Shown here in pieces: positions 1 to 64,000 of a DNA stretch of 64,000 nt. The position numbers were made by a program, and so were the translations under genes. Each line of letters opens with the position of its first letter. Positions within the stretch are counted from its first letter, which is position 1. The notes beneath the pieces were generated by a model. That model saw only the letters and a list, made by a program, of their open reading frames with translations, made no database searches and was not told where the DNA came from. Origin of the DNA: Secundilactobacillus odoratitofui DSM 19909 = JCM 15043. Lineage in GTDB: Bacteria; Bacillota; Bacilli; Lactobacillales; Lactobacillaceae. The stretch spans positions 1 to 64,000 of the forward strand of contig NZ_AZEE01000004.1 in assembly GCF_001434895.1 (NCBI RefSeq). Direction: 5' to 3'.

Positions 1-3000
1 TGGGGCGCTGTCGTCGTTGGTGCTGGCATGTTTTGTGCGATTCCAGTTCCAACTGGTGTATATCCCGCAATGATTGCTGGGCTTGTTGCTGCGTACCCCT
101 CTTGTGGCGTGTAGACTGAATCATTTGTCACAGCGTCAGTGGAGACGTTCCACGTAATGGTTTGCGTGGTTGGTTCATGCAATACTTGATTGGTCGTTTG
201 TTGTACGTAGTTCACTGTCTGCGTCGTTGTTACAGTGGAATACGTCACATTATGAACTAAATGAACTGTAATATTATCCGAATCATCAAGGGACAAGACA
301 TAAGGAATTTCACTATCCTGCCCACTAGCCAAAAGATAATTAGTCGGTGCTGTCGCAGTATAAGTCCCATGTGTATCAACGGTATTAGTAATCTTTGAAG
401 GCGCACCAACGATTGCACCATCATTTGAATCATCCACGTAGGTAACTGTCAACGAAGCTTTCCCGTTAGTCAACTCATAAGTCACTGTATCATCATTGAA
501 ATAATACTGAACAACTTGCCCAAACGCAGCAAGTTCATTTGGATGACCATCATAATCACTAACGTCCGAATTTTTGATCGACATTATCAAACTGCCATCA
601 GAATTGGTAGCAAGAACATACTTCGAAGGAATTAGCGCTGTATCATCGGCATTAAAATCAGTCGCAGTTGACGGGAAATCGGTAGTATTCATTGTGTCAA
701 CATTGTCGTTATAGGTTTTAGACAAATCTGCTAGCGGAATATAGACGTCTTGTCCGCTATCATCTACGTAATGGAATTGCGCCTTAACGGTTGAAACACC
801 TGTAACGGCAATCGAAGCTGCTTTTTGTGAAACAGAAGGATTCGCATTGTTTGCATAATAAAGACTACCCAAATAGCCAATTTTTCCAGCATCTTCAATT
901 AAATTGTCGACAGTTCCTTCAATCTGAATACGCCCGGTAGAGGTATTAACCGGGATACTACCCACTGAAATATAGACTGAACGAACATCTGACCATGAGT
1001 GACCCGAGGCTAATAATTCATCCTCAGTCATAAATGAAGTCGTATCCGGTGTAGTTGAAGTACTGGAACTGTCATAAGTCGATAGTCCGTACAACACTTG
1101 TGCGTCCGTTATTGCGGCACCGTTTCCTGCAGCATTTGTGAAATTAGTTGGCAAAGTAATTGGACCAGTAAGATTAAATGTATATGTTGATCCGGCCTCG
1201 TCACCAATAGTAGGCAAGTTCAAAATTTCTGAAGTGTTTGAAGTAGCTGTACTTAAAGAGTTCACCATGTTGGCGTAAAAATCCATTGTTGAGCTTCCAG
1301 AAACGTCAGAAGTCCCGGCCGAAACAGCATCAGTATCTTGATTACCTTGTGCAAAATTGAATGCGTTTGTAGAACTAACCGTTTTGATGGTCCAATCCCG
1401 TTCTCCATTAGTTGCTAATACGGCTCGACTGTCACCGTCCGCAAGGGACAAATCGGTATTAGGGCTTGTTCCTTGAAGCGTTGTCACCGGCGAATAGATT
1501 AAGAAATATGATGGATACGTGCCAGCCACTGTGTCAATTGGTGAATCATTCAGAGCCACACCATAAGTGCCGGTTCCTGCCCCTTCATTCATGTATAAGC
1601 CAGTGCCTGTATAATCAATTTTTACACCTGTAGCGCCTGAATCCGTCGTATAATAGCTGACTTGAACTCCGGCAGCAAGATCAGTCGCTGGTATTTTAAT
1701 CTTCTTAACAGAACCATAGGTTGGCAGCACAAAGTAAAGAATTGGCTCATATATATAATTTGTGGTCTGCCCAAAATTCCCAGAATAGTTAGCAATGTAC
1801 GAATCATGCCCCTGTCCTGGCGTTGTCTGAGAATTGTACGTTTGCAAATAAGCTCTGGCATCAGCAACCGGGTCTGCAACCGTTTCAGTATTTTTCCCAG
1901 TAAAAGGTGCTTTATCAGTTTCATTACTTGGAAAATCAACCGACTCATTAAAAACAATATTATCTCCGACAGCAACCGCGGTGCCGTCATCATAATTATT
2001 AGACAACGTACCAATTAAGTTAAATTCAAACTTTCCAGAACCGGGTGCTAAATAATTTGGCGTCAAAACAATCGTACGGATAGGACTAGAACTTGTGGAA
2101 TTGAATGTCCCACCCGCTTTCACAGTACCAGTTTCTACAGTGCCATCAGCGTGTGTCACAGTATAACCATATTCGGTTGTACCAGTAGTGTATGCACCCT
2201 TATTGAGATTGGAATTGGTTGCTGGCACCGTAAAGCCAGTGCCATCTACGCCATCTGGGACGTTAATCGTGATTTTGGCATCTGTAATAACATATGCAGA
2301 ATTGGTATCAACTGAAAAAGAGTTAATATACTTTGGCGAATCTGGTCCAGCGTTTAACATGAGTTTGGTTGGATTAGCAGTATTCGAGTTGCCACCACCG
2401 GAAATCGCTCCGGTGGTTGTTGTATCAGGTTCATCGACCGCTGCAATGGTTTCTGTCCACTTCGACCCATCAGCAGTGGTTGCTGTCAAAGTGCCGTTTG
2501 GCGCTATTTGGCTTATGGTCGCGCCACCGGCAGCTGTAAGTGTCTGTTGTGCACTCGTTTGCTCAATGTCATACGAGCCAGCCAGATAATAAGGATTCAA
2601 GTTATTACCACTCACACCGGTATTCGCAGGTACAGTGATAATAATGTCAGCACCTTCGCCTGTTTGAGTTATTGTTGTGGTGCTTGAAGTAAATCCATTG
2701 AGTTGGTTAGTTAAGTCCGAGTTCAACACAAATGAACTTGGCACTGGAATCGTAATAGTAGTACCGCCAGTGTTCATTGTTCTACGTACTTGTTGACTGG
2801 GCGCTGCCCAACCTTCAGAAGTAACGTTAATATAGTCAGGCGATTCAGAAAGCGCAAAGCTATATACATAATCGGTGTTTGGTAACACTGACTTGACCGC
2901 GTTCGTCCCGGTAGAAGTTGGATTACTTCTCGTTGGAGACGTTGGAATCGCAACAGTAGGATCATAGTACTGCGTGATGGTATAAGAATCATCAGCAACA

Positions 3001-4091
3001 CCGTTGTAAGTACTGGTAATCTGTCCGGTCACACTTTGGCCAACCTGATCTGCCGACATGTTAAGATCCGCGTTATTGTTATAACTAGACAGTTTGGAAG
3101 TTTGGATATTAATGCCACTTGCATCAGCTGTAAACGTATCAGTGATTGTTGTAGTACCGTCCGCATTTGGCGTTACAGTGGTAGTTCCGACTCCGTTAAC
3201 TAAAGTGCTATTCTCGACGTATTTGAGAAGATCCAAATTAGTTGGCAAGGTGTAAGTAATCACGTCCCCAGCCTTAACATTCGAGTACTTGACGGTAATG
3301 GTATAGTCTGTTGCACCACCACTGCCGTTCAGTGGCGTCGTACCATGTCCCAGCGAAGAGACTTCTGAAGTAATCACCAACTTATCAGCTGTCGTTGGCT
3401 CCCCCGCTACAAATTCAAGTTTTTGTGCTTGTCCGGTTGTAGCATACACAGCCGCGGCAGCAGTTTTAGCGGCCGAAATTTTATCCGCCGTTGGTGCTAC
3501 CAATTTGGTAACTTTAACATTATCAACATCTGAGGCTACGGTATCGCTGTCACTGTCTGTGATTTGGGCGGCCTTGGTTTCAGTAGAGTTTGTGTCTGTT
3601 TGAGCACTTGTGCCAGCGTCTTCAACGGTTGTGGCAGTTTCATTGGTAGTCGAAGCATTCGACTCTTTAGTATTGACCACGGCTTTGGTCGCATTAGCCT
3701 GATTACTCTCAGTCGCTTTGCTCTGAGTGGCTGATTGTGCCACTGTCGATTCAGTGTCAGATTCCGTTTCAGCAGTATTTGACTGACTGTCAGAAGTATC
3801 CTGGCCAGACTGGTCGTCAACACTCCCGCTATTCGCCGTCGAACTTGACAAAACGACACTCGAACTGGCCGTCGACGTCCCACTTGTCGAGTCTGTACTC
3901 GTACTTGTGGTGTCCACGGCTGATGAATCAGTTTTTGCAAAAGTTGTCAGTCCAGCACTAAAGAATAGTACTGCCCCCATCGATAAGCTGGCGATACTGG
4001 CAAACACCCAGTGCCGACCAGCCTTATATGTTTTATAATGTTTCTTCAAATTTGCCTGCAATGTCTTTTGATGATTATTTCTTCCTACCAT
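1..4091 (-). CDS. Mucin-binding LPXTG-type adhesin, 5' part (runs off the left edge)
   Basis: The minus-strand frame starts at ATG 4091 and stays open to the window edge, giving about 1363 codons without a stop. The N-terminus carries a KxYKxGKxW signal peptide (KTYKAGRHW, then a hydrophobic stretch ending near TTFAK), as in serine-rich wall proteins of lactobacilli. A Ser/Thr/Asp/Ala-rich low-complexity segment of about 130 residues follows, then beta-rich adhesin domains, and from about residue 1218 the first MucBP/Mub-type repeat (VTYVDDSN..., YTPQ-GYAAT, IAGYTP). It is a paralogue of the complete adhesin at 45237-51971: the first nine residues are identical and motifs such as MDFYAN are shared. 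The C-terminal repeats and any LPXTG anchor lie outside. By family it binds mucus or host glycans at the cell surface; the ligand is not known. Confidence 0.9.
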   Translation of the reverse strand, partial: MVGRNNHQKTLQANLKKHYKTYKAGRHWVFASIASLSMGAVLFFSAGLTTFAKTDSSAVDTTSTSTDSTSGTSTASSSVVLSSSTANSGSVDDQSGQDTSDSQSNTAETESDTESTVAQSATQSKATESNQANATKAVVNTKESNASTTNETATTVEDAGTSAQTDTNSTETKAAQITDSDSDTVASDVDNVKVTKLVAPTADKISAAKTAAAAVYATTGQAQKLEFVAGEPTTADKLVITSEVSSLGHGTTPLNGSGGATDYTITVKYSNVKAGDVITYTLPTNLDLLKYVENSTLVNGVGTTTVTPNADGTTTITDTFTADASGINIQTSKLSSYNNNADLNMSADQVGQSVTGQITSTYNGVADDSYTITQYYDPTVAIPTSPTRSNPTSTGTNAVKSVLPNTDYVYSFALSESPDYINVTSEGWAAPSQQVRRTMNTGGTTITIPVPSSFVLNSDLTNQLNGFTSSTTTITQTGEGADIIITVPANTGVSGNNLNPYYLAGSYDIEQTSAQQTLTAAGGATISQIAPNGTLTATTADGSKWTETIAAVDEPDTTTTGAISGGGNSNTANPTKLMLNAGPDSPKYINSFSVDTNSAYVITDAKITINVPDGVDGTGFTVPATNSNLNKGAYTTGTTEYGYTVTHADGTVETGTVKAGGTFNSTSSSPIRTIVLTPNYLAPGSGKFEFNLIGTLSNNYDDGTAVAVGDNIVFNESVDFPSNETDKAPFTGKNTETVADPVADARAYLQTYNSQTTPGQGHDSYIANYSGNFGQTTNYIYEPILYFVLPTYGSVKKIKIPATDLAAGVQVSYYTTDSGATGVKIDYTGTGLYMNEGAGTGTYGVALNDSPIDTVAGTYPSYFLIYSPVTTLQGTSPNTDLSLADGDSRAVLATNGERDWTIKTVSSTNAFNFAQGNQDTDAVSAGTSDVSGSSTMDFYANMVNSLSTATSNTSEILNLPTIGDEAGSTYTFNLTGPITLPTNFTNAAGNGAAITDAQVLYGLSTYDSSSTSTTPDTTSFMTEDELLASGHSWSDVRSVYISVGSIPVNTSTGRIQIEGTVDNLIEDAGKIGYLGSLYYANNANPSVSQKAASIAVTGVSTVKAQFHYVDDSGQDVYIPLADLSKTYNDNVDTMNTTDFPSTATDFNADDTALIPSKYVLATNSDGSLIMSIKNSDVSDYDGHPNELAAFGQVVQYYFNDDTVTYELTNGKASLTVTYVDDSNDGAIVGAPSKITNTVDTHGTYTATAPTNYLLASGQDSEIPYVLSLDDSDNITVHLVHNVTYSTVTTTQTVNYVQQTTNQVLHEPTTQTITWNVSTDAVTNDSVYTPQEGYAATSPAIIAGYTPVGTGIAQNMPAPTTTAP

Positions 4092-4506
4092 GTCGGTCCC
4101 CCCCGAAATAGATGCGCATCAATCTTCAGTGCAAGTTGACTATTAACTTTTTCAACTCCCGTTAACTACAGCTCCCCCCAGATTAAGTACACCTAACCTA
4201 TCGTTGCAAAATATGATCTACTAGTCGGCCAAGATTTTTCAAATTACTCTTTATGAATACCAACTAATAAATGTCGTCAACTACCTAAATAATGACATAT
4301 TTCCTTGAATTTGTATAGCGCTTTCATTAACTTTCCAAGGGTATCTTTTGCACGATATTGTGAAGCCTGTTTACGATTAACACGCGACTACATTATATTG
4401 GCATAACATGATATAACGATGTTTCATGTTACTAAAAACACTTATAGCCAACTACAATTGTGTGATAATAAACTTGTATCTTATTAATGAAAGGACTGTA
4501 TTTTTC

Positions 4507-4560
4507 ATGAAAATCAAGGCAGCTGTGGTTGAAAAGGTCAGGCCAGAAGTACCAAACTAA
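4507..4560 (+). pseudogene. Possible remnant of a zinc-type alcohol dehydrogenase N-terminus
   Basis: An ATG preceded by GAAAGGA at 14 bases' distance opens 17 codons beginning MKIKAAVVEK and then stops. That opening is typical of medium-chain (aryl-)alcohol dehydrogenases, whose first beta strand reads MKIxAAV. Nothing dehydrogenase-like continues downstream in any frame that I could recognise, so this looks like a deletion remnant rather than a small gene. It could also be chance; the match rests on ten residues only. Confidence 0.3.
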
Positions 4561-4695
4561 ACCTGGCTACCACGTTGTCTTACCATTTTACGACTGTGCA
4601 ATTGCGATAGTTACTTAAAGAATATTCCAAAACAATATGAGAATTATGCTGCAAATACTAACTAGCTAAAAAAGCTCTATAACAAAGAGTCAAAA

Positions 4696-4735
4696 AAACG
4701 ATTGAAATGCCCCCCTGCATTTCAATCGTTTTTAT
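4696..4735 (-). terminator. Terminator after the oppA-like gene (bidirectional)
   Basis: A perfect 15-bp stem (4696-4710 with 4717-4731), with a C-rich six-base loop, is flanked by A7 on the left and T5 on the right, so it can act in both directions. It lies just downstream of the oppA stop codon on the minus strand. Confidence 0.85.
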
Positions 4736-4765
4736 TTATCATTTAACGTTCATCACGTCTCCCGA

Positions 4766-6379
4766 TTATTTCCAGTAGGCGTAACGATAATTACCGTTCG
4801 TAATAAGTGTGTAGTTCAATCCGCCAACTTCCTTGCTAACAAGGTATGCTTTTGATTGTTGGTAAAGCGGTACTAAACCGGCATTTTCAGTCACATACTT
4901 ATCAGCTTTTAACATCAAATTGTAACGTTCTTGCGTCGTGTACTTGGCGGTATCATTGATTTCTTTGATCATGTTTTGATACGTCTTGTCGTTCCACTTG
5001 GTGAAGTTAACTGGGTTACTCCCATCAGCCACTTGTAAGAAGTCCAATGGATCATGCCAGTTGGTTGTCCAACCATCTAGGTCAATGTCGTAATCGAGCT
5101 TTGCACCCAGTGAAATTTGTTGGGCCAGTGGTACTGACTTAAGGTCAATGGTTAAACCTGGCATATACTTTTGAGCTTGTTGCTGCAAGTATTGAGCCAC
5201 GTGCTTTTCAACATCCGTATCGGCCGTAATCATCGTCAAAGTTGCCTTCTTGATACCTAATTCTTTCTTGGCCTTGTTCCATAAGCTAGTTGCTTGTTTA
5301 GGGTTATAACTGGTTAACTGACCTGCTTCTTTCGTAAAGTCTTCACCGGTCTTAGGGTTTGACAAGTCACCCTTTGGAATCAGACTTTCAGCGGGTTGAG
5401 AACCATCTTGTAAGACAGAAGTGGTCAATTGTTTACGGTTAACAACGTTGTTGAAGGCTAAACGAACGTTCTTGTTATGCGTAATTTTATGTTTATCGTT
5501 AAATTCAAGGAAACGCATGGACCCGTTTGGTGTCTTAACTAATTGCTTGTTGTTCTCGTTAGCCTTAACGTAAGTCCCAGTAATTTGAGTTTCTTGCAAC
5601 TTACCTGACTTGAATAGGCTCTGTGCAGTACCTGGATCCTTCACAACTGATACTTTGATTTTATTGATCTTAACGTCATTTTTACCCCAGTAATGCGTGT
5701 TTTTCTTGTAATACCAAGTATCTGACGTACTGTTCCAATCACTCAAAGCGTATGGACCGTTGGTGACAGTTGTTTTAGAAGAAGTCCCAAACTTGTTGCC
5801 GTACTTCTTAAACGCTGCGGTGTTGATTGGATAGGCTTTGGCGGCCAAAATGTCACCAAACCATGGTTGTGGCTTAGAAAGCGTAATTTGAACCTTGGTT
5901 TTACTTAAAGCCTTGATACCAAAGGCACTTGGCTTCACCTTACCCGCCTGAACGGCAGCGAAGTTCTTCACGTATTTCAAATCACTGGCAACTTGTGATT
6001 TTGAAGTTGGGTCAACTTGATGATCAAATGAGGTCACAAAATCTTGCGCAGTAACTTGTTGACCGTTGGCCCACTTTGCATTCTTCTTCAGGTTGATGGT
6101 GTAAACCGTCCCGTTATTCGTTGGTTTAACGACCTTTTCAGCCACCCCGGCAACAACCTTCCCATTGTTGTCGTAACGGTATAACCCTTCCATCGTTTGT
6201 GCAATCATAGCGGAACTGTTCACGTCACCAGAGATGGCTGGGTCAGCCGTTGCTGGATTAGATTGTAACGTCACGTTTAAGACCTTGTTTTTGTTTGCTG
6301 AAGATGATGAACTTGACTGGCCACAGCCAGCTAATAGTAGGGCTAACACAACCCCTGCGATCCCAATTGATTTTTTCAT
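4766..6379 (-). CDS. oppA: Oligopeptide ABC transporter substrate-binding lipoprotein (OppA family)
   Basis: The 537-residue protein is a family 5 extracellular solute-binding protein, the cell-surface receptor that hands peptides to an Opp/Dpp permease. It has a lipoprotein signal peptide with lipobox LLAGC (Cys about residue 19) and a Ser-rich linker. Typical OppA signatures follow, such as NPATADPAI, QTMEGLYRYD, NGPYALSDW and the C-terminal VPLYQQSKAYLV. I chose ATG 6379 because a strong GGGAGGAAAC site precedes it; an upstream in-frame ATG at 6421 lies at the end of the leader and has no good site. No permease or ATPase gene is nearby, so it is an orphan receptor that probably shares a transporter elsewhere. 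A T-box leader precedes it, so expression should respond to one uncharged tRNA. Confidence 0.92.
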   Translation of the reverse strand: MKKSIGIAGVVLALLLAGCGQSSSSSSANKNKVLNVTLQSNPATADPAISGDVNSSAMIAQTMEGLYRYDNNGKVVAGVAEKVVKPTNNGTVYTINLKKNAKWANGQQVTAQDFVTSFDHQVDPTSKSQVASDLKYVKNFAAVQAGKVKPSAFGIKALSKTKVQITLSKPQPWFGDILAAKAYPINTAAFKKYGNKFGTSSKTTVTNGPYALSDWNSTSDTWYYKKNTHYWGKNDVKINKIKVSVVKDPGTAQSLFKSGKLQETQITGTYVKANENNKQLVKTPNGSMRFLEFNDKHKITHNKNVRLAFNNVVNRKQLTTSVLQDGSQPAESLIPKGDLSNPKTGEDFTKEAGQLTSYNPKQATSLWNKAKKELGIKKATLTMITADTDVEKHVAQYLQQQAQKYMPGLTIDLKSVPLAQQISLGAKLDYDIDLDGWTTNWHDPLDFLQVADGSNPVNFTKWNDKTYQNMIKEINDTAKYTTQERYNLMLKADKYVTENAGLVPLYQQSKAYLVSKEVGGLNYTLITNGNYRYAYWK

Positions 6380-6443
6380 ACACGTTTCCTCCCAAATGAA
6401 TAATATACAATATTTATACAATTTCGATAATTATTTTGAATAC

Positions 6444-6697
6444 AAAAAGGCACCCTCGATTCGACTGAATCAAGGGCGCCATCCGCGCGTTACCACCTAG
6501 TTATCAAAGACTATTCACATAGCCTTCCTCATTGAGTTATTTAACTCAAGCAAGTTAACGGTTGCCAGCCGGTGCTTTAACGTCTCCAAGACCCGCTTCC
6601 CCATGATCACCGATCCGGCTTGCACTATCCCGGACTTGCTAGGCGTGTGATCAATAAGTACTCATCTTTTCGTTGACTTTTAATATTCAAGATTACG
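6444..6697 (-). promoter_or_regulatory. T-box riboswitch leader of oppA
   Basis: Read on the minus strand, the leader has a stem I region with an AGTA element, and the T-box core AGGTGGTAACGCG (complement of 6486-6500). It ends in an intrinsic terminator: GGCGCCCTTGAT pairs with ATCGAGGGTGCC, followed by T5 (6444-6480). This is the standard layout in which an uncharged tRNA pairs with the T-box and stops terminator folding. I could not assign the specifier codon: the specifier loop lies near 6590-6605 and allows more than one reading. Control of a peptide receptor by one amino acid fits peptide uptake as an amino-acid source. Confidence 0.88.
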
Positions 6698-6703
6698 ATT
6701 ATT

Positions 6704-6732
6704 AATGTAATCCTTATTCATTTGGTTGTCAA
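6704..6732 (-). promoter_or_regulatory. Promoter of the T-box/oppA transcript
   Basis: On the minus strand a consensus -35 TTGACA (6732-6727) is followed after exactly 17 bases by TACATT (6709-6704). Transcription would start near 6697, just ahead of the T-box stem I. Confidence 0.75.
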
Positions 6733-6862
6733 GCAGAATTCAAACATAATTTAGTTTTCAATTATTTCAAAACAGATGCCTTTACCAATCCTTTACTTTT
6801 CCTTTACCAACTCACACGAAAAAGTTCACATTTTTATCACAATTTCTGGCTATTATGTAAAC

Positions 6863-7016
6863 ATAGTCAATTAAGCAATTGATTGACTATCCCCTTAAAT
6901 AGATAACGATATTCCAATGTTTTTCCTCCCCCTAAACATTAGAGAACAACCTAAACTTAAACGTTATCCAACTCCCCCTCGCTCAACCGTACCCCCTAAT
7001 ACGGTTGAGCTTTTTT
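6863..7016 (+). ncRNA. Candidate small RNA with four C-rich unpaired motifs
   Basis: A -10-like TATTAT (6851-6856; the -35 is weak) is followed by about 155 bases that fold well, contain no credible reading frame and end in a strong terminator. The folding seen is: hairpin ATAGTCAAT/ATTGACTAT (6863-6890); outer stem GATAACG/CGTTATC (6902-6908 with 6962-6968) enclosing hairpin AATGTTT/AAACATT (6916-6940); and terminator stem GCTCAACCGT/ACGGTTGAGC plus T6 (6981-7016). C-runs sit in loops or linkers: ATCCCCTT, CCTCCCCCT in the loop at 6925-6933, ACTCCCCCTC at 6971-6980, and ACCCCCT in the terminator loop. CCUCC is complementary to Shine-Dalgarno sequences. This is the design of Firmicutes trans-acting sRNAs with C-rich loops. 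No RNA family could be assigned. Confidence 0.6.
6981..7016 (+). terminator. Rho-independent terminator (end of candidate sRNA)
   Basis: A perfect 10-bp stem, GCTCAACCGT/ACGGTTGAGC, has the loop ACCCCCTAAT and is followed by T6. No protein gene lies upstream on this strand within the window, so it must end a non-coding transcript. Confidence 0.85.
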
Positions 7017-7082
7017 GTATTATCATTAAAAAGACGGTCAAATCAACATACTGATGATTTGACCGCTCTTTGGCTTGTTCAA

Positions 7083-7403
7083 TTAAGCTTTAAAAATTTC
7101 TTTTGCCAGGCCAAACGCTGACCAGGCTTTTGGCCACCCGGTATAAAAGGCCAATTGGGTAATTAATTCGACCATCTCATCCTTTGTCACACCGTTTTGC
7201 TTCGCCATTTTCATATGGGCCTCAAGTTGTGGAAACAACCCCTGTGCCATCAACGCGGAACAGGTGATCAAGCTACGATCACGTGCTGACATCTGCGCTT
7301 CTCGCGACCAAACTTCACCAAACAATACGTCATCATTTAATTCAGCAAACTTTGGCGCAAATTCACCAAGGGCGTCACGCCCGGCCGTTTGTTTTTTAAC
7401 CAT
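7083..7403 (-). CDS. Carboxymuconolactone decarboxylase (AhpD-like) family protein
   Basis: The 106-residue protein shows the CMD-domain pattern FGEVWSREAQMSARDRSLITCSALMA, then LEAHMKMAKQNGVTKDEMVELITQLAFYTGWP. One Cys is present but there is no CxxC pair, so AhpD-type disulfide reductase activity is unlikely and the reaction is unknown. ATG 7403 is chosen over the longer frame because it starts one base after the cupin stop (7405) and has a GAAGG site inside the end of that gene. It is the last gene of a cluster with LysR, flavodoxin, SDR and cupin genes, which suggests a redox or quinone/aromatic stress function. This last point is inference from context. Confidence 0.85.
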   Translation of the reverse strand: MVKKQTAGRDALGEFAPKFAELNDDVLFGEVWSREAQMSARDRSLITCSALMAQGLFPQLEAHMKMAKQNGVTKDEMVELITQLAFYTGWPKAWSAFGLAKEIFKA

Positions 7404-7404
7404 T

Positions 7405-7824
7405 TTATTTAGCCTTCGTTTCGACTGCTGCGTATTCAGCGTCACTCACCGGTTCCAACCACTCTGGCGTGCCTGCAGTGATGGCGATGTGTGAAAACCA
7501 GCTATCCTTTGTAGCCCCATGCCAGTGTTTAACCCCATCATGAGTCACAACCACATCACCCGGTACCAGGTGCCGAGCAGGTTGGCCAGCCTCTTGATAC
7601 CAACCCTCACCACCGGTAACCAACAGTAACTGGAAGCCATCGTGATGAATATGCCAGTTATTACGACAACCTGGTTCAAACGTCACGTTACCAACGCCAA
7701 CGCTAATTTCAGGATCATTTACCAGTCCTTGTAGATAACTTTGACCCACGAAGTACTTGGCATAGGCATCATTTTTAGGTCCCATTTCAAAAATACCGTG
7801 CTTAACTTGTTCATTTTTAACCAT
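7405..7824 (-). CDS. Cupin-domain protein
   Basis: A 139-residue single-domain cupin. The first motif is GCRNNWHIHHDGFQLLLVTGGEGWY and the second is PGDVVVTHDGVKHWHGATKDSWFSHIAI; their histidines would bind a metal. ATG 7824 is preferred over GTG 7830 because AGGAGG is then 8 bases away instead of 2. Cupins of this type sit beside CMD-family genes in many bacteria; in lactobacilli such pairs are linked to flavodoxin and SDR genes as here. The substrate is unknown. It is cotranscribed with the SDR upstream (gap 12 bases) and with the CMD gene downstream. Confidence 0.88.
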   Translation of the reverse strand: MVKNEQVKHGIFEMGPKNDAYAKYFVGQSYLQGLVNDPEISVGVGNVTFEPGCRNNWHIHHDGFQLLLVTGGEGWYQEAGQPARHLVPGDVVVTHDGVKHWHGATKDSWFSHIAITAGTPEWLEPVSDAEYAAVETKAK

Positions 7825-7836
7825 AATCACTGCCTC

Positions 7837-8580
7837 CTAGGCTTGTTTTGTTGGATAAATTGTAAACTCATTCAAATTAACATCTTCAGGTTGATCGATT
7901 GCAAAATTCACAACGCGCGCAATCGCATCTGGTGTGATACCGACCGCTTCGTACAGTTGATTCATACCCGCTAAGGCTTCTTGATCGGTAATTGTGTGCA
8001 ATAATTCGGTGTTGATTGCGGCTGGATAAAGCGTCGCAGTTCGAATATTAGTGCCTTCCTGCGCACTTTCCGTCCGAATGACTTCCATTAAATTGCGAAC
8101 GGCAAACTTAGTGGCACCATATACGCCGGCTCCTGGGAACGACTTAATGCCCGCTACTGAGGAGGTCGTGATGATTTGGCCGTGTTTTTGAGAAGTGAAA
8201 TCTGGCATTACTGCTGCTACGCCATTTAAAACACCCTTTAAATTAATATCAATCATGTCATTCCACTCAGCCGTCTTCAGTGCACTGATTGGCGACGTTG
8301 GCATGATTCCTGCATTGTTAAAAATCACGTCAATACCGCCAAATTCTGATTTAGCCAAAGCGACTAGCTGCATTAAATCATCCGGGTTCCTCACATCGGT
8401 CACCCGATAGGCGGCCTGCCCACCAGCTGCTTGAATCCGCGCAACAATTGTCTGTAATTTTTCGGCTCGTCGTGCGCCTAAAACGACCTTAGCGCCATTT
8501 TGCGCCAGTAAGGTGGCAGTTGCTTCGCCAATACCTGATGATGCCCCTGTGATTACGATTACTTTATCTTTAACTGTCAT
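7837..8580 (-). CDS. Short-chain dehydrogenase/reductase (SDR family)
   Basis: A 247-residue classical SDR. It has the nucleotide-binding TGASSGIGEA near residue 10, NNAG near residue 90, a catalytic Ser (ITTSSVAG) and YGATKFAV with the YxxxK pair. ARR after the second beta strand suggests a preference for NADP(H). The substrate cannot be read from the sequence. A GGAG site (AAAGGAGTG) lies 9 bases before ATG 8580. It is the second gene after the flavodoxin, with a gap of 14 bases, in the LysR-flavodoxin-SDR-cupin-CMD cluster. Confidence 0.9.
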   Translation of the reverse strand: MTVKDKVIVITGASSGIGEATATLLAQNGAKVVLGARRAEKLQTIVARIQAAGGQAAYRVTDVRNPDDLMQLVALAKSEFGGIDVIFNNAGIMPTSPISALKTAEWNDMIDINLKGVLNGVAAVMPDFTSQKHGQIITTSSVAGIKSFPGAGVYGATKFAVRNLMEVIRTESAQEGTNIRTATLYPAAINTELLHTITDQEALAGMNQLYEAVGITPDAIARVVNFAIDQPEDVNLNEFTIYPTKQA

Positions 8581-8594
8581 ATATAAACACTCCT

Positions 8595-9188
8595 TTAATA
8601 TTTTGACAAACCATTATCCGTACCCAGTTGATTGGGTTTCAACCTACGCTCTGTATTCCAAAGCCAACCCGCAATGGCGCGTTGCGCTTGCTTAACACGT
8701 GAACTTCGAATTGGCAGTCCGGGCAATACGATTGCACCAGGGCTGACTCGCTGCAGATCGGCAACACTGCGACCAAGGCCGCCACCTTCATGGGTACAAA
8801 ATGGGTAAATCGACACGCCCTCAAGTGACTGCTGACTTAACCAGCTAAGCACCGGTGCAGGCGCCGTACCAAACCAATTTGGATAGCCCAGATAGATGAC
8901 CCGATGAGTCGCCTCAAGTCGATGCGGTACCAAGTTAACCTCTGGCCGAGCACCCAAGTGACGTTCTGAATCGGCCCGCAAGAGCGTGGCGTTAAACTTG
9001 ATATCATATGGCTCAACAGGTTGGATTTGATAGCAATCCGCTTGAAGTTGTGCGCTTAACTGCAAGGCAACCTGTTGCGTTAAGCCCACCTCAACTTGTT
9101 GCAACTGTCCGCCAACCAAGTTTTCACCTGAATGCGAGAAAGTGACAATTGCCACCAAATCATTCACCTGCTTTCTTGATAAGTTCAT
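8595..9188 (-). CDS. Flavodoxin-like protein
   Basis: The protein has the FMN phosphate-binding type of opening VAIVTFSHSGENLVGG and the later flavodoxin motifs VIYLGYPNWFGTAPAPVLSWL and ISIYPFCTHEGGGLGRSV-like segment, where the isoalloxazine ring is bound. It should be a short-chain electron carrier or quinone-reducing flavoprotein. The frame extends to 9251, but that start falls inside the terminator of the LysR gene, so ATG 9188 (197 residues) is used. A GTG at 9167 is also possible, since a -10-like TAAGAT overlaps 9188. It heads the SDR-cupin-CMD operon. Confidence 0.82.
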   Translation of the reverse strand: MNLSRKQVNDLVAIVTFSHSGENLVGGQLQQVEVGLTQQVALQLSAQLQADCYQIQPVEPYDIKFNATLLRADSERHLGARPEVNLVPHRLEATHRVIYLGYPNWFGTAPAPVLSWLSQQSLEGVSIYPFCTHEGGGLGRSVADLQRVSPGAIVLPGLPIRSSRVKQAQRAIAGWLWNTERRLKPNQLGTDNGLSKY

Positions 9189-9224
9189 CTTACAAGCAAT
9201 CTGGTCATTGGTAAAATGCCTAAA

Positions 9225-9262
9225 AAAATAAGGTTCATGCCTAACGGGCATGAACCTTATTT
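9225..9262 (-). terminator. Terminator between the LysR and flavodoxin genes
   Basis: The inverted repeat AAGGTTCATGCC/GGCATGAACCTT is followed on the minus strand by T7. It overlaps the last codons of the LysR gene and separates its transcript from the flavodoxin operon, so that operon probably has its own promoter near 9188-9215 or relies on read-through. Confidence 0.8.
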
Positions 9263-10141
9263 TTGGAAACTATTTTGAAAGTAATGGATAAATTCGTTAA
9301 CAACAGGTGAAACAATCCGTTCACGCCGCCACACCAGTACACAATTCGTCTGAATGGTTGGCGATAACGGTAAAAATTTAACATCATCCGGCTGTCGGCC
9401 ACTAATCGAACCCTCAATCATTAAAGCCGCCGCAACTTGATGTGCCACTAACGGGATAACGTTAAACGTTAAGTTGAAGTTACCCACCACGTTCAACTCA
9501 TTGACGGGTACGCCCGCCCAGTCAGCCATTAAGTGTTGCACATCGGGTCGACCTGACATCATCAGTGGCACACCAATCATTTCTTGTGGTGTAATCTCTG
9601 ATTGCCGCGCTAGAAACGAATCACTTGAAACGAGCAGCCCCCACTTTTCCGTTCGTGGTAACGTCACAGTCTTATACTTAGTTGTATTGACCGGCTCTAG
9701 CAAAATCGCCACATCAAGCAACCCCTTATCTAGACGTTCCATAATAATATCACTGGTCCCACTAAAGATTTCAAACGTCACTTGCGGATAATCGGCCACA
9801 AAATCTTCCAACATCATCGCTAACGTATCTGAATTATCGGCTTCTACACAGCCAATTGTGATATGGCCACTAAACAGTTGTTTTTTCCGATTTTCAAACT
9901 CAAGTGACGTTTGTTGTGAGAGGGCCAAAATTTCAGCCGCTCGATCCTTCAAAAATGTTCCGGCCTCCGTTAACACTAACCGTTGACGTTCTCGCCGAAA
10001 CAATTCCGTACCTAGTTCATCTTCTAGATGCTTTAACTGACGACTCAACGTTGGTTGTGTGATATGGAGTACGTCTGCAGCCTTGGTAATATTTTCCTCT
10101 TCAGCAATCGTGTAAAAATAACGTAGTGTGCGCAGCTCCAC
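9257..10141 (-). CDS. LysR-family transcriptional regulator
   Basis: A 294-residue LTTR. The N-terminal winged helix-turn-helix is clear (LRYFYTIAEEENITKAADVLHITQPTLSRQLKHLEDELG), followed by the effector domain (ITIGCVEADNSDTLAMMLEDF...). The start codon is GTG with GAGAGGAG upstream. It lies directly upstream of, and on the same strand as, the flavodoxin-SDR-cupin-CMD genes, not divergent as most LTTRs are. A terminator separates them. It probably controls that cluster in response to a redox or aromatic signal; this is inferred from position only. Confidence 0.92.
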   Translation of the reverse strand: MELRTLRYFYTIAEEENITKAADVLHITQPTLSRQLKHLEDELGTELFRRERQRLVLTEAGTFLKDRAAEILALSQQTSLEFENRKKQLFSGHITIGCVEADNSDTLAMMLEDFVADYPQVTFEIFSGTSDIIMERLDKGLLDVAILLEPVNTTKYKTVTLPRTEKWGLLVSSDSFLARQSEITPQEMIGVPLMMSGRPDVQHLMADWAGVPVNELNVVGNFNLTFNVIPLVAHQVAAALMIEGSISGRQPDDVKFLPLSPTIQTNCVLVWRRERIVSPVVNEFIHYFQNSFQK

Positions 10142-10190
10142 AATTAGGACTCCTCTCAGTCATCTTGGTTTTTAGTTTAGCATGAAACGA

Positions 10191-10347
10191 AGTAGGACGA
10201 TTGCCACAATCGACAATCGTCCTACTTTTATATTATGTAAGCGGCGAGGCCGCCGACCTTCTGAACGCACGAATGCGCCGATCATTGGTAACTCGCCATG
10301 GTTTGGCACCGTCAGCTAGTATCGCATGAACGTTCCCATCTTGTCAA
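10191..10347 (-). promoter_or_regulatory. Promoter and long structured leader upstream of the LysR gene (possible sRNA)
   Basis: Just past the dnaB stop codon a minus-strand promoter is visible: TTGACA (10347-10342), an 18-base spacer and GATACT (10323-10318). The transcript would run about 170 bases before the LysR start. It contains competing GC-rich stems (GGCGAG with CTCGCC; GGCGgcctCGCC) and a 13-bp hairpin AGTAGGACGATTG/CAATCGTCCTACT (10191-10226). On the minus strand this hairpin lacks a T-run, so it is not a clear terminator there; on the plus strand TTTTATATT follows. I recognise no known riboswitch. It is either a regulatory leader or an independent small RNA. Confidence 0.45.
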
Positions 10348-10355
10348 GCTAAGCG

Positions 10356-11747
10356 CTATTGTTCGGGTGTATAGGCCACCGATGAAAATTTATTGTACGA
10401 TTTCACAAACAACAGCTTAACCGTCCCACGAGGACCCGAACGGTTTTTTTCAATGATGACTTCAACTTCACCAACGTCTTGTACGCCATCGTCTCCGCCA
10501 CCACCGTTATTGTCGTCACTGTCATCGCCATCTTCACGTTCGTAATAATCATCCCGATATAGGAAGGATACGATATCAGCATCTTGTTCAATCGAACCAG
10601 ACTCACGAATATCAGATAGCACCGGTCGCTTATCTTGACGTTGTTCAACACCACGAGACAGTTGTGATAATGCAATTACTGGTACGTGCAATTCTTTAGC
10701 CAGCTTTTTGAGTTGACGAGAAATGGCTGAAACTTCTTGTTGCCGGTTTTCGGCGCCAGAACTTTCGATCAATTGTAGGTAGTCCACTAAAACTAGACCG
10801 AGGTTGCCGTTTTGTTCCTTATCCAACCGGCGGCATTTAGCGCGGATCTCAGACATCTTAATGCCAGCTGTATCATCGATGAAAATCTTGGCTTTTGAGA
10901 GACTCCCCATGGCTACGATCAGGTTCTGCCACTCGCCCTCTTCAAGCTGACCAGTTCGTAGATGGTTGGCGTTAATGCTACCTTCCGCACACAGCATCCG
11001 GTTAACCAACGATTCTGCACTCATTTCCAAACTGAAGATGGCAACTGCCTTGTCCGTCTTAGTGCCGACGTTTTGAGCAATATTTAACGCAAAGGCCGTT
11101 TTACCAACGGCTGGCCGAGCAGCTAGGATCATGAGTTCGTCATCGTGCAGGCCAGTAGTCATTTTATCCAGATCCGGATAACCCGTTGATAATCCGGTGA
11201 TCGTGTCGCCTTGTTGTGACAGTCGATCAATTTCTTCAAAGGTATTATTCAAGACATCTTTGATGACCTTAAAGCCAGACTGATTACGTGATTCATTCAC
11301 GTTCATGATGGCTTGTTCGGCTTGGTCCAACATCTCATCGACCGGCACGTCTTCCGTATAGCCGTCCGTCACGATCTTAGTCGCTGTTTGAATCAGACGG
11401 CGAATGACAGCTTTTTGTGAGACGATTTTAGCATAGTAAGACACGTTAGCCGCCGTTGGTACCGACGATGCTAATTCGGCAATGTAAGGCATACCACCGA
11501 CGTCTTCCAGCTGGTTTAACCGTGTCAGTTCATCCGATACGGTCACCACATCAATGGCTTCATCTTGATCATTCAGGTTCACCATCGTCTGGAAAATCAA
11601 CCCATGCGCACGACGATAGAAATCATCCGCAGTGATCTGTTCCATTGCATCAACTAAGGCATCGCCGTTTAAAAAGATTGCCCCTAACACCGCTTTTTCA
11701 GCCTCAATATTTTGAGGTGGCGTTTGATCTCTTAACCCTTCACTCAT
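10356..11747 (-). CDS. dnaB: Replicative DNA helicase DnaB (DnaC in Bacillus naming)
   Basis: A 463-residue RecA-fold hexameric helicase that unwinds DNA ahead of the fork. The N-terminal DnaB domain begins PPQNIEAEKAVLGAIF. The C-terminal domain has Walker A ARPAVGKTAFALNIA, Walker B LVLVDYLQLI and SQLSRGVEQRQDKRPVLSDIRESG. Between FLYRDDYYE and the final EVEVIIEKNRSGPRGTVKLLF is an acidic and Gly/Asn-rich insert of about 25 residues. ATG 11747 has GAGGAG in front; the frame is open a further 17 codons upstream through a hairpin and is not used. It is the last gene of the gdpP-rplI-dnaB set. Confidence 0.97.
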   Translation of the reverse strand: MSEGLRDQTPPQNIEAEKAVLGAIFLNGDALVDAMEQITADDFYRRAHGLIFQTMVNLNDQDEAIDVVTVSDELTRLNQLEDVGGMPYIAELASSVPTAANVSYYAKIVSQKAVIRRLIQTATKIVTDGYTEDVPVDEMLDQAEQAIMNVNESRNQSGFKVIKDVLNNTFEEIDRLSQQGDTITGLSTGYPDLDKMTTGLHDDELMILAARPAVGKTAFALNIAQNVGTKTDKAVAIFSLEMSAESLVNRMLCAEGSINANHLRTGQLEEGEWQNLIVAMGSLSKAKIFIDDTAGIKMSEIRAKCRRLDKEQNGNLGLVLVDYLQLIESSGAENRQQEVSAISRQLKKLAKELHVPVIALSQLSRGVEQRQDKRPVLSDIRESGSIEQDADIVSFLYRDDYYEREDGDDSDDNNGGGGDDGVQDVGEVEVIIEKNRSGPRGTVKLLFVKSYNKFSSVAYTPEQ

Positions 11748-11783
11748 TTTGTACTCCTCATTAATCACTCCGCTGTAAACACG

Positions 11784-11819
11784 AAGGGGTCGTGGCAATT
11801 CACCTGCCTGCGACCCCTT
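11784..11819 (-). promoter_or_regulatory. Hairpin in the rplI-dnaB spacer
   Basis: A 9-bp GC-rich inverted repeat, AAGGGGTCG/CGACCCCTT, lies between rplI and dnaB. It has no T-run on the minus strand, so it is more likely an RNA processing or stabilising element than a terminator. Confidence 0.4.
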
Positions 11820-11829
11820 GCCAAATAAC

Positions 11830-12282
11830 TTACTTTTCTGAAACGTGAACCCGAATTCTGGCCGTCACGTCCTGGTGTAACTTAACGGGAACGTTGATGA
11901 AACCCATCATCTTAATTGGTTCGCGAAGTTCAATTTTACGTTTATCTAATTTAATACCATACTGCTTTTCAAGTGCTTGCGCAATTTGTTTGCTTGGAAT
12001 TGACCCAAACAAGCGACCATCCGTGCCGGCCTTAGCAGTGAGTTGAACGATCGTCTCATCAGCTTCCAAAACTTGCTTCACTTTGACAGCTTCTTGACGT
12101 TCCTCTTCTTCACGCTTAGCCTCGGCTTTTTGTTGTCCCTTGAGCTGGCTCATTGCACCTGCTGTTGCTGCCTTAGCCTTGCCCTGTTTGATCAAAAAGT
12201 TTTGGGCGTAACCGTCAGGCACGTTTTTAACTTCGCCGCGCTTACCTTTACCGCGAACATCTTGTAGAAAGATAACCTTCAC
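11830..12282 (-). CDS. rplI: 50S ribosomal protein L9
   Basis: A 150-residue L9. The N-terminal rRNA-binding domain starts [21 protein letters not shown] with [13 protein letters not shown], joined by a long charged helix to the C-terminal domain ([24 protein letters not shown]). The start is GTG 12282, preceded by GAGGAGG; the longer frame to 12363 runs through a hairpin (12302-12330) and is rejected. It binds 23S rRNA at the base of the L1 stalk. It lies between gdpP and dnaB as in most Bacilli. Confidence 0.97.
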
Positions 12283-12301
12283 AATAAGTCCTCCTCTTAG
12301 A

Positions 12302-12330
12302 TACCGTGGTGTTGACTGCACATCACGGTA
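12302..12330 (-). promoter_or_regulatory. Hairpin just upstream of the rplI ribosome binding site
   Basis: TACCGTG and CACGGTA, with an additional GTG/CAC pairing inside, form a compact stem-loop ending 10 bases before the GAGGAGG of rplI. It may affect translation of L9 or mark the end of gdpP mRNA. No T-run follows. Confidence 0.35.
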
Positions 12331-12398
12331 CAACTTATTCGACTCCCACACAGGGAGGTTCATTAACTAACTTTACCATACTTTTGTAACAGTGAAAA

Positions 12399-14420
12399 CT
12401 ACGCCGATGGTACTGATTCAGCCTCATCTTCACCGTTCAAAATTGCGACCAGTTGCGCTTTAACTTCAGACACTGTACTGTCAGCAATTTGAGTGGCACC
12501 ACTTGATAAATGACCGCCGCCACCCATTTTTTCCATAATGACTTGTACGTTGATCTCGCCCATACTTCGAGCAGAAACCCCGATTCGGCCATCATCACGC
12601 TTAGTAATAACAAATGAAGCGTCGACACCAGACATATTCAGCAGATCGTCAGCTGCCTGTGCCGCAGTCACTGAATCGTACACCTCGTCTTCTTCACCAG
12701 CGATGACGGCAAGGTCTTCTTTAACGAAGCTAACCAATTCAATTAAGTGATTGCGTTGCAGATAACTATCAACATTTTCTTTCATAAACTGCTGCATTTG
12801 AACCGAATCGGCACCTGCTGAACGCAGGTAACTCGCCGCATCAAAGGTTCGTGAACCCGTCCGTAACGAGAAGGACTTGGTATCAATAAAGATCCCCGTC
12901 AACATTGCAGTTGCTTCAATCTTATTAATTGGTTCGCTTTCTTGAGACTGATACTCAAACATTTCGGTAATCAATTCACAAGTTGAACTAGCATACGGTT
13001 CAATGTACACCAGCATTGGATTTTCAGGGAATTCTTCGCCGCGTCGATGATGGTCAATGATCATGACGCGGTTTTCTAGACGTTCATACAGGGCTGGCGA
13101 AATTGAAAGCGACGGCTTTGAGTGGTCGACCATGACAAGCAGACTCTGTTTGGTCATCTTACTCAAGGCCTCTTCCGGCGTAATAATCGACTCGTAAATT
13201 TCCGGGTAATCTCGCAATGAATTCAATAATCGTTGCACGTCGCTGTGCACGTTTTCTTGATCTAAGACAATGTAACAGGTCTTTTGGTTCATCTGGGCGA
13301 TCCGCCGAATCCCTAAGCAAGCGCCAATCGCATCCATATCAGGTTGCTGATGTCCTTGAACAAAGATTGGATCCGCCTGGTTCATCAATTCTTGGAGGGC
13401 TTGGGAAATCATTCTGGCACGAACTCGTGTCCGCTTTTCCATTGGGTTAGTCTTGCCACCGTAGAACCGGGCCTCTTCGTCTTGAGCCCGAACAACAACC
13501 TGGTCGCCGCCTCGACCAAGTGCTAAATCAAGGTTACTTTGCGCTTGGTCAGCTAACCGTGTCAGGTCAGCACCACCATAAGCAATCCCGATACTTAAGG
13601 TCAACGGGAAGTTTTGCTTTGAAGTACTTTCACGAATCGTATCTAAAATGCTGAATTTATCACTTTCAACTGCCCGCATGGCCTTCGCATACATAAACAC
13701 CAGAAAATGATCATCATCAAGTCGCTTAAGGTACATCCCGAATCGCTGTGCCCAGGCTGACAGCTCGTTAGTCACGTAATTTCTCAAGTTGGAGATATCT
13801 TGGTCCGTCATAGACTGCGTGATTTCATCGTAGTTATCCAAGAACACTTGGCCAATCGCAATTCGTTCGTTTTCATACCGTTGTTCGATTTGAGTAAAGT
13901 GGGTCACTTCCATCAGGTAAACAGCCCGAAAATCCTTTTGGACTAAAAATGAGAACTGGCGGTCACGCCAGGTCACAGTTTGGGCACCCTCATCGTTAGC
14001 GTGCGATTCAATCAACTGCTCTAAGTCAGGATCGATATCACCCAATCGTTTACTCAAAACCGCTTCATCGCCAAAATAGCGTTGGAGGTAGGGGTTAACC
14101 CATTCAATTGCGTCGTTGTCGCCAAAAATCATAACCCCAACGGGCATATCAATGAGCGCCTCTTGTTCACCCCGGTTGATTCGGAATGACAGATCCGCAA
14201 TGTAACGGTTCATGTCGGCACTAATTTCATTCATGGTATTAAAAGCAAACACTAAGCTAGTGACCACAGCAGCTAATGCCAAGACGCCGAGAATCCATGA
14301 GAATAAAAAGGCCAGCACAATTCCAGCGATAGACAGCACCATGATAAACAGTGCAATGCCGCGCAGTCGCTTATTTCTTAGAAATTCAGGTAAATTATCT
14401 CGTGAAAAAAAACCGTCCAT
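12399..14420 (-). CDS. gdpP: Cyclic-di-AMP phosphodiesterase GdpP
   Basis: A 673-residue membrane protein that hydrolyses the second messenger c-di-AMP to pApA. The order is: two N-terminal membrane segments (about residues 18-58); a PAS-like domain (LIDMPVGVMIFGDNDAIEWVN); a degenerate GGDEF domain (SIGIAYGGADL in place of GGDEF); and a DHH domain (QGHQQPDMDAIGA, VMVDHSKPS, DHHRRGEEF). A DHHA1 domain with GGGGHLSSGAT ends it. All metal-binding residues of the DHH motifs appear intact. It lies upstream of rplI, as usual, but an MFS gene separates it from rpsR. Confidence 0.96.
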   Translation of the reverse strand: MDGFFSRDNLPEFLRNKRLRGIALFIMVLSIAGIVLAFLFSWILGVLALAAVVTSLVFAFNTMNEISADMNRYIADLSFRINRGEQEALIDMPVGVMIFGDNDAIEWVNPYLQRYFGDEAVLSKRLGDIDPDLEQLIESHANDEGAQTVTWRDRQFSFLVQKDFRAVYLMEVTHFTQIEQRYENERIAIGQVFLDNYDEITQSMTDQDISNLRNYVTNELSAWAQRFGMYLKRLDDDHFLVFMYAKAMRAVESDKFSILDTIRESTSKQNFPLTLSIGIAYGGADLTRLADQAQSNLDLALGRGGDQVVVRAQDEEARFYGGKTNPMEKRTRVRARMISQALQELMNQADPIFVQGHQQPDMDAIGACLGIRRIAQMNQKTCYIVLDQENVHSDVQRLLNSLRDYPEIYESIITPEEALSKMTKQSLLVMVDHSKPSLSISPALYERLENRVMIIDHHRRGEEFPENPMLVYIEPYASSTCELITEMFEYQSQESEPINKIEATAMLTGIFIDTKSFSLRTGSRTFDAASYLRSAGADSVQMQQFMKENVDSYLQRNHLIELVSFVKEDLAVIAGEEDEVYDSVTAAQAADDLLNMSGVDASFVITKRDDGRIGVSARSMGEINVQVIMEKMGGGGHLSSGATQIADSTVSEVKAQLVAILNGEDEAESVPSA

Positions 14421-14661
14421 CTGCAGACTCCCCTATTTTGTCGATGATAGTAGTTATATTTTAGCACAAAACGCCACGGGGTGTGGGGGCCTTCACCAAC
14501 GATCATTTCAGGGATCTTTTTAGCAACCTTGTTGCCAAAAAATTTTCATATAACGCTACTATTTTATTGTTTCCAAGAAAAAACACTTACGAGAATCTGT
14601 TTTTTCTGGTAGTGTAACCAATTGTGAAAAAATATTTTTCAGAAAGTAGGGAAACAAAATA

Positions 14662-16080
14662 ATGGAACAACAAGCAACGTTAAATGCCAGCAAGCCACGG
14701 GTGGTTGTCAAACACCCCGCACTCGCTATGGCTAGCATGTTAATTGGTGCTTTCGTGGGGATGTTTTCAGAAACGTCCCTCAACATCGCGTTACCAAAAT
14801 TAATGGCCAGTTTAGGTGTCACAACCGCGACCGTCCAATGGTTGGTAACAGGCTATATGCTGGTGATTGGTGTCATTTTGCCACTCAACAGCTTAATTAC
14901 AAAGTGGTTTACAACCCGACAAGTGGTGATTTTTGGCCTAATCGATTTTCTAGTGGGTGCGGTGATTGCCGCCCTTGCACCAAGTTTTGCAATTTTACTG
15001 ATTGGTCGAATGATTCAAGGTATCGCTACCGGATTGATTTTACCGCTGATGTTCTCAGTGGCCATGCAGGTCTTTCCTCCGGCAAAATTAGGGACCGCTA
15101 TGGGCGTTTGTGCCCTTGTGATTATGTTCGCCCCCGCTATTGGCCCAACGTTAACAGGGCTCATTTTAGCTAAGTTATCATGGCACTGGATTTTCTGGGC
15201 ATTCGTCCCATTTTTGGTGATTGCCTTACTCTTCGCCTTAACATCACTTGAAAATGTCGGTGATCTTTCACGGCCAAAAGTAGACGTTTTATCAATTTTA
15301 ACCAGTGTCATTGGCTTTGCCAGCCTAGTTACTGCGGTTAGTTTTGCCAGTTCTCGTGGCTGGGGCTCACCACTTGTCCTCGGCTTACTTGCATTAGGGA
15401 TTATCGTGCTCGCAATTTACGCTTACCGTCAAGTTCACATTGCCGAACCAATCTTAAACCTGAAGATTTTTGCTAACCCCGCCTTTCGGGCAGGTGCTTT
15501 GATGGTCATGCTTGATTTCGGAATCATCTTATCCGCAATGTATATCTTACCAATGTACATGCAAAAGGGCTTATTACTGCCCGTTGCCATGACCGGGATC
15601 ATCATGTTACCCGGTGGTATCGTCAACGCCTTAGTTTCAGCCGTTTCTGGTCGTTTATTCGATAGTGTTGGTGCCAAATGGCTTACCCGCCTCGGCTTCA
15701 TCATTGCCTTAGTTGGCGCCATCATGTTGCTCACAACTGGCACCCATACTGCTGTTGCCTTTGTAATTGCCGCTCACGTTGTCTTAATGATCGGTTGTCC
15801 ACTGGCCATGTCACCAGCTCAAACGCATGCTCTAAGTGCCTTAAATGGGCCAACTTCTGGTGATGGTAGTACGATTATGAACACCCTACAACAAATCATC
15901 GGTGCGATTTCGACTGCGTTAGCGACCAGCCTATTAGGTATTGGTGAAGTAGCTAGTCATGGAACAGCACCACAAGCCTTTACGGCAGGTGTTCACGTGG
16001 CTGTTTACTTACCAGTTGTCTTGGCCGTTGTGGCACTCATTATTGCCCTGACGACCCGTTCATTTAAACAACGCGACTAA
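14662..16080 (+). CDS. MFS multidrug exporter, DHA2 (EmrB/QacA) type
   Basis: A 472-residue, highly hydrophobic protein with about 14 predicted membrane segments. Family motifs include WLVTGYMLVIGVILPL, GRMIQGIATGLILPLM and the antiporter motif C (APAIGPTLTGLIL). It should export a drug or toxic metabolite by proton antiport. It has a site AGTAGGG before ATG 14662. It is on the opposite strand and breaks the conserved rpsR-gdpP order, so it is an accessory insertion; both ends are bounded by intergenic DNA with its own promoter region and a terminator. No regulator gene is adjacent. Confidence 0.9.
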   Translation: MEQQATLNASKPRVVVKHPALAMASMLIGAFVGMFSETSLNIALPKLMASLGVTTATVQWLVTGYMLVIGVILPLNSLITKWFTTRQVVIFGLIDFLVGAVIAALAPSFAILLIGRMIQGIATGLILPLMFSVAMQVFPPAKLGTAMGVCALVIMFAPAIGPTLTGLILAKLSWHWIFWAFVPFLVIALLFALTSLENVGDLSRPKVDVLSILTSVIGFASLVTAVSFASSRGWGSPLVLGLLALGIIVLAIYAYRQVHIAEPILNLKIFANPAFRAGALMVMLDFGIILSAMYILPMYMQKGLLLPVAMTGIIMLPGGIVNALVSAVSGRLFDSVGAKWLTRLGFIIALVGAIMLLTTGTHTAVAFVIAAHVVLMIGCPLAMSPAQTHALSALNGPTSGDGSTIMNTLQQIIGAISTALATSLLGIGEVASHGTAPQAFTAGVHVAVYLPVVLAVVALIIALTTRSFKQRD

Positions 16081-16134
16081 CATAGCGTTGTATCCAGGTA
16101 TCACATTCAAATTAACTTAATTGAATTCGACAAC

Positions 16135-16186
16135 AAAAAAGCTGTTATTTTTCATCCCGCGGGATGAAAAATAACAGCTTTTTTAT
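16135..16186. terminator. Bidirectional terminator between the MFS gene and rpsR
   Basis: A perfect palindrome about 50 bases long, centred on CCCGCGGG at 16157-16164, ends in A6 on the left and T6 on the right. It serves both convergent genes. Confidence 0.92.
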
Positions 16187-16195
16187 GAATCACAA

Positions 16196-16432
16196 TTAGT
16201 CTTCAACGACGAAAGGCATTAAGCCCATGATCCGTGAACGCTTGATTGCGATCGTTAACTTACGTTGGTTCTTGGCACTAGTACCAGTCACCCGACGAGG
16301 TAAGATCTTACCCCGTTCTGAAACGAAACGCTTCAATAAGTCAGTATCTTTGTAATCGATGTATTCGATGTGGTTTGCGGCGATGAAGTCGACTTTACGA
16401 CGACGACGGCCACCTCTTCTTTGTTGAGCCAT
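16196..16432 (-). CDS. rpsR: 30S ribosomal protein S18
   Basis: A 78-residue S18 with the family core [45 protein letters not shown]. It binds 16S rRNA as a heterodimer with S6. It follows ssb by 24 bases in the rpsF-ssb-rpsR operon and has a GGAGGG site. Confidence 0.98.
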
Positions 16433-16456
16433 GGTTTTCCCTCCAATTCAGTCCGC

Positions 16457-16987
16457 TTAGAACGGTAAATCATCATCGGAAATATCAATTGAATCGCCAT
16501 TATTTGCAAAGGGATCCGCTTGATTTTGTCCGTTGTTTTGATTATTGTTAGCCGCTCCATTGGTGTTTGGATCACCAAACGGATTAGTGTTTTGAGGAGC
16601 ATTACCAGCAGGTGCATTAAAGTTGTTACCACCGCCGTTGTTGGCGTTCCCGGCATTATTATTCGCTGAACGCGGTTCTAATAATGCAAAGTTCTCAACA
16701 ACCACTTCAGTAACGTAGACCCGCTGACCCTGTTGATTATCGTAGTTTCTGGTTTGGATTCGACCTTCAAGCCCAACTAACGACCCTTTATGAGTAAAGT
16801 TAGCAAAGTTTTCAGCCGACTTACGCCAAATAACGCAGTTAATAAAGTCAGCTTCACGTTCATTGTTTTGATTGGTAAATTGCCGATCAACAGCCAACGT
16901 AAAGTTTCCAACTGCCGCCCCGCTTGGGGTATACCGCAAATCAACATCTCTTGTCAAGCGTCCGGTAAGCACTGCCCGGTTGATCAT
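16457..16987 (-). CDS. ssb: Single-stranded DNA-binding protein
   Basis: A 176-residue SSB. The OB fold covers residues 1-105 ([42 protein letters not shown]). An Asn/Gly/Ala/Pro-rich linker follows, then the acidic tip SDDDLPF that recruits repair and replication partners. It lies between rpsF and rpsR, the conserved Firmicutes operon in which S6 and S18 flank SSB. GAGAGGAG precedes ATG 16987. Confidence 0.98.
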
Positions 16988-17022
16988 ACGACCCGCTCCT
17001 CTCAGTAGTTAAATGTCAAAAA

Positions 17023-17310
17023 TTAGTCTTCGCGTTTTACGATCATGTGACGAAGAATATCGTCGCTGATCTTTGAAAGACGGTCGAATTCGTTTAATGC
17101 AGCGTCATCGCTAGCGTTAACATTGACGATGTGATAAACACCTTCAGTGTAGCCACCGATTTCATATGCGAAACGAAGCTTCTTCCAGTCTTTTGAATCA
17201 ATTAGTTCTGCACCATTGTCAGTCAAGATCTTGTCGAAACGTTCAACCAATGCGGTCTTAGCGGCATCGTCAAGGTCTGGACGAATGATGTAGGTAATTT
17301 CATACTTCAT
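17023..17310 (-). CDS. rpsF: 30S ribosomal protein S6
   Basis: A 95-residue S6 ([52 protein letters not shown]). It is the first gene of the rpsF-ssb-rpsR operon, with AAGGAGG before ATG 17310. The transcript should start near 17396, leaving an 86-base leader with an 8-bp stem (GCTCTCTT/AAGAGGGC) just before the ribosome site. Many Firmicutes have an S6:S18-binding autoregulatory RNA at this place; I could not confirm its conserved loop here. Confidence 0.98.
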
Positions 17311-17402
17311 GAAATTTGCACCTCCTTATGGACTTCAGGCCCTCTTCATTGAGTTTTAAGAGAGCAAGGAGAGTCTTCCGAATGGATTACTCACAGATTA
17401 TT

Positions 17403-17431
17403 ATTCTACCAAAGTTCATTCAAAAGTGCAA
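17403..17431 (-). promoter_or_regulatory. Promoter of rpsF-ssb-rpsR
   Basis: On the minus strand TTGCAC (17431-17426), a 17-base spacer and TAGAAT (17408-17403) form a good sigma-A promoter between the gyrA terminator and rpsF. Confidence 0.75.
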
Positions 17432-17561
17432 GGTAACTTCTAGCAATAATGCTAATCATTCACCTCCAACACCGTTTGGAACAGTCAGTGAAGTCACGCT
17501 GACTGCCCCCATGTATCCTTTCAACTAACCTGACAAGAGATATTGGTTATAGGCCTAACTA

Positions 17562-17603
17562 CGCAAAAAAGAATGGCTAAGTTCGCCATTCTTTTTGCGT
17601 ATC
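17562..17603 (-). terminator. Terminator after gyrA
   Basis: The inverted repeat ACGCAAAAAAGAATGGC/GCCATTCTTTTTGCGT starts 8 bases after the gyrA stop codon and is A/T-flanked. A second small hairpin, CAGTCAG/CTGACTG, lies further on near 17496-17519. Confidence 0.8.
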
Positions 17604-17611
17604 ACTTATTT

Positions 17612-20215
17612 TTATAAGTCATCATCCGAGTCAGTATCCGATGCTGAGCCATCGTCGGCATCTTCATCGGTTGCCCGTTCAACTAACCGATCTAACGATG
17701 TATCGGTCACATCTGCATCAGTCGTTGTTGTCGTTGCTTCAGAAGCCGTCTCACCCTCAGGCGTTTCTTCTTCTGGCGCTTCCTTTTCAACGATTGCCAT
17801 CGTTGCAACCTTCGCATCATCATCTAGACGAATCAGATGAACCCCTAACGTTGCACGACCCGTTTGAGAAACGTTTTCAACACCAAAGCGAATCATGACA
17901 CCCTTGTCAGTGATCAACATGATGTCTTCTTCACCAGTAACCGTCGTCAAACCAGCAAGTGGCCCGTTTTTGGCGGTGACGTTTAAGGTCTTGATCCCTT
18001 TACCACCACGACCCTTAATCGCGTACTCGCTAGCCGGTGTTTGTTTACCGTACCCTTTTTCAGAGATTACAAACACGTTATCAGTTGGTGCCAACATTGC
18101 GGAACCAACAACGTAATCATCATCACGAAGCCGGACACCCCGAACACCAGTTGCTGAACGACCCATTGAACGGACGTCACTAGCTTTAAAACTGACCGCG
18201 TAGCCAGAGTGCGTCCCGATAATCATGGCTTGATCACTATCAACGATCGAAACGTTGATAAGCTGATCCTCATCCTTAAGGCTCAAGGCTTTTAACCCGT
18301 TACTGCGGATGTTAGCGAATTCACTGACTGGCGTCCGCTTAACGGTCCCATGCAACGTAGTGAAGAACAGGTACTTCTCTTGATCACCGGCCGCATCTGA
18401 CACGTTGATAACAGCCTGAATCTTTTCACCAGCTTCAATGTTCAATAAGTTAATGACTGGAATACCCTTAGCTGAACGACCGTATTCAGGAATCTCGTAA
18501 CCCTTCATGCGATAAACCTTACCAGCATTGGTAAAGAATAACAGCACGTCATGGGTCGACGTTGAGATCAAATGCTCAATGAAGTCATCATCATGAATCC
18601 CCATGCCCTGAATGCCACGACCACCACGGTTTTGCGCCTTAAATTCAGACGTTGGCAACCGCTTAATGTAGCCGTTATGGGTGAGTGAGACCATGACATT
18701 TTCTTCTTCAATCAGGTCTTCATCTTCAAGGCTCAAGACTTCGCCGACCATCAATTCAGTCCGACGTTCGTCACCAAACCGGTTTTGAATCTCAAGTAAT
18801 TCCTCGTAGATAATCTGATTTTGTTTATCTTCACTGGCCAAAATCGCTTCGTATTCCGCAATTGATTTTTGGAGTTCAGCATATTCATTTTCGACCTTGT
18901 CGCGTTCCAAACCGGTCAGTCGAACAAGTCGCATATCCAAAATGGCTTGTGCTTGTTTTTCTGAGAGTGGGTAACGGCTGATCAACTCAGTTTTCGCAAT
19001 TTCAGCAGTTTGTGAACTACGAATGATTGAGATGATTTCATCGATATGGTCAAGGGCAATCTGTAACCCTTCAAGAATATGTGCCCGAGCCTTAGCTTTT
19101 TTTAGCTCAAATTCAGTCCGACGACGGATCACTTCGAGTTGGTGAGCCAGGTAGTACTGCAAAATTTCTTTAAGGCTAAGCACGCGTGGCGACCCATTTA
19201 CGATGGCTAACATGTTAAAGCCAAATGTCGTTTGCATCATGGTCATCTTATACAGGTTGTTTAAGATAACTTCGGCACTTGCATCGCGCCGAACATCAAC
19301 CACGATCCGCATCCCTTCGCGGTCAGACTCATCGTTAACATCCGTGATGCCTTCGATTCGCTTATCACGAGCTAAATCAGCAATTCGCTCAATTAACTTG
19401 GCCTTATTGACCATGTAGGGAATTTCGGTGGCAACGATTCGTTGCTTGCCATTTTTGTCTTCTTCAATTTCGACTTTAGCGCGTAAAGTAATGGTCCCTT
19501 TACCGGTTTCGTAAGCCTTGCGGATGCCTGACTTACCCATCACAACCCCACCAGTTGGAAAATCAGGACCAGGTAAAGCTTCCATCAAATCTGCAGTCGT
19601 TGCATCAGGGTTTTTCATCAAAATATGAATTGCACTAATGACTTCAGCCAGATTATGCGTTGGAATGTTCGTTGCCATCCCAACGGCGATCCCAGAAGCA
19701 CCGTTCACTAACAGGTTAGGAAAACGGGCCGGGAGCACAACGGGTTCTTTTTCAGAACCATCGTAGTTTGGTTGATAATCGATCGTGTCTTTATTAATGT
19801 CACGCAGCATCTCCATGCCGACCTTACTCATCCGAGCTTCGGTATAACGCATGGCGGCCGCGCCATCACCATCCACAGAACCAAAGTTCCCGTGGCCGTC
19901 AACTAACATGTAACGATAACTGAAATCTTGTGCCATCCGAACCATGGCTTCATAAATCGCAGAGTCACCATGAGGGTGGAACTTCCCCATAACGTCCCCA
20001 ACGATTCTGGCAGACTTCTTGTATGGTTTATCCGGTGTCACACCCAGTTCACTCATCCCGTATAAAATACGACGGTGAACGGGCTTCAACCCATCACGAA
20101 CGTCGGGCAGCGCACGAGCAACGATAACACTCATGGCGTAGTCCAAGAACGATGTCCGCATTGTTTTCGCTAAATCCACATCGGTGATGCGACTTGGCAA
20201 TTCTTCATTCGCCAA
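17612..20215 (-). CDS. gyrA: DNA gyrase subunit A
   Basis: An 867-residue subunit that breaks and rejoins DNA. It has the winged-helix region with [19 protein letters not shown] (Ser and Glu at the two main quinolone-resistance positions, the sensitive type), RYTEARMS with the active-site Tyr, and the GyrA box NRGGRGIQG in the beta-pinwheel domain, which separates it from ParC. The C-terminus is a long acidic tail rich in Glu/Thr/Asp. The start is TTG 20215 behind GGGAGG, giving [10 protein letters not shown] as in relatives; the frame is open further up to 20263 but without support. Confidence 0.97.
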
Positions 20216-20370
20216 AATAGTACCTCCCAGCTGATATGACAAAGACGCAATCATCAAGTGCAACTTATACGATTAAGCACGACGCATTCACTCACCGAAG
20301 TAGGTCTGCATCCCTTAGTCACCTTCAGTTAATTTGATATTACACAATGATTACTTTGTCTTATTCTTAA

Positions 20371-22329
<1,959 letters not shown>

Positions 22330-22351
22330 TCACTATTAACCCGTGAAACAA

Positions 22352-23470
22352 CTACGCATCAGTCTGAATCTGACCGTTACTGATATTAAAAACGGTGGGT
22401 TGATGAATCAATTTTTGGGCGACACCACTTAAACTGGGTGTCGTTAAAAACGTCTGTACTTTATCTTGAATCGCCGTTAATAGGTGTGTCTGACGACTAT
22501 CATCCAGTTCGGACAAGACGTCATCAAGCAATAGCACGGGATACTCACCCGTCTGCTCATACATCAGATTGATCTCAGCTAACTTGACGCTTAACGCCGT
22601 GGTTCGCTGCTGACCTTGAGAGCCAAAACTAGCAACGTCCTTACCGTTGACGATGAACTTCAAATCATCTCGGTGAGGACCGATCAAGGTTGTCCGCTGA
22701 AAAAGTTCCTTTTCGCGACGATCTTGATAGCCTTGTTTTAAAGCCTCGTAGATGTGTTGGGTATCACTTAAATCAGCCGCTTTAACGGCCGTCTCATAAC
22801 GAAATACCAAGGTTTCTTTTTCTTGTGAGATCTCGTTATGAACCTGAGCGGCCCAGACTTCCAGGCGCTTGAGTAAATTCAAACGCGCGTTGATAATCGA
22901 CGCGCCGTAATTAGCCAGCTGATCAGATAGCACATCTAACAACACCATATCGGACTGCTGTTTGTTGCCAAGTTCCTTCAGGTAACGGTTACGTTGTTTA
23001 AGAATCGTGCGGTACTGGGCAATATCATATAAGTACTTATGACTCATTTGCCCGAATTCCATGTCCATAAACCGTCGTCGTCCTTGCGGTGATCCCTTGA
23101 CTAAGCTTAGATCCTCTGGCGCAAACAAAATGACGTTCAGCTGCCCAACGTAATCAGACAGCTTAGCCTGTTCCAAATGGTTCACTTTTGCTTTTTTGCC
23201 GTGTTTAGATAGCGTCAGCTCTAACGGGGTGTTGCCGCTATGCTTTAACACCCGGCCATAGACCTGCGCCGTATCAGCCTCCCAGCTAATCAACTCACGA
23301 TCATTACTGGTTCGATGACTACGCGCTAAGGCCAAAAAATAAATGGCCTCTAGCAAATTAGTCTTCCCCTGTGCATTCTCACCGAGTAAGACATTTACGC
23401 CTGAGCCAAATGTAACGTCCAAGTCCTGGTAGTTGCGAAAGTGCTGCAACTTCAATTCTTCTAATTTCAT
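22352..23470 (-). CDS. recF: DNA replication and repair protein RecF
   Basis: A 372-residue SMC-like ATPase that loads RecA at gapped DNA. Walker A is [16 protein letters not shown], the signature region is [19 protein letters not shown], and Walker B is [16 protein letters not shown] 23470 lies four bases after the yaaA stop, so the two genes are translationally coupled. Confidence 0.97.
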
Positions 23471-23474
23471 AAGC

Positions 23475-23720
23475 CTATTCAGCCTGATTTAAGCGAATAA
23501 AAAACAGTCCGACTTCTTTAACGTCGACCGTATCTCCTGGATATAGTTTTCGTCCGCGCCGATCATCCGGTTCACCATTAACGTCAACCGCATGTTCTTT
23601 TAAATACCACTTAGCTTGACCACCAGAACCAACGATTGCTTCTTCTTTCAGCAACTGGCCCAAAGTGATAAACGGTGGTTCAATGAAAACTTCCTTTTTC
23701 ACGGCTTCACCCACCTTCAT
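23475..23720 (-). CDS. yaaA: S4-domain RNA-binding protein YaaA
   Basis: An 81-residue protein with one S4 fold ([48 protein letters not shown]-like pattern). It is the conserved small gene between dnaN and recF in Firmicutes; related S4 proteins bind rRNA. Its ribosome site (AAGAGAAA) is weak, and a -10-like TATACT (complement of 23755-23760) lies 35 bases upstream, so it may have a short leader. Confidence 0.93.
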
Positions 23721-23771
23721 TTTCTCTTATAATTATACGCTTTTAAGGGGTAAAAGTATAGTTTCACTTTC

Positions 23772-23853
23772 CATTTTTGGCCTATGAGCGGTTTTTTATA
23801 TCAAAAGGGTCATCATACCATTTTGGTTCAAAATCGCTTAGAGGCCAAAAATG
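23772..23853. repeat. Nested imperfect inverted repeat upstream of yaaA
   Basis: The arms CATTTTTGGCCTATGAGCG (23772-23790) and CGCTTAGAGGCCAAAAATG (23835-23853) pair at 17 of 19 positions. The loop holds a second stem, CAAAAGGGT with ACCATTTTG, pairing at 8 of 9. The result is an 82-base hairpin with no T-run. Confidence 0.6.
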
Positions 23854-24108
23854 ACGTTTTTGGGGTTTGAAATCGCTTTTTTAGACATAATGCAGCTTGA
23901 CACCCACTTTTTTCCGGTTTTAATTCGGCTTAACCCACCTCATTGTTACGTTGACCACCCAAATAGTCGATCGGGTAACGCAACTGCTGATTAATGGCCG
24001 AATGATCCTGGGCAAATCTGATATTATTACCAAAGAATGCCAGTTTTGGATACCCCCTTCAGGTATCTAAAGACGTTATCTGACCGTGTAAACACCTGCG
24101 TATTTAAG

Positions 24109-24155
24109 AAAAAAACTCGCAACGTTATCTGTTTTGATAGATAACGTTGCGAGTT
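24109..24155 (-). terminator. Terminator after dnaN
   Basis: A perfect 17-bp stem (24114-24130 with 24139-24155, arms AACTCGCAACGTTATCT and its complement) is followed on the minus strand by T7. It separates dnaN from the yaaA-recF-gyrB-gyrA transcript. Confidence 0.88.
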
Positions 24156-24198
24156 GATAGCCCTAAAATTCTAATTAAATTTTGTTTGAATCACACTG

Positions 24199-25338
24199 TT
24201 AGAACGTTCGAACTGGTGTGATCAGTTGAATAAAGTTTTCCTGGTCTTCAGTTGGAACCAAAGTAAATGGTCGCAATGGTGACGTAAAGGCAATTTTAAT
24301 CACTGCGGCACCAAATGACCGGAGTGCATCCTTCATGTAATCAGGGTTAAATGAAATTTCGAGTGCTTCACCAACCATTTCACTTGGAGCCAATGCTTCT
24401 TCAACGTTACCAACGTCAGGTGAGTTTCCAAAAATGGTGGCCGATTCATTAGCTGGATCGAGCGTTAACTTAACGACGTTATTCCGCGATTCGTGAGATA
24501 ACAGAGAGGCACGTTCAATGGCGGCTAACAGCACTTTGGCGTCAAATTCGGCACTGGTGGTTGATTCGTTGGGAATCAAACGTGATGTATCCGGATAATT
24601 GCCTTCCAGCAGCCGTGAATAAAATGACGTGTCGCCAATCGTAAACAAGACTTGGTTTTCTGATAGACGCATTTCGACATCTGGGTTGTCATCGCCAATC
24701 ATCCGAGATAGTTCCGTTAAACTCTTACCAGGAATAATCACATCATACATGGCAGAAGCGGCCGTTGGTAAGTTAATTTTACGTTGACTTAACCGGTGAC
24801 TGTCCGTTGCAACGGCTAAAAGTTGGTTATCGACCAACGTGAAATGAACCCCAGTTAAGATTGGGCGACTTTCTTGTGTCGAAACGGCAATAACGGTTTG
24901 GTTGATCAATTCACGGAATACGTTACCAGTTAATGAAATCGCGTCAGTTGCGTCGATTTCTGGCAGGCGAGGGTAATTATTGGCATCTAATCCATTGATG
25001 GTAAAAGATGCCGAGCCAGAAGTAATCTCGGTTTGGAAGCCTTCAGTAACATCTAACGTCATGTTGTCTTCAGGCAACCGCTTCACAATATCACTAAAGA
25101 AGCGAGCGGGGAGCACGATGGCACCTTCGCTTTGAATTGCCAGCTGGTTATCTGGGTTATCCGCGTGAATTAAGGTTTCAATCGAAATATCAGCATCTGA
25201 ACCAGTTAGGGTTAAACCACTTTCATCAGCCACTAACTTGAGACCCGTTAAAATTGGAATGGTTGTTTTAGATGAAATTGCACGTTGAACATTGTTAAGT
25301 TCTTTAATGAACGCTGAACGGTTAATTGTAAACTTCAT
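24199..25338 (-). CDS. dnaN: DNA polymerase III beta sliding clamp
   Basis: A 379-residue clamp with the usual three repeated domains, beginning MKFTINRSAFIKELNNVQRAIS and ending with LTPVRT-type ITPVRTF. ATG 25338 has AAGGAG in front. The frame is open to 25446, but that extension would translate the origin triplets at 25379-25411 into a run of Tyr and Pro, so it is rejected. It follows dnaA; the 250-base gap holds a dnaA terminator and origin elements. Confidence 0.97.
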   Translation of the reverse strand: MKFTINRSAFIKELNNVQRAISSKTTIPILTGLKLVADESGLTLTGSDADISIETLIHADNPDNQLAIQSEGAIVLPARFFSDIVKRLPEDNMTLDVTEGFQTEITSGSASFTINGLDANNYPRLPEIDATDAISLTGNVFRELINQTVIAVSTQESRPILTGVHFTLVDNQLLAVATDSHRLSQRKINLPTAASAMYDVIIPGKSLTELSRMIGDDNPDVEMRLSENQVLFTIGDTSFYSRLLEGNYPDTSRLIPNESTTSAEFDAKVLLAAIERASLLSHESRNNVVKLTLDPANESATIFGNSPDVGNVEEALAPSEMVGEALEISFNPDYMKDALRSFGAAVIKIAFTSPLRPFTLVPTEDQENFIQLITPVRTF

Positions 25339-25364
25339 AGGTGGGCACTCCTTATTGTCTTTAG

Positions 25365-25485
25365 TATATATAAAAGAATAGTAGTAGTAGGGCGGTGGAT
25401 ACTGTGGATAAGTTTGAGAAACACGCACGGTATTTGAGTTATGCACATGTGGATAACTTGTGTATAACTTTTAAAGTTGTCCACA
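25365..25485. other. Second origin element between dnaA and dnaN: DnaA boxes, GC patch, TAG triplets
   Basis: Read on the minus strand: a perfect DnaA box TTATCCACA (25411-25403), a second degenerate box GTATCCACC (25402-25394), a short GC patch, four TAC triplets (complement of TAGx4, 25379-25390), then an AT-rich tract with TATATATA. Box pair, GC patch, DnaA-trio repeats and AT-rich DNA are the ordered parts of the basal unwinding system described for Bacillus subtilis oriC. Two or three more boxes lie upstream: TGTGGATAA at 25448-25456, TGTGTATAA at 25459-25467 and TTGTCCACA at 25477-25485. Confidence 0.7.
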
Positions 25486-25530
25486 ACGCCTATTTCCAAA
25501 TCTTCTCCATCATAGCTTAATTAAGTGAGT

Positions 25531-25578
25531 AAAAAAAGTAGTCAATCTGAATTCTAAGTTCAAATCGATTACTTTTTT
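25531..25578 (-). terminator. Terminator after dnaA
   Basis: AAAAAAGTAGTCAATCTGAA pairs (with G-U pairs) with the sequence ending in ATTACTTTTTT, 11 bases after the dnaA stop. On the minus strand it ends in a T-run. Confidence 0.75.
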
Positions 25579-25588
25579 CGTGATCAAC

Positions 25589-26917
25589 TTACCGCTCGAT
25601 TTCAGTCTTCAGATTGTTGATTTCAGCTTGCAGGTCACTGTCCGTTTTAAGCGCATCGGCAATCTTGTCGTACGCATGAATAACAGTGGTATGATCCTTG
25701 CCGCCGAATTCATTACCAATCTTAGGTAGTGAACTATCAGTAAGCTCCCGTGACAGGTACATCGCGATTTGTCGTGGCATCACAATGGTCTTCAGACGTT
25801 TTTTACCCTTTAAGTCGGTTAGAGAGACGTGGTAGTACTTCGCAACTTTTTCTTGAATCAGTGGAATGGTGAGCTCACTTGAGCGCCGGTCTAACTTGAG
25901 GCTCTTAAGTGAGCTAGCGACTAATTCCGTTGTGATCGGTTGATTCACGAGCTTCGAATAGGCATGAACTCGGGCAAGTGCACCCTCTAGTTCACGCACG
26001 TTGGAATCAATGCGGCTCGCAATATAACTCAATGTTTCATCAGGAATCGCGATGTTGTCTGCGGTGGCTTTGTTACGTAAAATAGCAATCCGGGTTTCTA
26101 GGTCTGGAGGCGTGATATCAACTGATAAGCCCCACGCAAATCGAGAAACGAGACGGTCTTGCAACTTTGGAATCTCGCCAGGCAGTCGATCTGATGTCAA
26201 TACAATTTGTTTTCCGTCGTCATGGAGCGCGTTAAAAGTATGGAAGAACTCTTCTTGCGTTCCTTCTTTATCAGCAAAAAATTGAATATCATCAACGAGG
26301 AGTAGGTCCACGTTGCGATATTCTTCTCGGAATTGATCTTGTGTCTTCGATTGAATGGCGGTGATGAAGTCGTTGGTGAAGGCTTCACTCGTAACGTATT
26401 TAATCTTAGTGCTCGGATCATCCGCCAGCATCTTGTTACCAATGGCGTGCATTAAATGTGTTTTGCCTAACCCAACACCCCCATAAAAGAACAGTGGGTT
26501 ATACATGACACCAGGTTCCTCAGAGACAACTAGTGCAGCAGCGTGTGCCATTTGATTTCCCTTACCAATCACGAATGTATCAAAGGTATACTTGGGATTC
26601 AATTTAGCCGATGGACTAAAGCTTGTGGCCGTTGCAGGGTGGTCAAGTGTGGATACCTGAGAGTTGTCATCATCGTCAATCACAAAAACCGGCTGAATAT
26701 CGACTTGCGCGAATTCATAAGCCAGTTCAACTAACGGTTGGGTTAGGTTGCGTTGCCAATAATCACGGTGCAGCTCTGATGGTAGCTTGATTGTTAGACG
26801 GTTATTCGATAACTTCACTGGAATAGCTGTTGAAATCCAAGTGTTAAAAGCTGTCGGGGCGACTTTTTGTTGAAAGCCATCTTTAATAGCGCCCCAAAGT
26901 GTGTCTAAATCAAGCAC
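25589..26917 (-). CDS. dnaA: Chromosomal replication initiator DnaA
   Basis: A 442-residue initiator. Domain I spans about 1-80. Domain III is the AAA+ core with Walker [16 protein letters not shown], Walker [12 protein letters not shown] and sensor segments ([10 protein letters not shown]). Domain IV has the helix-turn-helix signature [17 protein letters not shown]. The start is GTG 26917 with GGGGAGGAAG in front. It is transcribed away from oriC and is probably autoregulated through the boxes upstream. Confidence 0.98.
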
Positions 26918-27398
26918 TTTACTTCCTCCCCATATTAAATTGATAAATTCAGTTTAGCATGCCGTAAAAAAGTTTTCCACAGCCTTTTCAACTTGTGGAT
27001 AATTGTTTCACAGGCAGGTATAAAGTTTTCCACAGGGATGTTCATAACTTTTGGAATAAGTCTGTGAAACATTTTTATCCACAGGCTGTTGTGCAAAACA
27101 AATTCAGTAGTATCAAGTGTTTCACAAGTTCGTCCCCAGAATTAACAGGTATTTCATCTTGAGAATCAACAAGCTGTGGACTTGTGGATAAAGCCGTTGA
27201 AAACCCTTAAAATTAAATCCGGATTCCACAGGTTATCCACAGCCTAAATTCATGAAACAAATTTTAAATCAACGAAAAAAAGACGCTAATTTTAAATTAG
27301 GTCTTTGATGTTCGGCTTAGGTATGATATTATATTTTAGAAATGCATTTGAAGATGTAAATAATGGCTTCATGCCTGAGGATCAGGAGGTGTAATTTT
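26918..27398. other. oriC: oriC region upstream of dnaA
   Basis: Between divergent dnaA and rpmH lie four perfect DnaA boxes (TTATCCACA or its complement) at 26994-27002, 27075-27083, 27183-27191 and 27233-27241. TTTTCCACA boxes lie at 26973-26981 and 27026-27034, and weaker matches near 27174 and 27222. The sequence is AT-rich between them. It also holds the promoters of dnaA and rpmH and, at 27278-27306, a 13-bp hairpin next to rpmH. There is no reading frame of interest. Confidence 0.92.
27278..27306. terminator. Hairpin at the right edge of oriC
   Basis: AAAGACGCTAATTT pairs with AAATTAGGTCTTT apart from one extra base. On the minus strand it is followed by T7, so it would stop antisense transcription entering the origin from the rpmH side; a structural role in the origin is also possible. 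Confidence 0.5.
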
Positions 27399-27533
27399 AT
27401 GAAGCGCACATACCAACCTAAGAAACGTCATCGCTCACGCGTGCACGGTTTCCGTAAGCGGATGAGCACGAGCAACGGCCGTAAGGTTTTAGCCCGTCGT
27501 CGTCAAAAGGGTAGAAAAGTTTTGTCTGCATAG
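27399..27533 (+). CDS. rpmH: 50S ribosomal protein L34
   Basis: A 44-residue, Arg/Lys-rich protein, [18 protein letters not shown] and so on, ending in [12 protein letters not shown], the invariant L34 pattern. AGGAGG lies 7 bases before ATG 27399. It is the first gene to the right of oriC, followed by rnpA as in nearly all bacteria. Confidence 0.97.
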
Positions 27534-27558
27534 ACCACTGACCAATCAGTGGTCTTTT
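27533..27558 (+). terminator. Attenuating hairpin between rpmH and rnpA
   Basis: A 9-bp stem, GACCACTGA/TCAGTGGTC, with a short T-run begins at the last base of the rpmH stop codon. It would lower expression of rnpA and yidC relative to L34. Confidence 0.75.
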
Positions 27559-27604
27559 ATTTTGAAATTTAAAAAACGTGTAACAGACGTTTTGGAGATG
27601 CAAT

Positions 27605-27964
27605 ATGCGAAAATCTTACCGCGTCAAAAAAGAAGCGGAATTTCAAGAGGTCTTTGAAGCACGCCAGTCGGTGGCAAATCGTCAATTTGTGGTTTACCGC
27701 ATGGACCGTCCAGACCAACCCCATTTTCGGGTCGGCATATCGGTTGGTAAAAAGATTGGTAACGCCGTTCATCGTAATTGGGTCAAACGTCGAATCAGAC
27801 AATCGTTGACTGAACTAAAGCCTCATCTTAAACAAGACGTGGACTTTTTGGTCATTGCGCGACCGTCTGCGTCTGAGATGCCCATGCCCGAAGTTAAGGC
27901 ACACTTGATTCACGTTTTAAAGCTTGCAAAGTTACTCGATCAAGATTACAGCGAGGAAGACTAG
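27605..27964 (+). CDS. rnpA: Ribonuclease P protein component
   Basis: A 119-residue protein with the family motif [26 protein letters not shown] and the N-terminal [17 protein letters not shown]. It binds the RNase P RNA and helps process the 5' ends of tRNAs. Its stop codon overlaps the GTG start of yidC by one base. Confidence 0.97.
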
Positions 27965-28794
27965 TGAAAAAATTAAAACGGTTTTTAACGATGTTTGGGA
28001 TCGTTGGTCTGGCAGTGTTGTTGACTGCGTGTGGCAATCAGCCAATTACTGAGCACAGCACGGGGTTATGGGATGGTGTTATCCTATTGAACTTCTCGCG
28101 GGCAATTATTTGGTTAGCACACGTATTCGGCGGGTACGGGATGGGGATCATCGTCTTTACGATTATCGTCCGGATCATTATCTTACCTTTAATGATCTTC
28201 CAAACTCGCAGCATGCGCAAAACCCAAGAAATTCAACCACAGTTAAAGGCACTACAAAAGAAGTATTCATCTCGTGACCAAGAAACCATGGCCAAGCTAC
28301 GGGAAGAACAACAAAAGCTTTATAGTGAAGCTGGCGTTAACCCAGTAGCGGGATGTTTACCAATGTTAGTGCAACTACCTATTATTTGGGCATTGTACCA
28401 AGCCATTTGGCGGACTGACGTTTTGAAGTCAGGTCACTTCTTATGGTTGCAACTAGGGTCACGGGATCCATTCTTGATCCTGCCAATTCTAGCTGCTGTC
28501 TTCACCTTTTTAAGTTCATGGCTCATGATGAAAGGTCAACCAGAGTCTAATACCATGACAACTATGATGACGGTAACCACACCAGTGATTATCTTTATCA
28601 CCGCGTTAAGCTTGCCAAGTGCTTTATCCCTTTACTGGGTAATCACGAACGCATTTCAAGTGGGTCAAACCTTGGTTATTCAAAACCCTTGGAAGATCCA
28701 ACGTGAACGTGACGAAAAAGAACGTCAACAAAAACAACACGAACGACAAGTTAGAAAGGCTGTACGCCGCGCTAAACAAAGCAAGCGTAAATAG
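27964..28794 (+). CDS. yidC: Membrane protein insertase YidC (OxaA), lipoprotein type
   Basis: A 276-residue insertase with a lipoprotein signal peptide (lipobox LLTAC, Cys about residue 20), about five membrane segments and the family segment VNPVAGCLPMLVQLPIIWALYQA. The C-terminal tail is basic, as in ribosome-binding YidC forms. It starts at GTG overlapping the rnpA stop. In most relatives jag follows at once; here two membrane genes and a repeat lie between. Confidence 0.96.
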   Translation: MKKLKRFLTMFGIVGLAVLLTACGNQPITEHSTGLWDGVILLNFSRAIIWLAHVFGGYGMGIIVFTIIVRIIILPLMIFQTRSMRKTQEIQPQLKALQKKYSSRDQETMAKLREEQQKLYSEAGVNPVAGCLPMLVQLPIIWALYQAIWRTDVLKSGHFLWLQLGSRDPFLILPILAAVFTFLSSWLMMKGQPESNTMTTMMTVTTPVIIFITALSLPSALSLYWVITNAFQVGQTLVIQNPWKIQRERDEKERQQKQHERQVRKAVRRAKQSKRK

Positions 28795-28800
28795 CCTAAA

Positions 28801-28832
28801 GCCATCAACGGTTTAATCGTTGGTGGCTTTTT
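28801..28832 (+). terminator. Terminator after yidC
   Basis: GCCATCAACG pairs with CGTTGGTGGC (one G-U pair), followed by T5. It ends the rpmH-rnpA-yidC transcript. Confidence 0.82.
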
Positions 28833-28900
28833 ACATATCAGGCGTTTTAGGTATTCGTGTGCATATTCTTAACTAAACGTACGTAGCGGAAAGGTCCGCC

Positions 28901-29075
28901 TTTGGCCGCCAGCCCGTTTTTGGGTGGGTAGCTGTGGGACCGACTTCAACCGCTTCGCGTTTTCCGTCTCGTTGCTGAGCCTCAAAACCCACGAGTCTCA
29001 GAAACGTCCAGTACCACTAAGCGCTGCGCGCAAAGTGGTACTATTCACTGCTACCCACCCAAAAACGGGCTTCTG
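28901..29075. repeat. Large nested inverted repeat in the yidC-DUF3290 gap
   Basis: Perfect 22-bp arms, 28911-28932 and 29050-29071 (GCCCGTTTTTGGGTGGGTAG core and its complement), enclose about 117 bases. Near the right arm is an inner 9-bp inverted repeat, AGTACCACT/AGTGGTACT (29010-29042), around the GC-rich core GCGCTGCGCGC. Outer bases continue to pair weakly. The element is more GC-rich than its surroundings. A 70-codon plus-strand frame crosses it but has no ribosome site. It looks like an extragenic palindromic repeat; whether it is dispersed in the genome cannot be seen here. Confidence 0.65.
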
Positions 29076-29220
29076 GCACTGCGGCTTACATAGTGGGTGG
29101 CGTTTATCGCACCACGTCTTCTTGGAAATAGATTAATGCAGCAAGGGTGCGTATTAATAAACGCTCACATTTCAGTAACGAGAACGGAAAGTAGTGAGAG
29201 CAATGAGAGTTTGAACAGCA

Positions 29221-29249
29221 TTGGAACACCCCCTGATTGGCGTTATAAT
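29221..29249 (+). promoter_or_regulatory. Promoter of the DUF3290-DUF421 pair
   Basis: TTGGAA, a 17-base spacer and consensus TATAAT, 33 bases before the GTG start. Confidence 0.75.
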
Positions 29250-29281
29250 AGCGTCATTTAATACATAGGAGGGTCTTTCGC

Positions 29282-29743
29282 GTGACATTTTATACGTATG
29301 AGTATTTAAAAAATCAGAATTTTACCGTGAGCTATATTCGACTGACTATTTTGACAGTACTGTTAATAGCAGCTTTCATTGTGTTTTTAAGGTATTTTCG
29401 TAATCGGACTGCCGTTAAATACCGTGATTTAACGGTGATTTTTTTAATTGCCAGCTTACTGATGATTGGGTTTCAATTTCAAAACTTTTCAGCGCTTAAA
29501 AGTACGCGCAATAATAGCAATAACGTTTTGGGAATTTTAACCAAGATTGGGAAACGCAACCACGTGTCGCCTGAAAATCTGCAAACCAATACAACGACGG
29601 CCAGTGACAGTATGTTGGTGCGGAATAGTAAAACACAGCAGTACTACCGGGTACTATACAATGATGATCAGTCGGGCTTCATTATTGAAAAAATTAACTT
29701 ACAGTTAACGAATACGAAGGTTAAAGTCGTGGGGGGCAATTAG
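29282..29743 (+). CDS. DUF3290 family membrane protein
   Basis: A 153-residue protein. An N-terminal extracytoplasmic-looking start is followed by two membrane helices (about residues 20-40 and 50-68) and a soluble domain with SMLVRNSKTQQYYRVLYNDDQSGFIIEKI. It starts at GTG behind AGGAGGG. In many Firmicutes this family is encoded directly before a DUF421/YetF protein, as here: the stop abuts the next ATG. The role is unknown; the fixed pairing suggests a complex. Confidence 0.82.
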   Translation: MTFYTYEYLKNQNFTVSYIRLTILTVLLIAAFIVFLRYFRNRTAVKYRDLTVIFLIASLLMIGFQFQNFSALKSTRNNSNNVLGILTKIGKRNHVSPENLQTNTTTASDSMLVRNSKTQQYYRVLYNDDQSGFIIEKINLQLTNTKVKVVGGN

Positions 29744-30376
29744 ATGTTTGCATACAGTGATGTTTTGATTAAATTAGTGATTGGTTTCTTGTTTATTACC
29801 GTATTGATCAACCTAACTGGTAAAAGCAATCTGGCGCCGACTTCTGCGATGGACCAGATTCAAAATTACGTCTTAGGTGGCATCGTCGGTGGGGTGCTCT
29901 ACAACACAAGTATTACGTTGATACAGTTTGTGTTAGTGCTACTCATTTGGTCGCTACTAATTTTGGTGATGCGCTACCTGACGATTCACAGTCAACACAT
30001 CCAGAAGTTTTTAAATGGCGATCCCGTTACGGTGATTCGAAATGGTGAGATTCTGGTCGACAACTGTCTGAAAGCTAACATCTCAGCGAAGGATATTGCG
30101 TTAAAGCTACGGATGGCAGGTGTGGTTGATACGGCGCTTGTTAAACGTGCGATTCTTGAGCAAAATGGGCAACTAACCGTCATCAATCAAGGGGATACCA
30201 ACGTGAAATTTCCGGTTATTACGGATGGTACGGTGGATCCCGACGTGTTGGATCTAATGGATAAAGATCAGGAATGGTTGGTGGAGGCGCTTAGACGTCA
30301 AGGTATAGAACGCGTTCAAGACGTGTACTTAGCGGAATTTCGGAATAATCAGTTGATCATCGCGAAGTATCATTAA
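29744..30376 (+). CDS. DUF421 family membrane protein (YetF-like)
   Basis: A 210-residue protein with about three N-terminal membrane helices (VLIKLVIGFLFITVLINLTG, NYVLGGIVGGVLYN, FVLVLLIWSLLILVMRY) and a cytoplasmic domain, including GDPVTVIRNGEILVDNCLKANIS and the ending WLVEALRRQGIERVQDVYLAEF. This is the YetF/DUF421 pattern known from spore-associated and vegetative paralogues; its biochemical role is not established. It starts right after the DUF3290 stop codon, so the two are surely cotranscribed. Confidence 0.88.
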   Translation: MFAYSDVLIKLVIGFLFITVLINLTGKSNLAPTSAMDQIQNYVLGGIVGGVLYNTSITLIQFVLVLLIWSLLILVMRYLTIHSQHIQKFLNGDPVTVIRNGEILVDNCLKANISAKDIALKLRMAGVVDTALVKRAILEQNGQLTVINQGDTNVKFPVITDGTVDPDVLDLMDKDQEWLVEALRRQGIERVQDVYLAEFRNNQLIIAKYH

Positions 30377-30580
30377 AGCAGAACGGCAAACCTTGTAGGA
30401 CAATTTTATACAGCCATAAAGCGGTCAGAATGGGTTTTGACAGTATTTTGAAACCGTTAATTGATCAAACGAATATTCCGAACGCGTATTTTGTAATATT
30501 ACGATTTCTAAATCCCGCCATATAACGCGATTTGTCATGCTATACTAGACATAAGAGTTTTATCGAAGGGAGAAACAAGC

Positions 30581-31342
30581 ATGACTTTATACACCAATGA
30601 AACTGTTGATGGTGCTATTCAAGATGCACTAAAACAGCTTCAACTTGATCAATCACAAGTGGAGGTGACCGTCTTAACCGAACCGAGACGGGGCTTCTTT
30701 GGCATTGGCGCACGTCAAGCACGGGTTGAAATTACACCGTTAGCAACTACTACCACGGCTGCAGTGTCAGTGGCGACTGAACCCGAACCCACCACAAAAA
30801 AGGAGGCAGTTGATGCGACGGCAACACCGGCGCCTATCAACACACCTGAACCTGAAACGACTGAGGCGCAACCGGTTGACCGACAAGCTGAGTATCAACA
30901 AGTTGCGGCTGAATTAAACGACTATTTGAGCGATATTGTGAACCAGCTTGGTATCGATGCAACAAGTGCCGTTTCAGTCGCGCATCGTCACGTCACGATT
31001 GAATTTGAGACGGAACAAGAGGGGCTTTTGATCGGAAAACATGGTCGCACGATCAACGCTTTGCAAAGTCTTGCACAAGTCTTTTTAAACCATAAGCGTT
31101 TTTCTAAGTTGGAAGTGACACTAGACGTAGCCAGTTACCGTGAACGCCGACTTGAGACACTGACCCGGTTAGCTGAAAACATGGCCCGGGAAGTGGTTGC
31201 CACCGGAAAACCAGTTTATCTGGATCCGATGCCATCATTTGAGCGTAAGCAGATTCACAGTGTTTTAGCGGATAATGAACACGTTATGACATATTCTGCC
31301 GGTACTGAGCCAAAACGAGCAGTGGTCATTACGTTGCGATAA
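30581..31342 (+). CDS. jag: RNA-binding protein Jag (KhpB)
   Basis: A 253-residue protein. The Jag-N domain covers residues 1-50 (TEPRRGFFGIGARQARVEI). A Thr/Pro/Glu-rich linker covers about 51-105. A KH domain carries EGLLIGKHGRTINALQSL, and a C-terminal R3H domain carries VYLDPMPSFERKQIHSVLADNEHVMTYSAG. It is the partner of KhpA in RNA binding linked to cell division and wall synthesis in streptococci and lactococci. An extended -10 TGCTATACT (TATACT at 30540-30545) lies upstream. Confidence 0.95.
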   Translation: MTLYTNETVDGAIQDALKQLQLDQSQVEVTVLTEPRRGFFGIGARQARVEITPLATTTTAAVSVATEPEPTTKKEAVDATATPAPINTPEPETTEAQPVDRQAEYQQVAAELNDYLSDIVNQLGIDATSAVSVAHRHVTIEFETEQEGLLIGKHGRTINALQSLAQVFLNHKRFSKLEVTLDVASYRERRLETLTRLAENMAREVVATGKPVYLDPMPSFERKQIHSVLADNEHVMTYSAGTEPKRAVVITLR

Positions 31343-31379
31343 ATCGCAAAATTTTTAGTGGGTTGTACAGGCCTGTGAC

Positions 31380-31497
31380 TTGACATCGCAGGTCGGCCAG
31401 TCTACTATATACAGTAATCATTCTTATCTTAAATAGATAAAGTAGTCAAAGTGCTTTATCCATGCTGTTAGGGGCATGGAGTGGGCACTTTTTTTGT
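31380..31497 (+). ncRNA. Promoter-terminator cassette before mnmE: candidate small RNA or attenuator
   Basis: A near-consensus promoter, TTGACA (31380-31385), a 17-base spacer and TACTAT (31403-31408), is followed only about 80 bases later by a strong terminator: AGTGC...TCCATGC pairing with GCATGGA...GCACT and a T-run, 31451-31497. Between them is a small hairpin, TTATCT/AGATAA. There is no start codon with a ribosome site. Either mnmE is controlled by attenuation in this leader, or the cassette makes an independent RNA of about 80 bases. I see no T-box, uORF or known riboswitch motif. Confidence 0.6.
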
Positions 31498-31536
31498 GCG
31501 TGAATTTATGAACAAACCAATTATGGAGGGACTAAC

Positions 31537-32928
31537 ATGACAGCGACAAGTGAATTTGATACGATTGCGGCCGTTGCAACGCCACCTGGCGAAGGCGGCA
31601 TTTCAATTATTCGGGTAAGTGGCGACCATGCTTTTGACATGGTTGAACCACTCTTTAAAGGTAAACGGTTGGCCAGTGTCAAAAGTCACACGATCAACTA
31701 CGGCCACATCGTCGACCCCGAGACCGACTCTGAAGTCGATGAGGTGATGGTGTCGGTTATGCGGGCACCTAAAACGTATACGCGAGAAGATGTGCTAGAA
31801 ATCAACTGTCATGGTGGTTTAATGGCCACTAATCAAATCTTGCAGCTGGTGATTAGCCAAGGTGCACGGTTGGCGGAGCCTGGTGAGTTTACGAAACGGG
31901 CTTTCTTGAATGGCCGAATTGACTTAAGCCAGGCCGAGGCGGTCATGGACCTGATTCGAGCTAAAACAGATCGTTCGATGAAGGTTGCTTTGAATCAATT
32001 AGACGGTAATTTGTCTCGCTTGATCAAGCACCTTCGTCAAGATATTTTGGAAGTACTAGCTCAAGTCGAGGTCAATATAGATTATCCTGAGTACGATGAC
32101 GTTGAAACGATGACGACCAAACTGTTGCTTGAAAAAGCGCAGGAAGTTAAAGCTTCAATTCAACAATTATTGAAGACGGCAAAACAGGGTAAAGTGTTAC
32201 GAGATGGTCTAGCAACCGCAATCGTTGGCCGTCCTAACGTTGGTAAATCGAGTTTGTTAAACGAGTTACTACATGAGGATAAGGCCATCGTAACCGACGT
32301 TGCCGGGACCACCCGTGATGTCATTGAAGAGTACGTGAATGTTGGTGGCGTGCCACTGAAGTTAGTGGACACGGCCGGAATCCATCACACCGATGATAAG
32401 GTCGAAAAAATTGGGGTGGAACGCTCAAAACAAGCGATTTCAGCAGCCGACCTAGTGGTGCTGGTACTGAATGCGAGCGAACCGTTAACACCTGAAGACC
32501 GCCAATTACTGACTGATACGGCAGCTGAAAAGCGGATCATCATTCTCAACAAGACTGATTTACCAGTTAAAATTGATTTGGCTGAATTACGCGACTTAGC
32601 GGGTGACACGAAGATGATCAAAACTTCGATGTTACAGAGTCAAGGTGTTGACCAACTTGAAGGCGAAATCAGTCATTTGTTCTTTGACGAAGGCATTGAG
32701 TCTGGTCGGGGCAACGTGATGGTGACTAACGCCCGCCACATTGGCTTGTTAAACCAAGCGAGTCAAGCACTGGATGATGTCATGAACGGGATTGCAGCCG
32801 GGATGCCGGTTGATTTAGTTCAAATTGATATGACCCGTTGCTGGAATAAGCTTGGTGAAATTACTGGTGACAGTTACCAAGATGAATTACTGGATCAATT
32901 GTTTAGCCAATTTTGTGTCGGTAAGTAA
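31537..32928 (+). CDS. mnmE: tRNA modification GTPase MnmE
   Basis: A 463-residue GTPase that, with MnmG, makes the cmnm5 group on wobble U34 of certain tRNAs. The N-terminal tetrahydrofolate-binding domain begins [22 protein letters not shown]. The G domain has [12 protein letters not shown] (about residue 231), [14 protein letters not shown] and NKTDLP. The C-terminus FCVGK carries the catalytic Cys (family form FCIGK). GGAGGG precedes ATG 31537. Confidence 0.97.
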
Positions 32929-33035
32929 TTGTTGAGTACGATGAATTGACTTTACCGTTTAAATTTTTTATTTTAGATAGCTGAAACGTGATAAAGCAGG
33001 ATCTACCTGTTTTACACTCTTAAGGAGGAAACAAC

Positions 33036-34946
33036 ATGCCCGAGATTCAACCATACCGTGGCAAGGACTTCGACGTTATCGTCGTTGGTGCCGGCCACGC
33101 TGGTACGGAAGCAGCACTGGCAGCTGCTCGAATGGGGAATAAGACCCTGTTAATGACGATTAATTTAGATATGGTGGCGTTTATGCCATGTAACCCATCA
33201 GTTGGTGGGCCCGCAAAGGGAATCGTTGTGCGCGAAATTGACGCTCTTGGTGGCGAAATGGGACGTAATATCGACAAAACCTACGTTCAGATGCGGATGC
33301 TAAATACTGGTAAGGGACCAGCTGTCCGTGCCTTGCGGGCGCAAGCTGACAAGCATGCATACCACGCTGAGATGAAGCACACCCTGGAGAAAGAGCCTAA
33401 CTTAACGCTGCGTCAGGGAATCGTTGACGATCTGATCGTTGAAGACGGTGTTTGTAAGGGTGTGATCACCAATACTGGTGCCAGATACAGCGCCAAGTCA
33501 GTCGTGATTGCGGCTGGTACTGCTGCTCGCGGTAAGATTATCATTGGTGAACTGATGTATTCGTCAGGCCCTAACAATTCCCAACCAGCCATGAAATTAA
33601 CCAAAAATTTGGAAAAGTATGGGTTGGAGCTTAAGCGATTCAAGACTGGGACGCCACCTCGGGTGGATGGTAATACGATTCACTACGATGAAACTGAGGA
33701 ACAACCGGGTGACGTTGAGCCAAACCACTTCAGTTTTGAGACACCGGATGAGAACTATTTATCACTTAAGAATCAACTCTCTTGCTGGTTAACCTACACC
33801 AACGAAACGACTCACAAAATCATTCGCGACAACCTTGACCGCGCGCCAATGTTTACGGGTGTGATCGAAGGGGTCGGGCCACGGTATTGTCCTTCAATTG
33901 AAGATAAGATCGTTCGATTCGCAGATAAGAGTCGTCACCAGTTGTTCTTGGAGCCTGAGGGTCGCAAGACGGATGAATGGTACGTTCAAGGTCTTTCAAC
34001 CTCAATGCCTGAGGAAGTACAACAAAAAATCCTTCACTCTATTAAAGGCCTGGAAGATGCTGAACTTATGCGCCCAGGTTACGCCATTGAATACGACGTT
34101 GTGTCACCTTACCAACTACGCCCAACGCTTGAGACTAAGCTAGTAAAGAACCTTTACACAGCTGGCCAAACTAATGGGACTTCTGGTTACGAAGAGGCTG
34201 CTGGTCAAGGCATCATGGCTGGAATCAACGCTGGTTTACGTGCACTTGGCAAGGAACAGTTTGTTATGAAGCGCTCTGAAGGTTACATCGGTGTCATGAT
34301 CGATGATTTGGTGACTAAGGGTACCAACGAACCTTACCGCTTACTCACGAGCCGTGCGGAGTACCGGTTAATTTTACGTCACGACAACGCCGATTTACGT
34401 CTAACACCTAAGGGTCATGAATTAGGGTTGATCTCAGATGAGCGTTATAACGCCTTCTTAGCCAAGCGCCAAGCCGTTGAGGATGAAATCGCACGGTTAA
34501 ATACAGTTCGGGTTAAGCCTTCTGATGAAGTGAACGCCTACGTGGTATCACACAATGAGAAGCCACTCCAAGACGGTGTCTTAGCTGCTGAGTTTTTACG
34601 GCGCCCGCGGGTCACCTACGCTGACTTGCTCCGGTTTATTCCAAGCCCAGAGCAACCACTTGATCGCCGTGTGATTGAAGAAATTGAGATTCGAATCAAG
34701 TACGCTGGTTACATTAAAAAAGCCGAGGAAAACGTGGCGAAGATGAAGAAGATGGAAGCCAAGAAGATTCCTGACAACATCGACTTCGATGCGATTGATG
34801 GCCTTGCTACCGAGGCTCACCAAAAGCTCGATAAGATTCGACCAGAGACCATCGCACAAGCAACGCGGATCAGTGGGGTTAACCCAGCTGACATTGCGAT
34901 TTTGAGTGTGTATATTGAACAAGGTAAAATCGCTAAGATTCATTAA
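33036..34946 (+). CDS. mnmG: tRNA uridine-5-carboxymethylaminomethyl modification protein MnmG (GidA)
   Basis: A 636-residue FAD protein, the partner of MnmE. FAD-binding [19 protein letters not shown] lies near residue 17; [23 protein letters not shown] and [21 protein letters not shown]-type segments are present, with the C-terminal GidA-associated helical domain. AAGGAGGAAAC precedes the ATG. In many Firmicutes rsmG, parA and parB follow; here a long palindrome follows and none of those genes is in the window. Confidence 0.97.
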
Positions 34947-34952
34947 TTAAGA

Positions 34953-35068
34953 GTGAGTCAAACTTCGTTTAGGTCCCAGAGTATAAGTACAGAGACCCGT
35001 GAATTCCTGATCTTTTGGAATTCGCGGGTCTCTGTACTTATACGGCCGGGGCCTGAAGTTTAACTCAC
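34953..35068. repeat. Large imperfect palindrome after mnmG
   Basis: A 116-base inverted repeat. The inner arms pair almost perfectly over about 27 bases, GTATAAGTACAGAGACCCGT at 34981-35000 extending through GAATTCC, against the mirror sequence ending at 35043, with one mismatch. Outer arms GTGAGTCAAACTTC and GAAGTTTAACTCAC also pair. No T-run follows, so it is more than a simple terminator. It resembles the stem of a miniature mobile or extragenic repeat; no target duplication is evident. Confidence 0.65.
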
Positions 35069-35127
35069 GTTTAGACTAGAGAACAGTTAGCATTCACCGA
35101 AAGTAATTTTTCATTTAGAAATAATTA

Positions 35128-35163
35128 AGCGGCCAAATTCCGGGATTGGAGTTTGGCCGCTTG
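35128..35163. terminator. Hairpin 3' of the 35188-35628 membrane protein gene
   Basis: A perfect 11-bp stem, AAGCGGCCAAA/TTTGGCCGCTT, with a 14-base loop lies 24 bases past the stop codon. Its T-rich tails are weak on both sides. Confidence 0.6.
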
Positions 35164-35187
35164 TTGTTTTGAAGTTTAATGAGTCAG

Positions 35188-35628
35188 TTAGTAGGGGCCA
35201 TTGGAATCGTCATGGTCACGCATCGCCCAGGAATCGACCCATCCTTGGTCATAGGCATCGTCGTAAGGATCATAGCTACTACTGGTTGAGGAACCGAGTG
35301 AATCTAACCAGAGACCAAAGCCAATTACCAAGATTGGGAGCAGCAGCATGCCACCAAGGTAGAGTAAAAAGAGTACCCAGTTACCAATGTATGGCCACAG
35401 CCAGTAACCCACTTTATAAACTAAGTAGATGGTGCCAATCGTGCTCAACCAACCCCACTTATGTTCGGCATGTTGGGTTCGAGTTCGCGTTTGAGGTTGG
35501 ACTAAAGGGGTTGTTATTTTGGTAGATTGGAGGTGGTAAGTATAGTGGTCGGCCGCATGGTTAGAAACGTCAGCTAACTGATAGCCGGTGTTTTGGGTAA
35601 TTTTGGCTGCGCGTGTTTCATCTGACAT
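35188..35628 (-). CDS. Hypothetical membrane protein, Asp/Ser-rich C-terminus
   Basis: I do not recognise a family. The 146-residue protein has a polar N-terminal half (about 1-55), two hydrophobic segments (WLSTIGTIYLVYKVGYWLWP and FLLYLGGMLLLPILVIGFGLWL) and an acidic, Ser/Asp/Tyr-rich tail (SSSYDPYDDAYDQGW). The ribosome site GAGGAGG supports ATG 35628. It stands alone between two terminators. Confidence 0.75.
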   Translation of the reverse strand: MSDETRAAKITQNTGYQLADVSNHAADHYTYHLQSTKITTPLVQPQTRTRTQHAEHKWGWLSTIGTIYLVYKVGYWLWPYIGNWVLFLLYLGGMLLLPILVIGFGLWLDSLGSSTSSSYDPYDDAYDQGWVDSWAMRDHDDSNGPY

Positions 35629-35667
35629 TTAGACCACCTCCTCAATTAACTTTATTATACCGCAATC

Positions 35668-35716
35668 AAAAAATGGTGCCATTTGTCGGGAAATCCACGA
35701 CTTGGCACCATTTTTT
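35668..35716 (-). terminator. Terminator after the thioesterase gene
   Basis: A perfect 14-bp stem, AAAAAATGGTGCCA/TGGCACCATTTTTT, with A/T tails on both sides, lies 9 bases after the stop codon at 35725. Confidence 0.88.
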
Positions 35717-35724
35717 GGTAGTGG

Positions 35725-36228
35725 TTAGTTTAAATTCAAGTGGCTGAATAGATCTTTTTGGTAAGCCCGGTCCTGTTTGCGTTCAACCAAGCGGTCTTGG
35801 TAACCCGCACAGATAAATTTTTCCTCATCTGATTCAGGCACGATAATTGGTAGTTCGGGGTTGGCTGGGTTAGCCATTACGACGAAGGTGACAAAGCAAG
35901 TGAAACCAACGAAGCGTTCGCCAGTCAACAGATGCTCGCCCAACCCTTTAACAAATACTTCCAGAGACCGGTTACTCGTACCCGTCACGTAAGATTCAAT
36001 CACCATAGCGTCTTGCATCACGAAGGGGGCGATGAAGTTCATGTGATCCATTGTTGCGGTAACTTGAACTTGACGCACGGCACGTGAGGCCGCAATTGAA
36101 CTGGTATTGTCGACCATGTATAAAATCTGGCCACCAAAAACGGTATCATGTTCGTTTAAGTCGGAACTAAAGACACGGTGATTGGTAATTGAAAGGGTAT
36201 CTTGGCAAGTTAATTGACGTCTGCTCAT
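35725..36228 (-). CDS. Acyl-CoA thioesterase, hotdog fold (YciA/BFIT type)
   Basis: A 167-residue hotdog-fold protein. The core motif is DLNEHDTVFGGQILYMVDNTSSIAASR, with the catalytic acid and helix-capping Gly pair as in YciA-type acyl-CoA hydrolases; TATMDHMNFIAPFVMQDAMVIESYV is the second family block. It should cleave acyl-CoA to free acid and CoA in the cytoplasm. GGAGG precedes ATG 36228. It is a single-gene unit. Confidence 0.9.
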   Translation of the reverse strand: MSRRQLTCQDTLSITNHRVFSSDLNEHDTVFGGQILYMVDNTSSIAASRAVRQVQVTATMDHMNFIAPFVMQDAMVIESYVTGTSNRSLEVFVKGLGEHLLTGERFVGFTCFVTFVVMANPANPELPIIVPESDEEKFICAGYQDRLVERKQDRAYQKDLFSHLNLN

Positions 36229-36358
36229 GCTGTAACCTCCAGTGTTTTCATCTATTTTAGCATAGTTTTGGAGGCGATTTCATTTTCCAGCCAGAATCTT
36301 ATTAATTGTATTTTACAGTGGTATCTTTCATAATGAAGCCAAAACTAAGGAAGAAGCG

Positions 36359-36727
36359 ATGACTATGACCCGCTATTTAACGATTTCACCTGAAGCAATT
36401 GCGAAAATTAAGCCACACTTGAATGAGCATACAAGACTGCTATTAAGTTATGATGATGGCGTTGGACCATACTCACATCACGGTTTAGTGGCGTTACAAG
36501 TTTCATTTCAGTTAGTTTTGATCAACGACGATCAACCCTATAAAGACTATGACGAAGTCGTTGAGACGAATTTCGAGCCGGTGTATATCAAAGCCTACTC
36601 AGGTAAATTCTTGAGTGACCAAATGAAGTTAAAGCTACAACCAAAGTATCAGACGCTCGTACTTTCGGATGATAGTGAAGAAATTGACCAAAACGTTGAG
36701 ATCGTGGACGAGCGGAAAACCGTTTAA
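36359..36727 (+). CDS. HesB-like (iron-sulfur biosynthesis family) protein without cysteines
   Basis: A 122-residue protein that matches the small HesB-like family of lactobacilli (LLLSYDDGVGPYSHHG, then the C-terminal DEVVETNFEPVYIKAYSGKF). A-type iron-sulfur carriers hold their cluster with three cysteines; this protein has no cysteine at all, so it cannot act that way. The function is unknown. AAGGAAG precedes the ATG. It is monocistronic, followed by a terminator. Confidence 0.78.
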   Translation: MTMTRYLTISPEAIAKIKPHLNEHTRLLLSYDDGVGPYSHHGLVALQVSFQLVLINDDQPYKDYDEVVETNFEPVYIKAYSGKFLSDQMKLKLQPKYQTLVLSDDSEEIDQNVEIVDERKTV

Positions 36728-37052
36728 AATGAAATGAATTCTGAAAGCATCGTTATTCTAAAGCGGATAACGGTGCTTTTTTATTGTAATTTTCTGAAAA
36801 CGCGCGTTACATAATGAGTTATTTTATGATGTAACAATTGTGAAATAATGACTGAAATTAGTGAAATGATGACGTGCCTTTGACCGAGTGTATACTAAGA
36901 ATAGTCAATATAATTGGTATGCTCCACACTATACATAATATTATTTTTGTATCAAATCATTCACAAGCCTTGTGAAAGTGGTATGAAAATGGTTTAATGT
37001 AAGCGTGTAAGCGGATACATCATTTATGATTTAATTTTGAGGAGGAAACGCG
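36728..37052. other. Intergenic region: terminator, promoter and operators of the acetoin reductase locus
   Basis: From left to right: a terminator for the HesB-like gene (AAAGCATCGTTAT/ATAACGGTGCTTTTTT, about 36746-36782); a -10-like TATACT at 36891-36896 with a weak -35; a 17-base palindrome TTCACAAGCCTTGTGAA at 36960-36976; and a cre-type site at 37006-37019. The reductase then starts at 37053 with GGAGG in front. The leader from the -10 would be about 150 bases. I see no further gene. Confidence 0.6.
37006..37019 (+). promoter_or_regulatory. Predicted cre (CcpA) site upstream of the acetoin reductase
   Basis: TGTAAGCGGATACA matches the catabolite-responsive element TGWAANCGNTNWCA at all but one fixed position. 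It lies 33 bases before the start codon, where bound CcpA would repress or activate depending on the true promoter. A second, poorer copy (TGTAAGCGTGTAAG) overlaps it on the left. Confidence 0.65.
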
Positions 37053-37807
37053 ATGACTAGAATTGCAATTGTAACTGGTGGGGGACAAGGTATTGGTGAA
37101 GGCATTGCTAAACAGCTGACGGTTTAACTGTTGCTGTAGCTGATTTGAAGCAAGAAAATGCCGAGAAGGTGGCTGCTGAAATTGGTAACGGTGCGAAGGG
37201 CTACTTTGTCGACGTTGCTGATAAGCAAAGCGTTTTTGATTTAGTAGATGCAGTTGTTGCAGACTATGGTCAATTAGATGTCATGGTTAACAACGCAGGG
37301 ATCGCTAAAATCGGCGCCGTGATCGATGCTGAAGAAAAAGACGTTGATCAAATTATGAATGTTAATATCAAGGGCGATATTTTCGGCATTCAAGCTGCAG
37401 CCAAGCAATTTAAGAAGCAGGGTAACGGTGGTAAGATTATCAACGCTTGTTCAATTGCCGGCCACGAAGGCTTTGAATTACTGGGCATCTACTCAGCAAC
37501 CAAGTTCGCTGTTCGGGGTTTGACGCAAGCCGCTGCTAAGGAATTAGCCAAGGATAAGATTACGGTCAATGCTTACTGCCCAGGGATCGTGCTCACGCCA
37601 ATGTGGGATCAAATTGACGCCGAAATGGCTAAAATTTACAACGTTCCGCTAGGTGATACCTTGCAAAAGTATATCGATGGAATTGCACTGGGTCGTGGCG
37701 AACAACCAGCCGATGTTGCCAACCTTGTATCCTTCTTAGCAGATAAGAAGTCCGATTACATCACTGGCCAATCAATTATGGTTGATGGTGGTATCAACTT
37801 CGCATAA
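37053..37807 (+). pseudogene. Acetoin (diacetyl) reductase, frameshifted
   Basis: The gene starts at ATG 37053 behind GAGGAGG as a butanediol-dehydrogenase-type [25 protein letters not shown]. The frame then runs into TAA at 37125. From about 37115 the protein continues in the next frame ([19 protein letters not shown]) to the stop at 37807, with NNAG, a catalytic Ser, YSATKFAV and the family C-terminus all intact. The phase change equals one lost base near 37112-37120. Initiation at a TTG (37145) would lack the nucleotide-binding glycines. The enzyme would reduce diacetyl to acetoin or acetoin to 2,3-butanediol with NADH. It is either a recent pseudogene or a sequencing error. Confidence 0.85.
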
Positions 37808-37832
37808 AAGTATCTTAATTGAATGATTGAAA

Positions 37833-37900
37833 GTGAGTCTCCAAGCTTTTAGCGGTGACATCGATGAGGTGTTATTTGCTAATAACTTGGAGGCTTTTTA
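37833..37900 (+). terminator. Terminator after the acetoin reductase
   Basis: GTCTCCAAG pairs with CTTGGAGGC over 9 bp (one G-U), with an inner TTAGC/GCTAA stem, followed by T5. Confidence 0.75.
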
Positions 37901-37988
37901 AGTCGTGTTACCACTGCGTAAATTCGGACCGTGATTTTTATGCTTAGTTATCATGCGCAAAATCTATCAGAAAAGCACAACATAACGT

Positions 37989-38004
37989 TGTTTCACGTGG
38001 AACA
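37989..38004. promoter_or_regulatory. parS: parS site (ParB centromere element)
   Basis: The minus strand reads TGTTCCACGTGAAACA, a perfect match to the parS consensus TGTTNCACGTGAAACA bound by ParB/Spo0J. It lies about 11 kb to the right of oriC, where parS sites cluster in Firmicutes, in the gap between the acetoin reductase and pyruvate oxidase genes. No parA/parB pair is in the window. A 14/16 match inside lpdB (59011) is weaker and not called. Confidence 0.85.
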
Positions 38005-38045
38005 AAAACGTGAACAAATTAACTTACAAAAAGTAAGTGCAAATT

Positions 38046-38074
38046 CGTGACTTTGAATTTGAGCGCGCTATACT
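38046..38074 (+). promoter_or_regulatory. Probable promoter of the pyruvate oxidase gene
   Basis: CGTGAC (weak -35), a 17-base spacer and TATACT (38069-38074). The leader would be about 70 bases. Confidence 0.5.
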
Positions 38075-38149
38075 AGTCATCGTTAAGTGATTGAGATAAA
38101 CCTAATTGAGTCTCAACCCAGCAACAAACTGATGAGGAGCGCGATTAAA

Positions 38150-39910
38150 ATGACAAAAATGATGGCAGGACAAGCATTAGTTAAAGTTTTGGAAGAGTGG
38201 GACGTTGACCACATCTACGGTATTCCAGGCGGTTCAATTAACCACACTGTAGAAGGGTTGTATCTTGAACAGGACAAGATGAAGTACATTCAAGTCCGTC
38301 ATGAAGAAGTTGGTGCGATTGCAGCTTCAGCTGACGCAAAGTTTACCGGTAAAATTGGGGTAGCCTTTGGTTCAGCCGGTCCTGGGGCCACTCACCTCTT
38401 TAACGGCTTATATGATGCCAAGATGGATCATGTACCCGTGCTCGCAATCGTCGGTCAAGTTGGTCAACCCGTTATGAACACCAACTTCTTCCAGGAAATG
38501 GACGAAACCCCAATGTTCGCTGATGTAGCGGTTTATAACCGAACCGTCACAACTGCGGAACAGATTCCATACGTCATTAACGAAGCGATTCGTGAAGCTT
38601 ATCGTCAAAGTGGCGTTGCGGTGGTTGTTCTGCCCGAAGATCTGACAACTCAAGAAATTGATTACGTGCCTGCTAAGACACCAAAAGTAGTTGCGGATAA
38701 CTTCAAACAAACGGTTGATCCTAAAGCCATTAAAGACAGCCTCGAAATGATTAAAGCAGCTAAACATCCATTGATTTACGCTGGTCGTGGATTGTTGGGT
38801 GCACGTCAAGAGCTGACTAAGTTCTCAGAACAATTCAACATCCCAGTTATGAATACGGTACCGGCAACCGGCGTGATTTCAACTGATCATCCAAACTTCA
38901 TCGGGACGTTTGGCCGATTAGGCACCAAATCGGGGTTTGAGGCGCTTCAGCATGCTGATTTAATCATCTTCTTAGCCTCAGAATTTCCATTTGCAAACTT
39001 CTGGCCAAAGGACTTGAAGATTATTCAAGTTAACACCAATCCGTTTGATATCGGTAAAACAGTTGATGTTGATTACGCAGTGATTGCTGATGCCAAAGCT
39101 TACTTGACGGATATGATTGCAACCGGTGAAAGTCGGCCTGCTGATACTTGGCTAAAGACTAATCAAACTAACAAGGCAAACTGGGACAAGTGGCTTGACG
39201 AACAGGCGAATGATACCAAGGATGGTCTAAATGCGGAAGCAGTGACCAAGAAGATTGCTGAGTTGGCTGGTCCTAATGATACCTACGCCGTTGATACTGG
39301 GAACGTTTCTGAATGGGGTGTTCGTGGCTTACCAATGAATCAGAATCAACGATTTGCTATTTCTGGCTTATTTGCCACGATGGGCTTTGGCCTTCCTGGT
39401 GGTCTGGCTGGTGCGCTTAGTGTGCCAGATGCGCAAGCTTGGTCACTCTCTGGTGATGGTGGCTTTGCCATGGTTGCACCGGATATCATTACGGAAGCCC
39501 GTTACGAACTACCAGTCATCAACGTGGTCTTCTCAAACAGTCGGTTTGGGTTTATCTACTACGAACAAGCTGAAACTAAGCAGCACTTCTATGGTGTTGA
39601 TTTGACGGATGCTGACTGGGCGAAGGTTGCTGAAGGTTTGGGTGGTATCGGCTTTACGGTTCGCAATCAAGCAGATCTTGACGACGTGTTCGCCAAGGTC
39701 AAAGAGTTGCAGGCTAACGGCAACAAGAAGCCAATCGTGATCAACGCGTACATTAAGCCAGACGATCCAATTGCAACGGCCTTCATGCCATTAGATGAAA
39801 AATTGTATGGTGCTGATACGGTTAAAGCCTACGCCGAAAAGTATCATATCGATCCAAAGACACAGCCATCACTTGGTGAACTTTTACGGGCACAGGGTGA
39901 TGAGCAGTAA
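38150..39910 (+). CDS. pox: Pyruvate oxidase (ThDP/FAD)
   Basis: A 586-residue enzyme that converts pyruvate, phosphate and O2 to acetyl-phosphate, CO2 and H2O2, as in aerobic lactobacilli. The N-terminal PYR domain has DHIYGIPGGSINHTVEGL, RHEEVGAIAASADAK (active-site Glu) and FGSAGPGATHLFNGLYDA. The C-terminal ThDP motif is SGDGGFAMVAPDIITEARYELPVINVVFSN. It resembles POX more than acetolactate synthase in its opening and its glycine-rich blocks. ATG 38150 has GAGGAG in front; an upstream in-frame start at 38087 overlaps the promoter region and is rejected. Confidence 0.9.
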   Translation: MTKMMAGQALVKVLEEWDVDHIYGIPGGSINHTVEGLYLEQDKMKYIQVRHEEVGAIAASADAKFTGKIGVAFGSAGPGATHLFNGLYDAKMDHVPVLAIVGQVGQPVMNTNFFQEMDETPMFADVAVYNRTVTTAEQIPYVINEAIREAYRQSGVAVVVLPEDLTTQEIDYVPAKTPKVVADNFKQTVDPKAIKDSLEMIKAAKHPLIYAGRGLLGARQELTKFSEQFNIPVMNTVPATGVISTDHPNFIGTFGRLGTKSGFEALQHADLIIFLASEFPFANFWPKDLKIIQVNTNPFDIGKTVDVDYAVIADAKAYLTDMIATGESRPADTWLKTNQTNKANWDKWLDEQANDTKDGLNAEAVTKKIAELAGPNDTYAVDTGNVSEWGVRGLPMNQNQRFAISGLFATMGFGLPGGLAGALSVPDAQAWSLSGDGGFAMVAPDIITEARYELPVINVVFSNSRFGFIYYEQAETKQHFYGVDLTDADWAKVAEGLGGIGFTVRNQADLDDVFAKVKELQANGNKKPIVINAYIKPDDPIATAFMPLDEKLYGADTVKAYAEKYHIDPKTQPSLGELLRAQGDEQ

Positions 39911-39949
39911 TTAAATTTGATTTTTAATCGCGGCATTTAAAAATATCTG

Positions 39950-39993
39950 AACGCGCTAACTGACCAGATTTGGGTGAGTTGGCGCGTTTTTTT
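39950..39993 (+). terminator. Terminator after pyruvate oxidase
   Basis: AACGCGCTAAC pairs with GTTGGCGCGTT (39978-39988), and a T7 run ends the hairpin. Confidence 0.88.
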
Positions 39994-40182
39994 GATGATT
40001 GGAATAATACGGATGAAATTCAAACGTCACAGTTACGCGCAACAAGAGACCACATTTACCAGTATTAGATATATTTCTTATCTGCATATCAAAGTTTTCT
40101 GTTACAAATGGTGAAATTGGGTTAAAAAAAGGTGCGAATCTGGTATGATACGAGTAAAGACTTAACCGGAGGAGGATCTGAG

Positions 40183-40377
40183 ATGGCAAAGTGGTTTAGT
40201 GGGGAACAACACCATTACATTGCGGGAAGCAACCTGCATGATCATGAACTGGACTATGGGGAGTTCTTTACGAATTATATTAAATCGAAGCAGAAGAATA
40301 TGGACCGTCAAAGACGCCAAGTTCAGCAGGTGTCTGATCACATTAAAAAAGAACAGCAACGTAACCTTGAACAATAA
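40183..40377 (+). CDS. Small hypothetical protein
   Basis: A 64-residue hydrophilic protein of unknown family. It begins MAKWFSGEQHHYIAGSNLHDHELDYGEFF-like and ends in a Gln/Lys/Arg-rich, probably helical tail. It is supported by a strong GGAGGAGG site 8 bases before ATG 40183 and by a strong terminator directly after. No membrane segment or signal peptide is present. Confidence 0.75.
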   Translation: MAKWFSGEQHHYIAGSNLHDHELDYGEFFTNYIKSKQKNMDRQRRQVQQVSDHIKKEQQRNLEQ

Positions 40378-40382
40378 GCACA

Positions 40383-40437
40383 AAAAATCGCCCGCATGTC
40401 TGATTGAAATTAACAATCAGACATGCGGGCGATTTTT
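40383..40437. terminator. Bidirectional terminator between the small ORF and the GGDEF gene
   Basis: A perfect 23-bp stem (40383-40405 with 40415-40437) ends in A5 and T5. It serves both convergent genes. Confidence 0.93.
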
Positions 40438-40453
40438 AGTTTAATCAGACGCA

Positions 40454-41605
40454 TTATTCATTATCGGCCTGTGCACGGACACAATTGCGGCCGTTTTGTT
40501 TGGCGGCGTAGAGGTTTCGGTCAGCCTTTTTATAAACGTCGTTAGCACTGTAATCACCAGCGCTAACGTGGGCTTGACCAATGGAGCAGGTGATGGTGAG
40601 GTTCGGATCAGCCTTTGGAAACCGTACCAGTTTTAAAAGCGTTAAGAAGCGTTCGCCAATTTGCATTGCTTGGGCGTGATTAAGCGGCGTTTGCGCAATA
40701 ATCGCAAACTCTTCACCGCCCAAACGGTAAGCCGTTGCGGGAAAAGGTAAGGTATCGGCGAAAGCGTCCAGTTCTAAGGCCAGTTGTTTTAACACGATGT
40801 TACCGCTTGGATGACCATAGGTGTCGTTGATCTGTTTAAAGTGATCAAGGTCACCTTCGAACACGGAGTATGGAACGCCATTTTGTTGAAATTCGGCAAA
40901 GCGTTTGTCTAATTCTTTATTGAAGGTCCCAAAATTATGAACGCCGGTAAGTTCGTCAATACTGGCTAATTCATGAATTTCATCCGTTCGCTGTCTGGTT
41001 AAACGCATCAATTGATCAAATTCTAGGCAGAGAACGGCCATGATACTTAACGCAATCAGTTGACGGAACCAAAACCAGTTGTCAGTGGTTAGGTGCATTT
41101 GGGCGACCATCGTCAGGATAGCGGCTGCAAAGATTGCAAAGACAGTATACTTTAACAGGCGATTGTGGATTAACCGAGTAGCGTTTGCCTGCGTGATATA
41201 AAGTGTTACACAGGCAATCAGAGTGGCAATCCCACCAAGGATGGTCAGTGGCGCGCCAAACGTCAAATAGTAAACAACGATTAACCCCGCATCCACAATT
41301 GCCTGCCAGCGTAGGCCAAGTTGTAGATTAAGCAAGTAGATGGTTAAGATCATCATGTTGAGGTAAGTCCAGTGGTAGCCGGTCTGAAGGTGAGTGTAGT
41401 AGGCATGATTGAGCATCTGAGCAAATAAGAAGGCCATAAAGCCAAAACCAGTTATGAGCGTGAGCAGTCGGCGATGCGCGAACACAAATGGTGTCGCTGT
41501 GCTGGCATTGAGCCAATAGAAAAATGAAGTTGCGCCAACCATGACGATAAAATTAGTGATGAGTGATAAGGTAAATGAGGTAAAAATTTCGGTGAAGGGC
41601 ATCAT
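40454..41605 (-). CDS. Membrane-bound diguanylate cyclase (GGDEF domain)
   Basis: A 383-residue protein. The N-terminal half (about 1-200) has roughly seven membrane helices without a recognisable sensor motif. A short linker leads to a GGDEF domain: ASIDELTGVHNFGTFNKEL, DLDHFKQINDTYGHPSGN and the intact active-site RLGGEEFAII. The metal- and GTP-binding residues look complete, so it should make c-di-GMP, which is rare in lactobacilli. An inhibitory RxxD site is not obvious. GGAGG precedes ATG 41605. An inverted repeat overlaps its promoter region. Confidence 0.9.
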   Translation of the reverse strand: MMPFTEIFTSFTLSLITNFIVMVGATSFFYWLNASTATPFVFAHRRLLTLITGFGFMAFLFAQMLNHAYYTHLQTGYHWTYLNMMILTIYLLNLQLGLRWQAIVDAGLIVVYYLTFGAPLTILGGIATLIACVTLYITQANATRLIHNRLLKYTVFAIFAAAILTMVAQMHLTTDNWFWFRQLIALSIMAVLCLEFDQLMRLTRQRTDEIHELASIDELTGVHNFGTFNKELDKRFAEFQQNGVPYSVFEGDLDHFKQINDTYGHPSGNIVLKQLALELDAFADTLPFPATAYRLGGEEFAIIAQTPLNHAQAMQIGERFLTLLKLVRFPKADPNLTITCSIGQAHVSAGDYSANDVYKKADRNLYAAKQNGRNCVRAQADNE

Positions 41606-41634
41606 TTTCCTCCATTAAAAAGTATATGTACACA

Positions 41635-41667
41635 GTCAAATGATGACCGGGATGATTATCATTTGAC
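41635..41667. promoter_or_regulatory. Operator-like inverted repeat upstream of the diguanylate cyclase
   Basis: Perfect 10-base arms, GTCAAATGAT and ATCATTTGAC, are separated by 13 bases. The right half also contains the 11-base palindrome ATGATTATCAT (41652-41662), similar to the core of Fur-family boxes. It ends 30 bases before the start codon. Confidence 0.5.
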
Positions 41668-41679
41668 CTAGCTTTGTTA

Positions 41680-41725
41680 AAATCGGTAACAGCAACCTTA
41701 CAAGTTAGGCTGCCGTTACCGATTT
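41680..41725 (-). terminator. Terminator after lepB
   Basis: AAATCGGTAAC pairs with GTTACCGATTT, with further inner pairing (GC, CCT/AGG), and T-rich flanks on the minus strand. Confidence 0.75.
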
Positions 41726-41736
41726 AAAGTTGCTGA

Positions 41737-42318
41737 TTAGTAACCCAAGCTATTGACGTTAGCGCGCTGAGTTTTCGTACCAGTCCACATTGGCACCTTA
41801 ACGACCCCAGCAATTTTACTCTTCTTTACAAAGCCCCAGTAGCGACTGTCGTTTGAGACGCTACGGTGGTCACCTAAGACGAAGTACTCACCCTTAGGTA
41901 CGACGGTGACGTGATTTCCCCAGCCATACTGCTTAGCCAGTGTCTGAAGCGTCCAGTTGTGTGACCCCGTCCCAGCAGTAGCCTCACTATTACTGATGAA
42001 GCTTTGGTTAACGACTTTATCGTTAACGTAGAGCTTGTTGTTGATGAAGGATACGGTATCACCTGGCAGACCAATGACTCGCTTAACGTAGTCAGTGCCG
42101 GCTGGTGCTTCGGGGTCTTCACCATGAGCGTCAAACACGATGACACTTAGGTGTTTGACTTTTGCTTGCTTAAACATCCAAATCCGTTCATTATTAGTAA
42201 GGTTGGGTTCCATTGAAGGGCCGTCCACCCGAACAGGCGAGAGGACGAAACTCTTGAGCAGGAACGCCAAAATCAAACCAATGACGACGGGGAGTATGAT
42301 TTCTTTAACGAATTTCAT
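41737..42318 (-). CDS. lepB: Signal peptidase I
   Basis: A 193-residue type I signal peptidase that cleaves secretory signal peptides outside the membrane. It has one N-terminal membrane anchor (VVIGLILAFLLKSFV), the catalytic Ser in DGPSMEPNL (box B), the catalytic Lys in YVKRVIGLPGDTV (box D) and GDHRSVSNDSRYWGFV (box E). GGAAGGG precedes the ATG. The two adhesins, the nuclease and the carboxypeptidase in this window would be among its substrates. Confidence 0.96.
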   Translation of the reverse strand: MKFVKEIILPVVIGLILAFLLKSFVLSPVRVDGPSMEPNLTNNERIWMFKQAKVKHLSVIVFDAHGEDPEAPAGTDYVKRVIGLPGDTVSFINNKLYVNDKVVNQSFISNSEATAGTGSHNWTLQTLAKQYGWGNHVTVVPKGEYFVLGDHRSVSNDSRYWGFVKKSKIAGVVKVPMWTGTKTQRANVNSLGY

Positions 42319-42521
42319 ATTGATATTTCCCTTCCCTCAACGTCACGTTGAGGTTTTTAATCTAATTAAAATACACCTTATCATACTCTCTTTAATCCAC
42401 CGGTAGCAACAATTCACACGGATTTAGTGTAATTGTTATCGGCGTGTTAAATAACTTTCGGTAGTTTTTCAGAAAATTCCCGTATGATGAAAGCAAACTT
42501 AGCTTAGAAAGGACGACAATA

Positions 42522-43688
42522 ATGTCTGAAACACATCATCGCCTCCGCTTCATTCTAATTTTGGGTACTTTAAGTGCTACTGGGCCATTATCTATTGACC
42601 TTTATTTACCAGCGTTACCGCAAATGATGCGGCAATTTCAAACCAACGCTTCCGCAATTCAACTGAGCTTAACGGCCTGCTTATTGGGTTTAGCGTTTGG
42701 TCAGTTGATTGCAGGGCCGTTGAGTGATCACTACGGTCGTAAGAAACCGTTGATGATCGGTTTTTTGGCTTTCGGCATTGCCTCATTTTTGATTGCGCTG
42801 ACGCATTCAATCGTCATGTTGATCATACTACGCTTTATTCAGGGTTTGGCGGGTGCCAGCGGTCAGGTACTGTCACGAGCGGTCGCGCGGGATTTATTTA
42901 GCGGCCACGCACTGACGAACTTTTATGCCGTTTTAAACGCCGTTAACGGCTTATTTCCCATCTTAGCACCGATTATTGGTGGTTACATGATCAAGTTTGT
43001 CCCTTGGCAAGGGGTCTTCGTGTTACTAGGTATTATCGGTGTGCTTCTAGTGGGCTTGATTATCGTCGGTATTCCAGAAACGCTCGCAACCAAGGATCGA
43101 TTAACGGGGCCCATTTTTAGTACGTTTAAGTCGTTTGGTGACCTCATGAAAGTGCCGGGCTTTACGCGCAATATCGCCATTACAGGTGTCGTTTACGGAT
43201 CATTGTTTAGCTATATCTCGGCTTCAACGTTTATCTATCAGCAATTGTTCCATTTGTCAGCCCAATCATTCAGCCTCATCTATGCACTTAACGGATTAGG
43301 CATCGTGATTGGCAGCGGGTTACCGAGTCGCTTAAATAATGTACCAGAAAAAAAGCAATTACGAGTGGGCTTAATGCTCGTCATTATTGATAGTTTAGCG
43401 TTGTTGGCAGGTTCACTGACACACTTCTCATTGCTTGTCGTTGCAACCCTATTATGGTTGTTGGTGCTTTGCATCGGCATGTTGTTAACGTTGACGACGT
43501 CAATCATTATGAATCAAACGGCCAAAAACGCTGGTAGTGCCTCTGCCTTAGTTGGGCTATCACAAAATGCATTTGGCGGCATATCGTCACCACTCGTTGG
43601 GCTGTTTGGTACTGCAAGTTATGCGCCAATGGCTGGCTTAGTTTTAATTTATGGGTTATCTGCGCTAGGGCTTTCTCGTACCAAGTAG
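42522..43688 (+). CDS. Bcr/CflA-type MFS drug exporter
   Basis: A 388-residue DHA1 exporter with about 12 membrane segments. Family signs are LGTLSATGPLSIDLYLPALPQM, the loop motif GPLSDHYGRKKPLMIG, and FIQGLAGASGQVLSRAVARDLF. It exports drugs by proton antiport in Bcr homologues; the substrate here is unknown. AAAGGACG precedes the ATG. pepC follows after 69 bases without a clear terminator, so read-through is possible. Confidence 0.92.
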   Translation: MSETHHRLRFILILGTLSATGPLSIDLYLPALPQMMRQFQTNASAIQLSLTACLLGLAFGQLIAGPLSDHYGRKKPLMIGFLAFGIASFLIALTHSIVMLIILRFIQGLAGASGQVLSRAVARDLFSGHALTNFYAVLNAVNGLFPILAPIIGGYMIKFVPWQGVFVLLGIIGVLLVGLIIVGIPETLATKDRLTGPIFSTFKSFGDLMKVPGFTRNIAITGVVYGSLFSYISASTFIYQQLFHLSAQSFSLIYALNGLGIVIGSGLPSRLNNVPEKKQLRVGLMLVIIDSLALLAGSLTHFSLLVVATLLWLLVLCIGMLLTLTTSIIMNQTAKNAGSASALVGLSQNAFGGISSPLVGLFGTASYAPMAGLVLIYGLSALGLSRTK

Positions 43689-43757
43689 TAGGTAATCCTT
43701 GCGAAAGCCGAGTTGGTAGCATAAGCTTTAGCTATGCAAATCAACAGGAGGTAGCAT

Positions 43758-45083
43758 ATGACAAATAAACCTTTAAAACTGACACGAACGGATTTTGAAA
43801 CCTATCATGAAGCGTTAGCCAAGCGGCCTGAAGCCGACGTCATCAGTCGGGCCGTCATGACAAATGGTGTTGATGCAGCGGCAACTGATCCGGCCGCTAA
43901 GGTGCGATTACACCGCGAGTTTTCGGTCGAATTACCCACTGATCAGGTCACAAACCAAAAGCAAAGTGGTCGTTGTTGGGAATTTTCTCTGCTGAACACA
44001 CTACGGCACCAGTTTGAGCAGACCCACCACGTTAAAAATTTTGAACTGTCTCAAAATTACCTGTTCTTCTGGGATAAGGTTGAGCGCGCCAACATGTTTT
44101 ATCAGCACATTATCGAAACAGCGGATAAGGGTCCCAATGACCGAGAAGTCGCCTTTTATTTGAAAATGGCTGGCGGAGATGGTGGTCAGTGGCCAATGGC
44201 AGCCGCATTAGTTCAAAAGTACGGTGTGATGCCAGCATACGCCATGCCTGAAACTTATAACAACGACCATACCAGTGCGTTTGCGTCGACCTTGGCACGT
44301 AAAATGCGTCACGATGCCGTAATTTTGCGGGATTTAGTGGCTCAGGGTGCGGATGAAGAGACGTTAACGGCCAAGCAGCGTGAAATGGTCGGGGAAGTTT
44401 ATCGGATGGCGGCATATTCATTCGGTGAGCCACCGGCAACGTTTGACTTGGAATACCGTGATAATGATAAGAAGTTGCACTATCAAGCGGATGTTACACC
44501 ACAGGATTTCTTTAAGGATGCCTTTTCAGTTGATTTAGATGATTACGTGGTGGTGACGAACTCACCAGATAAGCCTCTGAATGAGCTTTATCGCCTGGCA
44601 AGCCAAGAAAACATCGTGGGTGGCAAGCAGATTCAGTTTTTAAACGTCGAGATGCCGGTTCTGAAACAAACGGCGATTGCGCAACTACAAGATGGCGAGA
44701 CGGTCTGGTTTGGTAACGACGTGTTGCAGCAGATGAGTCGCGAACAGGGCTTTTTAGATGCTAAGTTATACCGGCGAGCAGCGTTATTTGGTATCGACTT
44801 AGAGATGAGCAAGGCGCAACGGTTTGCCTACCACGAAGCTGAAGTGACGCATGCGATGACGTTAACGGGCGTTAACCTGGTGAACGGGCAACCAAATCGC
44901 TGGAAGGTTGAAAATTCCTGGGGTGAAAAGAACGGTGAAAAAGGGTACTTCGTGATGAGTGACGACTGGATGGACCAGTTTGTATACGAAGTAGTCGTTC
45001 ACAAAAAGTACCTCACGGATGATCAGCGCGCTATTTTGGCCCATCAGCCAGTTGAATTGGCACCTTGGGATCCGTTGATGTAG
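43758..45083 (+). CDS. pepC: Aminopeptidase C (C1B cysteine peptidase)
   Basis: A 441-residue cytoplasmic bleomycin-hydrolase-type aminopeptidase that degrades imported peptides. The catalytic Cys is in QKQSGRCWEFSLLNTLRH (about residue 73), the His in EVTHAMTLTGV, and the Asn in WKVENSWGEKNGEKG. GGAGG precedes ATG 43758. It fits the peptide uptake suggested by the OppA-like protein, though the two are 37 kb apart. Confidence 0.96.
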   Translation: MTNKPLKLTRTDFETYHEALAKRPEADVISRAVMTNGVDAAATDPAAKVRLHREFSVELPTDQVTNQKQSGRCWEFSLLNTLRHQFEQTHHVKNFELSQNYLFFWDKVERANMFYQHIIETADKGPNDREVAFYLKMAGGDGGQWPMAAALVQKYGVMPAYAMPETYNNDHTSAFASTLARKMRHDAVILRDLVAQGADEETLTAKQREMVGEVYRMAAYSFGEPPATFDLEYRDNDKKLHYQADVTPQDFFKDAFSVDLDDYVVVTNSPDKPLNELYRLASQENIVGGKQIQFLNVEMPVLKQTAIAQLQDGETVWFGNDVLQQMSREQGFLDAKLYRRAALFGIDLEMSKAQRFAYHEAEVTHAMTLTGVNLVNGQPNRWKVENSWGEKNGEKGYFVMSDDWMDQFVYEVVVHKKYLTDDQRAILAHQPVELAPWDPLM

Positions 45084-45140
45084 ATGGCCCGAAGTAGCGA
45101 GAGATTACGATTTTAGAAGCATACCAGCACCAAGCAATCT

Positions 45141-45180
45141 AAAAAGAAGGTCAATTCACGAATGAATTGACCTTCTTTTT
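45141..45180. terminator. Bidirectional terminator between pepC and the second adhesin
   Basis: An 18-bp stem, AAAAAGAAGGTCAATTCA with its complement, and a four-base loop has A5 and T5 flanks. Confidence 0.93.
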
Positions 45181-45236
45181 GTAGATTCAGATATAAAATT
45201 ACGTACTAATCAAAATGTAATTCAATACCCTTTTGA

Positions 45237-48200
45237 CTATTCGTCACCTTTACGACGACGTTTTGCCAAACCTAGAATACCTAAAGCGCTTAGGAGACTC
45301 AAGCCCATAACGGCCATTGAGTTCTCATTAGCATCATTAGTTTGTGGCAATTTAGCCTTCGAGGTATTGGCATCAGTATGGTATTTGGCCATCCGAGTTG
45401 TTGCAGCGACGGCTTTAGCCTCTGATGAGGTGGTGGTGGTTTGTGCATTTACACGAGTGCCATCCGTTTCAGTACTGGTTGTTTCTGGTGCAACTGTTGT
45501 ACCAGGTTCAGTCGTAGTTGTCTCACCAGGTTTAGGGGTAGTCGTTGTGGTGCCCGTTGACCCCGTGGTGTTATCGCCAGAAGTTGACGTCGACGTGCCA
45601 CCGGTGGTTGAATCACCACTGGTTTCACCAGTAGTACCGCCCGTGGTATTGTCACCGGTAGTAGTACCACTGTTACCGTTATTACCACCGCCATTATCAG
45701 TTGATACAACTGTGTACTCGATGGTAGCAGTACTATTAGCTAATTGATCAGCACTTGTTGGTGCTGGGTTAGCGGCTGCAATACCGGTGCTAGTTGTGGT
45801 GTAGCCAGTGATAGTTGGTGCGGTAACTGCAGCATAACCATCTTGAGGAGTTGCAACCGTTTCACCAGTAACATCATCCGTAGAAACGTTCCAAGTAATC
45901 GTCTGGACAGTTGCCGGTTTCAAACTAGTTTGAGTGCCAGCAACTAGATAATTAATGGTCCGGGTAGTTGTTGCAGTGCTGTGTGTAATGTTGTGGGTCA
46001 AGTGGACCGTGATGGCTGAACCTGCTTCCGTAAACGTGTAGGCCACAGAACTTGCTTGATCAGCTGCCAACGTGTAACCCGTTGGTACTTTAACCGTGTA
46101 GGTCCCAGTTTCACCAATCGTACCAGTCAAGGTTTCAGCAGCACTGGCAATGGTCTTACCAGTAACATCATCGACGTAGCTAACTGGAATGCTCAATGCG
46201 TCGGCCGTGTAGTAGATAGCGGCACTGGTATCACTTGGTGCAGTTGTTGAAGCATCTGGGTTAACTGCAGCAACACTGGTAGTCGTTGGGGTGTAACCCG
46301 TAATAGAGGCAGCTTTGGTTGCGTTATAACCACCTTGTGGGGTGTAGATACTGTCACCAGTAACTGCATCGGTTGAAACGTTCCAAGTAAGTGATTGGGT
46401 CGTTGCTGGCGCTAAGGCAGTGGTCGTCCCTTTGAGGTAGTAGTTAACCGTTTGAGTCGTCGTAACCGTACTATGGTTAACAGCATGGGCAAGTTGAACG
46501 TTGATGACGTTCTTAGCAGCATCGGCGCTAAAGGTGTACGCAATGTCAGCAGCTTGGCCTTTAGCAAGAACGTAGCCTGCTGGCACGATGACGGTGATGC
46601 TACCTGATTCACCAGTCGCACCGTGAAGGGTAACTGAGGCGTTATTAACTTTTTCACTGTTAGTTGCATCGACATAGTTGATTGTGATGCTTTGCGGATC
46701 GGCAGTGTAGTAAATCGTCGCACTTGTGTCAGTTGGTGCGCTCGTTGATGCATCAGGTGTAACTGCTGCAACACTTGCGGTAGTTGGCGTGTAGCCAGCT
46801 ACTGTAGCTGCAGTTGTCGCTGCATAGGCACCCTGTGGCGTGTAGACAGTCTGGTTAGTCACTTTGTCAGTAGCCGCTTTCCATGAAATGGTCTGCGTCG
46901 TGGCAGGTGCTAAAGCAGTTGTAGTGCCAGTCAGTTGGTAATTGACCGTTTGAGTTGTATCCACGGTGCTGTAGCTAATCGCGTGTGTTAAGTGAACGGT
47001 AATCACGTTCTGAGCGGCGTCAGCGCTGAAGGTATAGTCGACGGTTGAAGGTTGACCCGTCGCCAGTTCGTAATTCGTTGGGACCTTGACCGTGTAAGTA
47101 CCGGTTTGATCTGTTGTACCGGTCAGAGTCGTGTTAGAACTGGCAATCGAATCACCGGTGACATCATCCACGTAGTTGACCTTAATAGTCTGATCGTTAG
47201 CCGTATAGTTCACCGTTAACGATTGTGGTGTTGGTGCAGTGGTTGAAGTGGCAAATGAGAAGCTGGACTCGTCTGGATCAGCTGTGTAACCAGCTACAGG
47301 TGGAATCGTTGCTGCCTCGCTGGTCGAAGCTGGTGTGTACGTGGTGATGCCAGTGACGTCATCAGTACTTGTCGTCCAGTTCATGGTCTGAGTATTATCG
47401 GTTAATGCCTTATCAGCTGGTAAGCCAGTGTAAGTCACTGTGTAAGTTGAACTAGCTGTACCAGCAGTTAGTGCGTGTACCAAGTGAATGGTGATTGTAT
47501 CATTGTCATTGGCAGTAAACGTGTGCGTACCAGTAGCACTTTGACCGTTTGCTAAAGCATAGTTCGTAGGAGCTTTAGCTTGCCAGTTAGCGATGCTGCC
47601 AGTAACGCCAGAAAGCGTTTGGGTATCGCCGACTTGTGCACCACCATTATCATCGTCGACAAACTTCACATCAACTGTCTGGGCATCAGCAACATAGTTT
47701 ACCGTGGCTGTTTGACTACCCGGATACGTCGTTGATGACGGTAGATTGAAGGAAGTTGACTCTTCTGTAGGAGTGTAACCGGCTACGGTAGGAGTATTAA
47801 CAACTGAGTAGTCAGGAACGGTTGCGTAAGTGGTGATCCCAGTTACTTCATCGGTCGAAGCCGTCCAAGTCACATCTTGTGAGACAGAGTAAACGGTATT
47901 GCCGTTGGCATCAACGGTTGAACTAGTCCAAGTGCCAGTTGATGATGGTGTCGGTGTTGGTGTCACGCCAGCAGGTAAGCCGGTATAGTTCACGGTGTTA
48001 GGAATTGTGTATTCTTCAGTTGAAACGGCGTGATCTAGGTAAACCGTGTAGACCGGCGACGTACTATCAGTATCGCCGAAGGTCAGGTCATAGGTAGCTG
48101 GGGTGCCGGATTTCAAAGTGTAGCTAGTCGGTGCAGTAATAGCAACGGTTGTTGTATCACCAGGAGTGCCCTTCACCTTTTGAGTCAAGACGGTTGAGCC

Positions 48201-51200
48201 ATCCGTGCTATCAACGTAAGCAATGGTATCAACTACTTTGCCATCAGTTAATTCATAAGTGATCGTATCGCCATCGAAGTAATAAGCAACGGTTTTGCCA
48301 AATGCAGCGGTGTCGTTCGGCATACCATCATAGTCACCGTGATCTGAGTTAAGAATTGAAACTTTGAGTGACCCATCAGCATTAGTGGCTAACCAGTACC
48401 CAGATGGAATTAGGTTGGTATCGGTGGCACTAAAGCCTGAGGCGCTGCTTGGATACGTTGACGCTGTTAAGGTATCAACGTTATCTTTGTAGGTCTTTTG
48501 CAAATCAGCTAATGAGATGTACTGATCATCGCCGTTGTCATCAACGTAGTGGAATTGCACGTTCACCGTTGAGGTCCCGGTGATAGCAATTGAAGCGGCT
48601 TTGTTGGTAACGGTTGGGGCTAGCCCATTAATATATAAAGCTGTTTGTAAGTAGCCGGTGTGGTTACCCTGAGCAGCAAAGTCTTTAGCCGTTCCGGAAA
48701 TATCGATCCGGCCAGTAGAATTACTAGTTGGTAAATTACCGATGCTGATGTAAACGGAACGAATAGTGCTCCAATCAGTTACTTGGTCTTCAGTAACGTA
48801 ATTACTTAAATCAGGAGTAGCTGTTGAATTGCTGGTATCGTACAGTTGGGTACTGTAGTAAACCGTACCAGACATGGTTGCACCATTATTACTTGAATTT
48901 GTGAAATTAGTTGGCAATGTAATTGGACCAGTCAATTCAAAATCATAAGTGGATCCTTGGCTGTCACCCACAGTTGGTAAATTGACGATGACACCCGTAT
49001 TGGTATCAGTTACGTCAGTTGAATTGGTGACATTTGTGTAAAAGTCCATCTGTGAGGTGCCAGAGACATCTGAAGTACCTGCAGAAACAGCATCGTTGTT
49101 TGTATTACCTTGTGCAAACGAAGAGTTTGTCGTGGTAGAAGAAGTTGAAACGGTAAACATTTGAGCATCAATATAGATTGCATTGGTGTCACCGTCAACC
49201 AGGGTCTTGTCTGTAGGTTTGTTGGCTTGGCCACCCTTGTCTGTTAGTGCTGTGGTTAAAGAGGTCATGTACAGAGATGCTTTATATTGGCCATTAACAG
49301 CATCAGGTAGAATATTTCCTAACGTTACTTTGTAGGTATTAGTTGGTTCATTCAGGTTGACATATTCTCCAGTCCCGGTGTAGTCGATCTTAACGCCAGT
49401 TTGACCAGTGTCAGTGGTGTAATACGAGATTTGAGCGCCTGCCGCAAGATCGGCTGCTGGAATGGTAACAGGATCAGTAGCTGCAATTGCATGTGACGCA
49501 GGTAGGACAAAATAAATAATTGGTTCATAGACGTAGTCGGTAGTTTGAGTAAAATCGCCCTGGGAGATTGACATTACAGAACCTGCCCCCGTGCCAGGAG
49601 TTGTTTTATCCGCGTTCCATGCGTATAGGGCAGTTTTTGCTACACCAGCTGATACGGTTTGAACGTTAGTTGATGTAATTGTTTCGTTACCTTCACCTGG
49701 GAAACTAATTTCTGATTTAAAGGTCAATTCATCGTTATTTTTAACGGAAGTACCATCATCGTAGGTTGTTGAGAGTGTACCTATCGTACTGATGACGAGT
49801 TTACCCGCACCAGCGGCGATGTAATTGGGAGTGAGCACGATTTGCCGAATTGGTGATGGATTATCCGGTGAGTTGATTTTGCCACCCGCGGCAACCGTGC
49901 CAGTTGAGGTTGTACCATCCAGATAAGTAACTACGTATCCATAACTGGTGGTACCAGTGGTGTAGTTGAGCAATACGTCAGTGGTGTTGTTGACTAGCGT
50001 AGAACTAGTGGTTGGCACGTAAAAGCCAGTTGCATTAATACCACTTGGAATCGTCAAGGTAATGACACCGTCAGTGACGTTTGAGGCAGAGTTTAATGTA
50101 AAGGCCACCTGATTAATGTATTCTGGGTCATCAGAAGTGATGCTATCAAGTGTAATGGCTGATCCACTTTTACTGTTACCAGTACCTGTTACAGTGGCAG
50201 AGGTAGTTGTTGTATCAGCGGCGGCAATGGTTTCTGTCCAAACGGAGTTATCCGAAGTAGTTGCGGTGTAAGTGCCAGCGGCATTGATTTGGACGATTGA
50301 TGCACCACTAGCTGCGGTTACAGTTTGAGCAGTATCGGTTTGAGTAATATCGTAAGAACCCGCTAAGTAATATGGGTATAACAGTGAACCAGTTGAACCC
50401 TTACCTGCTGGTACTGTAATGATAATATCTGCGCCAGTACCGGCCTGAGTAATAGTAGTGCCATCGTTAAAGTCATTCAAACTGGCCGTCAGATTACTGT
50501 TTAAGGTAAATGAGGCCGGCGTTGGAATAGTAATTACTGTACCACCAGCATTTAAACTTGAAGCAACACGAGTTGAGGCATAGTTGTTTCCATAGTTGTT
50601 CACATCATTAATTGAAAAAGTATAGATGTAATCAGTGTCAGCATTAACAGCCGGAGTCGTACTAGTGCTTGGTGTGAATCGAGTTGGTGATGTTGGAATC
50701 GTAACGGATGGTTCGTAGTACTGCGTTAAAGCAACACTTGCATCATCCTTACCATTTAGGGTTGTTGTGATGGCCCGAGTAACGGTTTGACCAGCTTGGT
50801 CGGCGGAAACAGCAGTACTACTAATATTACCAGCTTGGCTGATCGTCATTGCATTACTAAAATTGGTTCCGGGTGTTGAGGTGAAAGTATAGGTTACTGT
50901 AGTGGTACCATCAGCGTTCTGTGTAACTGTTTCGGTACCATATTGATTGGAGCCCATGTCGGTAATGCCACTGTTATTAGGTTCATACTTTAAGGTATCT
51001 AAGTCAGTTGGAATATTGACCGTCACAATATCACCGGCCACGATATTAGAGAATGAAACAGTGATAGTATATTTTGTCGTTGAATTAGTCGAGTTTGTCC
51101 CTGCACCCAACGTCGTCGTTGGCACCGAAATTGAAATCTTACCACTCGTAGCCGTTGCTAAGGTTGCGTTAACTGCTTGAGCTTGGCCTGTGAGGGCATA

Positions 51201-51971
51201 CTGAGTTGCAGCCGCCGTTTTAGCATCTGCTAATTCGGCCGCTGTTGCATCTGTCAAAGTGACGGTATTAATAGTTGCAGCAGTTGGTGTGGTGACCGTT
51301 GTTGTCGTAGGGGTTGTTGCAGTTGCTTGAGTTGCATCTGTTGCAGCCGCCTGTGGTGTCGTTGAACTGCTGGTAATGGTCGGTGCACTATTAGTACTGC
51401 TGTCACTGGTTGTTGATTGTGCTTGTGCAGTACTGGTGTCGGCCGTTTTAGTGTTACTTGAAGTGCTTTTGCTTGGTTCACTAGCCGTGGTTTTAGTTGC
51501 CTGACTAGTGCTTGTGGTTGCAGTTTTAGCGACGTCAGTTTTAGAAGCATCGGTTGTAGCCGTGTCGTTAGTAGTCGTGTCAGAACTTGCCTGACTTTGA
51601 CTAGCTGCTTGACTGCTACTGTCAGAGCTCGTATTGCTCGTTGAAGTGTCAGTACTTGATTGGCTGGTTGCTGAATCAGCACTATCCGAAGTTGCAGTCG
51701 ATGCGCTGTCTGTGTTCGACGTATCAGTCGCCGTCGTGCTTGAACTGGTAGCACTAGAACTGTTGCTTGTGCTGTCATTTGCCACTTGAGTGGTCGTGAC
51801 AGTGCTATCGGTTGCGGCGAAAGTGGTTAAGTTGCCACTGAAAAAGATTGCAGCGCCAAATGTTAAACTAGCGATACTAGCAAACACCCAGTGTTTACCA
51901 ACCTTATATGCCTTATAGTGTGTAGAAAGGTTGTTTTGCGCAACCTTCTGATGGTTATTTTTTCCTACCAT
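45237..51971 (-). CDS. Giant mucin-binding LPXTG adhesin
   Basis: A complete 2244-residue wall-anchored protein. Order: KxYKxGKxW signal peptide (KAYKVGKHW at about 20-28, cleavage near TTFA/ATD); a Ser/Thr/Ala/Asp-rich region (about 54-230); beta-rich adhesin domains (about 230-1400); four MucBP/Mub-B2-type repeats of about 165 residues starting near 1434, 1593, 1761 and 1928; a Gly/Thr/Ser-rich stalk; and a sortase signal LPQTN at 2208-2212 with hydrophobic helix and RRRK tail. By family it binds mucus at the cell surface. The ribosome site is GAGGGGG. It is a paralogue of the adhesin at the left edge. The low-complexity regions and repeats make it prone to length change. Confidence 0.95.
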   Translation of the reverse strand: MVGKNNHQKVAQNNLSTHYKAYKVGKHWVFASIASLTFGAAIFFSGNLTTFAATDSTVTTTQVANDSTSNSSSATSSSTTATDTSNTDSASTATSDSADSATSQSSTDTSTSNTSSDSSSQAASQSQASSDTTTNDTATTDASKTDVAKTATTSTSQATKTTASEPSKSTSSNTKTADTSTAQAQSTTSDSSTNSAPTITSSSTTPQAAATDATQATATTPTTTTVTTPTAATINTVTLTDATAAELADAKTAAATQYALTGQAQAVNATLATATSGKISISVPTTTLGAGTNSTNSTTKYTITVSFSNIVAGDIVTVNIPTDLDTLKYEPNNSGITDMGSNQYGTETVTQNADGTTTVTYTFTSTPGTNFSNAMTISQAGNISSTAVSADQAGQTVTRAITTTLNGKDDASVALTQYYEPSVTIPTSPTRFTPSTSTTPAVNADTDYIYTFSINDVNNYGNNYASTRVASSLNAGGTVITIPTPASFTLNSNLTASLNDFNDGTTITQAGTGADIIITVPAGKGSTGSLLYPYYLAGSYDITQTDTAQTVTAASGASIVQINAAGTYTATTSDNSVWTETIAAADTTTTSATVTGTGNSKSGSAITLDSITSDDPEYINQVAFTLNSASNVTDGVITLTIPSGINATGFYVPTTSSTLVNNTTDVLLNYTTGTTSYGYVVTYLDGTTSTGTVAAGGKINSPDNPSPIRQIVLTPNYIAAGAGKLVISTIGTLSTTYDDGTSVKNNDELTFKSEISFPGEGNETITSTNVQTVSAGVAKTALYAWNADKTTPGTGAGSVMSISQGDFTQTTDYVYEPIIYFVLPASHAIAATDPVTIPAADLAAGAQISYYTTDTGQTGVKIDYTGTGEYVNLNEPTNTYKVTLGNILPDAVNGQYKASLYMTSLTTALTDKGGQANKPTDKTLVDGDTNAIYIDAQMFTVSTSSTTTNSSFAQGNTNNDAVSAGTSDVSGTSQMDFYTNVTNSTDVTDTNTGVIVNLPTVGDSQGSTYDFELTGPITLPTNFTNSSNNGATMSGTVYYSTQLYDTSNSTATPDLSNYVTEDQVTDWSTIRSVYISIGNLPTSNSTGRIDISGTAKDFAAQGNHTGYLQTALYINGLAPTVTNKAASIAITGTSTVNVQFHYVDDNGDDQYISLADLQKTYKDNVDTLTASTYPSSASGFSATDTNLIPSGYWLATNADGSLKVSILNSDHGDYDGMPNDTAAFGKTVAYYFDGDTITYELTDGKVVDTIAYVDSTDGSTVLTQKVKGTPGDTTTVAITAPTSYTLKSGTPATYDLTFGDTDSTSPVYTVYLDHAVSTEEYTIPNTVNYTGLPAGVTPTPTPSSTGTWTSSTVDANGNTVYSVSQDVTWTASTDEVTGITTYATVPDYSVVNTPTVAGYTPTEESTSFNLPSSTTYPGSQTATVNYVADAQTVDVKFVDDDNGGAQVGDTQTLSGVTGSIANWQAKAPTNYALANGQSATGTHTFTANDNDTITIHLVHALTAGTASSTYTVTYTGLPADKALTDNTQTMNWTTSTDDVTGITTYTPASTSEAATIPPVAGYTADPDESSFSFATSTTAPTPQSLTVNYTANDQTIKVNYVDDVTGDSIASSNTTLTGTTDQTGTYTVKVPTNYELATGQPSTVDYTFSADAAQNVITVHLTHAISYSTVDTTQTVNYQLTGTTTALAPATTQTISWKAATDKVTNQTVYTPQGAYAATTAATVAGYTPTTASVAAVTPDASTSAPTDTSATIYYTADPQSITINYVDATNSEKVNNASVTLHGATGESGSITVIVPAGYVLAKGQAADIAYTFSADAAKNVINVQLAHAVNHSTVTTTQTVNYYLKGTTTALAPATTQSLTWNVSTDAVTGDSIYTPQGGYNATKAASITGYTPTTTSVAAVNPDASTTAPSDTSAAIYYTADALSIPVSYVDDVTGKTIASAAETLTGTIGETGTYTVKVPTGYTLAADQASSVAYTFTEAGSAITVHLTHNITHSTATTTRTINYLVAGTQTSLKPATVQTITWNVSTDDVTGETVATPQDGYAAVTAPTITGYTTTSTGIAAANPAPTSADQLANSTATIEYTVVSTDNGGGNNGNSGTTTGDNTTGGTTGETSGDSTTGGTSTSTSGDNTTGSTGTTTTTPKPGETTTTEPGTTVAPETTSTETDGTRVNAQTTTTSSEAKAVAATTRMAKYHTDANTSKAKLPQTNDANENSMAVMGLSLLSALGILGLAKRRRKGDE

Positions 51972-52016
51972 GTGAATATCCCCCTCTATATCTGTCAGCT
52001 AAAAGGTAGGTGAAAC

Positions 52017-52117
52017 CTAATCCCAGCTCCATCTAGGATTAGCAAGCCTGCCATCTTAGTGGTAGTACAATACACGAAAATGCCAGTGTTACAAAAATTC
52101 ATCAAGGTCGTCAACTA
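52017..52117 (-). promoter_or_regulatory. Upstream region of the second adhesin
   Basis: On the minus strand a possible promoter TTGACG (in TAGTTGACGAC, 52117-52107) lies ahead of a leader containing the hairpin CTAATCC/GGGATTAG (52017-52042). An alternative promoter TTGTAA-16-TATTGT also exists. TAGTTGACGAC recurs upstream of the other adhesin. Confidence 0.4.
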
Positions 52118-52203
52118 TTACGTTTTGAAAAGACCTATTTGGTTAAATAATGACACAATACAGTCAAAATGTATAGGAAAAACGAGCAAAAAATGGCAAA
52201 AAT

Positions 52204-52251
52204 AAAATGACTGACACAGCCACCTGAAAAGGCGACAGTATCAGTCATTTT
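52204..52251 (-). terminator. Terminator after hom
   Basis: An 11-bp stem, AAAATGACTGA/TCAGTCATTTT, with inner pairing lies 6 bases past the stop codon of homoserine dehydrogenase. Confidence 0.82.
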
Positions 52252-52257
52252 AATGAT

Positions 52258-53535
52258 TTAAAGAACTTTATAAGCGGATAAGAGTGAGATGGTTTCGACG
52301 TCATTTAACTGCGCTTTTAAGTCGTGCAGTTGTGCTTTTGACATCTCGTGCGTGATGATGACGACTCGGGCGCTTTGATCGTCGTTTTTAGTTTGAACGA
52401 TTTGACTGAAACTAGCACCGATTTGAGTCATGATCTGAGTGAGTTTTAACATCTGACCCGGAACGTCTAACATCTTCAAGGAGAGGTAATAGGGGTAGAT
52501 TACCTGTGCGGGATCCACTTTTCCAAGTTCGTCTCGGAAGTTGTTAAATGAGTTGCCGGTGGTGCCTAGGGCAATATTTTTGGTTACCGAAACAATGTCG
52601 CTCAACACGCTGTTAGCGGTCGGCAGACCACCAGCGCCGGGACCGTAGAAGAGTGTTTCGCCAACTGCTTCACCAGTCACCATGACAGCGTTGTTCTCAT
52701 TATTGATGGTAGCGAGCGGATGATCTTTAGGCACCAAGACTGGGCCAACTTCCGCAAAGACGCCACCGTCGATTCGACGAGAAACGCCCAGTAACTTGAT
52801 TGTGTAACCAAAGGCATCGGCCTGAGCCACATCCTCAAGTTGAATGGTAGAGATACCTTCAACGGCCATGTCCTCTAACTTAATGTGGGTACCGTATGAG
52901 AACTGGGTCAAGATGATCATCTTATATGCAGCATCGATACCTTCCACGTCGTTAGTCGGGTCGGATTCCGCAAAGCCAAGTTCTTGGGCTTTTTGCAGTG
53001 ACTGGTCATAAGACCAATTCTGGCGTTGCATTTGGGTCAAAATGTAATTCGTAGTACCGTTGACGATGCCTTTAACTTCGGTAATGTGATCGGCCGCAAA
53101 GCTGGTGACGATGGTCCGCAAAATCGGAATACCACCCGCAACACTGGCTTCATACATGAGGTCGCAGTGATTTTGGCGTGCCAAGGCAGCTAGTTCTTCC
53201 CCGGCAGATGCGATTAAATCCTTGTTAGCGGTAACCACGTGTTTTTTGGCGTTGAGTAACTGCGTGATGACTTCCTTAGCCGGATGAACACCACCCATCA
53301 CTTCAACCACGATTTTAATTTCGGGGTCATTAATGATTGCATTGAGATCCGTTGTCAATTGGATATCACTTGAAACGGCGTCTTGATGCTTTTTCACATT
53401 TCTGACAACCACCGTTTTCACACTTAATTGACGACCGGTAATGTTTTGGACTTTATCCTGATTTTCAGTGACCATTTTCAGTACGCTGCTTCCAACGGTA
53501 CCAAGGCCAACTAAACCAATTTTAATGTCGTTCAT
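52258..53535 (-). CDS. hom: Homoserine dehydrogenase
   Basis: A 425-residue enzyme that reduces aspartate semialdehyde to homoserine, the branch point to threonine and methionine. The N-terminal NAD(P) site is KIGLVGLGTVGSSVL; catalytic-domain motifs are TANKDLI, YEASVAGGIPILRTI and GIVNGTTNYIL. A C-terminal ACT domain follows (YPYYLSLKMLDVPGQMLKLTQIMTQIGAS), which suggests feedback by an amino acid. thrB and thrC are not adjacent; it is a single-gene unit. Confidence 0.96.
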   Translation of the reverse strand: MNDIKIGLVGLGTVGSSVLKMVTENQDKVQNITGRQLSVKTVVVRNVKKHQDAVSSDIQLTTDLNAIINDPEIKIVVEVMGGVHPAKEVITQLLNAKKHVVTANKDLIASAGEELAALARQNHCDLMYEASVAGGIPILRTIVTSFAADHITEVKGIVNGTTNYILTQMQRQNWSYDQSLQKAQELGFAESDPTNDVEGIDAAYKMIILTQFSYGTHIKLEDMAVEGISTIQLEDVAQADAFGYTIKLLGVSRRIDGGVFAEVGPVLVPKDHPLATINNENNAVMVTGEAVGETLFYGPGAGGLPTANSVLSDIVSVTKNIALGTTGNSFNNFRDELGKVDPAQVIYPYYLSLKMLDVPGQMLKLTQIMTQIGASFSQIVQTKNDDQSARVVIITHEMSKAQLHDLKAQLNDVETISLLSAYKVL

Positions 53536-53615
53536 AATTCACAGCTCCATTTATCGTTTAACTAGCAGTATAGCAAATAAAATGAGAAGTTTGTGAAAAA
53601 ATAAAGGTTTTCTCA

Positions 53616-54887
53616 TTAAAAGAGGTGACTAAAGAAGTGACCAACCTGTTTAAAGAAGTGGCCAAACCAATTTGTACCGCCCGTATTACTTTGCTGAGCA
53701 GACTGTTTTTTCACGGTTTTGGTAGCTGTTTCGCCTAAATTAGTCGTAGCTGGTAAACCGGTGTTTTCAAATGACGTCGTTGTGACCTGGCTACCTTTTT
53801 GAATCGGCAGCTTGGTGGCCGTCAATTGATTGGACACTTTAATCTTGCTAGCGTCTTGGCCCTTACGGTACCAGATTTTAGTCGTTGTCTCCGTGGGAGC
53901 GGCGGTTACTTTTTGATTCTTCACACGGTACGTTTTATTCGATTGTTTGACCGTTTTATTTAAGAGGGTTTTGTCTAAATGGGTAATCAAACCATTCATC
54001 GCCGTAAAGGTCGTGTCGCTGCCAAGAATGGTTGCAATAAGTTCACGACCATTGCGCCAATAAGTGACGGTTAGGCACAACCCAGCGGTTTCGGTATAGC
54101 CGGTTTTTAGGCCAGTCAGGTGGTTACTTGCCCGATAGTAAGTACCATCTTTGACCAGGGCGTTGGCATTGACCAAAGTCTGTCCGTCCAAGTCATAAGT
54201 CGCCTTACTGCTCCACTTGCTGATTTGAGGGAAAGCGGCCACGAGGTGCTGCGCAACAACGGAGATGGCCTTAGCGCTCACCATGTTTTGGGCGCTGGCA
54301 CTCGTGTTGGGTAACCGGTAGCCATAGTGTTTGAGGTCAGTATTATCCAGACCGGAGCTGCTAATGAAGTGGGCAGCTATCCCCCAGTCCTTGGCCTGTT
54401 TATTCATCATGGCAATAAATTTTGCGTTGCTCCCACCAGCGACTGCATTGCCAAGTGCGATTGCGGCCGAATTAGAGGAGGCAATGAGTGCAGCTTGATA
54501 GAGTTGCTTAACGGTGTATTGCTTACTTCGCTTGATTTTAAAGGTACCTAAGCCGTAATTCTTACTCATTTTAATGAGGTTCTTGTCGACGGCGACTTTG
54601 TCAGACCAGTGGAGCTTGTGTTGGTTAATGGCTTCAGTTGTCAAATACAAGGTCATCATTTTTGATAAGCTTGCAATTGGTAAGGTTTTATCAGCTTTGT
54701 TTTCGTACAGTGTTTGACCGCTTTTGGCGTCCATAACGTAGGCTGCCTTAACTTTAGTGTAGTTAGACATCAGACCGTCTTTTTTGCTTTTAGCAAAGCC
54801 GGTGGTTGCTGGTGAAAACAACAATAAGAAACAGGTCAGTGCAACGAGGACACTGACCCAGCGTGATCGAGAATGGATGTTTAAAAT
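53616..54887 (-). CDS. dacA: D-alanyl-D-alanine carboxypeptidase (PBP5/DacA type), apparent ATT start
   Basis: A serine DD-carboxypeptidase of 423 residues that trims peptidoglycan stem peptides. The S11 family triad is complete: SxxK in IASLSKMMTLYL, SxN in ASSNSAAIALG and KTG in GLKTGYTETAG. A PBP5 C-terminal domain and a helical amphipathic end (WFGHFFKQVGHFFSHLF) attach it to the membrane. The reading frame extends to 54977, but an extended -10 promoter (TGCTATACT) lies inside that extension. AGGGAGG lies 9 bases before an ATT codon at 54887, from which a normal signal peptide begins (LNIHSRSRWVSVLVALTCFL). No ATG, GTG or TTG fits, so ATT is the likely initiator. Confidence 0.88.
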   Translation of the reverse strand: MLNIHSRSRWVSVLVALTCFLLLFSPATTGFAKSKKDGLMSNYTKVKAAYVMDAKSGQTLYENKADKTLPIASLSKMMTLYLTTEAINQHKLHWSDKVAVDKNLIKMSKNYGLGTFKIKRSKQYTVKQLYQAALIASSNSAAIALGNAVAGGSNAKFIAMMNKQAKDWGIAAHFISSSGLDNTDLKHYGYRLPNTSASAQNMVSAKAISVVAQHLVAAFPQISKWSSKATYDLDGQTLVNANALVKDGTYYRASNHLTGLKTGYTETAGLCLTVTYWRNGRELIATILGSDTTFTAMNGLITHLDKTLLNKTVKQSNKTYRVKNQKVTAAPTETTTKIWYRKGQDASKIKVSNQLTATKLPIQKGSQVTTTSFENTGLPATTNLGETATKTVKKQSAQQSNTGGTNWFGHFFKQVGHFFSHLF

Positions 54888-54918
54888 GGCAGGTTGCCTC
54901 CCTAAAAAAGATGAATAT

Positions 54919-54927
54919 AGTATAGCA
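54919..54927 (-). promoter_or_regulatory. Extended -10 promoter of dacA
   Basis: The minus strand reads TGCTATACT, a consensus extended -10, about 32 bases upstream of the ATT start; the -35 (TTGCCG, 20 bases away) is poor. It places the transcript start near 54912 and so excludes translation from ATG 54977. Confidence 0.65.
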
Positions 54928-55128
54928 AAAAAATAACACCAAAGCGGCAAAGAAAGGGTTAAGAAATCAAAAAACATAATCTAAACGATTATTTTTCAGT
55001 GAAGGCGGTAAAAATTAGCGGGAAAATGACCGGGATTTGACTAAACGAACGATGACAAAGTAATGCATAATTTATATACTATAAATTTGATAACTTAAAA
55101 ATAATTGGTTGATAGAATACAAAAAAAA

Positions 55129-55240
55129 CGATCGCCTGGGTGGACGATCGTTGATGGAAAACGTTCCATTTTTACCGAGGTCGCGGTAAAAATAGGGAAC
55201 ATAGATTGGTTATTAGGTTATTTGGTATGCCCATACTATA
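55129..55240 (-). ncRNA. Candidate orphan small RNA
   Basis: On the minus strand, a -10-like TATAGT (55240-55235) precedes a transcript of about 100 bases. It has a hairpin GTTCC-CT-ATTTTTACCG with CGGTAAAAAT-GGAAC (about 55165-55200), then a terminator stem AACGATCG/CGATCGTT (55129-55154) with loop TCCACCCAGG and T8. An ATG inside has no ribosome site. It lies between dacA and the GNAT gene with no gene of its own. The -35 is weak, so the exact start is uncertain. Confidence 0.5.
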
Positions 55241-55457
55241 CAGCAAAAAAAGAAGAAATGCACCATTTTTCCTAAAAAAGATTGGCCTTTTCAGTCGCTC
55301 AATTTTCGGCATTGTTGATATATTCGCCCAAAATAATTGTATTAATAACCTAAACGTCGCACAACTTTTATCGCGTGATTAATAATAGGGCGTTACCTTC
55401 AGAGAAATATATTCAAAAATGATATAATTTGATTTGTAAGAGGGGAGTGAGACCGTC

Positions 55458-55886
55458 GTGAAAATTAGAAAAATGACCTCAGCGGATGAACCGGCAGTGG
55501 CAGCCATCTATCTGAAAGACCGTCAATTATACTTTCCCTGGGTCGCCAAACCAGCACTCGCGGATTTTAATCATGATTCAAAGGGAGAGGCACTATTTGT
55601 AGCTGAAATAGATGGTCAAATTGCCGGGTTTGTTTCGTTATACCGCGTAATGGATTTTATCCACCTACTATTCATCGCACCGGAGTACCGTCGACAGGGT
55701 GTCGGCCATGCGTTACTGACTGTCATGCGACGTGAAGCCAGGGGACCACTCACTTTAAAGTGCGTCATGACCAACGAGGACGCGCTGAAGTTTTACGCAT
55801 CGGAAGGCTTCGTCGTCAAGCGAGAGAATCGGTTGGCCGTTCCCGCTAACTATACTTTGATTGATGAGCGCACACAGCAAAATTGA
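55458..55886 (+). CDS. GNAT family N-acetyltransferase
   Basis: A 142-residue GCN5-type acetyltransferase. The acetyl-CoA loop is LLFIAPEYRRQGVGHALLTVM, followed by LKCVMTNEDALKFYASEGFVV. It starts at GTG 55458 behind GGGGAG. The acceptor substrate is unknown. It is followed by a terminator (AAAACGATACCGT with ACGGTATCGTTTTT, about 55918-55967) and stands alone. Confidence 0.9.
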   Translation: MKIRKMTSADEPAVAAIYLKDRQLYFPWVAKPALADFNHDSKGEALFVAEIDGQIAGFVSLYRVMDFIHLLFIAPEYRRQGVGHALLTVMRREARGPLTLKCVMTNEDALKFYASEGFVVKRENRLAVPANYTLIDERTQQN

Positions 55887-56114
55887 ATGCATAAGTCTGG
55901 CGTTGTACTCCAGAACCAAAAAACGATACCGTGAATCCCAGTATGTGGCGTTTACGGTATCGTTTTTGATTGGTTAGCACCCAATATTCTTAAATGAATA
56001 ATGGGTAGCGAGACTAACACAAGGTAGCTTATACATACAGTAAGATTTGGTATCTCAATCAATTAAACATGAGCATCATAAGCCTTGCAGTTGTCACCAG
56101 AAACGGTTTCGAGA

Positions 56115-56121
56115 ATATGTT
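56115..56121. promoter_or_regulatory. Half-site upstream of the gallate-cluster LysR gene
   Basis: ATATGTT here repeats the half-site of the inverted repeat at 57042-57066 before lpdC. LysR regulators often bind both their own and the target promoter, so autoregulation is plausible. Confidence 0.35.
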
Positions 56122-56160
56122 AAAATATGCAAAAATGGAATAGGTTAGGAGTGAACGTGA

Positions 56161-57039
56161 TTGGATATTATTAAGTTAACGGCCTTTGTTGATTTAGCGG
56201 AGACGCTCAGCTATACCAAAACGGCTGCCCGGCTATTTTCGACGCAGGCCACTATCTCTAAGCAAATTTTGGCGCTCGAAAAAGAACTCGACATTACGTT
56301 AGTGGACCGCACTCATCGTCAAATTGATTTGACTGAGGCCGTTCGGTTAGTTTTACCGTACGCCAAAACCATCGTAGCTGCTCAAGCTGAAATGATTTCA
56401 ACGCTTAAGCATCAACGGCAAGTTCAGAGTATGACCCTCACGATTCACAGTATTCCATCGGTCTCACAGTACCGCGCTTTTAACCTAATCGCGGCTTTTG
56501 CACAGCAACATCCAGAAGTTGACTTACATTTCTCAGAAGCTGAAACGGATACGTTGTTACCGTCATTAAAAAATGGAACTAGTGACATCGTTTTTACCCG
56601 ATTATTCGATGATCAGGCAGGTTCATATGAAACCCTCATTGAGGAATCTGACCGTTTTGTGGCAGTCTTGCCAAAGACTAATCCGCTGGCGCAGGCTAAA
56701 CAATTACAGGTCACTCAGTTAAAAGATCAGCCGTTCTTACTATTAAATGAAGTTACTAATCTTTACACACCGGTCATGGCGATGTTAACTGATGCAGGGA
56801 TCACACCGAAAGAACTTTATCGTGGTCAGCGAATCGATCTCATACTGGGAATGGTGAACCGTGGCATGGGTGTATCAGTTATGATGGCGAAATCACTGGA
56901 TTTATCCGATTATCAGAATGTGACCACGGTGCCGCTAATGCCTGAATATGCGAGTCAGTTAGCGTTTTTACGCGTAAAGCAGGCTCGGACGCCAGCTAGT
57001 GACCTGTTTTGGCAGTTTGTGGCACAGCACGATCAATAA
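56161..57039 (+). CDS. LysR-family regulator of the gallate decarboxylase genes
   Basis: A 292-residue LTTR. The N-terminal helix-turn-helix is FVDLAETLSYTKTAARLFSTQATISKQILALEKELDITL, with the substrate-binding domain after it. The start is TTG 56161 with TTAGGAG in front. It lies immediately upstream of lpdC on the same strand, 103 bases away, with a T-N11-A-type inverted repeat between. By analogy with tannin and gallate gene regulation in L. plantarum, it should sense gallate or a related phenolic acid; the inducer is inferred. Confidence 0.88.
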   Translation: MDIIKLTAFVDLAETLSYTKTAARLFSTQATISKQILALEKELDITLVDRTHRQIDLTEAVRLVLPYAKTIVAAQAEMISTLKHQRQVQSMTLTIHSIPSVSQYRAFNLIAAFAQQHPEVDLHFSEAETDTLLPSLKNGTSDIVFTRLFDDQAGSYETLIEESDRFVAVLPKTNPLAQAKQLQVTQLKDQPFLLLNEVTNLYTPVMAMLTDAGITPKELYRGQRIDLILGMVNRGMGVSVMMAKSLDLSDYQNVTTVPLMPEYASQLAFLRVKQARTPASDLFWQFVAQHDQ

Positions 57040-57041
57040 AC

Positions 57042-57066
57042 AACATATGCCATTCCGGAATATGTT
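57042..57066. promoter_or_regulatory. LysR-type operator between the regulator and lpdC
   Basis: AACATAT and ATATGTT, separated by 11 bases, form an interrupted palindrome of the LTTR binding-site type (T-N11-A), 77 bases before the lpdC start codon. Confidence 0.6.
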
Positions 57067-57142
57067 ATCGACCATAACCGAATTGTTTAATCTGACGAAG
57101 ACTTGCATAATAAAGTTATCAAGTTGAACGGAGGACGAGAAC

Positions 57143-58621
57143 ATGACAACGAACGAACCTTATGATTTACGTAAAGTGCTTGCTGAATTGAAAAACGAAC
57201 CTGGTCAGTATCATGAAACTGACAAAGAAATCGATCCTAACGCTGATTTAGCAGGGGTTTACCGCTATATTGGCGCTGGTGGGACAGTTAAACGGCCAAC
57301 CCAAGAGGGACCAGCAATGATGTTTAACAACGTCAAAGGCTTTCCGGGCAGTCGCGTTTTAATTGGCGCAATCGCATCACGTAAGCGTGTTGGGATGATT
57401 TTGCACCACGACTACAAGACGCTTGGTCACCTGCTTAATGACGCGGTTAATCACCCAGTGCAGCCCGTGACGGTCTCTAAAGATCAAGCACCTGCACAAG
57501 AAGTTGTTTTGAAGGCGACTGATCCCGATTTTGACATTCGTAAAATTTTAGCAGCGCCAACCAACACCGAACAAGATGCTGGTCCGTATATCACAATGGG
57601 CGTTGTCTATGGATCAAGTCCTGATAATAAGCAAAGTGACGTTACGATTCACCGGATGGTTTTAGAGGATAAGGACACCATTGGTATGTATATTATGCCA
57701 GGCGGCCGTCACTTGGGCGCCTTTTTGAAGGAATATGAGGCGATTAATGAACCAATGCCAATCACCATCAATATTGGGTTAGATCCAGCAATTGCGATTG
57801 GTGCAACCTTCGAGCCACCTACCACCCCACTTGGTTACAACGAACTGCAAGTGGCCGGTGCGTTACGTGATGAACCGGTTCAACTCGTTCAAGGTACGAC
57901 GGTGAACCAACTTGGGATTGCCCGTTCAGAGTGGATCATCGAAGCCGAAATTTTGCCAAATACGCATATGCAAGAAGATATCAACACGAATACTGGGTTT
58001 GCCATGCCTGAATTTCCAGGGTACGATGGCCTAGCTAATCCGGCCGTTAACGTGGTTAAAATCAAAGCAGTGACACACCGTAAGGATAACCCAATTGTGC
58101 AAACCACGATTGGCCCATCAGAAGAACACGTTTCAATGGCCGGTATTCCAACTGAAGCATCCATTTTGAGCTTGGTTGATCGTGCCATTCCGGGTAAGGT
58201 TAAAAACGTCTACAATGCGCCTGCCGGTGGTGGTAAGTTAATGACGATCATGCAGATCCATAAGGAAGATGAAGCGGATGAAGGGATTCAACGTCAGGCT
58301 GCTTTACTCGCCTTTTCAGCCTTTAAGGAACTGAAGACCGTGATTTTGGTTGATGATGACGTGGATATCTTTGACTGGAACGATGTGATGTGGACTATTA
58401 ACACTCGTTTCCAAGCTAGTCGTGACATCATGGTTCTGGAAGGCATGCGCAACCACCCACTCGATCCGTCTGAATTACCAGAATACGATCCAGCTCGAAT
58501 TCGGATTCGCGGCATGAGTTCAAAACTTGTGCTCGACGGGACGGTGCCATTTGATATGAAGGATAAGTTTGAACGAGCACCATTTAAAGAAATGCCGAAC
58601 TGGGAAGATTACCTCAAGTAA
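57143..58621 (+). CDS. lpdC: Gallate decarboxylase catalytic subunit (UbiD family)
   Basis: A 492-residue prenyl-FMN-dependent decarboxylase that turns gallate into pyrogallol (and protocatechuate into catechol in L. plantarum). It follows L. plantarum LpdC closely over its length as I recall it: YHETDKEIDPNADLAGVYRYIGAGGTV, PTQEGPAMMFNNVKGFPG and GMSSKLVLDGTVPFDMKD. UbiD active-site elements are visible: SDVTIHRM with the Arg and ARSEWIIEAEILPN with the Glu pair. GGAGG precedes the ATG. It forms an operon with lpdB and lpdD. Confidence 0.93.
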   Translation: MTTNEPYDLRKVLAELKNEPGQYHETDKEIDPNADLAGVYRYIGAGGTVKRPTQEGPAMMFNNVKGFPGSRVLIGAIASRKRVGMILHHDYKTLGHLLNDAVNHPVQPVTVSKDQAPAQEVVLKATDPDFDIRKILAAPTNTEQDAGPYITMGVVYGSSPDNKQSDVTIHRMVLEDKDTIGMYIMPGGRHLGAFLKEYEAINEPMPITINIGLDPAIAIGATFEPPTTPLGYNELQVAGALRDEPVQLVQGTTVNQLGIARSEWIIEAEILPNTHMQEDINTNTGFAMPEFPGYDGLANPAVNVVKIKAVTHRKDNPIVQTTIGPSEEHVSMAGIPTEASILSLVDRAIPGKVKNVYNAPAGGGKLMTIMQIHKEDEADEGIQRQAALLAFSAFKELKTVILVDDDVDIFDWNDVMWTINTRFQASRDIMVLEGMRNHPLDPSELPEYDPARIRIRGMSSKLVLDGTVPFDMKDKFERAPFKEMPNWEDYLK

Positions 58622-58648
58622 GCGGCGAAACAGAAAGGAAGTTATGAT

Positions 58649-59254
58649 ATGAAACGAATCGTGGTTGGCATTACCGGTGCGTCAGGTACAATTTACGGCT
58701 TGCGCTTGTTAGAAGCGCTCAAGGCAACACCGGACGTGGAAACCCACCTCGTCATGAGTAAATGGGCTAAGGAAAACTTGGCCGTTGAGCATACTGGCTA
58801 TACACTGAAACAAGTTAATGCGTTGGCTGATGTGGTTTATGATGAACGGGATATGGGTGCCACGATTGCTAGCGGTTCGTTCATGCATGACGGAATGGTC
58901 ATTGTGCCAGCCAGTATGAAGACGGTGGCCTCAATTGCAACCGGATTGGGCGATACTTTAATTGGTCGGGCAGCTGACGTCACCTTGAAAGAACGGCGAC
59001 CACTGTTATTTGTGCCACGTGAATCACCATTTAATCAGATTCACCTCGAAAACATGCTGAAACTTGCTCAAATGGGCGTTGAGATCATTCCGCCAATTCC
59101 AGCTTTTTATAATAATCCTCAAACAATTGATGATTTGATCAATCATAATACGATGAAGTTGCTCGATCATTTGCATATTCAAAATGATTTTGGTGGTCGT
59201 TGGCCGGGGTTAAGTCAAGCCAAGGCTGCCTTAAAGGAGCGTGATCGTGGATGA
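58649..59254 (+). CDS. lpdB: Flavin prenyltransferase, UbiX/LpdB type
   Basis: A 201-residue flavoprotein that attaches a dimethylallyl group to FMN to make the prenyl-FMN cofactor needed by LpdC. Motifs: MKRIVVGITGASGTIYGLRLLEAL (FMN binding), TIASGSFMHDGMVIVPASMKTVASIATG, and RPLLFVPRESPFNQIHLENMLKLA. It starts 27 bases after lpdC and ends overlapping lpdD by four bases (ATGA), which shows translational coupling. Confidence 0.94.
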   Translation: MKRIVVGITGASGTIYGLRLLEALKATPDVETHLVMSKWAKENLAVEHTGYTLKQVNALADVVYDERDMGATIASGSFMHDGMVIVPASMKTVASIATGLGDTLIGRAADVTLKERRPLLFVPRESPFNQIHLENMLKLAQMGVEIIPPIPAFYNNPQTIDDLINHNTMKLLDHLHIQNDFGGRWPGLSQAKAALKERDRG

Positions 59255-59649
59255 GTCAAACCTTTGTTTTAACGCAAGCAGGTTTTAAATTAGAAGCGAT
59301 AATTGAACGCCAAAATCAAGACGTGTTAATTCAGCTGATTGGTGGCGACGTGCCCCATTATGGTGTCGTGACGACCGTTGGCCCAACGACAGAACCGCAG
59401 ACCATTGCGTTGCCGAGTCGTCCCGGCCATCACCATCAAGAGGGCGTTCTCACGGAGTTAATGGCGCGGTTACTAAAGCCGGTGCTGCAAAACAATGCGG
59501 TGATCGTCAGTGGTGTCCACGTGAACTGTATTCAACCTGAGCAAATGCAGGCAATGACAGGGATGGTGACCACACTGAGTCACGAAATTGGCAGTTGGTT
59601 GACAGCTCACCCGCGAGAAAAGGTGATTGAGCGGTTTGCAAAACGTTAA
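59251..59649 (+). CDS. lpdD: Gallate decarboxylase small subunit LpdD
   Basis: A 132-residue protein matching the LpdD/YclD-like family found with UbiD-type phenolic acid decarboxylases (LIGGDVPHYGVVTTV, PSRPGHHHQEGVLTELMARLL). Its exact role is unknown; in L. plantarum it is encoded beside lpdB but is not strictly needed for catalysis. It overlaps lpdB by ATGA. A terminator follows. Confidence 0.9.
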   Translation: MSQTFVLTQAGFKLEAIIERQNQDVLIQLIGGDVPHYGVVTTVGPTTEPQTIALPSRPGHHHQEGVLTELMARLLKPVLQNNAVIVSGVHVNCIQPEQMQAMTGMVTTLSHEIGSWLTAHPREKVIERFAKR

Positions 59650-59673
59650 AAACAATCAACTTTAAATTTATAA

Positions 59674-59724
59674 AATAGGCGTACCCTGGATTCCTTGATG
59701 ATTGGAATCTAGCGTACGCCTATT
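59674..59724. terminator. Terminator after lpdD
   Basis: AATAGGCGTAC pairs with GTACGCCTATT, with an inner ATTCC/GGAAT stem; T-rich flanks are modest. It can also serve the convergent gene at 59750. Confidence 0.75.
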
Positions 59725-59749
59725 AATTTAGAATTTAGTAAACTGTGAG

Positions 59750-60070
59750 CTACCCCTTTTTCAGCAGTTGCTTTGGTACAGCTGGTGAAAAGTGTTGGTG
59801 TCCCTTGTGTTTGGGATGATTATGATGGTGACAGTGACCGTGGCCACTATGGGCCTTAATTGTTAATTGCTTTGTTTTTTCACGTTCGATTTGGAGTTTT
59901 TTCTTATAGATTGAAGCTTTAGCATGACCGTGAATCAACAGGGCTAATGGAATCATTTCGATTGCTAATCCAGCTGGAATCAACCAAGGATTGGCTTGGA
60001 TGAATTCGATGCGTTGATCAGCGAAATCACGTAGTTGTGAGAGGTCAACAGTTGCCGTTTTCTTTGCCAT
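59750..60070 (-). CDS. Hypothetical protein with one membrane segment and a His-rich tail
   Basis: A 106-residue protein of no known family. It has a short polar N-terminus, one hydrophobic stretch (NPWLIPAGLAIEMIPLALLI), a Lys-rich helix (KASIYKKKLQIEREKTKQL) and a His/Lys-rich tail with HGHCHHHNHPKHKGHQH. The tail could bind metal ions. ATG 60070 has AAAGGAG in front; a longer start at 60139 has none. Confidence 0.72.
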   Translation of the reverse strand: MAKKTATVDLSQLRDFADQRIEFIQANPWLIPAGLAIEMIPLALLIHGHAKASIYKKKLQIEREKTKQLTIKAHSGHGHCHHHNHPKHKGHQHFSPAVPKQLLKKG

Positions 60071-60172
60071 AAAAACCACACTCCTTTTGAATTCATCATA
60101 CCTTAAAGTGAGGCAGATTGCAGTAGGAAGCGCTAACAATTCGAAATATTTGACTATTTTTAAAGCAACCGT

Positions 60173-61003
60173 TTAGCGATAATCTTTTGCTAATTGACGA
60201 TAGTACGCTAACGACTGTGGGTCAAGCCGAAGCCGTTCACTGAAGGCGGCATCACTTAATTCAGGGTGTTGGAGAAGATCATTAATCACAGCACTTTGAA
60301 ATAAACGGGTTGGAATAAGGGGAAAGCCCAGTCGTTTTTCATCCGGCTTCAGATATTTATGTAGGCCAGCACTAGTTAGGTGAGGATCGCCACTTAGTCG
60401 CTGTTTTAAAAAGAGATCGTGACTGTGGTGACGTGCTTGAAGCGGTTGGATAAAACGCTGATAAGTTGCCCAAAATGTCCGTTCATCAGCATTGAAAGCT
60501 TGTGGTTGAAGTTGTTGGTAAAAATTAGGTGCTAAAAACTCTTTTGTGGTATAAAAATGGCTAATGAGAAGCAAAGTTAACCGTGTATAAACAGCCAGCT
60601 GCTGATCAGCTAATATATCGGGCATTAAGTGAAGCCATTTGGTTGAGGGCGTTTTTAAGTCATCGTGAGACTTGCCCTTTAAGGTGAGTGTAGGGTAGTG
60701 GGTGATGAGGTTGTGCGTAAACAAGTATTTGAAGTAAATGTTAATGTGTGACAGCATTTTATTGTAAGTACCATTGGTGACGTGACGTTGATTGATCAGC
60801 ATCGCTAGGTATTGTTCAACGTCGCGGTCTAGCAGCGTTGAGACGCGGTGATCTTGCTGGTAACCAGCGTTAAAATTGCTGAGATAGTTGAAGAGGTCGG
60901 TCAACACTGAATCGTATTCGGCGATTGTGGCAGTCGCAAGTTCTTGTTGCTGCAGGTATAGCTTAAACGTGTCTTGATAGGGATAAGCGTTCGTGTGTGT
61001 CAT
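60173..61003 (-). CDS. Integrase-like protein with a degenerate catalytic domain
   Basis: A 276-residue protein built like a tyrosine recombinase. The N-terminal SAM-like core-binding domain is clear (YLQQQELATATIAEYDSVLTDLFNYL, then TNGTYNKMLSHINIYFKYLF). In the second half the first catalytic Arg is missing (YTRLTLLLISHFYTTKEF), the HxxR box reads PTRLFQSAVINDLL, and only a terminal Tyr (LAYYRQL) is in about the right place. It is therefore unlikely to cut DNA. No attachment site, excisionase or phage gene is near. It may be a domesticated Xer/integrase relative with a DNA-binding role; this is inference. Confidence 0.75.
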   Translation of the reverse strand: MTHTNAYPYQDTFKLYLQQQELATATIAEYDSVLTDLFNYLSNFNAGYQQDHRVSTLLDRDVEQYLAMLINQRHVTNGTYNKMLSHINIYFKYLFTHNLITHYPTLTLKGKSHDDLKTPSTKWLHLMPDILADQQLAVYTRLTLLLISHFYTTKEFLAPNFYQQLQPQAFNADERTFWATYQRFIQPLQARHHSHDLFLKQRLSGDPHLTSAGLHKYLKPDEKRLGFPLIPTRLFQSAVINDLLQHPELSDAAFSERLRLDPQSLAYYRQLAKDYR

Positions 61004-61109
61004 GGTAAAACCTCCTCAATGGCACTATTATACTAAAAATCTGAGCGTCATAAAAAAACCGGAACAAATTTAATTGCGCCGGTCCCTTTATCAATCTATT
61101 AAATTAGCG

Positions 61110-61658
61110 TTAGTTAGCTTCAACAAAGACAGCATTCGTTTTGTCCATGTCAACGTCACGAACGGCTTGATAGCCACTCATGTGCAATTTAGTGGCTTTA
61201 TTAGTACCCTTAGTCGTGTTTTTAACGGTCACGGTTTGGGTCATGTCGATTCCAGAAAGCTTACCTGACAGTTTAATGACGGTTTGATTTTTACTGTTCT
61301 TAGTGAAAGTGTACTTGACGGTACCTTCCTTGTTAAGTGCGTTCGCCTTTTTAGCGGCACTGTAAGTCTTATAGAATTTATTCACGTTATACATGGTTGC
61401 CTTGCCAGTATTCTTATTAAACGCGATAGCTTCAATTCCAGAATTACTTTTATGGTTGATTTTGCCAGCTAAATACCAGAAACCGTCGCCGGATAATACG
61501 GATGATTTGACATCTGCATGCTTCGTGGTCGTAGGTTCATTTTTAAAACTGGCTTGTTCATTCGATTTTGTTGATGACTTACTCCCACAAGCCGTTAAAA
61601 AAATCGCTAAAACCGCAACAAGACTGAGTAACAGCGCCTTGGTCCGAGTTTTTTTCAT
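61110..61658 (-). CDS. Secreted lipoprotein of unknown function
   Basis: A 182-residue protein with a lipoprotein signal peptide (MKKTRTKALLLSLVAVLAIF, lipobox LTAC), a Lys/Ser/Thr linker, and a beta-rich domain (FWYLAGKINHKSNSGIEAIAFNKNTGKATMYNV). I recognise no named family. A promoter TTGCCG-16-TATACT (61715-61688) with extended -10 lies upstream, and the gene is a single unit. Confidence 0.8.
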   Translation of the reverse strand: MKKTRTKALLLSLVAVLAIFLTACGSKSSTKSNEQASFKNEPTTTKHADVKSSVLSGDGFWYLAGKINHKSNSGIEAIAFNKNTGKATMYNVNKFYKTYSAAKKANALNKEGTVKYTFTKNSKNQTVIKLSGKLSGIDMTQTVTVKNTTKGTNKATKLHMSGYQAVRDVDMDKTNAVFVEAN

Positions 61659-61687
61659 TTCTAATCACCTCATTAATTTGTGTGTCG

Positions 61688-61715
61688 AGTATAGCACACT
61701 GCAGCAAGTCGGCAA
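61688..61715 (-). promoter_or_regulatory. Promoter of the lipoprotein gene
   Basis: On the minus strand TTGCCG, a 16-base spacer and TATACT with TGC in front (extended -10), about 30 bases upstream of the ATG. Confidence 0.7.
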
Positions 61716-61918
61716 AGCCGTTGCACAGAACCTTAATATTTTGTTCAAATGATGTAATATACAGATCAGCAGAATTTTTTAAATTTCACCTTTTCTATAA
61801 ATAAGCCCTATACGATCGCTGGAATTATGTATAATAAGGCTAAAGGGTTAATGAGGGAACCCTGTTTGCAACACGGAAATGAGTTATTTTGGCATAAAGG
61901 TATAAGGAGGGGCGTGCG

Positions 61919-62389
61919 ATGGGGCATTTTATTGATTTAACTGGCCAGCGATTTGGTCGGTTATTAGTCATGGAACGGGCTAAAACTGTGGCTAAAAACG
62001 GTAATCTTTGTTGGTTGTGCCACTGCGATTGTGGCAAACACGTCGTTGTTGAAGGTTACGCACTAAGAAGTGGTGTTACCAGGAGTTGTGGCTGTCTAAG
62101 GCGTGATGTTTCTAGACGCAACGCTAAGTGCAACCAACGATTTATTGCGGCACAGGGTAGTAAATTGGTGGATGAAAATGGTATTGGGTTTTCATCTTTC
62201 ATTAAATCTAAGCGTAATCAGTCCGGTGTGATTGGGGTGTCATTTGACAAGAAATCAGGTCATTACGTCGCCAGGTTAATGTATCATGGACACTATGTTT
62301 TGAATCACACCACCGAAACGTTTGAAGAGGCTGTGGCCTTGCGAAAACAAGCAGAGCAGCATTATTTTAAGCACATAGATGAACAATAA
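61919..62389 (+). CDS. AP2-domain protein with an N-terminal Cys cluster
   Basis: A 156-residue protein. The N-terminus, DLTGQRFGRLLVMERA with CWLCHCDCGK and SCGCL, is the zinc-ribbon-like module common in phage and mobile-element proteins; the C-terminal part (SGVIGVSFDKKSGHYVARLMYHGHYVLNHTTETFEEAVALRKQAE) is an AP2/ERF-type DNA-binding domain. In phages such pairs often flank an HNH nuclease domain, which is absent here. It has AAGGAGGGG before the ATG and TATAAT at 61830-61835. It is a stand-alone gene, probably of mobile origin. Confidence 0.82.
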   Translation: MGHFIDLTGQRFGRLLVMERAKTVAKNGNLCWLCHCDCGKHVVVEGYALRSGVTRSCGCLRRDVSRRNAKCNQRFIAAQGSKLVDENGIGFSSFIKSKRNQSGVIGVSFDKKSGHYVARLMYHGHYVLNHTTETFEEAVALRKQAEQHYFKHIDEQ

Positions 62390-62423
62390 GCTAATCGGTT
62401 ACCTCAAAGGATGACCGCTAGGC

Positions 62424-62465
62424 AACAGGCACCCTGCTAACTAATTGGTTAACGGGGTGCCTGTT
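62424..62465. terminator. Hairpin between the AP2 and nuclease genes
   Basis: AACAGGCACCC pairs with GGGTGCCTGTT (with GCTAAC/GTTAAC inside). No T-run follows on the plus strand, so termination would be weak. Confidence 0.55.
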
Positions 62466-62553
62466 AAGTTCATCGTTAATAGTTGAATTGACTACTAGAC
62501 CGAACGTATGTTTCTTGATAAAATTAACGTATTCGCATACGGGAGGAATAGTC

Positions 62554-63396
62554 ATGCCAAGAAGGCGTCGTCGGAGCAATAATTCATTTTTTACTTGGCT
62601 GGTGATTGCGGTTGCATTGATTGTTGGTATTTCGTCAACAATGAACGATCAATCCTCATCGACCAAGCATTCGGTCAGTTCAGCAAGTAGCCAAACGACT
62701 TTACAAGAGAAGGCCAGTTCGGTCATTCACTCGTTTACCGGTCAATCCAATTCAAACACAACGCATTCGAGTGAGACTGGTAAAACCAGTGCAACAAGCA
62801 CAGCGGGATTGGCAAAGCTGACGTACAGTGGTCAACAAATTGTGAAAGTTAACGATAACGTGCCAACGTTTACGAAGGCCCAGCTCAGTACGGCCAATGG
62901 TGCGTGGCAACAATACCATAATTTAGATCAATATAACCGGGTGACTGGTGCTGACGCGCTACTTGCTAAGTCGTTGATGCCTAAGACGGAACGTGAACCG
63001 CTTTACGTAACGCCAACGGGTTGGCACAATAAGCGAATTACGTATCAAGGTAAAACAGACTGGTTATACAATCGAAGTCATCTCATTGGGTATCAGTTGA
63101 CGGGACAGAATAATAACCCTAAGAATTTAATGACGGGTACTCGTTCGCTGAATGCGCCCGGAATGGAAAACTATGAGAGTGAAGTGGCGAGTTATTTAAA
63201 ATCGCACCCCAGCGACTATGTCCGATACCAAATTACCCCGGTTTTTCGGGGCAGTGAACTGTTAGCGCGTGGCGTCCAGATGCAAGCTGAGTCAATTGGT
63301 AGCCAATCAATTCGGTTTAATATTTATATTTTTAACGTTCAGGCCGGTGCACAAATCGACTACGCAACGGGAAGGTCAACGGTTTCTAGTCGGTAA
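62554..63396 (+). CDS. Membrane-anchored DNA/RNA non-specific endonuclease
   Basis: A 280-residue nuclease of the EndA/NucA type. An Arg-rich start (MPRRRRRSNN) and one membrane segment (FTWLVIAVALIVGISS) anchor it outside the cell. A Ser/Thr-rich linker follows, then the beta-beta-alpha-metal core with NRSHLIGYQLTGQNNNPKNLMTGTRSLNAPGMENYE; NRSHL is this family's form of DRGH. GGGAGGAA precedes ATG 62554; a start at 62488 is rejected. It degrades external DNA or serves DNA entry. Confidence 0.9.
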   Translation: MPRRRRRSNNSFFTWLVIAVALIVGISSTMNDQSSSTKHSVSSASSQTTLQEKASSVIHSFTGQSNSNTTHSSETGKTSATSTAGLAKLTYSGQQIVKVNDNVPTFTKAQLSTANGAWQQYHNLDQYNRVTGADALLAKSLMPKTEREPLYVTPTGWHNKRITYQGKTDWLYNRSHLIGYQLTGQNNNPKNLMTGTRSLNAPGMENYESEVASYLKSHPSDYVRYQITPVFRGSELLARGVQMQAESIGSQSIRFNIYIFNVQAGAQIDYATGRSTVSSR

Positions 63397-63499
63397 CGAA
63401 AAACCTAGGTTATACTGGTTAATTACTTATCCGTTATAGCTTCAAGGGCATTCACGGTATAAAATAAGGTATCACGTTGAATGAATGGAGAACGAAACA

Positions 63500-64000
63500 A
63501 TGCAGTTAGGCAGTATTGAAGCTGGCGGCACTAAGTTTGTGTGTGCCGTTGGTAGTGAACAGTATGAAGTGATTGAACAGACACAGTTTCCAACTACAAC
63601 CCCGACGGAAACGCTAGAGCGAACGGTTAACTTTTTTAAACGATTCCCTAATCTAGATGCGATTAGCATTTCGTCTTTTGGACCAATTGAAATTCGTAAG
63701 ACGGCACCTAAGTATGGCTTTATTACCAATACACCTAAGCCTAATTGGCCTGATACGGATTTCCTGGGTTATATTAAAGCGGCTTTCGATGTGCCAGTCG
63801 TTTGGACAACGGATGTGAACGGGTCAGCTTATGGTGAGTATATTTCTTTACCCGTTGCTAAACGGCCAAATTCGCTGGTGTACTTTACGATTGGGACTGG
63901 TGTCGGTGCCGGTGAACTCGTGAACGGACACTTTTTGGGTGAGCTTGGACATCCAGAGGTCGGGCATGTGCGCTTAAAACGACACCCAGATGATCTTGAT
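63500..64000 (+). CDS. scrK: Fructokinase, ROK family (partial, runs off the right edge)
   Basis: 167 codons are inside the window. The start MQLGSIEAGGTKFVCAVG holds the phosphate-1 ATP motif; ISISSFGPIEI and WTTDVNGSAYGEY (catalytic Asp) follow, then YFTIGTGVGAGELVNGHFLGELGHPEVGHVRL with the ROK signature and start of the zinc-binding region. It phosphorylates fructose to fructose-6-phosphate. GGAG precedes ATG 63500. The 3' end lies outside. Confidence 0.93.
   Translation, partial: MQLGSIEAGGTKFVCAVGSEQYEVIEQTQFPTTTPTETLERTVNFFKRFPNLDAISISSFGPIEIRKTAPKYGFITNTPKPNWPDTDFLGYIKAAFDVPVVWTTDVNGSAYGEYISLPVAKRPNSLVYFTIGTGVGAGELVNGHFLGELGHPEVGHVRLKRHPDDLD

Follow-up and report, generated by a model that had tools for sequence, protein, structure and literature searches.

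A putative C-rich small RNA of Secundilactobacillus odoratitofui with anti-Shine-Dalgarno loops and a promoter repeat that recurs across Lactobacillaceae and, as a variant, before htrA

The two-component systems that drive several C-rich small RNAs (sRNAs) in streptococci and in Listeria share regulons with htrA, which is a target of CiaR and, in Listeria, of LisR. In Streptococcus, the csRNAs of the CiaRH regulon are present as several sRNAs per genome, and their promoters have a direct repeat with 5-bp spacing, located about 10 bp before the -10 element, according to the sections available to us of PMC3091779. In the same source, a direct repeat with 5-bp spacing before the -10 is the mode of CiaR, a regulator of the OmpR family (PMC3091779). 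LhrC and other sRNAs of low-GC bacteria have UCCC motifs in loops and linkers, which contact mRNAs at the Shine-Dalgarno (SD) region, as far as the accessible part of PMC4132741 describes them. In Lactobacillaceae, the catalogue of L. casei BL23 comprises 307 sRNAs, of which 86 are intergenic and several were confirmed by Northern blotting; nine have similar sequences elsewhere in the family (PMC8220740, accessible part).

Here we describe a C-rich sRNA candidate in a stretch of 64,000 nucleotides (hereafter, the window) from Secundilactobacillus odoratitofui DSM 19909 (contig NZ_AZEE01000004.1, positions 1 to 64,000). An initial annotation of this DNA had marked positions 6838-7016 of the plus strand. 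The features assigned in the present study are as follows.

Between oppA (T-box leader on the minus strand) and a convergent gene of the CMD family, also on the minus strand: the whole plus-strand element
6469-6682, minus strand: T-box leader ahead of the oppA-like gene (score of 67.7 bits; Rfam gathering score, 93)
6781-6808, plus strand: upstream array TTTACC-N5-TTTACT-N5-TTTACC (half-sites at 6781, 6792 and 6803; about -82, -71 and -60)
6825-6841, plus strand: core direct repeat TTCACA-N5-ATCACA, a presumed response-regulator box (half-sites at about -38 and -27)
6851-6856, plus strand: -10 element TATTAT, 9 nt after the repeat
6863-7016, plus strand: predicted class A sRNA of about 154 nt (inferred start; the T-run of the terminator as its end)
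6863-6890, plus strand: 5' hairpin H1, beginning at the predicted start (helix 1, 85.4% of alignment cells paired)
6891-6894, plus strand: first C-run, CCCC, single-stranded
6902-6968, plus strand: arm closed by GATAACG (6902-6908) with CGTTATC (6962-6968) (helix 2, 91.7% of cells paired, nearly invariant)
6916-6922 with 6934-6940, plus strand: inner hairpin with the loop 6923-6933, TTCCTCCCCCT (minimum free energy structure of the window RNA only)
6974-6978, plus strand: C-run of the linker, within ACTCCCCCTC, the second candidate anti-SD site
6981-7016, plus strand: intrinsic terminator with an 11-pair stem, the loop CCCCCTAA (6992-6999) containing the fourth C-run, and a T6 tail
45237-51971, minus strand: gene of 2244 codons for a surface protein with a KxYKxGKxW signal, mucin-binding domains and an LPXTG anchor (start region, AGAGGGGGAUAUUCACAUG)

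The stretch 6838-7016 folds with -38.9 kcal/mol, compared with -16.9 +/- 3.0 for 200 dinucleotide shuffles (z = -7.38), none of which was as good; thus, it is well-folded, as had been stated. The extent given by the initial annotation holds for 6863-7016 as the sRNA, but 6838-6862 belongs to the promoter. The 5' hairpin opens with A6863, which we take as the likely start because of the conserved spacing from the -10 and the conserved CATAG, and the predicted length is therefore about 154 nt. In the minimum free energy structure, the 5' hairpin is followed by the arm closed by GATAACG and CGTTATC with its inner hairpin and then by the terminator, whose 11-pair hairpin (6981-7010) and following T6 agree with the strong terminator noted before. 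The four C-runs, at 6891 (CCCC), 6928, 6974 and 6992 (CCCCC each), had been placed in loops or linkers, and all four are indeed unpaired in this structure. Among 20,000 mononucleotide shuffles, 20 contained four runs of at least four C, and C is over-represented at unpaired positions (30 of 74, vs 13 of 80 paired ones; p = 0.001). A scan of overlapping 154-nt segments, 6385 per strand, found at least three such runs in 16 on the plus strand (including this locus) and in none on the minus strand. The loop of the inner hairpin is predicted to be the main anti-SD site; this hairpin was taken from the minimum free energy structure of the window RNA only.

BLAST found homologues in 12 of the 15 Secundilactobacillus genomes, and a thirteenth class A member, in G010, was found via the promoter box, so that 13 of the 15 genomes have one; in G006 and G008, neither BLAST nor the box search found a member. 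Twelve of the 13 sequences were aligned, and that of G005, whose middle part is unalignable, was left out. Standard pairs account for 89.6% of the cells in the 12 members, vs 85.3% in shuffles. Ten pairs are changed on both sides, vs 4.7 in shuffles (1 of 500 shuffles was as high), and 17 cells are changed on both sides, vs 6.3 (0 of 500); the covariation score was reached by none of the 500 shuffles. Further pair types were not in excess over shuffles (18 vs 17.5), and structures slid along the alignment as a control fell to 26-43% paired. The terminator holds most of the double changes (9 of 11 pairs). Being nearly invariant, the long arm yields little covariation evidence, and the two outermost pairs of H1 are lost in most relatives. 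The C-run columns are invariant in 13 of 19 cases, vs 11 of 55 other unpaired columns; thus, the C-runs are the most conserved unpaired part of the RNA. The stems are conserved and covary among the relatives, one of the two points on which the initial annotation had proposed that its reading should stand or fall.

An open reading frame for 45 amino acids (6917-7054) overlaps the sRNA stretch. No counterpart of this frame is kept among the class A relatives examined, which agrees with the non-coding nature assigned before. By domain matches, the oppA product belongs to the SBP_bac_5 family and the downstream neighbour to the CMD family. The T-box leader of oppA scores below the gathering threshold and is not listed by a default Rfam scan. 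The earlier remark that the sRNA is divergent from a T-box-controlled peptide receptor gene is right as to the T-box, but the neighbourhood is incidental: oppA, the CMD-family gene and a cupin-like gene stand beside the sRNA at one of 12 loci, that of the window itself (flanks of 0.45-1.5 kb; the G010 locus was outside this test). oppA was also rejected as a dedicated cis-linked target, as an unconserved neighbour that ranks 9th among the 54 predicted genes of the window in duplex strength.

No ordinary -35 element was found at the sRNA, and promoter prediction listed no plus-strand promoter there. The initial annotation had regarded the promoter as its weak point, with only the -10 convincing. 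The lack of an ordinary -35 stands, but it is not a weakness, since the place of the -35 is taken by a direct repeat with half-sites TTCACA (6825) and ATCACA (6836) 11 bp apart. The promoter pattern is TTCACA-N5-WTCACA-N9-TATTAT, and the repeat is presumably a site of the type bound by OmpR-family response regulators. The half-sites of the TTTAC array lie further upstream in the same 11-bp phase as the core repeat. A search of the window with the array pattern gave this sole match, without mismatches; with two mismatches allowed, the pattern is also found in 38 of 100 shuffles, and the weight of the array therefore rests on its conservation. It is present in class A promoters only, in phase and with variants, and is absent from those of classes B and C.

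A pattern search of the same genome (G000) found four loci in which the box is followed by a C-rich RNA and a terminator-like hairpin, and a fifth box in another context.

The window RNA, C4:95332, C4:392801 and C4:467758: box with C-rich sRNA
C4:300651 (L087 2151): box ahead of a gene whose exported-looking product has no Pfam match

The box also stands upstream of a related exported-looking protein in G010 (L084 1051), and on these sequences the gene behind the box in both genomes is likely a further member of the regulon. Our sorting of the promoters in the 15 genomes gave 13 of class A, 25 of class B and 11 of class C, with class B represented in every genome. Class B RNAs typically have CAUUUUACUCCUCCAAAGUAAAAU (24 of 25 by reading; L147 differs), and their hairpin keeps the extended element CAUUU(UU)ACUCCUCC, in DNA the motif CATTT(TT)ACTCCTCC. 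The CAUUUUACUCCUCCAAAGUAAAAU loop and the 5' arm could pair with an SD sequence and its AUG together. Versions of the class B element with altered stems recur in other genera. The class B alignment has 31 rows, two of which (Loigolactobacillus rennini and g33) are too short by the terminator rule, and no covariation is claimed for it. A tandem of two class C sRNA genes, their promoters being similar, is found in L139 (G002:C72:100-700); the first gene contains a short run of N.

Matches to the exact box number 65, in 47 of 151 genomes of the family (17 of 40 genera), compared with two for the reversed control; the inspection of downstream sequences covered 61 of the 65. Of the 50 boxes examined outside the genus, 39 lead into at least two anti-SD runs, and several of the remaining 11 lead into protein genes. 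The background, as the share of stretches with at least two anti-SD runs, is 15% in the window, 24% in the same 34 loci of the scan that follows and 26% in 30 loci of the family. A scan of genomes of named species for the box with CATAG gave 45 stretches. The 34 from Lactobacillaceae belong to Secundilactobacillus, Lactiplantibacillus, Loigolactobacillus, Lacticaseibacillus, Ligilactobacillus, one uncultured Lactobacillus and one Limosilactobacillus; 33 have at least two anti-SD runs within 190 nt downstream, and in the odd one out, that of Limosilactobacillus, the box leads into a protein gene. Among the 11 other stretches, seven of which are from Clostridia, four have at least two anti-SD runs. 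The exact box in Clostridia was seen in Mobilitalea sibirica (L120 1125-1166, minus strand) and Clostridiaceae M8S5 (L098); in one case it is followed by a short, RNA-like sequence that has two C-runs and ends in what resembles a terminator hairpin, and in two cases by genes for exported-looking proteins. These matches may reflect either chance or a wider distribution of the box. At gathering scores, Rfam has no match in the window, in agreement with the earlier remark that no existing family was recognised, and in 17 loci of relatives it gave only two tRNAs and one RatA, all apart from the sRNAs. The RatA match (an RNA antitoxin; L094 4163-4250, minus strand, 62.4 bits) lies about 310 nt downstream of the Loigolactobacillus rennini sRNA box. 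Judging from the sequences compared, the window RNA is one member of a multi-gene sRNA set that spans Lactobacillaceae.

A variant of the box precedes htrA in 14 of the 15 genomes of the genus (G005 was outside this check). In 13 genomes it is of the TTCAAA type and lies upstream of htrA in 13 of 13; these 13 of the 14 stretches were chosen or fetched via the box, and the count therefore shows where box matches fall and is not a blind test. The fourteenth stretch, that of the S. odoratitofui genome itself, was located by its position near walRK and has a weaker box, GTCAAA-N5-TTCATA-N9-TAAAAT. The HtrA protein of G010 has trypsin-like and PDZ domains. The box at htrA links the sRNAs to export and to quality control of the envelope. 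Another repeat, TTCATA-N5-TTCACA, is conserved in the region that separates an arcA-like gene from the gene of a LacI-type regulator (L083 1571 and L085 2038; gene names by reading). It is probably an operator of the arginine deiminase operon and was set aside as probably unrelated to the sRNA box.

A PieR-like response regulator is present in 46 of 47 genomes with the box and in 55 of 104 others (p = 4e-9), and PhoP in 45 of 47 and 49 of 104 (p = 1.3e-9). Each association persists within carriers of the other regulator (p = 1.7e-5 and 3.1e-6, respectively), and all these p values are too small, since the genomes share ancestry and are not independent. The box was found in 44 of 75 genomes with both proteins, in two of 26 with the PieR-like protein only, in one of 19 with PhoP only and in none of 31 with neither. 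We regard the PieR-like protein of the OmpR family encoded at G000:C14:83297-84037 as the most likely regulator on present sequence comparisons; its best NCBIfam model is PieR, with 287 bits, below the cut-off of 450. It is preferred because G086 and G112 keep the box and the sRNA in the absence of PhoP, because a box-like repeat stands before its own gene in six of 30 loci, vs one of 50 for other regulator genes, and because a regulon containing htrA suits a secretion-stress system. Of 33 regulators listed, the 30 with a locus were examined. The six loci with the repeat belong to genera g3 (five) and g25 (one), none being from Secundilactobacillus, and the gene has no box-like repeat within 320 bases in the other 24 of 30 loci; an additional g25 locus (L254) also has the repeat. 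The PieR-like protein is present in one of eight box-less genomes, and in G148, which has the box, it was not found at E 1e-70. A LisR-type protein (L047) occurs in nine of nine sRNA-bearing and six of eight box-less genomes, and WalR and RR-49 in eight and seven of the eight box-less genomes, respectively. LisR-type proteins and WalR are close to universal among the genomes examined, so that presence and absence hardly test them; the same applies to RR-49, and a LisR-type protein may still be the regulator.

The same kind of sRNA might instead have its box read by PhoP under phosphate starvation and belong to the Pho regulon. The Bacillus PhoP box is TT(A/C/T)A(C/T)A with 5-bp spacing, and the half-site found here fits this consensus. 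Furthermore, half-sites occupy six positions in the class A promoter at intervals of 11 bp, one being degenerate, a TTTACA-N5-TTTACA array lies in the same genome between a regulator gene and a pstS-like gene (by reading; L052), and PhoP accompanies nearly all of the boxes, as given above. However, besides the two genomes that keep box and sRNA without PhoP, all five genomes of genus g24 have PhoP and no exact box, the TTTAC array is missing from classes B and C, and, to our knowledge, PhoP would not be expected to be linked to htrA; we consider this assignment unlikely. Far less probable still is a true csRNA regulon, in which the box would be read by the CiaR-like regulator encoded at G000:C7:61474-62160. 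This was our first hypothesis, from the recognition helix VVEVYMSNLRKKI, which is near-identical to VVEVYVSKVRKKL of CiaR, and the design is as in the CiaR regulon, so far as the consulted part of PMC3091779 presents it. It was dropped, since a CiaR-like protein is present in 23 of 47 box genomes, vs 59 of 104 others (p = 0.38), the other 24 of the 47 lacking one at E 1e-60. G007 has the sRNAs without a CiaR-like protein, and in genus g38 all five genomes have boxes and no such protein at E 1e-60. In addition, the half-site is TTCACA instead of TTTAAG: the box before the -10 is TTCACA-N5-WTCACA and not the CiaR box NTTAAG-N5-TTTAAG.

Returning to the PieR-like regulator, we propose the following scheme. 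Envelope or secretion stress would activate the two-component response regulator; this would bind ahead of the -10, at the 11-bp direct repeat, and jointly switch on the HtrA protease and the C-rich sRNAs, four in this genome. In the sRNA, CCUCC or CCCCC would be displayed by the loops of one hairpin and of the terminator and by two linkers. These runs would pair with the G-rich ribosome-binding sites of selected mRNAs, which probably encode exported or surface proteins, so that translation would be blocked. The structure of the RNA and its covariation, the shared promoter box, the multi-copy set, the link to htrA and the spread in the family are matters of sequence; we infer that the RNA is expressed, which regulator and which signal induce it, and that it pairs with targets and affects them. 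The locus has what is expected of a C-rich sRNA of Firmicutes as far as sequence can tell, namely a promoter and terminator of its own, conserved unpaired C-runs and no conserved open reading frame. When the 54 predicted genes of the window were ranked by duplex strength, the start region of the 2244-codon gene came out strongest (-19.0 kcal/mol; AGAGGGGGAUA against the linker UCCCCCUC). With an exported surface protein as its predicted product, this gene is of the sort that the model would target. Because any strong SD sequence scores well in a ranking within one window, the match is no more than a lead.

The intergenic position alone might suggest a cis-acting leader, a spurious fold or an untranscribed element. 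Yet promoter, hairpins and terminator are kept together at loci with different neighbours, the next gene downstream is on the opposite strand and paralogues exist elsewhere in the genome, and we give this reading hardly any credence. A transcript that holds a C-rich-binding protein, or free ribosomes by mimicking the anti-SD tail of 16S rRNA, with no specific mRNA pairing, would agree with the fourfold repetition of the C-runs and the lower conservation of other unpaired sequence; it is improbable, as the class B element CAUUU(UU)ACUCCUCC could cover the AUG as well, as if made for mRNA start regions. The trans-acting RNA with anti-SD loops suggested by the initial annotation is thus supported as the best reading by the conserved unpaired C-runs, the opposite orientation of the downstream gene and the paralogues in the same genome. 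Very probably, this is a genuine small RNA that stops the translation of selected messages. That it is a stand-alone trans-acting sRNA under a stress-activated response regulator, made together with HtrA and blocking translation, seems likely to us on the same sequences. More speculatively, the PieR-like system might make HtrA together with fast-diversifying anti-SD sRNAs that silence the mRNAs of exported proteins, and the Pho-type operator array of the window RNA might add the phosphate state to envelope stress; this version is possible but doubtful.

If this bolder version is right, it describes a secretion-stress regulon of Lactobacillaceae that has so far not been described. In the open-access literature we recognised nothing on this box or sRNA set, most subscription papers being outside the scope. 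Few sRNAs with a described regulator were found for food and probiotic bacteria, and the present analysis gives a list of sRNA genes and promoter boxes for them. In the BL23 catalogue, sRNAs of Lactobacillaceae are reported, but a C-rich class, its box or its regulator is not described in the part of PMC8220740 available to us. Homologues of class B may already stand among its unnamed transcripts (PMC8220740, same part). The Listeria PieRS system shares the theme of secretion stress, and PieR is the best NCBIfam model of our candidate regulator; on the other hand, the words htrA and sRNA are absent from the main text of PMC12234432 as available to us.

The LhrC1-5 RNAs of Listeria, controlled by LisRK, are likewise multi-copy and dependent on a two-component system, with UCCC in two loops and a linker (PMC4132741, accessible part), and the window RNA also has UCCC motifs in its loops and linker. 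However, the LisR-responsive element is at about -53 to -75 in the accessible part of that source (PMC4132741), whereas the core repeat here is at -38/-27. A LisR-type protein also occurs in most box-less genomes, as given above, and a cmscan of 6300-7200, up to E 10, gave no match to LhrC. With the csRNAs, the present set shares several sRNAs per genome, a direct repeat with 5-bp spacing before the -10, anti-SD sequences and a terminator, but the half-site is TTCACA here and TTTAAG for CiaR (PMC3091779, sections available to us). Class A differs in having four C-runs. Of the unpaired sequences against the SD and the start codon that are typical of csRNAs, class A has the anti-SD part, and class B has possibly an adjoining anti-AUG. 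Because of the lack of an Rfam match, the different box and the CiaR-like protein that does not co-occur, we propose that these sRNAs work like the streptococcal csRNAs and Listeria LhrC and are members of neither. Lactobacilli, with a different box and an apparently different regulator, would then have arrived at a repeated solution: when export fails, produce the protease and stop new cargo at the ribosome.
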